IMG/VR virus record: IMGVR_UViG_3300022707_003685
Coordinates: 1-42,343 of that record
From: a virus
Strand: one strand, 5' to 3'
DNA: 42,343 nt
A program made the translations under genes and the position numbers. Positions 1 to 42,343 of this stretch are shown here, in pieces. Position 1 is the first letter of the stretch, and each line of letters opens with the position of its first letter. The notes beneath the pieces are model-generated. The model worked only from the letters and a program-made list of their open reading frames with translations, searched no databases and was not told where the DNA came from.

Positions 1-144
1 TAGTCTTAACATCTTCGTAGTTTCTTCATAGTCTCTGTTCTCGGGCCTCACTTCTGTGTTCAATGCCCTGACGAACTCCAACGCCCCCTTCAATTCCAGA
101 ATCAAAGCGTCTCTGTCTTTGATAGTTTCTTGGTCCTTTTTATA
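1..144. repeat. left copy of 144-bp terminal direct repeat
   Basis: Bases 1-144 are identical to 42200-42343. The repeat lies inside one reading frame that continues intact across the joint, so it most likely marks the overlap of a circular assembly. A genuine direct terminal repeat of a linear virion genome is the alternative. Confidence 0.95.
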
Positions 145-360
145 ACCCTTAAAGTTATTTGGGTGACTGGCATCAACTTCTTCTTGTAAGTCTTTGAGGG
201 CTTGGATTTCTATGACGTGGGTTTGTTCAAGGCGCGGGTTATCCCTCATTATTTTAGTATCAAAGCCCATAGGTTTTGTTTTATTCACATTATAATAAGG
301 GTGTTTTTCTAGTTTAACATAGGATATCCAAAACTCTCGATACTTCTTATACTTGCTCAT
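1..360 (-). CDS. early hypothetical protein, N-terminal 120 residues (continues at 42199)
   Basis: The ATG at 360 opens a frame (MSKYKKYREF...) of exactly 120 codons down to base 1. It continues in phase at 42199 and stops at 42140, giving 139 residues in all. The protein is charged, with a helical middle (about residues 50-110) that may form a coiled coil. I do not recognise a family. Its start overlaps the end of the upstream gene (347-631) by 14 bases, the usual spacing in this operon. The interruption is only the arbitrary cut of a circular map. Confidence 0.8.
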   Translation of the reverse strand, partial: MSKYKKYREFWISYVKLEKHPYYNVNKTKPMGFDTKIMRDNPRLEQTHVIEIQALKDLQEEVDASHPNNFKGYKKDQETIKDRDALILELKGALEFVRALNTEVRPENRDYEETTKMLRL

Positions 361-631
361 AGGGTTCCTTCCCAAGCTGCTTTTTTACTGAGGATAGGGT
401 TTTCTCGGCATGCCTAGCTGGTTCCGTATGGTTAAACTGCATTATATATTCCAATCCCTCAAGCAATTCTTCAATCATGGGGAGATAGCGGTTTTTGGCC
501 CCAATTCCTCCAACAACGATCCCTACAGAATAACATTTGTGGCATTTAAAAAAAACATTACAACTGTGTTTGAGACCTTTACTCGGGAATTTATTGTCAA
601 TCCACTCATCAAACTTCTCATCATGTATCAT
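347..631 (-). CDS. small hypothetical protein with CxxC motif
   Basis: I chose the ATG at 631 (MIHDEKFDEW..., 94 residues) because a GAGGTG Shine-Dalgarno (635-640) lies just upstream. The longer frame to 715 would overlap the preceding gene by about 95 bases. The sequence CNVFFKCHKC carries a CxxC that could bind a metal or form a disulfide. The second half is helical. Function unknown. It sits in the early minus-strand operon. Confidence 0.7.
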   Translation of the reverse strand: MIHDEKFDEWIDNKFPSKGLKHSCNVFFKCHKCYSVGIVVGGIGAKNRYLPMIEELLEGLEYIMQFNHTEPARHAEKTLSSVKKQLGKEPYEQV

Positions 632-950
632 TGTCACCTCGTAGGATTGATTCAATAAATTTAAACTGTGGGGCCCAAACACTTGCTTCTCTTCCTGCTG
701 ATTCATAACATTCATGTTTCAAAAAATCTAAAGCCTGTTTATACTTTCTCCGCTCTTCTAATAACCATGGGATATCTTGGCGGGCGTGGGCTATGAAGTT
801 GGAATCGTTGACGTTAAGTGGTACGTTTAATTCTAAATCATCTGGCCTGTCTGTAGTAACAGCTTCGGTTCTATCATAACTTTTCCATGGCCCACTCGTA
901 GCCTTATCAGCTCTATCCTTAATCTCTTTTAACAATTCATCTAGTTTCAT
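621..950 (-). CDS. Ea22/Ead-like phage protein
   Basis: This 109-residue protein begins LDELLKEIKDRADKATSGPW and contains FIAHARQDIPWLLEERR. That layout is typical of the Ea22/Ead-like early proteins of many phages, whose role is not established. I chose the ATG at 950 over a TTG at 965; a weak AAGGG site precedes it. It overlaps its neighbours by 11-14 bases. The gene at 3114-3377 shares the GPW motif and may be a distant relative. The family call is from memory of the pattern. Confidence 0.75.
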   Translation of the reverse strand: MKLDELLKEIKDRADKATSGPWKSYDRTEAVTTDRPDDLELNVPLNVNDSNFIAHARQDIPWLLEERRKYKQALDFLKHECYESAGREASVWAPQFKFIESILRGDNDT

Positions 951-1140
951 TTGGGGCCCTTGCAAGTTTTATTAAATTAAGCTTTGCGTCTTTTAATTTG
1001 CCTTTCCCCATTTTAAATCGTAGGTAATTAGCAAATAGTTTATTATGCTCATTATCAGTTGTGCCTCTACCAATCAACTTCTCATATCTATAGACAGACT
1101 TGTAAAATCCAACTCTGAAGTCTCTTAGCTTAGCATCCAT
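937..1140 (-). CDS. small basic hypothetical protein
   Basis: This 67-residue, lysine/arginine-rich protein starts at the ATG at 1140 (MDAKLRDFRV), behind an AGGAGAAGGG purine run. A GTG at 1161 is possible but has no better site. The basic charge would allow nucleic-acid binding, but no motif is visible. It follows the 45-residue gene at 1171-1308. Confidence 0.65.
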   Translation of the reverse strand: MDAKLRDFRVGFYKSVYRYEKLIGRGTTDNEHNKLFANYLRFKMGKGKLKDAKLNLIKLARAPNETR

Positions 1141-1170
1141 CCTACCCTTCTCCTTTGGCACTTGGGTTAG

Positions 1171-1308
1171 TTACTTCTTCTTCTTATCACGCTTCGCTGT
1201 ACTTATGGCAATAGCGACTGCTTGTTGCTGAGATCTCCCTTCCTTTTTTAAGATTTTAACTTTGGATGATACTTTCTTGCGCCTTTCGGCTTTCGTGTGA
1301 CTTGGCAT
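1171..1308 (-). CDS. 45-residue basic protein, DUF6496-like
   Basis: The ATG at 1308 follows AAGGAG and gives MPSHTKAERR...KKKK, 45 residues. The core KILKKEGRSQQQAVAIAISTAK matches the short 'KEGKPQKQAVAIAL' protein type found in many phages and plasmids (DUF6496-like, from memory); its function is unknown. The C-terminus is a lysine run. Only three bases separate it from the stop of the upstream membrane-protein gene. Confidence 0.75.
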   Translation of the reverse strand: MPSHTKAERRKKVSSKVKILKKEGRSQQQAVAIAISTAKRDKKKK

Positions 1309-1311
1309 TAT

Positions 1312-1491
1312 TTACTCCTTTAGTTCGTTTGTTTTAATACATTTGTATGTTGCCTCACCTAAAATGAATTGACCCCCATTCTTTACCCGGTCGTTTGTGT
1401 CTAATAAGGCAAGCCAAAACACAAGGGCTAAAAAACTTAATAACATTGAGATCCCAACCGTACATGATTCGCTAAAACTTATCTTTCTCAC
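1312..1491 (-). CDS. small membrane protein, 59 residues
   Basis: A GTG at 1491 overlaps the TGA of the upstream gene as GTGA, so the two are probably translationally coupled. The product has one strong membrane segment (about residues 12-30, VGISMLLSFLALVFWLALL) followed by a short polar tail. No family is recognised. Its stop sits within the leader of the 45-residue gene, three bases before that start codon. A small inner-membrane host-takeover protein would fit, but that is inference. Confidence 0.65.
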   Translation of the reverse strand: MRKISFSESCTVGISMLLSFLALVFWLALLDTNDRVKNGGQFILGEATYKCIKTNELKE

Positions 1492-1697
1492 ATCTTCCCC
1501 CCAAAGAACCGCTTGATCCTACCGACCTCTATATCTAAACTCTTGATCCTGTTATTCAAAGCCTTATTAGTTTCAGCAATCTGTCTTATCTGATGCCTTG
1601 ATACTTTGAGATGGGAAAGGCTGAATGTTCCATCTTGTTTCATGTACCGCTTTTCAAAGGCTAGAGTTTCAGGTGGTATGCTGGCTTTTTTATTCAT
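1488..1697 (-). CDS. small hypothetical protein, coiled-coil-like
   Basis: This 69-residue protein starts at the ATG at 1697 behind AGAGGAG. The second half (IRQIAETNKALNNRIKSLDIEVGRIKRFF) has heptad-like spacing and looks helical. No known family. It is coupled by GTGA overlap to the following membrane-protein gene. Confidence 0.7.
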   Translation of the reverse strand: MNKKASIPPETLAFEKRYMKQDGTFSLSHLKVSRHQIRQIAETNKALNNRIKSLDIEVGRIKRFFGGKM

Positions 1698-1710
1698 TGT
1701 TTGACTCCTC

Positions 1711-1905
1711 TTATTTTATTAGCAATTTTGCTTCCATTAATTTAATCATTTGCTCACATGCCAATTTAGTCGTTTCATCTAATTTATCAGCAGTATCAAT
1801 AAAGAATTTCCCATGTCTCCTAGATTCCTGTAGTTTTGATATAGAATCCATAATCATACAAATATTCTCAATCTCGAATCTATTTTTTACTTGCTCATCT
1901 GTCAT
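1711..1905 (-). CDS. small hypothetical helical protein
   Basis: I placed the start at the ATG at 1905 (MTDEQVKNRFE, 64 residues), eight bases from an AGAGGGG site; a start at 1926 would put the site inside the gene. The product is acidic and mostly helical. Function unknown. Its leader is one of two copies of a 73-bp repeat, and the second copy precedes the next gene upstream, 1981-2238. Confidence 0.7.
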   Translation of the reverse strand: MTDEQVKNRFEIENICMIMDSISKLQESRRHGKFFIDTADKLDETTKLACEQMIKLMEAKLLIK

Positions 1906-1976
1906 TTCATTTTCCCCTCTAAACATTAAGTGAATCTCAATTACTCACACATATTCTCTCAAATTTCAATTCCAAT
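1904..1976 (-). repeat. duplicated 73-bp leader, copy A
   Basis: This stretch matches 2239-2311 over 73 bases with about seven differences and no gaps. It contains the Shine-Dalgarno of the gene ending at 1711. A 28-base invariant core lies at about 1927-1954. Confidence 0.9.
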
Positions 1977-1980
1977 GGCT

Positions 1981-2238
1981 TTATTTGTCTTCCTGTAACA
2001 AGGCTTTGAATTTTTCTGCAAACCCTATTTGTCCATCATCAAAAAGATTAAACCCTTCATTTCTTGGGTCTTCTTGAACAAGTTTTATACTTTCTATTTC
2101 TTCTTCAATTCTTTTAACCAAAATCTTTGAAAGAACCTGAGCCCCCTCTAAAAAAGCATAATGTTTTGAATTGTTGTTATATGGGCCATGATCTTTTGGT
2201 GGTGCAAGATTATTTAGCTCTTCCACAATCTTATTCAT
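1981..2238 (-). CDS. hypothetical protein, 85 residues
   Basis: This gene starts at the ATG at 2238 behind GAAGGGG. It encodes MNKIVEELNNLAPP..., with an acidic helical C-terminal half (VKRIEEEIESIKLVQ). No known domain. It shares the 73-bp leader with the next gene downstream but not obvious protein similarity, so the leader rather than the gene appears to have been copied. Confidence 0.7.
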   Translation of the reverse strand: MNKIVEELNNLAPPKDHGPYNNNSKHYAFLEGAQVLSKILVKRIEEEIESIKLVQEDPRNEGFNLFDDGQIGFAEKFKALLQEDK

Positions 2239-2311
2239 ATTTCATTTTCCCCTTCAAATAATAAGTGAATCTCAATTACTCACACATATCCTCTCAAAAT
2301 TCAATTTCAAT
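2239..2311 (-). repeat. duplicated 73-bp leader, copy B
   Basis: This is the second copy of the leader repeat, constant offset 335 bases from copy A. It lies directly before the ATG at 2238 and includes its ribosome binding site. The remaining 61 bases up to the stop at 2373 hold no gene that I can see. Confidence 0.9.
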
Positions 2312-2372
2312 CTTAAAGTATTTCTAAACAAAAATGATTCAAAATTCGCAATGCCACCTCTTTATAAAAAAT

Positions 2373-2576
2373 TCAGATAAAATCACTCACTATGCAGTCA
2401 ACCCTGAAGCCGCGCTCCTTAGCATGCCGTTGGGAACCCCTGCATCGACTCGATGGTGCGTTGATTCGAGGCTCAATAAGCCTTTGAGAAGCCAATTTGG
2501 AGTCATTCCAATGAATCACACCGAATAGTAATATAAACAATGCACCTATGAATATTAGGTATAGGGGTCTAGTCAT
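2373..2576 (-). CDS. small membrane protein with basic tail
   Basis: The ATG at 2576 overlaps the upstream TGA as ATGA, so it is coupled to the preceding gene. The N-terminus (PLYLIFIGALFILLFGVI, residues 4-21) is a clear membrane segment. The remaining 45 residues are basic and contain two cysteines. No Shine-Dalgarno stronger than GAGA is visible. Function unknown. Confidence 0.6.
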   Translation of the reverse strand: MTRPLYLIFIGALFILLFGVIHWNDSKLASQRLIEPRINAPSSRCRGSQRHAKERGFRVDCIVSDFI

Positions 2577-2848
2577 TCTAGATTCTCTATCGGTGCCAAT
2601 GGATACGAGGGTTTTTCGCTTTCTGCTAACTCCTCAAAGCGGGCCTGCACCCACGCTTCTAACTCATCTTGTAAAATGACTTCCCCGTCCCTTGGGTCAA
2701 AGTATACCTCCTCACTGTGAATTTCCCCACAACAAGCATTGTTCCCCTCAGGCCCTTCGTTTTGAGTATAACAGTACGTGCAGACCCAGATTTCCTCTAA
2801 AGATTCAATGATTTCCTCTTTTAGATTGGTATTTATATCATGACTCAT
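2573..2848 (-). CDS. acidic protein with zinc-finger-like cysteines
   Basis: This 91-residue protein contains CTYC (about residues 23-26) and ACCGEIH (about 38-44), a spacing that could form a small zinc ribbon or knuckle. It is otherwise acidic, with a helical C-terminal half (LEAWVQARFEELAE). Both ends overlap neighbours by ATGA. No family assigned. Confidence 0.7.
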   Translation of the reverse strand: MSHDINTNLKEEIIESLEEIWVCTYCYTQNEGPEGNNACCGEIHSEEVYFDPRDGEVILQDELEAWVQARFEELAESEKPSYPLAPIENLE

Positions 2849-3117
2849 TTTTCCCCCTTATCAGCTTTTCCTACATATAATGTTCCAACGTTTGAGATTC
2901 CGGCTACAACTCTTAACTTACCTCGGTATTCTTCGAGTAGCACACAACCGTTAATATTACAGCTTTTTACCAAGTACTCGGGGTTGTTGTGGTTAAATTC
3001 AAGGGCCTCGGTTAATGATACAGTTTCGCCATTCACAGAGTAGTTGTCATATGCAAGGGCATTTGTCACTATGAAAATGGGGCTGAATGCTATTATAAGG
3101 ATAAGTAATGTTTTCAT
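2845..3117 (-). CDS. exported periplasmic protein
   Basis: This 90-residue product begins with a typical signal peptide (MKTLLILIIAFSPIFIVTNALA) with a signal peptidase I site after ALA at about residue 22. The mature part is about 68 residues and has two cysteines (SCNINGC) that could form a disulfide. An exported early protein could act on the cell envelope, for example against superinfection, but nothing in the sequence proves this. It is coupled to both neighbours by ATGA overlaps. Confidence 0.7.
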   Translation of the reverse strand: MKTLLILIIAFSPIFIVTNALAYDNYSVNGETVSLTEALEFNHNNPEYLVKSCNINGCVLLEEYRGKLRVVAGISNVGTLYVGKADKGEK

Positions 3118-3377
3118 GATTGATCTCCTTTGGCTTTTTTGATTAATCTGTCTAGTTCTAACATTATTGGGTTAGGCATCTGCATGTTTAAATAAACCCG
3201 TTCCAATGCTTCCAGCATCTCAGGGGCGCAGGAAATTAGATGGGCTATTTCGCTCATTTTGTTTTGTTTAGGGTTTTCAATCCTTATATAAATAAACTCT
3301 TCGGCCCCAGGAACCCATATCTGCGCATCCTTAAAAAGTGATGCCTTAAATTCCCACGGGCCTTTCGTATGTTTCAT
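3114..3377 (-). CDS. Ea22-like short protein (GPW type)
   Basis: I start this at the ATG at 3377 behind AAAGGAG, giving MKHTKGPWEFKA..., 87 residues. The 'HTKGPW' opening followed by AHLISCAPEMLEALERV is a common pattern in short phage early proteins, often grouped with Ea22-like or 'ISAAPEMLEAL' proteins. Role unknown. The longer start at 3431 would run into the upstream gene. Confidence 0.75.
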   Translation of the reverse strand: MKHTKGPWEFKASLFKDAQIWVPGAEEFIYIRIENPKQNKMSEIAHLISCAPEMLEALERVYLNMQMPNPIMLELDRLIKKAKGDQS

Positions 3378-3393
3378 CTTATTGCTCCTTTGT

Positions 3394-3789
3394 TTAGTTG
3401 ATCTTATATGCGTACAACACAGAGCCATCACTAGCCCTTAAGTAGTTTTCCTCTCCATCATATCCTGATAAAAAATGACCCCTGCCATCAGCGTTGACTG
3501 CTGATTCGATAAACTCAGGGATGCCACAGGTTCCTTTGATGATTGATAAAATAGCGTCGTTATTATCTTCGCACTTGTCATTATCTTGAATAGCCTTAAA
3601 TACAGCCTCGTCAATGCCTGTGATCCCTGATAAAAAGGAAGGATTGAACGCCCAGGCCAATGACTCAACGTACTCCTCACATTTTATATCAGCGTCTTGG
3701 TCGGTAAGGATATCGAAGTCTTCTAAATCAAGATCCGTGGGCTTGAGACTATATATATTGCATAATTCTTTAATTTGAGAATATTTCAT
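3394..3789 (-). CDS. conserved phage early protein, unknown function
   Basis: This 131-residue acidic protein begins MKYSQIKELCNIY behind an AAAGGAG site. It contains AFNPSFLSGITGIDEAVFKAIQDNDKCEDNNDAILSII, a pattern I associate with widespread unnamed phage early proteins. No catalytic motif is visible. Three consecutive genes here (ending at 3114, 3394 and 3820) use almost the same CAAAGGAGCA leader. Confidence 0.75.
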   Translation of the reverse strand: MKYSQIKELCNIYSLKPTDLDLEDFDILTDQDADIKCEEYVESLAWAFNPSFLSGITGIDEAVFKAIQDNDKCEDNNDAILSIIKGTCGIPEFIESAVNADGRGHFLSGYDGEENYLRASDGSVLYAYKIN

Positions 3790-3819
3790 GTTTATTGCTC
3801 CTTTGTTTCTATGAATCGG

Positions 3820-3960
3820 TTAGACGTTGGCATATCGGGTCTTGTATTCTGCTCTTAGACGGAAATACACCTCGGCTAAGGCTTTGGCCTTGGTAAACTG
3901 TTGGCGATAGCGAAGGCTCTGAATTTCGTGCCACATTGTAAGTAATTTATTTTGCGTCAA
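3820..3960 (-). CDS. 46-residue protein with TTG start
   Basis: A TTG at 3960 lies seven bases from a perfect AAAGGAG site that reuses the leader of its neighbours. It opens MTQNKLLTMWHEIQSLRYRQQFTKAKALAEVYFRLRAEY..., ending at 3820. The product is basic and helical. It is the first gene after the promoter at 3993-4021, so it heads the main early operon. An internal ATG (residue 9) is the alternative start. Confidence 0.6.
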   Translation of the reverse strand: MTQNKLLTMWHEIQSLRYRQQFTKAKALAEVYFRLRAEYKTRYANV

Positions 3961-3992
3961 TTGGTGCTCCTTTGTTTTTATCTCTCGCTCTT

Positions 3993-4021
3993 ATATTAGT
4001 ATCGTATGAATGACTCTAAAA
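3993..4021 (-). promoter_or_regulatory. early minus-strand promoter (P2)
   Basis: On the minus strand TTTTAG (4016-4021) is 17 bases from TAATAT (3993-3998), followed by TATAAG. The GATACTA block (3997-4003) and spacing recur at the promoters at 5.1 and 36.8 kb, which supports a real promoter with a weak -35. It would drive the large leftward early operon. Confidence 0.65.
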
Positions 4022-4067
4022 CTCAAGCACTAAATTGAGATTTTGGCTCTTTTTTTGATTTTTTAGG

Positions 4068-4420
4068 AAAAGGTGGCGAAAGAGAAGGTGTTGGAAGTGA
4101 GGCAGGCGGTGCTTGACTTGGGGTTGGGGAAAATGTGGATAATAGCATGTTCGAGAAATTGCGAGTTTAAACATGGTCGCATGTCTCATGTCCGAGATAT
4201 GTCCGAGAAAGTTGGGCTCGAACATGGGGAAGGTGGCGAAAAGGTTAGGGAAATGGGGAAACATGTCTCATGTTCGAGATTTCTGGAAGAATAAGGTATT
4301 ATCTATCGCTGAAGCTGTATTAAAAGGAGCAGTGCGTCATGGCATATAGGAGAATACCCTATACTTTGTTGGACTTTCTCGAACATGGTACATGGATGCG
4401 CCCTCACCTGTGGATAACTC
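4068..4420. other. putative replication origin
   Basis: This gene-free stretch has two perfect DnaA boxes (TTATCCACA on the minus strand, 4134-4142 and 4409-4417). Between them are six copies of CATGTYCGAG: 4146-4158, 4187-4199, 4198-4210 and 4269-4280 direct, 4217-4226 and 4375-4387 inverted. AGGTGGCGAAA is repeated at 4071 and 4231. The first 230 bases are strongly purine-rich on the plus strand. The genome has a helicase but no DNA polymerase, so host-initiated replication here is reasonable. The iterons could instead be operators. Confidence 0.55.
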
Positions 4421-4808
4421 CTCTTTTTTCGTGACCCCGATCTTATGCTATCGCCAACCCCTCAAAGCGAGGCCACGTTGACTCAACAATTCAAAGCAAC
4501 AAGACTTAAGGCGCATGGATGCAGCGACTCAAAGGCTCAGGGATGAGCCGACTCTATATATGCACCCAGTCGCTACGAGCCTTAAAACCCAAGGTCCTAA
4601 TGCATTGCCTTGATGCAATGCGTCGCGTAGAGGGCATCCTCAGGCTTAAAACTCGCTTGAAAATTGAGTCATTATGAGATTGTGGCGTTGTGTTCGATCT
4701 GAGGGATTATTGGGTTTTGAATTTTTGGTGCGGGATGCGGCCTGTGGGGCGCAATGCCACCTTGTTACTTATCTTGCGTGAGTCAATGGATATGGATAGG
4801 TAAGGGAT
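4421..4808. other. non-coding region with hairpins
   Basis: No gene seen. Two perfect hairpins stand out: GGCTCA-GGGA-TGAGCC (4534-4549, GNRA-type loop) and GCATTGC-CTTGAT-GCAATGC (4602-4621). GTTGACTCAAC (4477-4487) is an 11-base palindrome. TGASTCA sites occur at 4479, 4665 and 4779. The stretch may belong to the origin or be a regulatory or RNA region. Confidence 0.5.
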
Positions 4809-4836
4809 AAAAAATGCCTCAGTGGTTAGCTGAGGC
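4809..4836 (-). terminator. intrinsic terminator of the 69-residue early gene
   Basis: On the minus strand GCCTCAG, a seven-base loop and CTGAGGC (4816-4836) are followed by A and six T (4809-4815). It closes the transcript of the gene at 4865-5074. Confidence 0.85.
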
Positions 4837-4864
4837 TTAGGTGAGATAGGATATGAATACCGCC

Positions 4865-5074
4865 TTAAGAAAGATAATCAATGGTTACTTCTACATCGTT
4901 ATAGAAGGTCTGGGAATCACGCTTCAGCATTTTTTCCATTGTATGTAGGTCAAAATTTTCAATGCCCACATTGTACCATGCACACATGCTCTGGAAGAGA
5001 TGTACTATAGCATTGGTGTAGTCTTGGTTAGATATGGATTGGTAAGGGCTTACTAAGTTATTGATACTGTTCAT
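4865..5074 (-). CDS. monocistronic early protein, 69 residues
   Basis: It starts at the ATG at 5074 behind AAGGAG (MNSINNLVSPYQSISNQDY...). A good promoter (5110-5138) and an intrinsic terminator (4809-4836) enclose this gene alone, making it the only early gene with a private transcription unit. The protein is acidic and has no recognised motif. Its position next to the origin and divergent control region suggests an immediate-early regulator or host-takeover protein; that is inference. Confidence 0.75.
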   Translation of the reverse strand: MNSINNLVSPYQSISNQDYTNAIVHLFQSMCAWYNVGIENFDLHTMEKMLKRDSQTFYNDVEVTIDYLS

Positions 5075-5109
5075 GTTATACTCCTTGGTTAGTGTGTTCG
5101 TCGCTCGCA

Positions 5110-5138
5110 TTTATAGTATCGCACAACGCACATGTAAA
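5110..5138 (-). promoter_or_regulatory. sigma70-like early promoter (P1)
   Basis: On the minus strand TTTACA (5133-5138) and TATAAA (5110-5115) are separated by 17 bases. GATACTA overlaps the -10, as at the two other early promoters. It drives the gene at 4865-5074. Confidence 0.75.
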
Positions 5139-5427
5139 CTTGAGCTTTATTTTTTTTAATTCATAAGTGCACGTAATCACTCACGATTCTCATTATGAGA
5201 TCCGACCCCATTGATGAGTCAATGGTCATAGGATGCCATGGTATGCCTTAGGGGGGAGGGGTCATGTAGAAGGGGGTGGGGGCCCCATGGTGAGATGGTA
5301 CGCGTGGGAGGAGTCCCCTCCTAGTATCGACCGACTCAATTATTCCCCCTTGCTTTGACTCACCGCTTCATGATATATTGATTCAATTCTTACAAAGTAC
5401 GTTCATGTTTTTTTTATTACCGTTGTT
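5139..5427. other. non-coding divergent control region
   Basis: No gene seen. It has a perfect hairpin CCATTGA-TGAG-TCAATGG (5208-5225), G-rich runs at about 5251-5282, and TGASTCA at 5215-5221 and 5356-5362. A possible plus-strand promoter, TTGCTT-N18-TATATT, lies at about 5350-5379 and could feed the terminator at 5428-5457. Confidence 0.45.
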
Positions 5428-5457
5428 GCCGTTAGTGAAGTCCCTAGCGGCATTTTT
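5428..5457 (+). terminator. intrinsic terminator, plus strand
   Basis: GCCGTTAG (5428-5435) and CTAGCGGC (5444-5451) pair over eight bases with one U-G, followed by ATTTTT. It stops plus-strand transcription just before the promoter at 5463. Confidence 0.75.
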
Positions 5458-5462
5458 CCCCC

Positions 5463-5491
5463 TTGACCTCTGACACAAGACCCCATATACA
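5463..5491 (+). promoter_or_regulatory. sigma70 promoter of the rightward control transcript
   Basis: TTGACC (5463-5468), a 17-base spacer and TATACA (5486-5491). The predicted transcription start falls at about 5498, on the ATG of the next gene. The preceding terminator insulates it from upstream. Confidence 0.75.
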
Positions 5492-5497
5492 TAGCTC

Positions 5498-5755
5498 ATG
5501 GAATACAGAGAGTTTAAACATGTTAAATATGTATCAGTTTTATCTCCGGATAAATCAACACACCTTTTTTTAGATGCAGACTTAGGTCACCTCATAGAGA
5601 TCAAAGCCCTCACTGAAGCCAGCGCCAAGATTCAGCTGCTCAAAGAGGCATTGTTAGACATAGCCCCTTGTCTGTGTATACTACCAGGGGTGAAGCATAA
5701 GTGTACTATAGCGCAAGAAGCCCTAGAAGCCCTAGAAGCCCTAGAATCCTTATAA
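5498..5755 (+). CDS. 85-residue protein, probably from a leaderless mRNA
   Basis: The ATG at 5498 coincides with the predicted start of transcription from the promoter at 5463-5491, and no Shine-Dalgarno is present. The protein (MEYREFKHVKYVSVL...) has a helical second half (ASAKIQLLKEALLDIAP) and three cysteines. It ends in EALEALEALESL, encoded by three perfect GAAGCCCTA units (5717-5743). The helix-Cys-'IAQEALE' pattern resembles unnamed small phage proteins. It precedes the tandem structured RNAs in the same transcript. Function unknown. Confidence 0.6.
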   Translation: MEYREFKHVKYVSVLSPDKSTHLFLDADLGHLIEIKALTEASAKIQLLKEALLDIAPCLCILPGVKHKCTIAQEALEALEALESL

Positions 5756-5796
5756 CCCCCTATACAAACATCCCCCATCCTGATATACATCTTCCT

Positions 5797-5953
5797 TGAG
5801 CAGTAAGTGTGCGAAGCTGTGGTAAGTTTGGTCAAGAAGCTGTGGTTTCCTGCCTCCCTGTTAAGAGCCACTGGATGCGCACTAGGGAATATTGAGTTCA
5901 CGAGACCTGTCTATTCAATCCTTCAGGTATCCCACTAGCGACGGGGCTGCTCA
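5797..5953 (+). ncRNA. structured RNA element, copy 1
   Basis: P1 pairs TGAGCAG (5797-5803) with CTGCTCA (5947-5953). P2 pairs GCTGTGG (5816-5822) with CCACTAGC (5932-5939) with one bulge. Between P1 and P2 lies a conserved internal loop (TAAGTGTGCGAA on the 5' side, GACGGGG on the 3' side). The distal part contains a 13-base block, 5869-5881, shared with copy 2, and a stem ATTGA/TCAAT. GAAGCTGTGG is repeated at 5835-5844. No open reading frame of note. I do not recognise an RNA family. Confidence 0.7.
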
Positions 5954-5994
5954 CTTTCCATTGACTGACACCAGCCCCCAGGATACATAAGATA

Positions 5995-6193
5995 TGAGAG
6001 AGTAAGTGTGTGAAGCTGTGGGATGCCTTGAGGCATGTTGGCGAAAGCCAGTCGATCGTACTCACTGGATGCACATGCAAGCCCTGGACTCGGAGTTGGC
6101 CCAGCAGAATTCGCGACCAGTTAAGTGCGGTCTAATCTGTTTGCAATTGGGACCTTGGTTAATCGAGACCCCCAGTAGCGCGGGGCTCTCTCA
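5995..6193 (+). ncRNA. structured RNA element, copy 2
   Basis: P1 pairs TGAGAGAG (5995-6002) with CTCTCTCA (6186-6193); P2 pairs GCTGTGGG (6015-6022) with CCCAGTAGC (6171-6179), with the bulge in the same place as copy 1. The internal loop is TAAGTGTGTGAA / GCGGGG. Distal hairpins are ATGCC-TTGA-GGCAT (6023-6036) and TGGC-GAAA-GCCA (6039-6050, GNRA loop). The shared block is at 6063-6075. P1 differs in sequence from copy 1 but pairs fully, which supports a selected RNA structure. Confidence 0.7.
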
Positions 6194-6365
6194 CTTTATT
6201 TATGGGGGTCGGCTGGGCTATGGTCAACAGCCACTAAAACCTCTAGGACTGAGCCATAGCGATGCCTAGAGTACCCCCAACCTTTCCCACTACTAAAGTC
6301 TTACCTTGACATCCCCATATTATCGCCAAACCATATTAAGGAACTATTTAATTTAGGAGCTTAAT
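6194..6365 (+). other. hairpin-rich leader of the exported fibre-like gene
   Basis: GGGGGTC (6204-6210) can pair with GACCCCC (6167-6173) in copy 2, competing with its P2. Further stems are GGCTG/CAGCC (6211-6232) and CTCTAGG/CCTAGAG (6241-6271). TTGACA (6304-6309) has no well-placed -10. An AGGAG site precedes the GTG at 6366. Confidence 0.5.
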
Positions 6366-7385
6366 GTGAAATATGTCCCCATAGTTTTAGTGATACTTGT
6401 TTTAGCAACGATAGGCTTAGCAACTCAGTCTCCATTTAACCCAGGAGAGACTGCACGGTTTGACACAGTGAATACCAATGTCACCACTAACACTTCAGCC
6501 ATCGGGTCTTTAGACGCAACACCTAGCAACTACACCCCTGATTCCTCAGCTGCTGTAATCGCTGATCATTTAAAAGGAGTGGATACAGCTCTAGCTTCTA
6601 TGGGCGCAACTGAATTTGCAGATGACGTGTTCAGAGTTCAGGACAACGGGGATGCGACTAAAGAAGTAGCGATTCAAGCATCTGGAATCACAACAGGCAC
6701 AGTGAGAACAATCACCATGCCAGATGCAGATGTGGATTTAGGGGCTTTAGCACTTACTGATTTGTCAAATCTTGTGAACCCTACTCTTATAAACCAGGAT
6801 TTGGATCACGATGGGACTAATGTCAGATCCCTTGGGAGTGGGACTTCTGTATGGAGTTCTCTTTGGACAAGGGGAATTATCATAACAAACTACGCAACAG
6901 GCTCAGGCTTGAATCTATATCTGATGGAAGACCAGTTTGACCTTCCAAGTGGGGTTGAGGTTGCTGGGATCAGCATGCAGACTACTTCAGATAAGCCTTT
7001 AGGGATTGCCACTGAAGATGACAACGCTGCTGACACAAAGGACATTTACATTGAAACGGGAGATATGACTTCAGGGGCTAATACTTCGGGTTTTATTAAC
7101 ATCAGGACAGGCCAGACTAACACAGGGGTAGGTGGGAATATTAGTTTGATAACCCCTGTTCCGACTGATGGGGCTGGGACGCAGGCTGATATCATACTTG
7201 ATGCCAGAAAGGTCATTGTGGTTGACGGGGGGATTCAACTTGACTTCATAACAGCTGACCCGTGTGGCGATGCTTTAGCTTTTCCTGAGGGCGGTTTATG
7301 GTACAACGACACTTCTGACTATCCTTGTTTTTGTGATGGTGGTGGTGTTGATTTAAAAATGGATGGATCAACTGCTTGTTTCTAA
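6366..7385 (+). CDS. exported fibre-like protein
   Basis: It starts at GTG 6366, six bases after AGGAG. The 339 residues begin with a hydrophobic signal or anchor (MKYVPIVLVILVLATIGLA). A fibre-type module follows (FRVQDNGDATKEVAIQASGITTGTVRTITMPDADVDLGAL, about residues 88-130), then beta-rich, Asp/Thr-rich sequence. The C-terminus has a cysteine-rich 'LWYNDTSDYPCFCDG...ACF' end. Phage fibre and decoration proteins share such modules, but a signal peptide is unusual for a virion protein. It forms its own unit, closed by the terminator at 7439-7461. It may be a surface-displayed or secreted adhesin-like product; that is inference. Confidence 0.7.
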   Translation: MKYVPIVLVILVLATIGLATQSPFNPGETARFDTVNTNVTTNTSAIGSLDATPSNYTPDSSAAVIADHLKGVDTALASMGATEFADDVFRVQDNGDATKEVAIQASGITTGTVRTITMPDADVDLGALALTDLSNLVNPTLINQDLDHDGTNVRSLGSGTSVWSSLWTRGIIITNYATGSGLNLYLMEDQFDLPSGVEVAGISMQTTSDKPLGIATEDDNAADTKDIYIETGDMTSGANTSGFINIRTGQTNTGVGGNISLITPVPTDGAGTQADIILDARKVIVVDGGIQLDFITADPCGDALAFPEGGLWYNDTSDYPCFCDGGGVDLKMDGSTACF

Positions 7386-7438
7386 AGTTTTTAATTAAGC
7401 TACCGATAAGAAGTCATACCATTTTTTTCCTTGTTACC

Positions 7439-7461
7439 ACCCCCGCCCCACGGGGGTTTTT
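7439..7461 (+). terminator. strong intrinsic terminator
   Basis: ACCCCCG and CGGGGGT (7439-7457) form a perfect seven-base stem around CCCCA, followed by five T. It ends the 5463-7385 transcript. Confidence 0.9.
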
Positions 7462-7621
7462 AACGCAATCAACCTTGCACATTAATTCCTAGTTTTTACA
7501 CTTCAATTAATAAATCCCAACGGGATTTGGGCTGTGCATGGAGTCGGGGGTTAATAGGTCCTCGTTAAATTCATCAGTCGCTGGTCATGACTCCATGAAG
7601 GGCTGGCTTTTCTTTTTTTTC
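7462..7621 (+). other. non-coding region with two perfect hairpins
   Basis: No gene seen. AAATCCC-AAC-GGGATTT lies at 7512-7528. CATGGAGTC (7537-7545) pairs with GACTCCATG (7589-7597) over nine bases, with an inner ATCAG/CTGGT stem. A T-rich run follows at about 7608-7621. It lies just before the terminase operon, so a packaging-site role or a second RNA element is possible. Confidence 0.5.
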
Positions 7622-7651
7622 TTGTCATATTATATATACCTTCCTTACAAT
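7622..7651 (+). promoter_or_regulatory. candidate late-operon promoter
   Basis: TTGTCA (7622-7627), an 18-base spacer and TACAAT (7646-7651), each one base from consensus. It lies after the terminator at 7439 and before the terminase and structural genes. Confidence 0.6.
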
Positions 7652-7684
7652 AAAATTACGTTTAATCTCTTGTTGTTAGGGGTT

Positions 7685-7747
7685 TGCGGCTGTCACTGAG
7701 GTTTTTTATGTTTCCTTAATGTGAACGCCATGCCGCAGGCCTTTTTT
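7685..7747 (+). terminator. leader terminator / attenuator-like hairpin
   Basis: TGCGGC (7685-7690) pairs with GCCGCA (7732-7737); the interior pairs TCACTGAGG with CCTTAATGTGA. GGCC and six T follow (7738-7747). It stands between the candidate promoter at 7622 and the first late gene, so late transcription may be attenuated or need antitermination. Confidence 0.55.
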
Positions 7748-7807
7748 CTTTACAAATTCTTCTTTATGCTTTTAGCTATACTCACATGACAATTAAAGGA
7801 GGATGTA

Positions 7808-8041
7808 ATGACAAAGAACGAAAAGATATTGAAGGCCCAAATTAGGGAACTAGAAAGACTTGTCGAGATCAAGGACGAAGTCATAAGAGAGCTCAAAACT
7901 TTAATTTCGCCAAACCAAACAATTTTCCCGACCATTACAACCTCAGGATTCTCCTCTGGAGAGCCTATGCCAAACCCTTTTTCTGGAACAACTTGTGACT
8001 CAGAAACTCTTATAACAAACACTGGTACAGACGTTGCCTGA
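7808..8041 (+). CDS. small coiled-coil protein
   Basis: AAAGGAGG precedes the ATG at 7808. The 77 residues start with a heptad-like helix (ILKAQIRELERLVEIKDEVIRELKTL, about residues 7-32) and end in a Ser/Thr-rich, probably disordered tail. It overlaps the TTG start of TerS by eight bases. Function unknown. Confidence 0.7.
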   Translation: MTKNEKILKAQIRELERLVEIKDEVIRELKTLISPNQTIFPTITTSGFSSGEPMPNPFSGTTCDSETLITNTGTDVA

Positions 8042-8801
8042 AAACCCTAAGCACTTGAAGGTAGCGTCTCATAATGGGACACCCCTTAAGAAAATTTTTG
8101 TGAAAGAAGAATTTCCCCCTCTCACCTCAGAGAACTGGCTTCAGCGCACCCGTACTTTTCTGAATAAAGATACAGGTCTTTATGAGCTAATAGACATTCT
8201 TACGGGCAAACTGATTGCTTGCCAAAATAAATGTGAAGGCCCTTGGGATTTATCGACAATGAATGAAGTTAACATTGACGGGAGGGTTATCCTTATCCCT
8301 CACGGAGCTGATCATTCAAAGATTTCAACAAGAAAGCAGCATCATTACTCTCAGAACATAGTTGATTTAATTTGCAATGAGATTGCAGGTGGTAAGGCTA
8401 TGACTAAGGTTTTAGAGCAGACTCAGTATCCTTCAGCTCCTATATTTGCGGTTTGGAGAAAGGAGCATCCCGAGATCAATGACCAGTTGGATTACGCCTA
8501 CGAGATGCGTGGTGAGTTTGCTAGGGATAAGATCCAGGAGATAGTGGACACTGAGGCAACTGATAAAATGCAGCTTGATAATCAGAAAATAAACCTTGAT
8601 GCTAATAAGTGGTTAGCGGGAAAAGATGCCCCAAAAAGATTTGGCGATAAGAAAGCTGATGTGGAAGTGGGCAGGGATATGGTCATAAACATCATCTCAA
8701 ATATAGACAGGACTCCTAAGGAAAGAGAGATTATAGATGTCACGAAAAAGCAAATTAGTGATGGTATCAAAAAAGATCTTCTCAACGGCGGGGACTCCTG
8801 A
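8034..8801 (+). CDS. terS: terminase small subunit
   Basis: The 255-residue frame starts at a TTG (8034); the frame is closed just upstream, so no much longer start exists. The core QNIVDLICNEIAGGKAMTKVLEQTQYPSAPIFAVWRKEHPEINDQLDYAYEMRGEFARDKIQEI (residues about 108-170) and the following LDANKWLAGKDAPKRFGDK fit the Sf6-like TerS family. Those proteins bind the packaging site through a helix-turn-helix-like domain and hand DNA to TerL. The N-terminal 95 residues are extra to the family core. TerL lies 3.8 kb downstream, with fibre-type genes inserted between. Confidence 0.85.
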   Translation: MPENPKHLKVASHNGTPLKKIFVKEEFPPLTSENWLQRTRTFLNKDTGLYELIDILTGKLIACQNKCEGPWDLSTMNEVNIDGRVILIPHGADHSKISTRKQHHYSQNIVDLICNEIAGGKAMTKVLEQTQYPSAPIFAVWRKEHPEINDQLDYAYEMRGEFARDKIQEIVDTEATDKMQLDNQKINLDANKWLAGKDAPKRFGDKKADVEVGRDMVINIISNIDRTPKEREIIDVTKKQISDGIKKDLLNGGDS

Positions 8802-9069
8802 AGTATTAAATGCCGCAAGTCTTTTATCGACTTCGTTTTTATTTGAAAACCCCAAAGATCAAACTGGGGACATAAGGGTTTCAGATTCATCAGCTAGTCT
8901 TGTGGCTGGGGTTTTTCATACATTAATACCAGGTGAGAAGTTCACAATCCAGTCTGACGCTCAAGGGGGAGGTCAGATGTATGAGTTTGATCTGTCCGAT
9001 ATTTGGGGTGAGTCCACAGTGGACGGTGAGGCTTTAATTATTTCTCGCCTTGGGTTAGGGGTTCTTTAA
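8737..9069 (+). CDS. putative virion beta-sandwich protein 1
   Basis: This 110-residue protein overlaps the TerS end by 65 bases from ATG 8737; an internal ATG at 8761 would shorten that. The body (VLNAASLLSTSFLFENPKDQTGDIRVSDSSASLVAGVFHTLIPGEKFTIQS...) has the spacing of a small beta-domain found in phage decoration and fibre proteins ('x...NxSdxxVxVG...LxPGe'). The next gene and those at 9472 and 10492 show the same plan. Structural role is inferred. Confidence 0.65.
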   Translation: MSRKSKLVMVSKKIFSTAGTPEVLNAASLLSTSFLFENPKDQTGDIRVSDSSASLVAGVFHTLIPGEKFTIQSDAQGGGQMYEFDLSDIWGESTVDGEALIISRLGLGVL

Positions 9070-9401
9070 TGGCTTTGTTCTCTACAGGCGGCAGAGACCC
9101 AGGGAGTGCTGAATCAGGGCTGACTAAGGTTACCCCAAAGATTACCCACCTCTCAGTCCCCACGGCAGGCGTTGAGGTAGCCCACATATTATCGGCTAAC
9201 ACAAAATCAATTTTAGTCAGGGCTCAAGATAAGACTGCAACGATAAAGTTTGCGTATGTTGCGACTGAAAGTTCGACAAAATTTATAACAATAAACCCAA
9301 GAGCTGTTTATTCAGAAGATAGTTTGCTTTTGGCGAGCACTACTTTATTTTTGCAGACTGACAAGGCGGGTCAAACATTGGAAATATTAGAATGGTCTTA
9401 A
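9069..9401 (+). CDS. putative virion beta-sandwich protein 2
   Basis: The ATG at 9069 overlaps the previous stop as TAATG. The 110 residues (ITHLSVPTAGVEVAHILSANTKSILVRAQDKTATIKFAYV...LEILEWS) follow the same beta-strand plan as the neighbours, ending in a 'xLEILEW' strand. No enzyme motif. Probably a small structural or decoration protein. Confidence 0.65.
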   Translation: MALFSTGGRDPGSAESGLTKVTPKITHLSVPTAGVEVAHILSANTKSILVRAQDKTATIKFAYVATESSTKFITINPRAVYSEDSLLLASTTLFLQTDKAGQTLEILEWS

Positions 9402-9471
9402 ATTTTTACAACATTCTTCCGATTAGGTATATGGCAATATCGCCAAACAATCCTAATAAAGGAGAGTAAAA

Positions 9472-10281
9472 ATGTCTATTACTTTAGACGAAGTACTACT
9501 TGATGGACTGACCTCAAGTATTGCTATTAAAGATTCAGGTGGGGACGAGTTAGCAATCGCGGCTGACGGGTCCATAGCCATTACGGATAATGGTGGTTCT
9601 ATAACTGTAGATGCAGTGGATTTGGATATCCGCGATCTCACTAACGCTTCTGATTCTGTGGCTATTGGAGATGCGACTAATATCATTGACGTTCAGGTCT
9701 TAGACTCTGCGTTTGATGATACTGGGAACGGTTTTATTTTAGCCGGTGTCAGGCAAGACGCTTCAGGATCTCCTGTATCAGCTGACGGTGACGCTCATCC
9801 GTTAGTGTTTAATAACGATGGGGAATTAAAAGTTGCGGCTGACTTGACTTCTGACATTGCAGATGACGCTGCTGATTCTGGGAACCCAATTAAAATTGGT
9901 GGACGAGGAGTAAGCGGTTTACTTACTGCTTTGAGTGCAACGAATGACAGGTTTGATATGCTGGGTGATTTATTTCGCAGACAGTTTACCAACCATGCCT
10001 ATAACGTTGAGATCGAGATGACAACTGAAACTGTTGGCACAAGTGCGGCTGAAATTGTTTCAACTCCAATGGTAGGAAGAATGTCTATGACAATCCAGAA
10101 CGCTAGTAATAGCTCTGTTTGGTTGGGACACGACGCAGGAGTGACATCTGATGACGCTTCAACTGGGGGGCTAGAAATTAAGAAAAACACTAGCTACACA
10201 GATGATTTTGGTGAGAACATCAATGTTTTCATGATTGCTAATGCTGTATCTAGAACCGTAAAGGTATTAGAGAAAGGATAA
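9472..10281 (+). CDS. putative virion protein with C-terminal beta module
   Basis: AAAGGAG precedes ATG 9472. The first 150 residues are Asp/Ala/Ile-rich repeats typical of fibre-type proteins (ADGSIAITDNGGSITVDAVDLDIRDL; DGDAHPLVFNNDGELKVA). The C-terminal 85 residues (TETVGTSAAEIVSTPMVGRMSMTIQNASNSSVWLGHDAGV...VKVLEKG) show the small beta module seen in the adjacent genes. Likely a baseplate-like, fibre or decoration component. The 70-base gap before it contains an ATTAGG/CCTAAT inverted repeat. Confidence 0.65.
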   Translation: MSITLDEVLLDGLTSSIAIKDSGGDELAIAADGSIAITDNGGSITVDAVDLDIRDLTNASDSVAIGDATNIIDVQVLDSAFDDTGNGFILAGVRQDASGSPVSADGDAHPLVFNNDGELKVAADLTSDIADDAADSGNPIKIGGRGVSGLLTALSATNDRFDMLGDLFRRQFTNHAYNVEIEMTTETVGTSAAEIVSTPMVGRMSMTIQNASNSSVWLGHDAGVTSDDASTGGLEIKKNTSYTDDFGENINVFMIANAVSRTVKVLEKG

Positions 10282-10285
10282 TCTA

Positions 10286-10492
10286 ATGTTTAGCATGGAA
10301 GATTTAAGATTATGTAAGGGTTTAAAAAAGGTGCTAGGGGATGGCACCTTCCCACTTATGGCAAAAGAAGTGAGTGCATTTGCAGCAGTTTACAAATGGG
10401 CAAGCGAATTGGAAGGGAAGATTGAAAAATATATCCAAGAACAAAAGATGGCTCCTATAGCAAAGCCTAAAAAGAAAAAGGTTAAGAAATAA
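10286..10492 (+). CDS. small basic-tailed protein
   Basis: This 68-residue protein (ATG 10286, AAGGAT site) is helical and ends in KPKKKKVKK. It overlaps the next ATG by one base (TAATG). The basic tail could contact DNA or RNA or another virion protein; no family is recognised. Confidence 0.65.
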   Translation: MFSMEDLRLCKGLKKVLGDGTFPLMAKEVSAFAAVYKWASELEGKIEKYIQEQKMAPIAKPKKKKVKK

Positions 10493-10803
10493 TGGGGTTT
10501 AGTGGCGGTACAGTTGAAACTCAAAACACAAGTGGTGTAACGAGTCATGAAAATGGGACTGTTGGCACAAGCGCTATTGACATCCCAAGTTCTGCGGGTA
10601 ACGTAATACAAGCAATATTAATTGATAATACAGATAATTCTAAAGATTTGCTGGTAAGTTTTGACGGGGGCACTAATTATAAGACAATTACTCCTGAATC
10701 AATTTTGTCTTGGCTTCTTAAGGGAAACCAGACTCAGGTAAAATTAAAGGCAAGTGGTGCCACCACAAGTTTTGAGATACTTTTAAACCTAGAGGAAAAC
10801 TAA
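10492..10803 (+). CDS. putative virion beta-sandwich protein 3
   Basis: 103 residues: TVGTSAIDIPSSAGNVIQAILIDNTDNSKDLLVSFDGGTNYKTITPESILSWLLKG...FEILLNLEEN. The opening 'GTVGTSAIDI' closely resembles 'ETVGTSAAEI' in the C-terminal module of the gene at 9472, so the two are probably related modules. Structural role inferred. Confidence 0.7.
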   Translation: MGFSGGTVETQNTSGVTSHENGTVGTSAIDIPSSAGNVIQAILIDNTDNSKDLLVSFDGGTNYKTITPESILSWLLKGNQTQVKLKASGATTSFEILLNLEEN

Positions 10804-11043
10804 ATGAGCAATGAAGGTGTTTTAGGTAAACCTGCAACGATAAAAGTTGAAGACAGTGGTACTCCTGTATCAGAAAGGATTAGGACGATTAACTTTGGAA
10901 CAGATTTAGATGTGTCACCAGTAGTAGATGGGAAAATCACGGTTACTTCAACTGCTGCCGCTGGGGCTTTGCCAGACTTTATTTGGTCAGATAATCTAAG
11001 TCATATTTTAACGGATGACTTATGCCCGATAATAGCGGGATAA
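10804..11043 (+). CDS. short virion-type protein
   Basis: 79 residues starting at ATG 10804, with GAGGA upstream inside the previous gene. The central IRTINFGTDLDVSPVVDGKITVTS resembles the short 'vkTLNFGdgL.vt..dG.vtVta' strand motif common in phage fibre and receptor-binding proteins. It probably works with the fibre-type genes that follow. Confidence 0.65.
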   Translation: MSNEGVLGKPATIKVEDSGTPVSERIRTINFGTDLDVSPVVDGKITVTSTAAAGALPDFIWSDNLSHILTDDLCPIIAG

Positions 11044-11053
11044 GGAGAAGGCG

Positions 11054-11968
11054 ATGTCAGGATTTCTACATTCAACGCTTGATGGAACAACAAACCAAGG
11101 CATCCATAGACTTAATCAATTTGAATACGCAGATTCAACCGCAAGGCTTGCCGCAACTGGCTTTGTGGCCGCAGATGTTAATAAATCCGCATCTGAATTA
11201 GACACTGAGACTATGTGGCTTTTGACAAGTTTTTCTCCCATTGTTTGGAAAGAGATAACCCCTTCAAGCCCAGCTCATACCCATTCTCACTCAGATGCTA
11301 CAGGCCAAACGGTAAATGACCATCATTCACGAGATCATGCCGCAGCTCATGGGCCAAGTGGCGTTGATGCTTTACGCTTAGATAATTTAGAAGTTCCAGA
11401 GGATAACACAGATTTAGATGCTTCAACTTCAAAGCATGGTTTATTACAAAAACTTCCTGGCGGAACCACTGATTTCTTAAGAGCTGACGGGGCCTTTGTA
11501 ACTCCTCCTGACAACGATACTATTTACACTCATCCTAATCATTCAGGGGAGATAACAAGCACAGGGGATGGGGCACAAGTTTTAACCAAAACTGCTATTT
11601 CAAATAGGAGTTCAGTTGATATCACTGCAAGTGACATTCTTTTATACGGAGATGTGAGCGATTCTGACAACCTTAAAAAAAGTACAGTTCAAAAGCTTTT
11701 AGATTTATTATCTGCGGGCCTTAAAACTAAATCAGGGCTCGTGGCTGGGGCTTCGTTTAGCACTGATAGCGGAGAAAAAATATTTGATATTGTTTTTAGT
11801 GCAGCTTTTTCAGATGCAAATTACGCTATATCTATGGACTCTACAGTTCAAAGATCTTGGATCTATAGCGCAAAAGTAGCCGGGGGTTTTAGAATACATG
11901 CTGGGTCAAATAGTGATTTAACAGGCGAAGTTATAGATTGGCATGCTATTAAGAATGGAGAGTCATAA
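11054..11968 (+). CDS. putative fibre / receptor-binding protein with HxH region
   Basis: AGGAGAAGG precedes ATG 11054. The 304 residues include a collar-like N-terminus (STLDGTTNQGIHRLNQFEYADSTARLAATG) and a histidine-rich stretch (AHTHSHSDATGQTVNDHHSRDHAAAHG, about residues 75-102). A glycine-rich middle (LLQKLPGGTTDFLRADGAFVTPP) and a beta-rich C-terminus follow. HxH motifs bind metal along trimeric needles in T4-type fibres, so a metal-stabilised trimer is plausible. It differs from the T7-type fibre at 29694 and may be a second receptor-binding component. Confidence 0.65.
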   Translation: MSGFLHSTLDGTTNQGIHRLNQFEYADSTARLAATGFVAADVNKSASELDTETMWLLTSFSPIVWKEITPSSPAHTHSHSDATGQTVNDHHSRDHAAAHGPSGVDALRLDNLEVPEDNTDLDASTSKHGLLQKLPGGTTDFLRADGAFVTPPDNDTIYTHPNHSGEITSTGDGAQVLTKTAISNRSSVDITASDILLYGDVSDSDNLKKSTVQKLLDLLSAGLKTKSGLVAGASFSTDSGEKIFDIVFSAAFSDANYAISMDSTVQRSWIYSAKVAGGFRIHAGSNSDLTGEVIDWHAIKNGES

Positions 11969-12618
11969 TGGTATTAGAAGTTAATGATATAGAGGCTAAT
12001 CTAACGCTTAAAAAGCAGGGTAAAATTGTTCCTAAATGCGAGGGATTTACTTCTGACCCAGGAACAGGGGATGATGTTAACGATGGGTGGGATGTAGGAG
12101 ATCTTTGGGTCAATACAACATCTAAAGAGGGCTTCCTTTGTCTTAATAATACTGCAAGCGCAGCTGTATGGAAATCCACAACTTCTAGCTCTGGGACTAC
12201 AACGATTGTTAAATCTGCCGACGAATCAGTCACTAGTAGCACAACGATTCAAGATGATGATGAATTAAAATTTTCAGTTCTGAATGGTGAAAGCAAATCT
12301 TTTGTATTTTCATTAGTAGTTTCTGAGGCAGGGGCAAATCCAAATATTAAAATCAGTCTAGCGGCTCTTTCAGGCCTTACCGGGACTATAGAATATCAAT
12401 GGTATAAAATAGGCACTAACTCCACCGGGGGGGCTTCTGATTTTACTACAACTTCTGCCTCTATTTCTCTTGATACAATGAAATCTTTAACATTAGTTAT
12501 TGGGTCACTTACGGCCACTGCGGACGGGGATTTGGTTTTAAAATGGGCTCAAGGGAGTTCTGACGCAGACGCAACAACAATTCACAAACATTCAACATTA
12601 GTAGTAAATAAAGTTTAA
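11968..12618 (+). CDS. putative fibre-associated protein
   Basis: GGAGAG precedes ATG 11968 (TAATG overlap). The 216 residues contain DVGDLWVNTTSKEGFLCLNNTASAAVWK (about residues 42-69), a motif frequent in phage fibre proteins, then a Ser/Thr linker. A beta-rich C-terminal domain (VTSSTTIQDDDELKFSVLNGESKSFVFSLVV...) of a type seen in virion proteins follows. It probably partners the preceding fibre. Confidence 0.65.
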   Translation: MVLEVNDIEANLTLKKQGKIVPKCEGFTSDPGTGDDVNDGWDVGDLWVNTTSKEGFLCLNNTASAAVWKSTTSSSGTTTIVKSADESVTSSTTIQDDDELKFSVLNGESKSFVFSLVVSEAGANPNIKISLAALSGLTGTIEYQWYKIGTNSTGGASDFTTTSASISLDTMKSLTLVIGSLTATADGDLVLKWAQGSSDADATTIHKHSTLVVNKV

Positions 12619-12620
12619 AT

Positions 12621-13943
12621 ATGGAAATACAGATCCCCTATGAACCGCGTCCTTTACAACAAGATCTTCATAGAAATGTAAAGCGGTTCAATGTTATAGT
12701 GTGCCATAGGCGGTTTGGCAAAACCATTTGGTCAGTGAATGAGATCATAGCAAAATCTTTAGAGTGTCCTCATAAAAATCCTCAGTACGCTTATATCGCT
12801 CCCACTTACGGGCAAGCAAAGCGTGTGGCTTGGGATATGTTTAAAGATGCAACAGAGTGTTTCAGAAAAGTCAGGACTATCAATGAGGCTGAGCTAAGAA
12901 TTGATATCCAGCTTGATAAAGGCAGGCGCTTAAGATTCTTACTTCTTGGGGCTGAGAACCCTGATTCTTTAAAAGGGCTTTACCTTGACGGGGTAATTCT
13001 TGATGAATATGCCTTAATGTATCCTACGGTTTGGAGTGAGGTGATTAGGCCTACTCTTTCTGATAGGAGAGGCTGGGCTTGTTTTGTTGGTACTCCTAAG
13101 GGCGCGAACCATTTCAAAGATATATACGATGAGGCTATAAGAGAGGGAAACGAAGCTGATTGGTACAGGTGCCTTTATAAAGCAAGTGCAACGGATGTGA
13201 TTCACCCAGAAGAGATAAAAGCGTTAAAGCGTGAGTACACAAATTCTCCTGAATTATACGAACAAGAGTATGAGTGCGATTTTGGCGCAGCTCTTGTTGG
13301 GGCTTATTACGGCAAGCAAATGAAGGACGCTCAGGAGGCTGATCCTTGTAGGATAACTTCCGTTCCTTACGATAGGGGGTTTGCGGTATTCACAGCTTGG
13401 GATTTAGGCATTGATGACCATACGGCTATCTGGTTTTTCCAGTGGGTGGGTAGAGAATTAAGGGCCATTAATTACTATGAGAACAATGACTTCGAGCTTG
13501 ACCATTACGCTAAGTTTATCAAAGATACTGAATACAATTTCCAGTGCCACATCTTGCCTCATGATGCAGCGGCAAGATCTTTAGAAACAGGTATCACTAT
13601 ACAACAAAAACTTTGGGACTTAGGGCTTGGGAGAGCCGTGGTTATGGAAAAGTGTAACCCTGTAAACATGTTAGATGAGGTAAGGCGGCTTCTTTCGATG
13701 TGTTGGTTTGATAAAAATAAAACTGAGCAGGGCAGAAAGTGTCTTGAAAACTATGAAAGAAAATATGACACTAAGACGAAGAGGTTTTCTGGGATGCCTC
13801 TACATAACTGGGCGAGTCATGGGGCTGATGCTTTTAAAACATTTGCACAATACGGTAGAAGGTCCCAAACTGATTCTACATTTAGTATAAATCGGAACTT
13901 GCCGACAACTAGCATAACTGAATACGATATTTTTGGAGGATAG
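12621..13943 (+). CDS. terL: terminase large subunit
   Basis: 440 residues. The ATPase domain has a Walker A variant CHRRFGKT (28-35), Walker B VILDEY (125-130) and a coupling motif VGTPKG (156-161). The RNase H-fold nuclease has candidate metal ligands D261/D265-266 (AWDLGIDD), D315 (LPHDAA) and D403 (SHGADAF). TerL binds TerS at the procapsid portal, pumps DNA in and cuts it. The start lacks a clear Shine-Dalgarno and lies three bases after the previous stop. Confidence 0.95.
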   Translation: MEIQIPYEPRPLQQDLHRNVKRFNVIVCHRRFGKTIWSVNEIIAKSLECPHKNPQYAYIAPTYGQAKRVAWDMFKDATECFRKVRTINEAELRIDIQLDKGRRLRFLLLGAENPDSLKGLYLDGVILDEYALMYPTVWSEVIRPTLSDRRGWACFVGTPKGANHFKDIYDEAIREGNEADWYRCLYKASATDVIHPEEIKALKREYTNSPELYEQEYECDFGAALVGAYYGKQMKDAQEADPCRITSVPYDRGFAVFTAWDLGIDDHTAIWFFQWVGRELRAINYYENNDFELDHYAKFIKDTEYNFQCHILPHDAAARSLETGITIQQKLWDLGLGRAVVMEKCNPVNMLDEVRRLLSMCWFDKNKTEQGRKCLENYERKYDTKTKRFSGMPLHNWASHGADAFKTFAQYGRRSQTDSTFSINRNLPTTSITEYDIFGG

Positions 13944-13944
13944 A

Positions 13945-14262
13945 ATGGGCAGATCACCAAGTGTAAGAAGAAGGTTTGATCCAAGAAGCCAAGGATTTGT
14001 GGATCAACAGAGAAGCAGGATTGAAAGCAGTGAAGTTTTATCTCGGGAAACAAAGGATGAGACCCTAAGAGAACTTGGGGAATTAGGCGGGAGCGGGATT
14101 TTTGGTCAGCGCTTTGAGGCCTCTAATGTTTCAACATTTGTTACAAACAGGCTCCAAGAAGGCGCGAGCGGTAAAAACAAATTATTTGTAGAAAGACAAA
14201 AATCCGAAAGAGTTAGGGAGCTGCTTAAGCAGCGTCCTGGGCAAAGAGGGTTTTTCTCATGA
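13945..14262 (+). CDS. basic hypothetical protein after TerL
   Basis: ATG 13945 follows GGAGG; the upstream ATG at 13933 has no such site. The 105 residues are Arg/Gln-rich (MGRSPSVRRRFDPRSQGFVDQQRSRIESS) and probably partly disordered. Genes of this kind between TerL and portal are common in podoviruses but unnamed. Its stop overlaps the next start (ATGA). Confidence 0.7.
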   Translation: MGRSPSVRRRFDPRSQGFVDQQRSRIESSEVLSRETKDETLRELGELGGSGIFGQRFEASNVSTFVTNRLQEGASGKNKLFVERQKSERVRELLKQRPGQRGFFS

Positions 14263-14417
14263 GTTCAAACAGAGTTCGCTTCACAGATCTTAGGCCTAAG
14301 GGCCCTGTTCGCCAAACAGAAGAAGAAAAGGCAAGCGAGGATTTGCGTAAAAGAATCCAAGAAATTAGGAAAAATCCCGGGCTCTTTAATCGCTTCCAAA
14401 GGCCTACGGGTAAGTAA
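14259..14417 (+). CDS. 52-residue basic protein
   Basis: The ATG at 14259 overlaps the previous TGA (ATGA) and the frame ends at 14417, overlapping the next ATG (TAATG). MSSNRVRFTDLRPKGPVRQTEEEKASEDLRKRIQEIRKNPG... is highly charged and helical. No family. The overlaps at both ends support it as a real gene. Confidence 0.65.
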   Translation: MSSNRVRFTDLRPKGPVRQTEEEKASEDLRKRIQEIRKNPGLFNRFQRPTGK

Positions 14418-14680
14418 TGGGTCGAGGTAAAGGTGGAAAAATAACAATTAGCTTTGGGGATGAAGAAGAACAGCTTTCTGAAGCAGATGCTTTAAAGCAT
14501 GAGATTGCAAATGACGATGTGATAAATGATTTCTTGAGAGACAACTTGTTAAAACAGATTATTAACGGTGGTTCATTGAACGAAGTAAGATCCACCTTTG
14601 CAGAGGCCCAGAAGCTGGGAAACCCTAGATTTGACACAGAACCGTTGATATCTAAGCCTCGTAATTTCATGGAGGGATAA
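14417..14680 (+). CDS. small acidic protein upstream of portal
   Basis: 87 residues with a basic start (MGRGKGGKITISFGDEEEQLSEADALK) and an acidic helical middle. It overlaps the portal start by one base; the GGAGGG inside its end is the portal's ribosome site. Possibly a head-assembly accessory protein; no motif confirms it. Confidence 0.65.
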   Translation: MGRGKGGKITISFGDEEEQLSEADALKHEIANDDVINDFLRDNLLKQIINGGSLNEVRSTFAEAQKLGNPRFDTEPLISKPRNFMEG

Positions 14681-16311
14681 TGGGAAAGCTTTCACCAATC
14701 TTAGTTAAGAAAAGATTAGATAAATTACGTTCTGCCAGATCTTTATGGGAAGACCATTGGAGAGAGATCGCAGATCAAATGCAAATTGGAAGAAACGATA
14801 TCAGGGCTCACTTTTCTCCTGGCACCAAGAGAAACACACATCTTTTAAATAACACAGCCATGATGTCCTCTCAACTTTTAGCTTCAGCCCTTCACTCAGA
14901 GCTTACAAACCCCAACACTCAGTGGTTTGAATTGGTCTTAAGAAAAAACGGCGTGATAGATGATGTTACGGCAAACAAAGACAGTGTGAAGAAATGGCTT
15001 CAAGACGTATCCCAAAGAATGAATGATGTCTTCAACAATTCAAATTTCCAGACTGAGATCCATCAATACTACCTTGATATCACTACTATCTGCACAGCTG
15101 CCTTATTAGTTGAAGAAGATGAAGATTTCGTGGTTAGATTTAGCTCTAAGCACATCAAGACTTTGTATATATCAGAAAACAACAAAGGGATTATAGATGA
15201 AGTTTACAGAGAATGGGAATGGGATGCTCAGACTATAGTTCAAGAGTTTGGGTCAAAGGCAGTCCCTGAGGCTGTGATAAAGTCGTGGAAGGAGGGTGGT
15301 GATAAAAAATTTAAAGTCATTCATGCTGTTTATCCTTCAGTCGTTGATCCTGATGGCAGTGATAATGATTCTTTCTCTCTGCCTTTCATATCTCAACATT
15401 TGGTTGATGACAGTGGTGTCAGTATTGACGAGGTTTTGGTAGAAGGTTTTAATGAAATGCCCTATATCGTTTCTCGCTGGCAGACATATTCAGGTGAAGT
15501 TTACGGCAGGGGGCCTGGGTTCACAGCTCTACCCGAAGCTAGGATTGTAAACAAAATGACTGAGACAATTATCAAAGCGTCTCAAAAAATTGTAGACCCT
15601 CCCTTGCAAGCGCCTGACGATGGTTTTGTTTTACCTCTTAGAACTACTCCTGGGGGATTAAACTTTAAAAGACCAGGAACAGAAGACATTAAGCCTATCT
15701 TTGATAACGTTAGACTTGATATAGGGTTTGAGGCTTTAGAGGCTCATCAAACTAGGATCAAGCAAGCTTTCTTTATTGACCAATTACAGCTTGTTGAAAA
15801 AGATCGTCAGACTGCTACTGAGGTTGTCCAAAGGACTGACGAGAGTAATCGCATTTTATCTCCTCTTTTAGGTAGACAGCACCATGAATTTCTAAGACCA
15901 TTAGTGGATCGAGTTTTTGGAATAATGGAGAGGGCGGGACTTTTCGAAGTTGCTCCCCCTGAATTAGAAGGTGTTGACATTGACGTTCAGTACTCTTCAA
16001 ACATTGCAAGGGCTCAGAGGGGCGCAGAACTTAATGCTATGCTTAAGACCTTAGAGGTTCTATCTCCTCTTGCGGGTGTTAAGCCTGAGGTTTTAGATCA
16101 TATTGATGTTGATGGTTTCGCAAAAGAAGTTATACGAATTATGAATTTCCCTCAAAAAGCTGTGGCAAGTGAAAGAGAAATTAGAGAGATCAGAGCGGGC
16201 AGGGCTGAAGCCCAGGAAGAAATGGTTGAGAGACAACAAGCACAGGATGATGCTGACAAAAATGTGAAGGACGGACAGGCTGCTGCTAGTACGGCACAAG
16301 CTTTAGGATAG
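14680..16311 (+). CDS. portal (head-tail connector), T7 gp8 type
   Basis: 543 residues, the usual size for the podovirus connector (T7 gp8 536). Recognisable segments include LWEDHWREIADQM (residues about 22-34), HLLNNTAMMSSQLLASALHSELTNPNTQWFEL (49-80), GEVYGRGPGFTALPEARIVNKM (270-291) and KDRQTATEVVQRTDE. Twelve copies form the ring at the capsid vertex through which DNA passes and to which the tail-tube proteins attach. The C-terminal 60 residues are Glu/Ala/Gln-rich and helical. Confidence 0.95.
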   Translation: MGKLSPILVKKRLDKLRSARSLWEDHWREIADQMQIGRNDIRAHFSPGTKRNTHLLNNTAMMSSQLLASALHSELTNPNTQWFELVLRKNGVIDDVTANKDSVKKWLQDVSQRMNDVFNNSNFQTEIHQYYLDITTICTAALLVEEDEDFVVRFSSKHIKTLYISENNKGIIDEVYREWEWDAQTIVQEFGSKAVPEAVIKSWKEGGDKKFKVIHAVYPSVVDPDGSDNDSFSLPFISQHLVDDSGVSIDEVLVEGFNEMPYIVSRWQTYSGEVYGRGPGFTALPEARIVNKMTETIIKASQKIVDPPLQAPDDGFVLPLRTTPGGLNFKRPGTEDIKPIFDNVRLDIGFEALEAHQTRIKQAFFIDQLQLVEKDRQTATEVVQRTDESNRILSPLLGRQHHEFLRPLVDRVFGIMERAGLFEVAPPELEGVDIDVQYSSNIARAQRGAELNAMLKTLEVLSPLAGVKPEVLDHIDVDGFAKEVIRIMNFPQKAVASEREIREIRAGRAEAQEEMVERQQAQDDADKNVKDGQAAASTAQALG

Positions 16312-16313
16312 AA

Positions 16314-16472
16314 ATGAATTTAGCAACTTCAATGTCTATATTTAGAAGTAGACCCACCCCAAAGAGAAAAGAACTATTTGGCTCTAAGCTGGGGATGAAA
16401 GTTAAAGCCAAAGCCAAAAGAAGAGCAATGAACAAAATTTCTAGAAAATCTAGGAAAGCAAGCAGGCCTTAA
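16314..16472 (+). CDS. 52-residue highly basic protein
   Basis: ATG 16314 lies two bases after the portal stop. The product (MNLATSMSIFRSRPTPKRKELFGSKLGMKVKAKAKRRAMNKISRKSRKASRP) is about 40% Lys plus Arg, suggesting nucleic-acid binding or a small head protein. It fits exactly between portal and the Bbp19-like gene. No family known. Confidence 0.6.
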   Translation: MNLATSMSIFRSRPTPKRKELFGSKLGMKVKAKAKRRAMNKISRKSRKASRP

Positions 16473-16474
16473 AG

Positions 16475-16789
16475 ATGGATAAAAAAAGCCCAAGAGATAA
16501 GCAATCAGAGATTATGCTTAAAAGTATTCGTGATTACAAAGACACCTTTGAAACCAGTTGCGGGGAGAAGGTTTTGCTTGATTTGATGAAAGTGGGAAAA
16601 ATGACGGGGCAGTCTTTCGTCCCAGGCGATCCTCACCAAACTTCTTTCAACGAAGGCTCTCGTTGGATTGTAGGGCATATTTTAACTCAGCTTAAAAAAG
16701 ATGAACATGACTTAATTAAAATGATCGAAAAAGGAGAAGAAAATGCCAGAAGCAATAGAGATTACCTCGCCGTCACCGACGCCATCTAA
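16475..16789 (+). CDS. Bbp19-like phage protein
   Basis: 104 residues with GEKVLLDLMKVGKMTGQSFVPGDPHQTSFNEGSRWIVGHILTQL (about 30-73), matching the Bbp19-like pattern named after Bordetella phage BPP-1. It usually lies between portal and scaffold, as here. Its role is not well defined; it is probably structural or assembly-related. Its end overlaps the scaffold gene by 47 bases. Confidence 0.8.
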   Translation: MDKKSPRDKQSEIMLKSIRDYKDTFETSCGEKVLLDLMKVGKMTGQSFVPGDPHQTSFNEGSRWIVGHILTQLKKDEHDLIKMIEKGEENARSNRDYLAVTDAI

Positions 16790-17627
16790 TGACCCCTTAA
16801 TGACTAAACCACCGGTAGACCCGCCTGCGGCACCACCCCCTGGCGAGCCTGCTCCTGTTGAATACACAGGCCCTGAGTGGCTTAAAGGACTTGATGATGT
16901 AGACCTTAAGGGTTCGGAATCATTGAAGAAATTCCATGATGTGGCCTCTTTGGCTAAAAGCTACACTCACTTAGAAAAAACCATGGGTAAAGACAAGATC
17001 ACAATTCTAGATAAACACGCTTCAAAAGAGGATTGGGACGAGGTTTATAAAAAACTTGGAAAACCTGATAGTGTTGAGGGGTATGATTTAAAAATCAACA
17101 CTGATGTAATTCTAGAAGATGAAGTGCCTGCCTTAAAAAAACTCGTTGCAGATTCAGGACTTTTGCCAGACCAGGCCCAAAAGCTTATTGATAATTACCA
17201 AAATTATGTATTAGACCAGGTGAAAAATCTTGACGCTACAACGGCTGCAAAACTCACTGAAGACAGAGACATTTTAAAAAAGGAGTGGGGTGATGCTTTT
17301 CAAAGAAAGAGTAATGAAGCCCAAGCCGCCTTTGATGCTGTGTGTGATGATGCTGACTGGAAGTACATCGAGGAGAAGGGTTTAAATAACGATCCAAAGT
17401 TCGTGAAGCTTTTCTCAAAACTCCATGACAAGTTCATGGGCGAAGGTCAGATCAAAGAAGGGGGACATGTTCAAAATACTTTTACTCCTGCCGAGGCTCA
17501 ACAAAGAATTAATAATATCCAGGGCGATAAGGAACATCCATACCACAAGAAGGAACATCCAAACCACAAGGCTGCGGTTGAGGAAGTGCAAAAGTTTTTC
17601 GCACAACTTTCGTCCGAAAACCCTTGA
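16743..17627 (+). CDS. scaffold protein
   Basis: 294 acidic residues with a Pro-rich start (PSPTPSNDPLMTKPPVDPPAAPPPGEP), then the typical EWLKGLDD...SLAKSYTHLEKTMGKDKI...YKKLGKPDSVEGYDL block (about 43-108) and a helical, lysine-rich C-terminus. Scaffold proteins guide capsid assembly and leave before packaging. Two 21-base tandem units near the end encode KEHPYHK-KEHPNHK. GGAGAAG precedes ATG 16743. It immediately precedes the capsid gene. Confidence 0.9.
   Translation: MPEAIEITSPSPTPSNDPLMTKPPVDPPAAPPPGEPAPVEYTGPEWLKGLDDVDLKGSESLKKFHDVASLAKSYTHLEKTMGKDKITILDKHASKEDWDEVYKKLGKPDSVEGYDLKINTDVILEDEVPALKKLVADSGLLPDQAQKLIDNYQNYVLDQVKNLDATTAAKLTEDRDILKKEWGDAFQRKSNEAQAAFDAVCDDADWKYIEEKGLNNDPKFVKLFSKLHDKFMGEGQIKEGGHVQNTFTPAEAQQRINNIQGDKEHPYHKKEHPNHKAAVEEVQKFFAQLSSENP
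17529..17570 (+). repeat. 21-bp tandem duplication in scaffold gene
   Basis: Two adjacent 21-base units (17529-17549, 17550-17570) differ at one base and encode KEHPYHK and KEHPNHK, a His/Lys-rich insert in the C-terminal region. Confidence 0.9.
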
Positions 17628-17788
17628 CTTCACTGTAGGGCTTGCCGACCATTACATAAGGACAATTTGCAAGCCTTGCAGACCCTAGTGGCGTCATAGT
17701 CGCTGAACCTCACTTAGTTTGAGACAATTCATTTATAGGCAAAAAGATTGTTTATTAATAATTGTTTTACAGACAGTGAGGTATTTAT
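17628..17788 (+). promoter_or_regulatory. structured leader of the capsid gene
   Basis: 161 bases without a gene. GGCTTGC (17639-17645) pairs with GCAAGCC (17669-17675). ACCTCACT (17707-17714) pairs perfectly with AGTGAGGT (17775-17782), which contains the capsid Shine-Dalgarno GAGG. AGACAAT (starting about 17722) and ATTGTTT add an inner stem. This looks like translational control or processing of capsid mRNA. Confidence 0.6.
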
Positions 17789-18730
17789 ATGTCTACCGAA
17801 ATTACTACGGCCTTTGTAAAGCAGTTTTCCTCTAATATATTCCATTTAAGCCAACAAAAAGGTTCACGCCTTCAGGGTATTGTGCGAAATGAAATGCAAC
17901 GAGGTGAATCTGCTTTCTATGATCGAATTGGAAAAGTGACTGCGACAGTGAGTTCTGCACGTCACGCAGATACAGTATTAACAGACACCCCACACTCAAG
18001 ACGTAGGGTGACAATGGCAACATACCGTCACGCGGATATGGTCGATAATGCGGATAAGCTTCGTATGTTGATTGATCCAACAAGTGATTATGTTCAAGCC
18101 TTTTTGTGGGCCTTTGGGCGAGCAAAAGATGATGTCATTATCCTTGAAGCTTTGGGAGATGCTTTTGGAGGAAAGTCTGGGGGAACAACTGTTGTTCATC
18201 CTGACTCTCAAAAATTAGTTTCTGTCGCCACAAGTGCTGGGGCCAACCTAAACGTTCAAGCCTTACGCAGAGCTAAGCAAAAACTTGACGAAGCCGATGT
18301 TGACGAATCAATTCCTCGTCACATTGTTGCAGCAGCATCTCAGATGGAAAGTTTACTTTCTGAGACTGAAGTAACAAGTCATGATTTTAACTCTGTAAGA
18401 GCTTTGGTATCTGGACAAATTGACAGCTTTTTAGGCTTTAAATTTGTTAGATCTCAACAATTAAATGTTGATTCTTCTGGGGAAGATTTCGACACAACTA
18501 CTGGGGAGTTCAACCCTGGCGGTGGCGGCGGGACTCTTGATTCCAACTATCGTCGAGTGATTGCTTGGGCTCAAGATGGGATTCTCCTTTCCGTTGGAAT
18601 GGATATCAAATCAAGAGTTGGCGAACGAGCCGATAAAAACTACGGGGTGCAAGTGTTCTCCGAAATGGATATCGGGGCCACTCGAATGGAAGAAGAAAAA
18701 GTTGTTGAAATTTTATGTAAAGAAAACTAG
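17789..18730 (+). CDS. major capsid protein
   Basis: 313 residues (MSTEITTAFVKQFSSNIFHLSQQKGSRLQGIVRNE...). The order TSARHADT-VLTDTPHSRRRVTMATYRHADMVDNADKLRMLIDPTSDYVQAFLWAFGRAKDDVIILEAL and the late GMDIKSRVGERADKNYGVQVFSEMDIGATRMEEEKVVEI fit the Phage_capsid_2 type of HK97-fold capsid proteins. It forms the icosahedral head. It sits directly after scaffold, and its ribosome site (GTGAGGT) is part of a long-range helix in the leader. Confidence 0.9.
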   Translation: MSTEITTAFVKQFSSNIFHLSQQKGSRLQGIVRNEMQRGESAFYDRIGKVTATVSSARHADTVLTDTPHSRRRVTMATYRHADMVDNADKLRMLIDPTSDYVQAFLWAFGRAKDDVIILEALGDAFGGKSGGTTVVHPDSQKLVSVATSAGANLNVQALRRAKQKLDEADVDESIPRHIVAAASQMESLLSETEVTSHDFNSVRALVSGQIDSFLGFKFVRSQQLNVDSSGEDFDTTTGEFNPGGGGGTLDSNYRRVIAWAQDGILLSVGMDIKSRVGERADKNYGVQVFSEMDIGATRMEEEKVVEILCKEN

Positions 18731-18745
18731 GCCTGGAGGTAACTA

Positions 18746-19213
18746 ATGGCTACATTATTTGGCGTAGAAGCCACAAAAATTCTTAACCAGCAGCCTACGG
18801 AACCTGTAGATGTTGGGACTATAGGCGGTGTAATGCGTATGCATTACGATAAGTTTAATCTTAGCGCTGATTTATCTACTAACGACATCATCAAGATGAA
18901 TGACTTACTCCCAAAAGGAGCCCGAGTTATTGATGCGATGGTAAAGTATTCTGATCTTGATGCCTCTGGCGGAACAATCGACTTTGGCTGGGCAGTGAGT
19001 TCAGTTAGCGGTGAAGCCGCTGATGAGAATGGTTTTATTGAGGCCGCAGATGTAACTTCTGCTGATACTATTAAAGCTTCTGATAACCAGGCAAACGCTG
19101 CTGGAATCGGTAAAAAGTTTACTGAATCAGTCCAACCACAGATTAAAATTGAAGGTGACACTGATGCCACAAGTGGCAGCATTGAAACTTTCATTTGGTA
19201 TGTGATGGATTAA
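18746..19213 (+). CDS. putative head decoration protein
   Basis: GGAGGT precedes ATG 18746. The 155 residues are beta-rich and acidic (GTIGGVMRMHYDKFNLSADLSTNDIIKMNDLLPKGARVIDAMVKYSDLDASGGTIDFGW...). The 'kGArVidamvkysdl..gtidvGw' strand pattern is common in small proteins encoded just after podovirus capsid genes, thought to be decoration or head-associated proteins. Assignment rests on pattern and position. Confidence 0.7.
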   Translation: MATLFGVEATKILNQQPTEPVDVGTIGGVMRMHYDKFNLSADLSTNDIIKMNDLLPKGARVIDAMVKYSDLDASGGTIDFGWAVSSVSGEAADENGFIEAADVTSADTIKASDNQANAAGIGKKFTESVQPQIKIEGDTDATSGSIETFIWYVMD

Positions 19214-19807
19214 ATGGCAAGTTCATCTGTTGAGATAGTTAATTCAGCTTTGAATAAGTTAGGGGAGGACACAATCTCTTCCCTAACTGACGACAGCAAA
19301 CAGGCAATATTAGCCAATCAACAGTACGAGCCTATCAGAAAAGAGTTATTAAGATCCCATCCTTGGAATTTTGCGATTTCAAGGGTGGAACTCGCTCAGA
19401 CTTCAAACACTCCTGCGTTTGAGTTTGATAATGAATTTTTAATTCCGTCAGATGTTTTAAGAATTTTAGGTGTTGAGAATCCTTCAAGAGGCAAGTTTGT
19501 TATCGAGCACAACGCAACTGATAACACAAAAGTACTTCTTACAAATGATTCTCCCATTAAGATAAAGTATTTAAAAGATGTGACAGATGTTACGAAATTT
19601 GACCCCAATTTCTCAGAGGTTTTCTCAGCTAGATTAGCGGCAGAGTTTGCTTTAAATCTAACTGGCAAGATGAGCATCATGGAAAAGATGTTCAATCTTT
19701 ACGAGCGGCTCCTTAGCAGCGCCAGAAGTTACGATGCACAAGAGGGAACTCCTGAAATCGTTGAGACAGAGGGACAAGTTGATTCTTGGCTTGACCAGAG
19801 GTTTTAG
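19214..19807 (+). CDS. tail tubular protein A (T7 gp11 type)
   Basis: 197 residues with the diagnostic start SSVEIVNSALNKLGEDTISSLTDDSKQAILANQQYEPIRKELLRSHPWNFAISRVELAQ. It forms the ring joining portal to the rest of the tail. Length matches T7 gp11 (196). It is followed immediately by tail tubular protein B. Confidence 0.93.
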   Translation: MASSSVEIVNSALNKLGEDTISSLTDDSKQAILANQQYEPIRKELLRSHPWNFAISRVELAQTSNTPAFEFDNEFLIPSDVLRILGVENPSRGKFVIEHNATDNTKVLLTNDSPIKIKYLKDVTDVTKFDPNFSEVFSARLAAEFALNLTGKMSIMEKMFNLYERLLSSARSYDAQEGTPEIVETEGQVDSWLDQRF

Positions 19808-22138
19808 ATGCCAAAATTTAACATCATTAAGAATAACTTTCTTAAGGGTGAGTATTCCCCCCGGTCTAAAGGCCGTACTGACATAGAGGAATATTTCCAA
19901 GGTGCGGCTGAGATGACTAATGTCTTTGGTCATGTTTCAGGCGGGGCGTTTAAAAGGCGTGGCAGTATTTTTGTAACAGACCAAAGAGAAATATCTACCA
20001 ACGGGGTCCCCGGATCTGATTCTGATATTGACAGTAAGCTAAGAATATTTGCCTTTCCTACAACTGATGGCAGAAGGCAGTTTATACAAATAAAGATAAA
20101 TGATGATGCGAACCCTTGGGGGAATATTTGTATATCTATTGAAAATTCTATTGGAGATATTTCCACTACAGTCTCACCATCATCAACTTCTTCAGATCTT
20201 TTCTTTAATAAAAGTTCAGCCTCAGACTTTGCCTCTGAAATTGACATCAATCCTTGGGGGAGGATTACTGATGATGACAGATTAAGAAGTTTAGTTTTAA
20301 CAAGGATAGGGGATATTTTATGGTTTTCCGGCAAAGAAGTTCCTTTGTTTTGGATAAAAAGTGATGACGGGGTTTACACATGCGGAAGCTACCTAACACC
20401 TCCTGATGGGTTTATTACAAATATTTGGGAGTCTACTCCTTTTAGACTAAACATTGTAACTGATGATACACTGGCAAATGATGTGAACCCTGGAGTGGCC
20501 GGAGGGGCTGTAACAATCACTGAAACAAATAATGCGAACAGAACAATAGGATCAACTGATCAAAGAATTTTAAGGTTTAACGGTGGGGCTGTAATTCTAA
20601 CCAGTGTTTTTTCAGGAGGGACTGCGAGTGCAATTATTCTTGACCCCTTTTCAGCATCATCAGCTACAGCTTCTTGGGAATATTCTTCTTGGGGGGGGGT
20701 TGATGGGTCTGGGTCATACCCAACGGCTCTAGGTTTTCATGAGCAAAGATTGTATACAGGCGGCACCACATCTGAGCCTAATAAAATCTACGCCTCAGAG
20801 ACGGGCGATATCACTCAATTTGCCTTAGCTCTTGGTGGGTCAATCGTTGCGACCTCTCCCTTCGGAATTGCATTGTCTTCAACTGATCTTGAAACTATAA
20901 AGTGGTTTTCCTCAGGCACTAGTTTATTTGTTGGGACTGATAAATCAGAATATAGACTTTTTGGCCCTGACCCTCAGGAAGCTTTCTCTGCTTTAAATGT
21001 ATCAGCGATTAGAGAAACCCAGACTGGTTCAAGCGATCTTTCTATTTCAGTTAGGATTGATAACTCTCTTTATTTTGTAGATGCGAGTGCTGTAAAGATA
21101 AGAGAATATGTGTTTAATGAAAATGAAAACGCTTTCAGGTCAAACAATGTTATGCGGTTTGCGGATCATATGACTAAAAAAAGCTTTACAGCGAGGCTTT
21201 CTGACTTAACCGAAATAGAATTTAGCTTAGCAAGATTTAGGGAAGTCTCTCAAATAAATGAAATGTACTATTCAAACACAGAGGATCTGCTTTTCCTAAA
21301 AGATGTTTACGCAGGCCTCACGGTGGTGGCTGTTGATCGGGAGTCAGCTCTTTTTTGCCCAACCACTTTAAAACTGTCAGGCTCACTTGATGACAACGAT
21401 TTCCCAAAAATTCACTCAATTTGCATTCTTCCTAGAAACCCTGGCTATTCTCCTGTTGGGGATCAGTTATATATGGTTGTTGAAAGGACCATAAATTCAT
21501 CTCAGAAATTTACAATTGAAAAGATATTTCTTTCACAATTCGCTCAAGAGGATTTAAACCCTGAATTTTCATCTGGCTTATCCTCAGGCCCGCCTGATTT
21601 ACCTGTTTATGTAGACGGGGCAGTTTTACGCGTTGGTTCGGGCACCCCTACAACTACACTCTCAGGGCTTGATCATTTAGAAGGTGAGGTTTTAGACATT
21701 TTAGCTGACGGGATTTTTGTTGGTCAGAAGACAGTAAGTTCTGGGTCTATTACTCTTGATACTGCTGCCACTATAATTATCGCAGGGCTCCCGATGACTG
21801 CAACAATTCAGACCTTACGTCTTGACGCTGGTTCAGCCTTTGGTGCAGCTGGCAGGGATGGCACTTCTCAGAGGGCTATTAAAAGAATTGATGAAGTGAT
21901 GCTCAGGGTTTCAGATACAGTTCATTTAAATATTGGTGAGAGACTTGATAACATGCAGGAGATTAATTTCAGAGATCCAGGGGCTAATCCTGGCGATCCG
22001 ATAGCTTTATTCACAGGTGACAAGTTAGTAAAACCAAGGAATACTTGGAACAGAGATCAAAAGTTATTTATCACAAGCACAAAGCCTTACCCTATGTTTT
22101 TAGCAGCTTTGATATTCCGAGGTGAAACTAATGATTAA
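19808..22138 (+). CDS. tail tubular protein B (T7 gp12 type)
   Basis: 776 residues, close to T7 gp12 (794). Typical segments are NNFLKGEYSPRSKGRTDIEEYFQGAAEMTNVFGHVSGGAFKRRGSIFV (about 8-55), YPTALGFHEQRLYTGGT and SSGTSLFVGTDKSEYRLFG. Six copies form the nozzle below gp11. It starts without a gap after tail tubular protein A and overlaps the next gene by eight bases. Confidence 0.93.
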   Translation: MPKFNIIKNNFLKGEYSPRSKGRTDIEEYFQGAAEMTNVFGHVSGGAFKRRGSIFVTDQREISTNGVPGSDSDIDSKLRIFAFPTTDGRRQFIQIKINDDANPWGNICISIENSIGDISTTVSPSSTSSDLFFNKSSASDFASEIDINPWGRITDDDRLRSLVLTRIGDILWFSGKEVPLFWIKSDDGVYTCGSYLTPPDGFITNIWESTPFRLNIVTDDTLANDVNPGVAGGAVTITETNNANRTIGSTDQRILRFNGGAVILTSVFSGGTASAIILDPFSASSATASWEYSSWGGVDGSGSYPTALGFHEQRLYTGGTTSEPNKIYASETGDITQFALALGGSIVATSPFGIALSSTDLETIKWFSSGTSLFVGTDKSEYRLFGPDPQEAFSALNVSAIRETQTGSSDLSISVRIDNSLYFVDASAVKIREYVFNENENAFRSNNVMRFADHMTKKSFTARLSDLTEIEFSLARFREVSQINEMYYSNTEDLLFLKDVYAGLTVVAVDRESALFCPTTLKLSGSLDDNDFPKIHSICILPRNPGYSPVGDQLYMVVERTINSSQKFTIEKIFLSQFAQEDLNPEFSSGLSSGPPDLPVYVDGAVLRVGSGTPTTTLSGLDHLEGEVLDILADGIFVGQKTVSSGSITLDTAATIIIAGLPMTATIQTLRLDAGSAFGAAGRDGTSQRAIKRIDEVMLRVSDTVHLNIGERLDNMQEINFRDPGANPGDPIALFTGDKLVKPRNTWNRDQKLFITSTKPYPMFLAALIFRGETND

Positions 22139-22571
22139 AATTAAGACTTTTGAAACCAAGGATTTCCTCGATATCAAACCAAAGGAGTTTTACCTTGAAG
22201 ACAGCGCTATTAAAAATAGAGATCCCTCTGTGGTTAGCTCTCCTGGTCCTAAGCATACTTTTTATGATGGGGCTACGGGTACAATATTGGCAATCGCTGG
22301 GGTTACTTTGTTTTGGGATGGGGTAGCAGAGGTCTGGACTATCACAAGTGATGAAGTAGAAAAATTCCCTATGGGATACGCGCGCGCTATAAAAGAGATA
22401 ATTGATTTTTACATTAAAGAATTAAAATTGAAGAGACTTCAAGCCACTTGTCCTAGATCAATGCCTTGTGGGGACAGGTGGTTTAAGTTTTTAGGATTTG
22501 AAAAAGAAAGTTTGATGAAAAACTTTGGCCCTGATGGTGACGATTACTATTTATATGTGAGGTTATTTTGA
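22131..22571 (+). CDS. GNAT-like phage protein of the internal-protein cluster
   Basis: ATG 22131 overlaps the upstream stop, with GAGGTGA upstream. The 146 residues (HTFYDGATGTILAIAGVTLFWDGVAEVWTITSDEVEKFPMGYARAIKEIIDFYIKEL...FKFLGFEKESLMKNFGPDGDDYYLYVRLF) have the strand order of the acetyltransferase-like proteins often found here in T7-like phages, where T7 has gp13. It may be an assembly factor rather than an active enzyme; I cannot point to a complete acetyl-CoA loop. Confidence 0.75.
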   Translation: MIKIKTFETKDFLDIKPKEFYLEDSAIKNRDPSVVSSPGPKHTFYDGATGTILAIAGVTLFWDGVAEVWTITSDEVEKFPMGYARAIKEIIDFYIKELKLKRLQATCPRSMPCGDRWFKFLGFEKESLMKNFGPDGDDYYLYVRLF

Positions 22572-23056
22572 GCGCCGCAGGAATAGGTATAGGATTACAA
22601 GTTGCAGGGTCTCTCGGGGGGGCTATTGGCTCAATCTTTGGCGGTAAGTCTGAAAAAAGAGCTGCTGAGGCAAGGGCCAGACAACTCGAAATTCAGGCTC
22701 AAGAAATCCTAAGAAGGTCTGAATTAAACCAAGAAAGAATTAGAAAAGAGGGTGAGTCATTCACAGCAAGTCAGGCTTCAGGGTTTGCCAAGGGTGGAAT
22801 TGATTTAGGCACAGGCTCCCCGTTACTTGTAATCGCTGAAACTGCGCTCCAATTTGACAAAGACATCGCTGAAGAAAGAAGACAGTCTGAATTTGATGCC
22901 GCTCAAGTAAGAGCAGGGGCTGCTGCTGCAAGAAGGTCAGGCAGAGATTCGGCAAGAGCTGGGGTCATTGGGGCAATTAGCTCAGGGTTTAGGGGTGGCG
23001 CAAGAGTTGCTGGATTTCTTAGGCCTCCAAAACAACCTTCTGGGGGTAAGCCGTAA
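22568..23056 (+). CDS. internal virion protein, T7 gp14-like
   Basis: TTG start at 22568 overlapping the previous TGA, with GAGG upstream. The 162 residues begin with a glycine-rich membrane-like segment (GIGIGLQVAGSLGGAIGSIFGG), then a long helix (KSEKRAAEARARQLEIQAQEILRRSELNQERIRKEG). The GFAKGGIDLGTGSPLLVIAETALQFDKDIAEER motif follows, seen in gp14-type ejection proteins. Such proteins enter the outer membrane during DNA ejection. T7 gp14 has 196 residues. Confidence 0.85.
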   Translation: MSAAGIGIGLQVAGSLGGAIGSIFGGKSEKRAAEARARQLEIQAQEILRRSELNQERIRKEGESFTASQASGFAKGGIDLGTGSPLLVIAETALQFDKDIAEERRQSEFDAAQVRAGAAAARRSGRDSARAGVIGAISSGFRGGARVAGFLRPPKQPSGGKP

Positions 23057-25434
23057 TGCCAAAGATACCAACTAGAACATCTCAAGCAGCAGTTAGCACA
23101 CGCGTGGGCGCGGGGCCTTCACTTGACAACAGAGGTGCTCAACAAATAGCTCAAGCTACAAAAGGTTTAGGCCAAACTCTATCTGGCATTGGGGACATGG
23201 CTTTCAGGTTCCAAGAGATTGAAGATGAAAGCGATGCGACAACTCAATATGCAAAAGATAGGGTCGCTGCTGAAGAATTTCGGGTAAATGATGTAAACAA
23301 TAATGGCTCGAAAGGTCATGCCGAAAGATACGCTGAATTTGTTTCAACACAGGAAGAGACTGCTAAAGAAAATCTTTCTGAAGGGCTTACTGGGGCTAAA
23401 AGGTTTGGGAAATACCAATCTAAAATTCAATCTGAAAGAGAATTAAATTTTGCTAAAACACGTCAAACAGAAATCCAAGGAAAAGTTGATTCAGCCAAGG
23501 CTTCTACTGAGGGCCTAAACCTTTCAATGAGGAACGAGCAAATTGCAAGCCCTGATTTAGAAAGAGGCGGGCTTGCACTAGAACAACAAATTATAAAATT
23601 AGAAAGCGATAGGGACTCTGGTCTTATTTTCCATGACGATTTTGCCAAGCAGAAATTAGCAGCAGAGAACTCAATGGCTGAAGGCCACATAGAGGGTCTT
23701 TTGCAAGGATCTTTTAAGAAAGGGAACCGCAGATTTATAGACCAAGGCATTGCCTTAATGGAAGATAAAAACTCTGATATCCATAAAGCAATGGGAAAAT
23801 CTTTAGGTCCCCAATTAGCTAAGTTCAGGAGAAGGCGCGAGGTTCTAAAGAATGAAAGAACTGAAGAAGTTAGAACAAATCTTAGAGATATAAAAGTTGA
23901 TTCTAAGAATGGAATAGCTTCTCCTCAAAGTATAAATAAAGCTGCTTCTTTAATTTCTCAGATGTCTGATCCTAAAAAAAGAGCTGAAGCTTCAAACCAG
24001 TTAAGATCGTTCATAACTACAGCAACACAAGTAAAAGAGGATAGCAGTACTCCTTCCAGAGATTGGCGTCCTCTAGATGAAATAAGAAAAGAAATGAGAG
24101 GGGCCGCTGGGACATCGAAAGGGTCTGCCATAGAAGCTGAGATGCTTAATTCTATTATTGCGAATAGAGCCAATGAATTAGAGTTTCAATCTACAGATAG
24201 CGGTCTTGCAATTGAAAAATTAAATCCTGAAGTGAAAAACAAAAATCAACAAGCCGCGCAAGCAAGAGCTGACGCTGGGGTTCTTGTTTTGGCTCCTGAT
24301 ATCCAAGCCGCCACAGAGGAAAGGTCTATACGTTTAAGTGCCGAGGCTGCCGAATTTAAAGAAGCTGCACAGATTTCTGCGGGCCTAAAGGTAAGAAAGT
24401 TTGGTAAAGATGAAGCAAAAGGGCTTGTTGACAGTATTGACGAAGCTGAGAAGTCTTCGGCAAAGTTTGCTTTAATTTCAAGAATTGAAGCTAGGTTCCC
24501 TGATCCAGGGAAGCGCGAAGAGGCAATTGAAGAGTTAGTTGACAGAGGTCTTCCTGCTGAATATTTAGTGGGGTCCTATACAACTGATTTGACTAAGAAG
24601 AGATTAATTATAGATAACATAGCAAACGCTGATGAAATTAAAATAGCCTTTGATAACGTTCCTGAACTAAAAGCTCAAACCACTGCTGCAAAAAAAGCGG
24701 CTCTTGAAATTACCCAAGGCTTTGGCCTTACACTTGTAAGTGGTGAGGAATCGTCAGGCCTTGCTAGAAAAAACGGAATGGACAAATTGGCACTAACTGA
24801 AATACGGAAAATCATGGGAAGACCCGACCGGCCTAGCGTTAGTGATGCAAAGGAATTGGCAAAAAATAGATTGTTTGGGGAGTTTGAAGTCACATCAGGC
24901 CTATTACATCCTAAGTTCCAAAATGGAAAACGCATCCAGCCTGTCTTTATAGAAACTGCTCAAGAATTTTACCTCACACCTGAGGGCTTGGAGTCTTTAG
25001 ATATCGAGCGCCCTTTAAATGTTAGGACAGAAGAAGATTGGGAAAATTACAAAGAAATGGTTTCCGAAAAGGGAAGAATGGTTAATTCTGGGATGTCAGA
25101 ATACAAGATTGTTTTTGATGATGGTATTTTATTTGACGTCCCTGTTCTACAAAAAGGCACAACTCATGCTTTGAAGTTAAGCGCTTACGATATTTCATAT
25201 AATGCCTCCCCTGAACTGTTAAAACAATTCGGCAATAGGCCACAAACCCAAATCCGAGGCGGCTCTTTAAGAAGTATTGAGTTAACCCTTGCCACCCAAA
25301 AAACGCCGAAACAACTTGTGGCCGAACAACGCGCCGCTGATGCGAAAAAACAAAAGACAAAAGATGACAGAAGAATTAAAAGGCTTGCTGACAAGGCTAG
25401 GCAAGACAGGGAAACTCTAGAGGCTAGGTTTTAA
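23056..25434 (+). CDS. internal virion protein, T7 gp15-like
   Basis: 792 residues, similar to T7 gp15 (747), and first of the three large genes after the gp14-like gene. The N-terminal ARQxAxxLGxxL-like helix (QQIAQATKGLGQTLSGIGDMAFRFQEIEDESDATTQYAKDRVAAEEFR) and the long charged helical body are typical. It probably forms the periplasmic ejection tube with its neighbours. Overlaps its neighbours by one base at each end. Assignment by length, order and composition. Confidence 0.75.
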   Translation: MPKIPTRTSQAAVSTRVGAGPSLDNRGAQQIAQATKGLGQTLSGIGDMAFRFQEIEDESDATTQYAKDRVAAEEFRVNDVNNNGSKGHAERYAEFVSTQEETAKENLSEGLTGAKRFGKYQSKIQSERELNFAKTRQTEIQGKVDSAKASTEGLNLSMRNEQIASPDLERGGLALEQQIIKLESDRDSGLIFHDDFAKQKLAAENSMAEGHIEGLLQGSFKKGNRRFIDQGIALMEDKNSDIHKAMGKSLGPQLAKFRRRREVLKNERTEEVRTNLRDIKVDSKNGIASPQSINKAASLISQMSDPKKRAEASNQLRSFITTATQVKEDSSTPSRDWRPLDEIRKEMRGAAGTSKGSAIEAEMLNSIIANRANELEFQSTDSGLAIEKLNPEVKNKNQQAAQARADAGVLVLAPDIQAATEERSIRLSAEAAEFKEAAQISAGLKVRKFGKDEAKGLVDSIDEAEKSSAKFALISRIEARFPDPGKREEAIEELVDRGLPAEYLVGSYTTDLTKKRLIIDNIANADEIKIAFDNVPELKAQTTAAKKAALEITQGFGLTLVSGEESSGLARKNGMDKLALTEIRKIMGRPDRPSVSDAKELAKNRLFGEFEVTSGLLHPKFQNGKRIQPVFIETAQEFYLTPEGLESLDIERPLNVRTEEDWENYKEMVSEKGRMVNSGMSEYKIVFDDGILFDVPVLQKGTTHALKLSAYDISYNASPELLKQFGNRPQTQIRGGSLRSIELTLATQKTPKQLVAEQRAADAKKQKTKDDRRIKRLADKARQDRETLEARF

Positions 25435-27182
25435 TGGGTGTGTTTTTTGATAAAGATGAAAATGATTTTGTTTTAGAGCAAGCTGCTCAAACACCTAGCT
25501 TCCAAAAAACAGGTTTATTTGAATCTCTTGAGGCGACAAGATTTTTAGCCTTTGAGGATTCCTTTGGGGTTTCAGCCGCTCTTAGCGCAAGACAAAGAAG
25601 AATCGCTGAAGAAGCTAGGCTGGCTGATGAAGAGTTTGGCGTTGACCCCTTAATTGGCGTTAACGAACTAAACCAAAGATATTCTGATAGAGTTGATAGG
25701 CCTTTCACAAAGCCAATGAGGGCGAGGGAAGTTGATTTTATTTTAGCCCAAGCTGATGATAGAAGGCAATTACAGCGTAAAGTAGCCGAGGGGCCACAAG
25801 GGTTGTTTTATTCAGGCCTCCATTTGGGAGCTGGGATTTTATCTCATGCGACAGACCCTGTGGAAATCGCAGCAGGTCTTTTAACTGATGGTATGGCAAA
25901 CGCAGTCTTGAGAGGAACCCGTATTGGCAGATCCGTGGGGTTTGGAGTAGGCGTTAAAAAGATAACGGCTGCACAAGCTGCTAGGCGGGGGACTATCCAG
26001 GGGTTTGTGGGTAACGCTGCCATTGAGCCTTTGGTGTTCTTACAAAAAAAGGAAGTTCTTGAGGACTACACAGTAGAAGACGCCATGTTTAATGTGGTGG
26101 CGGGAGCCGTTGGGTTTGGGGTTATCAGATACACTGGGGGCAGGCTTGCTACGTATATGAGAGGGAGAAGCCCTGGCTTTTCAGACTTCATGATTAATAA
26201 TAATACCGCAAGACTTTTAGGAGATAAGAGACCTAATAATGATTTGGCTTTTAGAGCAGTTGCAATCGAAGGTAATTCAAAAGGATTTGATGCAAAAATT
26301 AACAGAGCCTATACATATATCCAGAAAAATTCCCAAGAAGTTTTAGATGCTCCTCTGTATGCAGGGGTTAGAATGAACGGGGAACACGTTGCGATTCATG
26401 AAACCCTCGGCACCCCTGATACATCAATTCATATGTCAGATAGGGGCGGGCAGGCAAGCGCCTCTGTCCACAGTATTTTTGATAAAGGGAATGCTGGGAA
26501 TGTTGTCGAGTATGGGGTGAGGCCTGGGCAAAAAGTAAACCTTTTAGACCTCAATGAAAAGCTTCCTGATAATATCATAAAACAAATTGAAAAACTTGGA
26601 GTTAAAAACCTAGATAAAAATGCTATCGGCATAGATAACATAAGAGACATTCAAGATAAAATAGCTCTTGGTGAACTTGACGAATCTATTCTAAACTCTA
26701 TTAACAAGGTAATGAAAAAGAATAACATTGATGGCTACCATCATAGGGGTGGGGACATCTTTGGGCAGCCTCAGGCCAATGCTAATATAACTGTATTCTT
26801 TGACGGTTCAAAGCTTGAGCCTAAAAACAAGTGGGGCACAGATAGCACTCTAAATGACACGCTTACTAAGGCTGAAACTGATAAAGTTCTTAATTCATAT
26901 GACAAGCCTGAAAGTGATTTGTTTCATAGTAAGGATGCTGAATTACAGGCAAAAGACTTTGAGGCGAGGGGCGATGAAGCCACTATTGAAACAACGATTG
27001 AATCTTTGAAGGCTGAGAATGTGGAATTAAAAAAAGCGATAGCCAACATTGAAACTGATGAGGTACACGCTAAGCTTTTCAGAGATGAGGCGAACAGAAT
27101 TAATAAGGCAGAAGCTGAGGACCTTACTTTAAACTCCATTAGAGAAGAGACTATAGAGTGTCTCTCTGGCGGGGGTGTTTAA
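25434..27182 (+). CDS. internal virion protein with possible ADP-ribosyltransferase-like domain
   Basis: 582 residues. The N-terminal half contains RYSDRVDRPFTKPMRAREVDFILAQADDRRQLQRKVAEGPQGLFYSGLHLGAGILSHATDPVEIAAGLL (about 80-150), a pattern of large ejection proteins with membrane-active stretches. The C-terminal half (about 330-460) runs VEYGVRPGQKVNLLDLNEKLP...MKKNNIDGYHHRGGDIFGQPQANANITVFFDGSKLEP, the order of a domain found in phage polyvalent proteins and thought to be ADP-ribosyltransferase-like. I cannot identify catalytic residues. A coiled coil (about 510-550) ends it. Confidence 0.6.
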   Translation: MGVFFDKDENDFVLEQAAQTPSFQKTGLFESLEATRFLAFEDSFGVSAALSARQRRIAEEARLADEEFGVDPLIGVNELNQRYSDRVDRPFTKPMRAREVDFILAQADDRRQLQRKVAEGPQGLFYSGLHLGAGILSHATDPVEIAAGLLTDGMANAVLRGTRIGRSVGFGVGVKKITAAQAARRGTIQGFVGNAAIEPLVFLQKKEVLEDYTVEDAMFNVVAGAVGFGVIRYTGGRLATYMRGRSPGFSDFMINNNTARLLGDKRPNNDLAFRAVAIEGNSKGFDAKINRAYTYIQKNSQEVLDAPLYAGVRMNGEHVAIHETLGTPDTSIHMSDRGGQASASVHSIFDKGNAGNVVEYGVRPGQKVNLLDLNEKLPDNIIKQIEKLGVKNLDKNAIGIDNIRDIQDKIALGELDESILNSINKVMKKNNIDGYHHRGGDIFGQPQANANITVFFDGSKLEPKNKWGTDSTLNDTLTKAETDKVLNSYDKPESDLFHSKDAELQAKDFEARGDEATIETTIESLKAENVELKKAIANIETDEVHAKLFRDEANRINKAEAEDLTLNSIREETIECLSGGGV

Positions 27183-29692
27183 TGTCAGCCCGATGTATAG
27201 CAGACCTTAAAGAAAGGTTTAAAGACAAGATCAAAAACGGAGTTGTCTCTGAAAAAGAGATTGAAAATATTGTAAATGATTTCAATGACGTTTTACAAAC
27301 GTCTCCAAATACTGCAGCCTTTCTCGCAAAAGCCAATGGCATAAAAGATGGCATCCAAAGCTCTCTTTCTATAGAAAAAGCTGAATCAAGAAGAGAGATT
27401 CTAAGAACTCTAAAAGATATAGACAACATGCAAGTGTCCAGAGTGAAGGGTACTTCCCCAAAAAAGTTCTTACTAAATAAGATTGAAGGCAGATCTCAGC
27501 TATCAACTGGGGTTAAGGCCGAGGTGATTCCTAAAAACATAATAGCTCAGACCCAGCAAAGACTAAAGGCTGAAGGCTTAGAGGAGTTTGCTATTTCAAG
27601 TGGTCTTGGAACTGACATTGATATTGGGACAGCCGCTATAAGATTAAAAAACAATGGGGACCTTTCAGGCTTCTCGCCAGAAGTTATTAAGTCTGCTGAA
27701 ATACTAAATGAACTTAACCAAAATAGGTTAATGGCGCTAAGAGATGGCAATGTGAATGTGGGAGAAGCCCTGGACTTTCTGGATACTAGGTTCCATCACA
27801 AAGATATCATGATTGAAAAGAAAGCCCCTGTGTGGAAAGCCTTCATGCTAAACCATATGGGTGAAGAAGAGATGAGGCTAACCTTTGGCAATAAGTGGGA
27901 TGATGTAAAATTTAGAGAGAAGTGGCTTGACGAGGCTTATGAGAGAATTATATCTCCTGAGCGTGGGGCTTACTTCCCTTCCATGGAACCCAGTAAAAGA
28001 GTCAGGGTTTCAGAGGTTTCTTTTAAACAAAGGAAAATACATTTAACTCCCGAGGGTGATGTTAGATACAGCCAAGAGTGGGGTAATGGTAGATCACTTC
28101 TCCAGGGGGCTATGAAAAATGCTGAGCGTGATGGGAGAATTGGGGCTATCATGCAGGACTGGGGGGTTAACCCTGTTAAGGCTGTTGAGAATAGAGTTGG
28201 CATTTTCAAGTCTATGTTGGAAACAGAAGCTAGAGCTAACCCTGACAGGGCTGAATCAATTAGAGCTGAGATAGTAGAATTAGAGCAAGGCCTCCCTGAT
28301 ATGAAATTTGCAATGGAGCTTTTACAAAGGAGAAATAGAAACTCAAACACAGTGGGCCTCTTAGAAAAAAGAGTTAACAACGGAAGAGATGTTATATCAA
28401 TGTCAAGCCTTGGGGCTGTCACGGTGTCCTCCCTTGTTGATCCGGCAAACGCAACAAGCTTTATATCCTCTACCCAAGGGAGGTCTTGGTTTGGCACCCA
28501 CATGAATTACTTCAAAAATCTAATAAAAAACTTAAGTGCAGATGAAAAATCCTTTGCTAAAAAAGAGCTTCGGTTTATTGAAGAAGACATAGGGGCTGCT
28601 GCTGCTGAAAGATTTGGCGGGAGTGCCTCAGGTCGTGGGCTTACTTCAAGGATGGTTGCGACATTCATGAAGACAGTTGGGATTGCTCAATGGACTGACC
28701 ATAACAAGCTCACATCTGTCAGGACTTTATCAAATATTTTGGCTGATGACGCTGAGATCTCTTGGAAGAATCTACCCCCTCAAGCGAGACAAAGCTTTGA
28801 GCTATTTGAAATAAATCAAAAAGACAGGGATGTTTTAAAATGGACTGTGACAGACCTTGCAGATGGTTACCCCATCATGTCTGTTGATAAAATTGATACT
28901 ATACAAGACGCAGTTTTCGTAGACGCTTTCGGCAAGAGCGTTAACATACCTTTCGCGAAAAGGAAGCTTGAGATAAAGCTCATGGGCCTTTTAAATGAGG
29001 CTGATCAATTAGGGGTGCCTACCCCTGGGCACAAAACAAAAAGGATATTAAGCTTTGGCAATAAGGCTGATTCTAAAATGGGGATAGCAGCTAGTCTTGC
29101 AGTCCAATTTAAACAACATCCAACAGTCCTTGCCACTGAAGTTATCCCACGGATTGCAAAGTCTGACCCTACCAGAAATACTAACTGGGGAGCGTTAACC
29201 CAATTTGGGGCTGGCCTCACCACCTATGGGGCAATGGTTTTAATGATAAAAGATTTGCTTAGTAACAAAGAAGTCGATGTCCAAGCAAATTTATCTGACC
29301 CTAAGTTTTTAATTCGCGCTGCTTTAAAGGGTGGAACCTTTGGTCTAGCGGGAGACTTCATGTTAGCTGAATACGATAACAGTTATAGAAACTTTTCTAC
29401 AGATTTGCTAGGCCCTACGGCTCAAAAAGCAAACCACTTATTTAAAGCCTTCTCTTTTTTGAAAGCTGGCGAGGGCGATAAAGCCTTAAAGGAATTTACT
29501 ACTCTCGCTGACAAAACAACCCCTTACCAAAATCATATTCTATTTGGGCCAGCGGTACAGTTGGCCCAAGACCATCTAACCCGTAAGCTTGGCGACCCTG
29601 AACACAGAGCAAGAAAACAAAAAAGAGAAGCTGAAGGCGGTGTTGAGCAGCTTATAAATTTTAATAAACATTTTTCATCTTTAGGAGACTAA
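27182..29692 (+). CDS. large internal virion protein (gp16-position)
   Basis: I start at ATG 27182 (overlapping the previous TAA) rather than 27158. The 836 residues open with MSARCIADLKERFKDKIKNGVVSEKEIENIVNDFN. The body is helical, and the C-terminal third contains hydrophobic stretches (FGAGLTTYGAMVLMIKDLL; IRAALKGGTFGLAGDFML). By order and size it takes the place of the T7 gp16 C-terminal part; with the 582-residue neighbour it totals 1,418 residues against 1,318 for T7 gp16. I see no transglycosylase motif. Confidence 0.7.
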   Translation: MSARCIADLKERFKDKIKNGVVSEKEIENIVNDFNDVLQTSPNTAAFLAKANGIKDGIQSSLSIEKAESRREILRTLKDIDNMQVSRVKGTSPKKFLLNKIEGRSQLSTGVKAEVIPKNIIAQTQQRLKAEGLEEFAISSGLGTDIDIGTAAIRLKNNGDLSGFSPEVIKSAEILNELNQNRLMALRDGNVNVGEALDFLDTRFHHKDIMIEKKAPVWKAFMLNHMGEEEMRLTFGNKWDDVKFREKWLDEAYERIISPERGAYFPSMEPSKRVRVSEVSFKQRKIHLTPEGDVRYSQEWGNGRSLLQGAMKNAERDGRIGAIMQDWGVNPVKAVENRVGIFKSMLETEARANPDRAESIRAEIVELEQGLPDMKFAMELLQRRNRNSNTVGLLEKRVNNGRDVISMSSLGAVTVSSLVDPANATSFISSTQGRSWFGTHMNYFKNLIKNLSADEKSFAKKELRFIEEDIGAAAAERFGGSASGRGLTSRMVATFMKTVGIAQWTDHNKLTSVRTLSNILADDAEISWKNLPPQARQSFELFEINQKDRDVLKWTVTDLADGYPIMSVDKIDTIQDAVFVDAFGKSVNIPFAKRKLEIKLMGLLNEADQLGVPTPGHKTKRILSFGNKADSKMGIAASLAVQFKQHPTVLATEVIPRIAKSDPTRNTNWGALTQFGAGLTTYGAMVLMIKDLLSNKEVDVQANLSDPKFLIRAALKGGTFGLAGDFMLAEYDNSYRNFSTDLLGPTAQKANHLFKAFSFLKAGEGDKALKEFTTLADKTTPYQNHILFGPAVQLAQDHLTRKLGDPEHRARKQKREAEGGVEQLINFNKHFSSLGD

Positions 29693-29693
29693 A

Positions 29694-31691
29694 ATGGCAT
29701 TAAGTAATACAACAGTACGAGTTGAATATAACGGGAACGCATCAACCACTACGTTTGCCATCCCCTTTGCATTAATTGAGGATACTGGCTCAAGCAGCAC
29801 TGAGGTTAAGGTTTACCTAAGGGACACTTCAACTGACCCGATCACAGAGGCTCTTCAAACTATCACCACAGAGTACACACTCACTGGCGGGCCACCTGTT
29901 ACCAATGTAGAGTTTGTTACAGCCCCCCCAACAGGCACTGGAAACGTGGTTTTGATTAGACAACTTACTTTGACAACTGATCTAGATTTATCAGAGAACG
30001 CTGAGTTCCCAGTTGAGAGTGTTGAAGATAAGATAGACAGGGCCTTTGCAGCTCTCCAACAGATGCAAGAACAGTTTGATCGCACAATCAAGTGGGACAT
30101 TACTTCAGGCACTACTGGGGTTAGTGCTGAAGACCCCACAGCTGAGTTATTTTTAAGGATGTCTAGTGATAACACTCGCATTGAGTTTGTCGTAGGAACT
30201 GGAGAGATAAGCCCTCCTGTAAATTCAACTGATAACGCTATTGCGCGTTGGGATGGCACAGGAGGAACAGCTCTCCAAGACAGTGGCGTTCTAATTGATG
30301 ACAGTGATAATGTCACAGGTGTTAACGACATAACTGTTGGTGGGAACCTTACAGTATCAGGCACTACCACAACACTTGACACTCTCACAACTGATATAAA
30401 AGATCCCAATGCCACTCTAAACAAAGGCGGGAACCAAGCCGCTGCTGACACAATCGCTGGGATTACAGTTGAGATGAGTGATGCCACGAATGTCTCAGTT
30501 CTTTATGATTCAACTGCTGCGACCCGTTGGAAAGTGGGAGATGTTGCAAGCGAAGTAGAAGTTGTTGATATCTCTACAGCCCAAACTCTCACCAACAAAA
30601 CTATTGATAGTGATAATAACGTAATCACTAACATTGTAGATGCCGATATCAAGGCCGCAGCTGGGATTGATGCGACCAAAATTGGGGGTGGCTTAGTCTC
30701 ATCCACTGAATTTGATTTCCTAAATAATGTAGGCTCAGATGTTGTTGGGAAAGATGATGCAGTCGCACTCACGGCCAAGACTTCAATAGCAGTGGACAAC
30801 CTACTACTTGATGGCAACACCATATCAAGCACTGATACTGACGGAGACATCTCTCTTAGCCCTGATGGGACTGGAAGAGTTGATGTTAACACATCTATTA
30901 TTGAAAATGTCACAGACCCAACAGATCCCCAGCATGCAGCGACTAAAGCATACGCTGATAGTTTAGTGACAGGCCCTGCTGATTTGGATGTCGAAACATT
31001 CTCTTCTGTTGACACTCTTGATTCAGCAAATGATTTTGCACAATGTAACGCTTCAAGCGCTGGATTTACTTTAAACTTACCAACCGCTGTTGGCATAACG
31101 GGTAAGCGTTATTGGATTTATAAAACTGATTCTACATTTAACCAAGTAACAATTGATCCTGATGGCGCTGAGACAATTAACGGGCTTTCAACAATAACAT
31201 TAAACACAGAAGATGAGGCAGTTGAGCTTTTATCAACTGGGACTGGGTGGCTTTTAGTAAGAAGAGATATCCCTGCCAGAATTAATTCCTACACTCCTGT
31301 TGGGACTTGGAGTACGAACACAACTTACACTGGCAAATGGGAAAGAAATGGGCATAATATATTTGTAAGGATTGCTGTTGAAACTTCAGGAGCACCTGAT
31401 GCTGTAACGTTAGATGAAATCTCTTTACCAACTGGTCTAACAATAGACACGGCGGCATTGCCAATTACCAACACAGCACAACCCATAGGGAATGTTGTAA
31501 TAGTCGACGGTGGCGCTACGATCTGGGAAGGGACTTCTTTTTTAAGTGCTACTGCTGACAAACTTAGACCAACTGTTGATTTAGCGGCTTCAACACTAGG
31601 ATTCCCAACAAACACAATCCCTATGACTTGGGCTAATACAGATAAAATGATGTTAACTGCTACAGTCCCAATCACAAACTGGGCCCCATAA
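29694..31691 (+). CDS. tail fibre with T7 gp17-type N-terminal domain
   Basis: AGGAG precedes ATG 29694. Residues 1-135 (VRVEYNGNASTTTFAIPFALIEDTGSS...EYTLTGGPPVTNVEFVTAPPTGTGNVVLIRQLTLTTDLDL...FPVESVEDKIDRAFAALQQMQEQFDRTI) are the T7 gp17 capsid-proximal domain that docks on the tail. The shaft includes DNAIARWDGTGGTALQDSGVLIDDSDNVTGVNDITVGGNLTVSGTTTTLDTLTT. The C-terminal 150 residues (about 515-665) would recognise the receptor. No intramolecular chaperone triad is obvious. Confidence 0.9.
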   Translation: MALSNTTVRVEYNGNASTTTFAIPFALIEDTGSSSTEVKVYLRDTSTDPITEALQTITTEYTLTGGPPVTNVEFVTAPPTGTGNVVLIRQLTLTTDLDLSENAEFPVESVEDKIDRAFAALQQMQEQFDRTIKWDITSGTTGVSAEDPTAELFLRMSSDNTRIEFVVGTGEISPPVNSTDNAIARWDGTGGTALQDSGVLIDDSDNVTGVNDITVGGNLTVSGTTTTLDTLTTDIKDPNATLNKGGNQAAADTIAGITVEMSDATNVSVLYDSTAATRWKVGDVASEVEVVDISTAQTLTNKTIDSDNNVITNIVDADIKAAAGIDATKIGGGLVSSTEFDFLNNVGSDVVGKDDAVALTAKTSIAVDNLLLDGNTISSTDTDGDISLSPDGTGRVDVNTSIIENVTDPTDPQHAATKAYADSLVTGPADLDVETFSSVDTLDSANDFAQCNASSAGFTLNLPTAVGITGKRYWIYKTDSTFNQVTIDPDGAETINGLSTITLNTEDEAVELLSTGTGWLLVRRDIPARINSYTPVGTWSTNTTYTGKWERNGHNIFVRIAVETSGAPDAVTLDEISLPTGLTIDTAALPITNTAQPIGNVVIVDGGATIWEGTSFLSATADKLRPTVDLAASTLGFPTNTIPMTWANTDKMMLTATVPITNWAP

Positions 31692-32086
31692 TGAACGAGT
31701 TCTCTAAAAGATCCATGAAACATCTTTCAATGGCAGACCCTTTGCTCATCGCTCTATTTAGGAAGGTGTTAAAGGTTCATGACTGCTCAATTCTTTGCGG
31801 GTATAGGGACGCAGCAGACCAAAACAGATTGTTAAAAAGAGGGTTGTCAAAGTTACAGTTCCCCAATTCAAAGCATAACCAGATCCCTTCTCTCGCAGTG
31901 GACGTGGCACCTTATCCTCATACCACCTGGACTGATATGAAAAGGTTTTATCATTTCATTGGCATTGTTAAAGGCATTGCTAGTGAAATGGATATAAAAA
32001 TACGTTGTGGGAATGATTGGGATATGGACAATGATCTTGACGATCAGAAGTTCAATGACCTCATACACTTTGAGTTGGTAGAATGA
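31691..32086 (+). CDS. M15 peptidase endolysin
   Basis: 131 residues with the zinc peptidase signature SKHNQIPSLAVDVAP (60-74; candidate ligands H62, D71) and LIHFELVE near the end (H126, E128). M15 phage enzymes are usually L-alanyl-D-glutamate peptidases cutting the peptidoglycan stem peptide. The preceding CGYRDAADQNRLLKRGLSK (36-54) is also typical. No signal peptide, so a holin is needed for release. It opens the lysis cassette, overlapping the fibre stop. Confidence 0.9.
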   Translation: MNEFSKRSMKHLSMADPLLIALFRKVLKVHDCSILCGYRDAADQNRLLKRGLSKLQFPNSKHNQIPSLAVDVAPYPHTTWTDMKRFYHFIGIVKGIASEMDIKIRCGNDWDMDNDLDDQKFNDLIHFELVE

Positions 32087-32472
32087 GCTTAGGCGTAGCA
32101 ATTGCGATTATATCCATTATATGCAGTCTCTCTATGGCTGTTGTGGGAATTTTGATAAGAAGAAATTTTTCTCTCACAACAAGAGCTGAGTCTAAAAGGG
32201 CTAAGCTTATAAGTGATGATATTGATTCTGTAAAAGATGATCTCTATGAAATCAAAATCAAAGTAACAAGCATCTCTGAGGATATGATTGTGGTTAAGAG
32301 CAGGGCAAATGTCCATAGCGAACGGCTTATTGATTTAAGGGATGATATGAAAGAAGCTTTGAAAAAATATGAGAAATCAGTAGGGGCCTTCCATGAGTAT
32401 GCTAAACAAACCAATACAAGACTTGCAAGAATAGAGACAATAAATTTAACAATCCTCAAAGGAGGGGAATAA
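32083..32472 (+). CDS. membrane-anchored coiled-coil lysis protein
   Basis: 129 residues: one N-terminal membrane segment (VAIAIISIICSLSMAVVGILI, about 5-25), then a long charged helix with heptads (DDIDSVKDDLYEIKIKVTSISEDMIVVKSR). ATGA overlap with the endolysin places it in the lysis cassette. It could be a holin accessory, a pinholin-like or a hemolysin XhlA-like protein; the sequence does not decide. Confidence 0.65.
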   Translation: MSLGVAIAIISIICSLSMAVVGILIRRNFSLTTRAESKRAKLISDDIDSVKDDLYEIKIKVTSISEDMIVVKSRANVHSERLIDLRDDMKEALKKYEKSVGAFHEYAKQTNTRLARIETINLTILKGGE

Positions 32473-32684
32473 TGGAAATGTGGCGTGAAATGGATCTTTT
32501 AGCTAAGATTTTACTAGCAGCAGGGATGCTCAATATAGGGCTTTCAGGCAGTGGCAAGATCTTAGATCTTATTAAAGACAAGACTGCATCAAAAGTTGAT
32601 AACAAGATAGCTAAGCTTTTGCATAAAGTTTCTAGCTGGCTTGGGAAAATCATTGACTGGCTGGGTGCTAATAGGGCACATTGA
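32472..32684 (+). CDS. putative holin-like small membrane protein
   Basis: 70 residues with a hydrophobic stretch (DLLAKILLAAGMLNIGLSG, about 8-26) and an amphipathic basic C-terminus (KIAKLLHKVSSWLGKIIDWLG). GGAGGGG precedes ATG 32472. Size, position between endolysin and spanin-like genes, and amphipathicity fit a class III or unconventional holin, but no family is recognised. Confidence 0.55.
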   Translation: MEMWREMDLLAKILLAAGMLNIGLSGSGKILDLIKDKTASKVDNKIAKLLHKVSSWLGKIIDWLGANRAH

Positions 32685-32953
32685 TGCTACTTCGTATTTT
32701 TGACAAGGTTTTAGCCCTGCTAGAAAAGTACATACCATCATTTCTAGCGGGGTTATACTTAGGCAAACAGAGAGCGCAGAAGAGAATCACGGGTCTTAAA
32801 ATAGATCTATTCAGAGCGAGGCATAAACTTGAAAAAGCTAAATCCAGGGCGAAGCGTATTGCTGCTAATTCTGATATTAGTGCTGATGATGTTCGCGACC
32901 AAATCGTTAGCGAAGCCAAGCGAAGTCTGCGTACCCAAACAAGAGATGATTGA
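32684..32953 (+). CDS. Rz-like inner-membrane spanin candidate
   Basis: ATG 32684 overlaps the previous TGA. The 89 residues have a short hydrophobic N-terminal part (YIPSFLAGLYLG) and a long basic coiled-coil helix (QRAQKRITGLKIDLFRARHKLEKAKSRAKRIAA). A second secretory frame is embedded in its 3' half, the usual Rz/Rz1 arrangement. The hydrophobic segment is weak for a membrane anchor, so this is a positional and architectural call. Confidence 0.55.
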   Translation: MLLRIFDKVLALLEKYIPSFLAGLYLGKQRAQKRITGLKIDLFRARHKLEKAKSRAKRIAANSDISADDVRDQIVSEAKRSLRTQTRDD

Positions 32954-33119
32954 GTATAAGATCAACTGCGAAGTGGCGATGGAAGAAAACCTATTTTTAA
33001 GCGCTGAAATTGAGATCGGCCTTGAGGAACCTACACTCGAACCTTTCTGGAAGACTACCGAGATGATGATTGTTGAAGGTATTATACTTTTCTTTTTGGG
33101 AACCCAGGTAACTCGCTAG
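32829..33119 (+). CDS. Rz1-like secretory protein embedded in the Rz-like gene
   Basis: A TTG at 32829, seven bases from GAGG, opens a 96-residue frame overlapping the previous gene by 125 bases. It has a signal sequence (SVLLLILILVLMMFATKSLA, about 9-28), a short periplasmic part and a second hydrophobic segment near the end (MMIVEGIILFFLG, about 79-91). No lipobox is present: the first cysteine after the signal is in SEVC. It is therefore not a standard lipoprotein o-spanin. Its stop shares CTAG with the convergent gene. Confidence 0.6.
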   Translation: MKKLNPGRSVLLLILILVLMMFATKSLAKPSEVCVPKQEMIEYKINCEVAMEENLFLSAEIEIGLEEPTLEPFWKTTEMMIVEGIILFFLGTQVTR

Positions 33120-33313
33120 TGGTGTGGTTCGTTCCCAAAGATTTTATCCAATGAGCTAGAGATTTCATCCTTGATAGTCCTAATGATAAGAGATATTTCT
33201 TGGTCTCTAGAGAAAGCTCTCTTCCATCTTTTGTCATACTCAGGTATCTCACACAAGGGATCGTATGTTTCGATGATATCCACAATATATCTAACCACTT
33301 CTTCACGCGTCAC
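33116..33313 (-). CDS. last gene of the early arm, 65 residues
   Basis: A GTG at 33313 overlaps the nuclease stop by 11 bases; the Shine-Dalgarno is poor. The product (MTREEVVRYIVDIIETYDPLCEIPEYDKRWKRAFSRDQEISLIIRTIKDEISSSLDKIFGNEPHH) is acidic and helical. No family. A frame on the same strand at 33082-33306 is a shadow with worse composition. Confidence 0.65.
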   Translation of the reverse strand: MTREEVVRYIVDIIETYDPLCEIPEYDKRWKRAFSRDQEISLIIRTIKDEISSSLDKIFGNEPHH

Positions 33314-33623
33314 CTATATATTGTATGAACTTTTGTTTCACGAGGTCAAAGTTCTCTGGGTAGACAAAGGTCGCAAATCCCCCGTTATTTAGGATCTTCC
33401 CAATGTTGTACCTTTGGAGTGCCACAGTACCTCTACAGTTTTTAGGCGGGTTATCCACCTCCTTCCTAGAGTGCTTTATTTCCATAGCAAAGAACATTCC
33501 CCTCACACAACCCATCCTATCTGGTATTCCACACTGAGCGAGCATATCAATATTATAGACTAAGGCTTGATGTTTGAATAAAAACGCGTCCACCTTTGCA
33601 GCGAACCTAGCTTCGGGGGTCAC
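33303..33623 (-). CDS. VRR-NUC domain nuclease
   Basis: 106 residues from a GTG at 33623. The PD-(D/E)xK core is visible: GIPDRMG (D35), MFFAMEIK (E48-x-K50) and VALQRYNIGKILNNGGFATFVYPENF (Q70). Stand-alone VRR-NUC proteins in phages are Holliday-junction or branched-DNA nucleases of recombination and replication. It overlaps the 42-residue gene by GTGA. Confidence 0.88.
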   Translation of the reverse strand: MTPEARFAAKVDAFLFKHQALVYNIDMLAQCGIPDRMGCVRGMFFAMEIKHSRKEVDNPPKNCRGTVALQRYNIGKILNNGGFATFVYPENFDLVKQKFIQYIGDA

Positions 33624-33748
33624 AAATCACCCAATCTTATTGCATAAGGCATTTGCTTACAGAACCATCCCCAATACCAGTCTTGGTTACAATCTACTAT
33701 TGCAAATTTATTTACATCTGCAAAATACCAAACATACATTGGGGTCAC
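33620..33748 (-). CDS. 42-residue aromatic-rich protein
   Basis: GTG 33748 and TGA 33620 overlap the neighbouring stop and start as GTGA at both ends, so the frame exactly fills the gap. The sequence MTPMYVWYFADVNKFAIVDCNQDWYWGWFCKQMPYAIRLGDL has four Trp, five Tyr and two Cys. Function unknown. The perfect double coupling supports it being expressed. Confidence 0.65.
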   Translation of the reverse strand: MTPMYVWYFADVNKFAIVDCNQDWYWGWFCKQMPYAIRLGDL

Positions 33749-34014
33749 TTCTTATAAACCGTTTCTTCTCGGACTCTCCATATAAATTTCATATCAGTGT
33801 TCCCTTTAACATTATGGATATAAAAGCCCCTCTTCTTTACCTTTTCAACGATATGTGAAAACTCAGGATGAGTGACCATGGGGCCTGATTCAATGGCTTG
33901 TTTAAAGGCATCAGTCATGACTCCTTTCCCAATGGGGAAAGACTCAGTTCTTATAGAGCTTCCGTTAAGATTTGCAATGATATCAAGGATCCAAGCTTTT
34001 TCAAACAGACTCAT
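33745..34014 (-). CDS. hypothetical protein, 89 residues
   Basis: MSLFEKAWILDIIANLNGSSIRTESFPIGKGVMTDAFKQAIESGPMVTHPEFSHIVEKVKKRGFYIHNVKGNTDMKFIWRV... begins at ATG 34014, overlapping the upstream TGA (ATGA). Mixed alpha/beta, no recognised motif. It is part of the tightly overlapped end of the early operon. Confidence 0.7.
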   Translation of the reverse strand: MSLFEKAWILDIIANLNGSSIRTESFPIGKGVMTDAFKQAIESGPMVTHPEFSHIVEKVKKRGFYIHNVKGNTDMKFIWRVREETVYKK

Positions 34015-34220
34015 CTAATCTCCTTGTTACCAGCGTTGATTCTTCTGACGTTTATAGATAACCCAGCGATGGCTTCCAAAAGCCCCATATAAAAACCTTC
34101 TGCTGAAATCATGTGACAATCTCTGTATTTGAATTTTTCATATAAACTTTCAAATTCTTTAACTGCATACTCCACGGCTTCACCAGGGTATTGCTTTTGC
34201 TCTTTCTCAGAAAGTGCCAT
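34011..34220 (-). CDS. small helical protein
   Basis: I chose ATG 34220 (MALSEKEQKQYPGEAVEYAVKEFESLYEKF..., 69 residues) because GGAGG lies just upstream inside the previous gene's end. The frame could open at 34250 but would overlap needlessly. No family known. Confidence 0.7.
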   Translation of the reverse strand: MALSEKEQKQYPGEAVEYAVKEFESLYEKFKYRDCHMISAEGFYMGLLEAIAGLSINVRRINAGNKEIR

Positions 34221-34221
34221 C

Positions 34222-34404
34222 TTAATCCTCCATCTCAAGATTTCCTTCAAGTATTTGGGCTGAGTATTCAGAGGCTGACATCCCTACTGCTTTAGCAAGC
34301 CTGAAGATTTCATCTTTGATTTCTTGCCTCACCTTTATAGATAGGTCAGCTAAAGGTTCTGTTCTAACGGGCATAGGTAAAACCTTCTTCCTTTTGCGTT
34401 TCAT
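34222..34404 (-). CDS. ribbon-helix-helix DNA-binding protein
   Basis: ATG 34404 follows GGAGG, giving 60 residues. A basic arm (MKRKRKKVLPMPVRTEP) precedes ADLSIKVRQEIKDEIFRLAKAVGMSASEYSAQIL, matching the CopG/Arc ribbon-helix-helix pattern (strand, helix, G-turn, helix). It is the only recognisable transcription-factor-like protein in the genome. Such dimers bind short palindromes, so the TGASTCA cluster near 4.5-5.4 kb is a possible target; that link is speculation. Confidence 0.75.
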   Translation of the reverse strand: MKRKRKKVLPMPVRTEPLADLSIKVRQEIKDEIFRLAKAVGMSASEYSAQILEGNLEMED

Positions 34405-34420
34405 ATCTTGCCTCCATTTA

Positions 34421-34585
34421 TCAATCGCCTTGGTCCTTTGGTCCATAACTTTCCAATGCGCTTTTTAAATCATCAATTCTAATATTTAGTTCTTTCAAAG
34501 AATGAATATTGTGTGAATCCCCATCAATACAGAGCGCAACTTGCTCTAAAACTCTTATTAATGATGTCATTATTGTTGTGTTCAT
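34421..34585 (-). CDS. 54-residue hypothetical protein
   Basis: AAGGAGG precedes ATG 34585. MNTTIMTSLIRVLEQVALCIDGDSHNIHSLKELNIRIDDLKSALESYGPKDQGD ends at TGA 34421. Helical, acidic C-terminal half. No family. It follows a long inverted repeat in its leader. Confidence 0.65.
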   Translation of the reverse strand: MNTTIMTSLIRVLEQVALCIDGDSHNIHSLKELNIRIDDLKSALESYGPKDQGD

Positions 34586-34603
34586 CCTACCCTCCTTAAG
34601 GTT

Positions 34604-34672
34604 GCCAGGCTCTTAGGAACAAAGAAGTTGATTGAATTGCGAGAGACAATCACTAAACCCTAAGAGCCCGGC
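34604..34672 (-). promoter_or_regulatory. 14-bp inverted repeat in operon leader
   Basis: GCCAGGCTCTTAGG (34604-34617) and CCTAAGAGCCCGGC (34659-34672) are complementary at 13 of 14 positions and enclose a 41-base loop. It lies between the stop of the SSB-like gene and the next Shine-Dalgarno. There is no T tract, so processing or mRNA protection is more likely than termination. Confidence 0.7.
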
Positions 34673-34676
34673 ATAA

Positions 34677-35381
34677 TTAAAACGGCACTACTTCTTCTTG
34701 AGCGGGAGTATTATTTTTTGTAACAACTCCTACCCAGTTTTCACAAGCAGCAATTTCTTTTTTACTCACTTCTCTAGAAACACTCACATCCATAACCCCG
34801 TAGGAGTTATCATCAGTGGTTTCCTCGTTCACAGACAAATTTAGTGCTGCGGCATAGACTGGCTTACCACCTCTCAAATTGCGCATATACATCTGAGTGG
34901 CAAGTTTTTTACCAGCCTTAGAAGACGTTGATTGGAAGGAAATTATATAAGGCATATCTTCTCCTTTTTCAATCTCTTCAGGTATCAGCACATAAAATTC
35001 TAAGGACAGCATGTTTTTAATCTTTTTATCTTCGCTATAAAATTCTCTTGGGCCCTCCCACACATCAGTTGATTTCCACTGATAGCGCCCCTTCTCATCA
35101 CGCTCAGACACAATCCACTTCTTATCTCCATGAATCGGTATAAACTCCATTGACTTTTCCATAGAGCCCATGAGCTTGTTGTTCAGGTTGTCTCTTAATT
35201 CTCCATACTGGGCATCCTTACCAGCTTTCTTACTCATCTTTTGGATCAGTTGAATCCTTGGTATCACAAAGTCCTCTGATGAAAATGCTCCTGTTGAGGG
35301 GGCTGTTACTGCGATATCTCTAGTTGTCGAATTTTTAGCAATTGCATTCTTATCAAGTGCTACTTCTTTTGTTGGTTCCAT
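34677..35381 (-). CDS. putative ssDNA-binding protein with SSB-like tail
   Basis: 234 residues. DFVIPRIQLIQKMSKKAGKDAQYGELRDNL (about 37-66) and MEFIPIHGDKKWIVSERDEKGRYQWKSTDVWEG are typical of an unnamed phage family near replication genes. The protein ends in TPAQEEVVPF, close to the acidic ...DDDIPF tail by which bacterial SSB recruits replication and repair proteins. Together with the helicases and nuclease this suggests an SSB. The fold is not proven. Confidence 0.6.
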   Translation of the reverse strand: MEPTKEVALDKNAIAKNSTTRDIAVTAPSTGAFSSEDFVIPRIQLIQKMSKKAGKDAQYGELRDNLNNKLMGSMEKSMEFIPIHGDKKWIVSERDEKGRYQWKSTDVWEGPREFYSEDKKIKNMLSLEFYVLIPEEIEKGEDMPYIISFQSTSSKAGKKLATQMYMRNLRGGKPVYAAALNLSVNEETTDDNSYGVMDVSVSREVSKKEIAACENWVGVVTKNNTPAQEEVVPF

Positions 35382-35402
35382 TTGTTATTTCTCCTTTATT
35401 AT

Positions 35403-35603
35403 TTAAATTTCCATTTTCTCAACTATTTGTAGTTTTTTTATTAACTCCGAGAGCTGCCCCTTGTCTAAATATATTGTGGCTTCGCCATAGAGTTGTGTTT
35501 GGTGATCAAATGGCATTATTGTTAATTCACAAGAAAGAGGGCTTGTGTTCTCAATTTTAAATAAAATTTCGCCATCACTTTCAAAACAAAACTTATAGCT
35601 CAC
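35403..35603 (-). CDS. small hypothetical protein, 66 residues
   Basis: GTG 35603 overlaps the upstream TGA (GTGA), with a G-rich site before it. MSYKFCFESDGEILFKIENTSPLSCELTIMPFDHQTQLYGEATIYLDKGQLSELIKKLQIVEKMEI looks like a small beta-sheet plus one C-terminal helix. No family. Confidence 0.7.
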   Translation of the reverse strand: MSYKFCFESDGEILFKIENTSPLSCELTIMPFDHQTQLYGEATIYLDKGQLSELIKKLQIVEKMEI

Positions 35604-36034
35604 TTATCCCCCCTAAACCCTACTGATTCAATCATCGCTGGATCTTCTAACCCTGGGACTGTAAACGCCACATCCCCTCGTTCTTCTGCGGCTTCAAATT
35701 CCTTTTTCATAAAAGAATTTAGGGTTTGGTGGTTCACTCCTAGCATGGAGTCACTCACATCATCACCAAACCTCTCCTTAAGCCACCCAAAAAACAAACG
35801 CTTATCTTCTAAGCCTTTAGGTGTTGTCACCTGATACTTGGTAATGGTGTAGACAGTCCCTAAGCCCTTGACGTGATACTTACTCTTACCCGTATCTTTT
35901 AAGGCTGTAAGGATCTGATGTTTCTTCTCTTCAAGGTCGCTATGGGCTTCAGTTTTCATCTTCTTAGCCATCTCGTAGGTTTCCTTGGCGTACTGAAGCT
36001 TTTCAACTAGGATGTCAAATTCAGATGTGTCCAT
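35600..36034 (-). CDS. conserved phage replication-region protein, unknown function
   Basis: 144 residues: an N-terminal helix (EKLQYAKETYEMAKKMKTEAHSDLEEKKHQILTALKDTGKSKYHVKGLGTVYTITKYQVTTPKGLEDKRLFFGWLKERFGDDVSDSMLGVNHQTLNSFMKKEFEAA) and a polar tail. The block from 'GKSKYHVKGLG' to 'NHQTLNSF' is a pattern I know from unnamed proteins beside phage replication genes. No active-site motif. Confidence 0.75.
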   Translation of the reverse strand: MDTSEFDILVEKLQYAKETYEMAKKMKTEAHSDLEEKKHQILTALKDTGKSKYHVKGLGTVYTITKYQVTTPKGLEDKRLFFGWLKERFGDDVSDSMLGVNHQTLNSFMKKEFEAAEERGDVAFTVPGLEDPAMIESVGFRGDK

Positions 36035-36243
36035 TAAACAGGATCCTCGTCTATAAAAACTATGTTGAATTCTTTGCCTCTCAAATCCTCGCTATTAACT
36101 ATAAATTCAACCTGGATTTTAGGGGCCCCGCCCTCTTCAAGGTGTTGTTTAACTTTCTCAAGAAGATTTTGCATCTTATACATTTCATAAAACAAATTCT
36201 TCCCATATGGGGTACAAATATGACTAATCTTAAATGGTTCCAT
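36034..36243 (-). CDS. small hypothetical protein, 69 residues
   Basis: The ATG at 36243 overlaps the previous TAA (TAATG), so I prefer it to the longer frame from 36276. MEPFKISHICTPYGKNLFYEMYKMQNLLEKVKQHLEEGGAPKIQVEFIVNSEDLRGKEFNIVFIDEDPV: helix then strands, acidic end. No Shine-Dalgarno, so translation probably depends on coupling. Confidence 0.65.
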   Translation of the reverse strand: MEPFKISHICTPYGKNLFYEMYKMQNLLEKVKQHLEEGGAPKIQVEFIVNSEDLRGKEFNIVFIDEDPV

Positions 36244-36482
36244 TATAATGTTACCCACTTCCTCTTTTGTATCCAAGCTTTAGGTATTGTGTTGCTTGAT
36301 ATCATACCGTCGTCGTTAGTCGTTTCTCTTGAACAACAAACAGTTATTTGTTCCTCATCTTCCCACATAAGCCAGCCTAAAGTAACGACTTCGATAAGAC
36401 CACAGTCTCCATTTTGGTGCCAGCCGCTCTTTGTAGTGGCATCCTTCCACTCAATGTAAATTGGTCTACGCTTGTTTTTCAT
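36243..36482 (-). CDS. hypothetical protein, 79 residues
   Basis: ATG 36482 behind GGGGTAG. RPIYIEWKDATTKSGWHQNGDCGLIEVVTLGWLMWEDEEQITVCCSRETTNDDGMISSNTIPKAWIQKRKWVTL resembles short phage proteins with a 'vvsvGwlvkedde.itla......n....IPk..I...' beta pattern. Function unknown. Confidence 0.7.
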   Translation of the reverse strand: MKNKRRPIYIEWKDATTKSGWHQNGDCGLIEVVTLGWLMWEDEEQITVCCSRETTNDDGMISSNTIPKAWIQKRKWVTL

Positions 36483-36489
36483 GTAAACG

Positions 36490-36798
36490 CTACCCCTTCT
36501 TCTGTACTTTTACTGTAACTGTTTTTGTTTGCGTACACAGATCATTGACTGAAGGTCCGTACTTTTCAACTAATTTCTCAAGTTTGGGTGACACCTTGCG
36601 AGTCCCTTCTGTAACTAAAACTATGTAGTTCTGAGTTGAGTAAGACCCCTCATGCTTAAGGTTTTCTTTAAGCTCTTTTAGCTGTTTGCTGTACTCTTTA
36701 TACTTGGCTTCAATCTCAAGGTAGGTCTTTAAATAAAGATCATTTGAGGAAAGCTTTACTTGTTTCTTAACCTGTTCTTTTATCGCTTCTTGTTTCAC
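36490..36798 (-). CDS. coiled-coil hypothetical protein
   Basis: GTG 36798 follows AAAGGAG. The first 50 residues are a charged coiled coil (SNDLYLKTYLEIEAKYKEYSKQLKELKENLKHE); the rest has strands and a basic tail. It is the first gene after the promoter at 36821-36849. Confidence 0.7.
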   Translation of the reverse strand: MKQEAIKEQVKKQVKLSSNDLYLKTYLEIEAKYKEYSKQLKELKENLKHEGSYSTQNYIVLVTEGTRKVSPKLEKLVEKYGPSVNDLCTQTKTVTVKVQKKG

Positions 36799-36820
36799 GT
36801 TTAACTCCTTTGTTTGTCTT

Positions 36821-36849
36821 ATAATAGTATCGGTTAAAGGACACTAAAA
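36821..36849 (-). promoter_or_regulatory. internal early promoter (P3)
   Basis: TTTTAG (36844-36849), 17 bases, TATTAT (36821-36826), then TATAAG, with GATACTA at the same place as at 3993-4021. It re-initiates transcription for the distal early genes from 36798 to 33116. Confidence 0.65.
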
Positions 36850-36867
36850 GTAAAGGAAAATCTTACA

Positions 36868-38283
36868 CTAAAATCCTCCAGTATATTCAAGTATTTGGCG
36901 GCCTATATCCTCTTTTCTTTTCAATGCCTCAGTGATTAGCCCATCAATTGTGTCAGGTGTTATCAAATCAATACGCGTGATTTTGTCATGGATCTCACTA
37001 CCCCCTCTGTAACACCTTGCTACACTCTGAATGTCATGCTCAAGAGAAAAGCTTTTCGAGTAGTAGATAGCTGTACTCGCGGCTTGCAGGTTCACCCCCA
37101 CACCACCGGCTGATTGGTTAGCAACCATGACTCGCACAATGCTTAGGTTTTGGAAGTTATTGATCTCTTGTTGCTTGTCCTTTGTCCTTCCAAAAAGTGT
37201 TGCGTACCTGATTTTAAGCGAATCAAGCATCTCAACGATATCGTCCTGGTTTGCCACAAACGAGGTCCATATGATGATTTTTTCATAAGGACTTATGTCT
37301 TGAACAAGGTCTCTCAAGGCCTCTAAACGAGGGTTTTTCTTAAAACGCGTAATCCCACCGTCGTCAGTTTTTGCAAAGCCACAAACGATTTGCTGCATCC
37401 TCAGAGCCCTGTGAAGAGCGAACTCAGCCACTGTGACTAATGGTTTCCCATCTGCTTTCCCAGAATCAATATAGGCTATACATTCATCACGCATGGATTC
37501 GTAAGCCTTCCTCTGAGGGGCAGTCATTTCTACTTCCACAAGTTTTTCCACAAATGGAGGTAAGTCTAGGCACTCTTCTTTTTTAGCTTTTACTGATAGA
37601 GCATCAACCTTTTGGTTAAATTCTTCCACCACACCCTTTCTAGGCACCCACTCAGGGAAGTGTTTATGACTACTTGCCCAGGCAGCGTTTTTATCTTCAA
37701 AATATCTGTGCCTAAAGGCAAAAAAGTTTTTCCCAAAAACTACCCCCTTATCAAGGATTCTAAATTGCATGAATAAGTCCATTGATGATGACAAAATAGG
37801 GGTGCCAGTGAGGATAAACCTGTGAGGCGCGCAATCTGCAAGCTTTACCACCTGCTTTGCCCTTGTTGAAGATGGGTTTTTGCACCTATGAGACTCATCA
37901 CAAATAAGGATGTGGGGTTTAAACCTTGTCAAAGCTGCCATAATGAGCTTATTTTGCACAGCCTCATAGTTTATTATAAACACGCACTCATCAAAGAGGT
38001 TTTCATTTAAAATCTTTAAGCGTTTTTCAGATGTGCCTTTGATTACATGGATCAGGGAAGAATCAATGTCAGAGAATTTAAGAAATTCCTTCTTCCAACC
38101 GTCAAGCACTGCAACGGGAGTGAAGATTAAAGTCTTTTTAATCCCGTCTGCCCACAAGTCTTCGCAGATCTTTATAGTAGAAAGAGTTTTCCCTACCCCT
38201 GGGTCCTGTAACAAAGCCAGGTTCCCAAGCTCTTTGGCTCTAGAAATTGTTTTTACCTGATGTTCCCAAAGTGTATAATCCAC
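36868..38283 (-). CDS. SNF2-like (SF2) helicase
   Basis: 471 residues from a GTG at 38283. Motifs in order: LWEHQ (5-9), Walker A DPGVGKT (27-33), DESH (129-132), LTGTP (158-162), then in the second RecA domain IIWTSF, SAGGVGVNLQAAS and QSVARCYRGG (arginine fingers, about 420-435). Phage SNF2-type proteins act in replication, recombination or DNA-bound protein removal. It follows the SF3 helicase gene directly, so the two form the replication core. Confidence 0.9.
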   Translation of the reverse strand: MDYTLWEHQVKTISRAKELGNLALLQDPGVGKTLSTIKICEDLWADGIKKTLIFTPVAVLDGWKKEFLKFSDIDSSLIHVIKGTSEKRLKILNENLFDECVFIINYEAVQNKLIMAALTRFKPHILICDESHRCKNPSSTRAKQVVKLADCAPHRFILTGTPILSSSMDLFMQFRILDKGVVFGKNFFAFRHRYFEDKNAAWASSHKHFPEWVPRKGVVEEFNQKVDALSVKAKKEECLDLPPFVEKLVEVEMTAPQRKAYESMRDECIAYIDSGKADGKPLVTVAEFALHRALRMQQIVCGFAKTDDGGITRFKKNPRLEALRDLVQDISPYEKIIIWTSFVANQDDIVEMLDSLKIRYATLFGRTKDKQQEINNFQNLSIVRVMVANQSAGGVGVNLQAASTAIYYSKSFSLEHDIQSVARCYRGGSEIHDKITRIDLITPDTIDGLITEALKRKEDIGRQILEYTGGF

Positions 38284-38285
38284 AA

Positions 38286-40055
38286 TTATCTCATCCCATA
38301 GTCTATATCTATTGTAGTGTCCAGTAATCCTAGGTAGCCCTGCGAGCCAAACCAGCGCCCTTTCCTAATTCTTAACCCATCAATTTTACTTTCTAACATC
38401 TTAAATAGGGGCCTTTTTGCCATGACTTTCCTTGGGGCGATGCCGTTTGACGTACACCACAGGGTGTAGCTCGTATATATAGATGAATAAGCAATCTTAA
38501 AGGCTTTGTTATCAATATCTTTAAATTCATAAGTGTCCTCAAAAAAATCAAGTTCTGGCATGTTATCAGTCTGGTATTCTTTGACAAGCTTCACTGAAAT
38601 CTCTGACTTGGTAAACCCGCCTTGTTTATGAAGCCTTTTATAAGCTTCCACTAAAAGGTTTATGATCCCAGAGGCTTCCTTTTCAATAATAATTTTATCA
38701 AGCTCAGCTATAGTGCTAGCGTTACTCTCCCCAAAATAGGCATCAAAGGGAATAATTAAAATTCTCCTGAAGAATCCTCCTGATGTATCACAGCTTTTAG
38801 GTAGTGAGTTACATGCTACCATGAACTTAGCCCTTGGCTTTATTTTATAAGGCTTTTGGTAAACAACCTTAGCGTTAAGAGACTCACCACTTGTCACCTC
38901 TTTAAACTCTTCACAATCATATAAAGCTTTCCCACTCTCAGCCTTGATATTAAACAATTTCCCTTGAAGAAGGGCTACTTGTTGGGGATCTCCAAGGTCT
39001 GAAATAGAGACAGATGAATAGTTATCATCTCCAATAAGAGCTTGGATTATTTTAAGAAATGTAGATTTCCCATTTGCCCCTGATTCTCCATATAAAAACA
39101 AAGCTTTATGCACCCAAAGCCTATCATTTGAAAGCCCATAGGCCACAAATTCTAGTAAAATATCTATTAGCTCTTGGCGGTCTAGAGTTATTTCCTTCAA
39201 AAATTTCTCAAACATGGGGGCCTTGGCATCTTTATCGTAGTCATAATCGAGCCTATACATAAAGGCCCACTCTTTTGAGTGAGGGAAGACCTCGCCAGTT
39301 TTAATATCTAAGACCCCGTTTTTGACATTTAGATATCCTGCAACCTTGTCCTCAATTTCATCTAAAAACCTTATATTAGTTCTTTTTATTTTCCCTGTAA
39401 ATTCTTTAACATGCATATTGGTAGGCTTCGGGTAGAGATTATCTTCTATAAACCCTGAAATACCTGTATTGTGCCACAAGGCCCAATGATTTTTCTTAGG
39501 TAGGTACTTATAAGTAGCAGCGTTATCTTCAACCGTAAAATATCCAAAATCTTGGTCGGCATGGGCTGCTAAATCCCCATACTCAGGCTTGCCATAGGCC
39601 AATGTACCATCTATGAGTCTGACCTGCCTAAACCCTGAATTTAAAGTAGCAATGGTAAGATCATTCTTTAAAGTAAGGGGAGTCACTAAAGAGTTGCCCG
39701 TGCAATTTGGCCCGCAGTCAAAGCCAAGGGCTTCAATTTGTTTGACCGTATAGGGCGCAGGGCTAACTTCTAATGCCCCTTGAATAATCTCATCAGTTTT
39801 GAATTTGTTGTAGGTCCCGTGCTTGGTCATGATCTCGTGAATATAGATCCAAGGCTCCTCGAAATGTATAACGATAGACAGCCAGGCGTTGAATTTTTTA
39901 TCTGATGAATCAATACCGTTTTTGTGAATTTCTTTTAAGAAGTGACATTTTTGAAGGACTGCTTCTTTGTGATAGTTATGGGTGTTAGGTGTTACATCTT
40001 TTAAGGCTAAAGACTTATCTTTGCCGTTCCCACTAGATGTCACTATGCCCCCCAC
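38286..40055 (-). CDS. P4/D5-type SF3 helicase without visible primase domain
   Basis: 589 residues from a GTG at 40055 behind AAAGGA. The D5_N-type region (YLNVKNGVLDIKTGEVFPHS, about 241-260) is followed by Walker A GESGANGKST (323-332), LFNIKAES (367-374), sensor FMVACNSLP (411-419) and FFRRILIIPF (428-437) with the arginine finger. The first 110 residues look like a PriCT-like helical segment. No prim-pol catalytic acids are visible and a stop closes the frame upstream. It is expected to form a hexamer that unwinds the origin. Confidence 0.88.
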   Translation of the reverse strand: MGGIVTSSGNGKDKSLALKDVTPNTHNYHKEAVLQKCHFLKEIHKNGIDSSDKKFNAWLSIVIHFEEPWIYIHEIMTKHGTYNKFKTDEIIQGALEVSPAPYTVKQIEALGFDCGPNCTGNSLVTPLTLKNDLTIATLNSGFRQVRLIDGTLAYGKPEYGDLAAHADQDFGYFTVEDNAATYKYLPKKNHWALWHNTGISGFIEDNLYPKPTNMHVKEFTGKIKRTNIRFLDEIEDKVAGYLNVKNGVLDIKTGEVFPHSKEWAFMYRLDYDYDKDAKAPMFEKFLKEITLDRQELIDILLEFVAYGLSNDRLWVHKALFLYGESGANGKSTFLKIIQALIGDDNYSSVSISDLGDPQQVALLQGKLFNIKAESGKALYDCEEFKEVTSGESLNAKVVYQKPYKIKPRAKFMVACNSLPKSCDTSGGFFRRILIIPFDAYFGESNASTIAELDKIIIEKEASGIINLLVEAYKRLHKQGGFTKSEISVKLVKEYQTDNMPELDFFEDTYEFKDIDNKAFKIAYSSIYTSYTLWCTSNGIAPRKVMAKRPLFKMLESKIDGLRIRKGRWFGSQGYLGLLDTTIDIDYGMR

Positions 40056-40121
40056 AAGATGTCCTTTATATGCTGTGCATTTTTTTAAGAGAGATTAAGT
40101 ATATGCTTGCCAGGTACAAGC

Positions 40122-40237
40122 TTGTCTAGGTATGTTGCAGACAGATAATGTTCTTTTTTAAGAGCCTCTAGTGTTGGACTCCGAATTTTTCACTAGATGT
40201 AGAGTCCATAAACCTACCCCGTTTATGGGCTTTTTTT
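40122..40237 (+). ncRNA. candidate sRNA on the strand opposite the early operon
   Basis: Promoter TTGTCT (40122-40127), 16 bases, GATAAT (40144-40149). The transcript would start at about 40157 and end at a strong intrinsic terminator (CCATAAAC 40206-40213, loop, GTTTATGG 40221-40228, seven T 40231-40237). The body can pair CTAGTG with CACTAG or GGACTC with GAGTCC, which are alternatives. About 80 nt. It is antisense to the SF3 helicase leader. Only the terminator is certain. Confidence 0.55.
40204..40237 (+). terminator. intrinsic terminator of the candidate sRNA
   Basis: A ten-base stem (GTCCATAAAC with GTTTATGGGC, one U-G) and seven T. It points rightward, against all genes around it. The minus-strand reading has no T tract after the hairpin. 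Confidence 0.85.
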
Positions 40238-40457
40238 ATTCAGGTAGTTTGTAATGGATTCCCTTAAGGACCTTAAGGCTTTCAACCATATGATGGTAAA
40301 CCCCTGATTGATTCACTTGAATGTCTTTAAGAGTAATTGCAATCATTGCTAAGAGTTCAACTACATCACGATTCCCCTCTGGGTTAGGCTCAGTCATTAG
40401 ATCACTTAGAACCTTTTCTACCTTGTCATGAATGTCGTCGTAGCTATAGTCTGTCAT
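40236..40457 (-). CDS. hypothetical protein, 73 residues
   Basis: MTDYSYDDIHDKVEKVLSDLMTEPNPEGNRDVVELLAMIAITLKDIQVNQSGVYHHMVESLKVLKGIHYKLPE starts at ATG 40457, overlapping the upstream TGA (ATGA). Acidic, helical, no family. Its stop touches the T tract of the opposing terminator. Confidence 0.7.
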   Translation of the reverse strand: MTDYSYDDIHDKVEKVLSDLMTEPNPEGNRDVVELLAMIAITLKDIQVNQSGVYHHMVESLKVLKGIHYKLPE

Positions 40458-40714
40458 TTGTCTTCCTCAGGCTTTAAGAGGGCGAGGAACTTTAGGCATT
40501 GTTCTTTCCCACCGCGCGCAACACACATCGAGGCAAGATCTTGTTCCCCTTTAAGTTGTTTGATTATTTGCTCATAATCTTCTAGGCAACATTCAAGCTC
40601 CCCAACCAATATATCAGAGAGGTTATGGGCTCCTTGTATATAAATTGACCTGTATGCCCCTGTAAAACTACCTTCTAACTTCTCTTCAAGCTCTGCTTTG
40701 ATTTCTTTGTTCAT
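40454..40714 (-). CDS. hypothetical protein, 86 residues
   Basis: ATG 40714 overlaps the previous TGA (ATGA). The sequence (IKAELEEKLEGSFTGAYRSIYIQGAHNLSDILVGELECCLEDYEQIIKQLKG...) is acidic with five cysteines, including ECCLED. It shares the 'GA..LS.ILV..IE' theme with the gene at 1981-2238 (GAQVLSKILVKRIEE), so they may be distant paralogues. Confidence 0.7.
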   Translation of the reverse strand: MNKEIKAELEEKLEGSFTGAYRSIYIQGAHNLSDILVGELECCLEDYEQIIKQLKGEQDLASMCVARGGKEQCLKFLALLKPEEDK

Positions 40715-41043
40715 TCAACCTTCACCGCAGTGGGGCCCACTGGCTCATCCTGCATTTTATTAACAGCTTCTACATACTCTTTAGTAATCTCAACCCCAGC
40801 TTTTTTATTCGTTTGAGCCACTAGCTTTGAAGCCTCTTCCTCTTTTAAAATCTTTGCAGTCTCTTCCTTGGTTTCAGTCTTGGGGCTCACCACTGAATCA
40901 ATCTTTGAATCCCACTTATCACTGCCTAAAAACTTCCAGCGAAGTAACAAGTTTTCAGAGTGTTTGAAATTAAGCCACCTGCCATCGTAGAAATCATCAT
41001 GCCTGAAGTGAGTACTCCCTTGCATTGCTTCCCATATATTCAT
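40711..41043 (-). CDS. hypothetical protein, 110 residues
   Basis: GGAG precedes ATG 41043. The first part MNIWEAMQGSTHFRHDDFYDGRWLNFKHSENLLLRWKFLGSDKWD resembles short phage proteins with a 'Wr...........w........' aromatic pattern; the rest is Lys/Glu-rich and probably disordered. Function unknown. Confidence 0.7.
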   Translation of the reverse strand: MNIWEAMQGSTHFRHDDFYDGRWLNFKHSENLLLRWKFLGSDKWDSKIDSVVSPKTETKEETAKILKEEEASKLVAQTNKKAGVEITKEYVEAVNKMQDEPVGPTAVKVE

Positions 41044-41044
41044 T

Positions 41045-41344
41045 TTATTTCTCCTTATGATAAAATTTTACAAAATCATCTCTTAATTGGGTTCTAATTT
41101 TTACTATACGCCGGTCAATTTTGTTAACGTTGTCATCTATCCTGTCAGCCAACGAAGAAACTTCATTCTTATATTCTTGGAGTTCTTCAATATATTTGAA
41201 AAGAAGTTTATAACTTGGCGAAACTTCCACCTCATTGCCATCGGGCAGAACAATGCTGTCCGCATCTCTATGTTCTTCAAGAATTTTAATAATTCTCCTA
41301 GCATCTCCTCGTTGAGCCGCTTGTTTTTCATAACCTTTAATCAC
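41045..41344 (-). CDS. hypothetical coiled-coil protein, 99 residues
   Basis: GTG 41344 follows a strong GGAGGTGATAA site. MIKGYEKQAAQRGDARRIIKILEEHRDADSIVLPDGNEVEVSPSYKLLFKYIEELQEYKNEVSSLADRIDDNVNKIDRRIVKIRTQL... has a long heptad-rich second half. No family. Confidence 0.72.
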   Translation of the reverse strand: MIKGYEKQAAQRGDARRIIKILEEHRDADSIVLPDGNEVEVSPSYKLLFKYIEELQEYKNEVSSLADRIDDNVNKIDRRIVKIRTQLRDDFVKFYHKEK

Positions 41345-41356
41345 TTATCACCTCCA

Positions 41357-41554
41357 TTAAAAATCCTTTCCCACATCATAGACGTGGATCTTTTTTTGTT
41401 TCTTTTCACTATATTTTAAATACTCGGCCTTCACCTCTTGGATTTCAAGGGCCACTGCAAAAAGAATGTCCCGTTCGTTTAGTTCAATGGTGGTAGAATC
41501 AAGCCTCGCTTGGATATCATCAAACCTTGCATCTAGAACCTCTACAAAATCCAT
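41357..41554 (-). CDS. hypothetical protein, 65 residues
   Basis: I chose ATG 41554 (MDFVEVLDARFDDIQARLDSTTIELNERDILFAVALEIQEVKAEYLKYSEKKQKK...), behind GGGGTG; the frame opens at 41578. Helical and charged. No family known. Confidence 0.65.
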   Translation of the reverse strand: MDFVEVLDARFDDIQARLDSTTIELNERDILFAVALEIQEVKAEYLKYSEKKQKKIHVYDVGKDF

Positions 41555-41593
41555 ATCAGCACCCCATAAGCCATACACATAAGGACAAAAAGC

Positions 41594-41812
41594 CTAGCCT
41601 TGTTCATTTTTTGCCTTTTCCATCAAGTATTTCCTTTCCATTTCTAAAAGCTCTTTTTCTTTCTTTGCATAAAGAATTTCTAAAACAAGGCGTTTCTCAT
41701 TTATTATACCCGACAAGCTTCTACTCGAAGAGGGCTTCTCATAATTATTTTCTTCGTAAAAGGCTCTTATCCTCTTATCTTGTCCTTTGAGAATCTTTTC
41801 GAGTTCGCCCAC
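41594..41812 (-). CDS. hypothetical protein, 72 residues
   Basis: A GTG at 41812 follows AGGAGG by four bases, better than the TTG that opens the frame at 41854. The product GELEKILKGQDKRIRAFYEENNYEKPSSSRSLSGIINEKRLVLEILYAKKEKELLEMERKYLMEK... is a charged helical protein. It overlaps the 46-residue gene by 38 bases. Confidence 0.65.
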   Translation of the reverse strand: MGELEKILKGQDKRIRAFYEENNYEKPSSSRSLSGIINEKRLVLEILYAKKEKELLEMERKYLMEKAKNEQG

Positions 41813-41915
41813 GCAGCCTCCTAATCCATTGTTGAAATCTAAATATCTTATCAAATTCTTTCTTTGTTATTCTGCCTCTCTCGTAATCCTTCAAGGCTTG
41901 CTTAACCTTGTTCAC
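41775..41915 (-). CDS. 46-residue basic protein
   Basis: GTG 41915 lies inside the end of the preceding gene and the frame runs to TAA 41775: MNKVKQALKDYERGRITKKEFDKIFRFQQWIRRLRGRTRKDSQRTR. It has about 17 Lys/Arg. The middle 'YERGRITKKEFDKI' looks like a helix-turn-helix-like stretch. It fills the gap between its neighbours, but the ribosome site is weak. Confidence 0.5.
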   Translation of the reverse strand: MNKVKQALKDYERGRITKKEFDKIFRFQQWIRRLRGRTRKDSQRTR

Positions 41916-42147
41916 TTTCTAACTCTTTGATCTTAGATTCTAGTACTCTTATCTGCCGTTCCAACTCAAGCACCTGGTCCCAATGCTTACTCTTAAGAAC
42001 ATCCAAGGCCCTAGTTTCTATTACTAGAGCTAGTGCATTATACTTATCACTAAACCGCCCATAGTCTTTTTCCTCAAAGACTTCATACTTTATTTTCTTT
42101 GCCTTCTTATCCCAGGCTAACCAAAACTCTTTGTAGGATTTATCCAT
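41902..42147 (-). CDS. hypothetical protein, 81 residues
   Basis: ATG 42147 lies within the end of the preceding gene (eight-base overlap). MDKSYKEFWLAWDKKAKKIKYEVFEEKDYGRFSDKYNALALVIETRALDVLKSKHWDQVLELERQIRVLESKIKELESEQG ends in a clear coiled coil. No family. Confidence 0.7.
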   Translation of the reverse strand: MDKSYKEFWLAWDKKAKKIKYEVFEEKDYGRFSDKYNALALVIETRALDVLKSKHWDQVLELERQIRVLESKIKELESEQG

Positions 42148-42343
42148 CTCTCCCCTCCCATTTCTTCATTGCCTTAGATCCTAGGGCATTTTGTGCTCGT
42201 AGTCTTAACATCTTCGTAGTTTCTTCATAGTCTCTGTTCTCGGGCCTCACTTCTGTGTTCAATGCCCTGACGAACTCCAACGCCCCCTTCAATTCCAGAA
42301 TCAAAGCGTCTCTGTCTTTGATAGTTTCTTGGTCCTTTTTATA
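42140..42343 (-). CDS. early hypothetical protein, C-terminal part (begins at 360)
   Basis: This is the continuation of the gene that starts at 360. Reading leftward from the joint it adds RAQNALGSKAMKKWEGRDG and stops at TAA 42140-42142. Bases 42200-42343 duplicate codons already present at 1-144. It overlaps the next gene's ATG by eight bases. Confidence 0.8.
   Translation of the reverse strand, partial: YKKDQETIKDRDALILELKGALEFVRALNTEVRPENRDYEETTKMLRLRAQNALGSKAMKKWEGRDG
42200..42343. repeat. right copy of 144-bp terminal direct repeat
   Basis: Identical to 1-144; see the left copy. Removing one copy gives a circular map of 42,199 bp. Confidence 0.95.

Follow-up and report, generated by a model that had tools for sequence, protein, structure and literature searches.

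A candidate OOP-like antisense RNA gene opposite the leader of a phage primase-helicase gene

Introduction

What does a strong rightward terminator do in a gap among leftward phage genes? The question arises in IMG/VR virus record IMGVR_UViG_3300022707_003685, a single virus record whose full 42,343 nucleotides are the window analysed here. Genes of this phage run rightward from ~6 kb to ~33 kb and leftward in the remainder of the genome. Within the leftward block, the ORF of an SF3/D5-type primase-helicase (38286-40055) is separated from the next leftward ORF (40236-40457) by 180 bp (40056-40235), and an initial annotation had proposed that this gap encodes a small RNA (sRNA) antisense to the helicase leader. 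The analysis described below suggests that an OOP-like phage antisense sRNA gene, which would lower primase-helicase expression, is the best-supported reading of the locus, one that we hold with slightly better than even confidence.

Table 1. Features in and around the gap upstream of the primase-helicase gene
Feature	Position	Strand	Basis or remark
SF3/D5-type primase-helicase	38286..40055	-	GTG start; AAAGGA six bases ahead of start
Possible second target ACATCTAGTGGGAA, helicase codons 6-9	40027..40040	-	Complementarity
Weak candidate leftward helicase promoter TAGACA-N19-TATACT	40098..40128	-	-35 at 40128, -10 at 40103
Promoter-like site TTGCCA-N18-TATGTT	40107..40136	+	Best-scoring + strand site of the gap, top 1.7%
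Promoter-like site TTGTCT-N16-GATAAT (initial annotation)	40122..40149	+	Sequence match
Predicted sRNA, ~82 nt (~95 nt from first promoter)	40156..40237	+	Inferred from promoter plus terminator, and fold
Body hairpin TCTAGTG/CACTAGA	40167..40197	+	Not significant alone
CACTAGATGT, copy of helicase start-region sequence	40191..40200	+	10-base direct repeat
Intrinsic terminator	40201..40237	+	13-pair stem, 7-nt loop, T7 at 40231-40237

The phage genome and the gap

Bases 1-144 of the contig are identical to bases 42200-42343, and this 144-bp repeat of the ends indicates that the contig is in effect a complete genome, circular or permuted, of ~42.2 kb. Although the record is classed as linear, such ends show a genome that was assembled completely and as a circle. 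The connector protein is 41-42% identical to pelagiphage connectors, which points to a podovirus.

Apart from the stretch at 4-6 kb and the end of the contig, the leftward block has no ORF-free gap larger than 40056-40235. No leader ORF of at least 20 aa lies wholly within it, and three + strand ORFs in the vicinity of the terminator (38, 30, and 27 aa) were rejected as genes, with no convincing ribosome-binding sites seen by eye. The ORFs of 73, 86, and 110 aa upstream of the primase-helicase have no Pfam or PHROGs match. The primase-helicase itself has 589 aa, compared with mostly 750-840 aa in its distant relatives, and its N-terminus is ~200 aa shorter.

Two other places in the genome stand out. 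The region 4300-6300, which lies between leftward and rightward genes, is largely ORF-poor; it contains 9-bp tandem repeats AGCCCTAGA at 5710-5754 and a 21-bp direct repeat, AGTAAGTGTGNGAAGCTGTGG, whose copies are 199 bp apart (5802 and 6001) and are followed by a further common stretch, CACTGGATGC. This region is possibly a structured RNA, a control region, or an origin. In a 91-bp gap among leftward genes, an inverted repeat, GGCTCTTAGG...CCTAAGAGCC, occupies 34606-34670, and few segments of the genome fold better than the one that begins at 34585 on the - strand (z -3.5).

A terminator that opposes the leftward genes

The initial annotation had described a ten-base terminator stem followed by seven T. 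Both are present on the + strand, where the ten pairs form part of a longer stem with the sequence AGAGTCCATAAAC-CTACCCC-GTTTATGGGCTTT. In a scan of the whole genome this was the sole site at or below -13.7 kcal/mol with such a T-run, the only strong canonical intrinsic terminator; a hairpin at 13082 has a stronger energy, but its T-run is broken and it lies inside the terminase gene. Shuffled windows contain a mean of 0.47 such terminators, and 36% have at least one somewhere, so a single one in 42 kb is not rare. The chance of finding one in this particular gap is ~0.002 (0.47 x 180/42343). The existence of the terminator is therefore unremarkable; its placement in the gap is the rare feature.

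A terminator in this place need not have an RNA of its own. Under the main rival reading, which we regard as unlikely although it is the strongest of the alternatives, it would stop read-through from the rightward late genes across the leftward genes and so shield the upstream part of the early operon. The late genes end near 33-34 kb, no comparably strong + strand terminator is present from there to 40231, and the gap is the only large one on offer in that interval. On the other hand, transcription antisense to the early genes would run for 6 kb, through the helicase as well, before reaching this stop, and neither the promoter-like site nor the repeat of the helicase start described below would be needed for such a role.

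Promoter-like sites and the predicted RNA

The rightward promoter-like sequence that had been placed at 40122 is indeed found, and it has a better-scoring neighbour that begins 15 bases upstream (Table 1). A simple consensus promoter scan gave no excess over chance (15 vs 13.6); by matrix score, the best + strand site of the gap falls within the top 1.7% of the maxima for 105-nt intervals. The leftward candidate helicase promoter is not significant, since 11% of intervals score as well, and its -35 area is shared with the + strand promoter-like site. Because a promoter-like site and the best terminator of the genome both oppose the leftward genes, the phage probably makes an RNA of 80-95 nt; judged from the DNA, an sRNA would be the simplest reading of a promoter plus a terminator within one gap.

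The two strands differ in how well they fold. Compared with shuffled sequences, the + strand gives z -4.3 to -4.9 and the - strand z -1.1 to -1.5, and of 1641 sampled windows only one folds better than 40153-40240 on the + strand. The stem contains two G-U pairs, which help to explain this asymmetry and indicate an RNA of the + strand. The folding excess resides in the terminator. Alternative hairpins had also been claimed for the ~80-nt body, and the sequences for them exist: the loop of the TCTAGTG/CACTAGA hairpin holds GGACTC, which can pair with GAGTCC at 40202-40207 as an alternative or a pseudoknot. Yet the body without the terminator folds no better than chance (z -1.1 to -1.8), so these structures are not to be relied on. 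Rfam covariance models gave no match at the gathering score, and chance-level matches only.

The strand bias also bears on the idea that the hairpin, which comes right after the 73-aa gene's stop codon, serves the leftward mRNA as a processing or stability element. As the - strand fold is not clearly above that of shuffled sequence (z -0.5 to -1.5) and lacks a T-run, we consider this idea very improbable.

Pairing with the helicase mRNA

The claim that the RNA is antisense to the helicase leader holds only for a read-through mRNA that starts ahead of the helicase's upstream neighbour, and the ribosome-binding site is not covered. Full complementarity of the predicted RNA to such a leader stops ~100 nt short of the helicase start codon, and if the helicase is transcribed from its own promoter, for which there is the weak candidate, the overlap in cis vanishes.

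A second pairing route is offered by a 10-base direct repeat. The sequence CACTAGATGT in the body of the predicted RNA recurs at 40031-40040, and together with the preceding U-run it could pair with helicase codons 6-9 over 14 contiguous positions, two of which would be G-U. Of 62 start regions, that of the helicase has the best contiguous match (p 0.005 for this gene, 0.047 across all 62), whereas ranking by whole-duplex energy does not set this gene apart (p ~0.25). After both partners are opened, the net energy of the 14-pair site is ~-4 to -5.5 kcal/mol.

The CACTAGATGT repeat could instead be an operator recognized by a protein on DNA. More broadly, the repeats ACATCTAGTG and GCTTGNC(T)AGGTA and the palindrome ACAAGCTTGT might serve a phage protein as operators or origin elements, the hairpin being incidental or part of an origin on the primase side. 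Short direct repeats are present in the gap, and phage replication genes often lie beside origins. Against such a DNA-level control region, the G-U pairs favour the stem strongly as a + strand RNA, the T-run is exactly at the position that a terminator requires, and a search for an iteron array found none; we judge this explanation to be improbable.

Distant relatives with a similar layout

Searches of IMG/VR, INPHARED, and the genome collection gave no close relatives of the helicase or of its neighbour, and no DNA relatives came from INPHARED phages and plasmids; in IMG/VR, neither the stem nor the body was matched by exact pattern. The connector search yielded a near-identical contig (99.97% over 3.6 kb) that does not include the gap region. 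A 20-base identity to Iodobacter phage PhiPLPE (E = 2) was taken as chance.

Alignment-based searches reached ~15 distinct distant lineages with primases of ~27-36% amino acid identity, and widening the primase alignment led to the same set. In two of these lineages, L029 (the one with the best E-value) and L026/L027/L034, a strong terminator stands opposite the primase strand, 140-200 bp before the likely primase start. No terminator of that strength is present on the same strand within 500 bp upstream of the primase among the ~15 lineages; the sole same-strand match, in L029, is weak (-8.9) and inside the divergent gene. All fetched loci together contain 44 distinct terminators of this kind in 465 kb, both strands and redundancy included, and by our estimate well under one lineage with an opposite-strand terminator would be expected by chance, so that two such lineages are suggestive without amounting to proof. 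The genes on either side of the terminator are divergent in both lineages, unlike in the window, where it lies within a leftward block. This placement in divergent promoter regions also speaks against a terminator that simply stops read-through.

In L026/L027/L034 the likeness may extend further. The promoter-like site there is in the top 1.4%, the putative RNA of L027 holds GTAGTTATTCTG, which is complementary to the primase leader, and 12 bases could pair with the primase start region (0/500 shuffles). L029 has no significant antisense match to its primase start region (p 0.47). A motif related to GTAGTTATTCTG also precedes the divergent gene of L027, which makes a shared operator an alternative in this lineage; a repeated motif before both divergent genes is operator-like and adds to the case for a control region in the gap as well. 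Three related contigs carry the motif GCAGAATAACTNNNTAG repeatedly, within the region of the putative antisense RNA, ahead of the primase, and ahead of the divergent gene (in L063, at 2090 and 2171 on the + strand and at 1962 on the - strand), and it may be either a shared operator or an sRNA target site. That phages with this type of SF3 primase-helicase have repeatedly evolved an opposite-strand sRNA just before the primase, antisense to its start region and controlling translation in trans like a plasmid copy-number RNA, is a speculative generalization that we think doubtful.

An OOP-like model and its relation to known RNAs

Taken together, an OOP-like antisense sRNA is favoured by the terminator placement, the + strand structure bias, the top-1.7% promoter-like site, the 14-pair complementarity, and the layout in two distant lineages; chance-level body hairpins, a duplex energy p of ~0.25, the small net energy of the 14-pair site, a repeat that could be a protein operator, the divergent context in the relatives, and the lack of an Rfam match count against it. 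A promoter and an intrinsic terminator opposite a phage mRNA, the marks of an OOP-like RNA, are both found at the level of sequence, the promoter being the weaker part. We infer that host RNA polymerase would start rightward at 40107-40149 and stop at the terminator at 40237, giving an RNA of 82-95 nt. This RNA would be antisense to the leader that links the 73-aa gene to the primase-helicase in a read-through mRNA, and its second sequence would be complementary to the first helicase codons. Pairing would then reduce primase-helicase synthesis, through cutting of the leader duplex by RNase III, a block of initiation, or both, and the dose of the replication protein would be limited.

Phages are known to make cis-acting antisense RNAs that have a promoter and a terminator of their own, namely λ OOP, P22 sar, and λ aQ; OOP acts via RNase III, and sar blocks translation initiation (PMC12197685). 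The predicted RNA resembles these in being short, in having its own promoter and terminator, and in lying opposite an early phage transcript near a replication gene. It differs from OOP, whose target is cII rather than a primase or helicase; no sequence relation was found, and the RNA here is a prediction. The virulent phage PAK_P3 makes many antisense RNAs and sRNAs of ~100 nt (PMC4933390), a similar size, but those are mostly against structural genes, and no homology is known. The λ sRNA PreS (~88 nt) acts on replication, in trans on host dnaN with Hfq (PMC12197685). It is likewise a short phage sRNA tied to replication, but it is not antisense to a phage replication gene. Given OOP, sar, aQ, and the antisense RNAs of PAK_P3, the predicted RNA is not new as a kind.

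Beyond phages, the likeness is to a small counter-transcript of a replication-gene leader, with plausible control of dose. Plasmid antisense RNAs act on rep leaders, either by attenuation, as in pT181 and pIP501, or as in the CopA/Inc type. The present locus differs in having no sense-strand terminator between target and helicase and no gap-internal leader ORF of at least 20 aa. Because the sense (-) strand has no terminator in the gap, as pT181/pIP501 attenuation would require, the locus does not fit attenuation as it operates on plasmid rep leaders.

A phage replication enzyme would be a less usual target for such an RNA. If real, an antisense RNA directed against it would amount to plasmid-like dose control in a phage, and since opposite-strand terminators recur before distant primases, the idea can be tested at primase leaders in existing phage transcriptomes.
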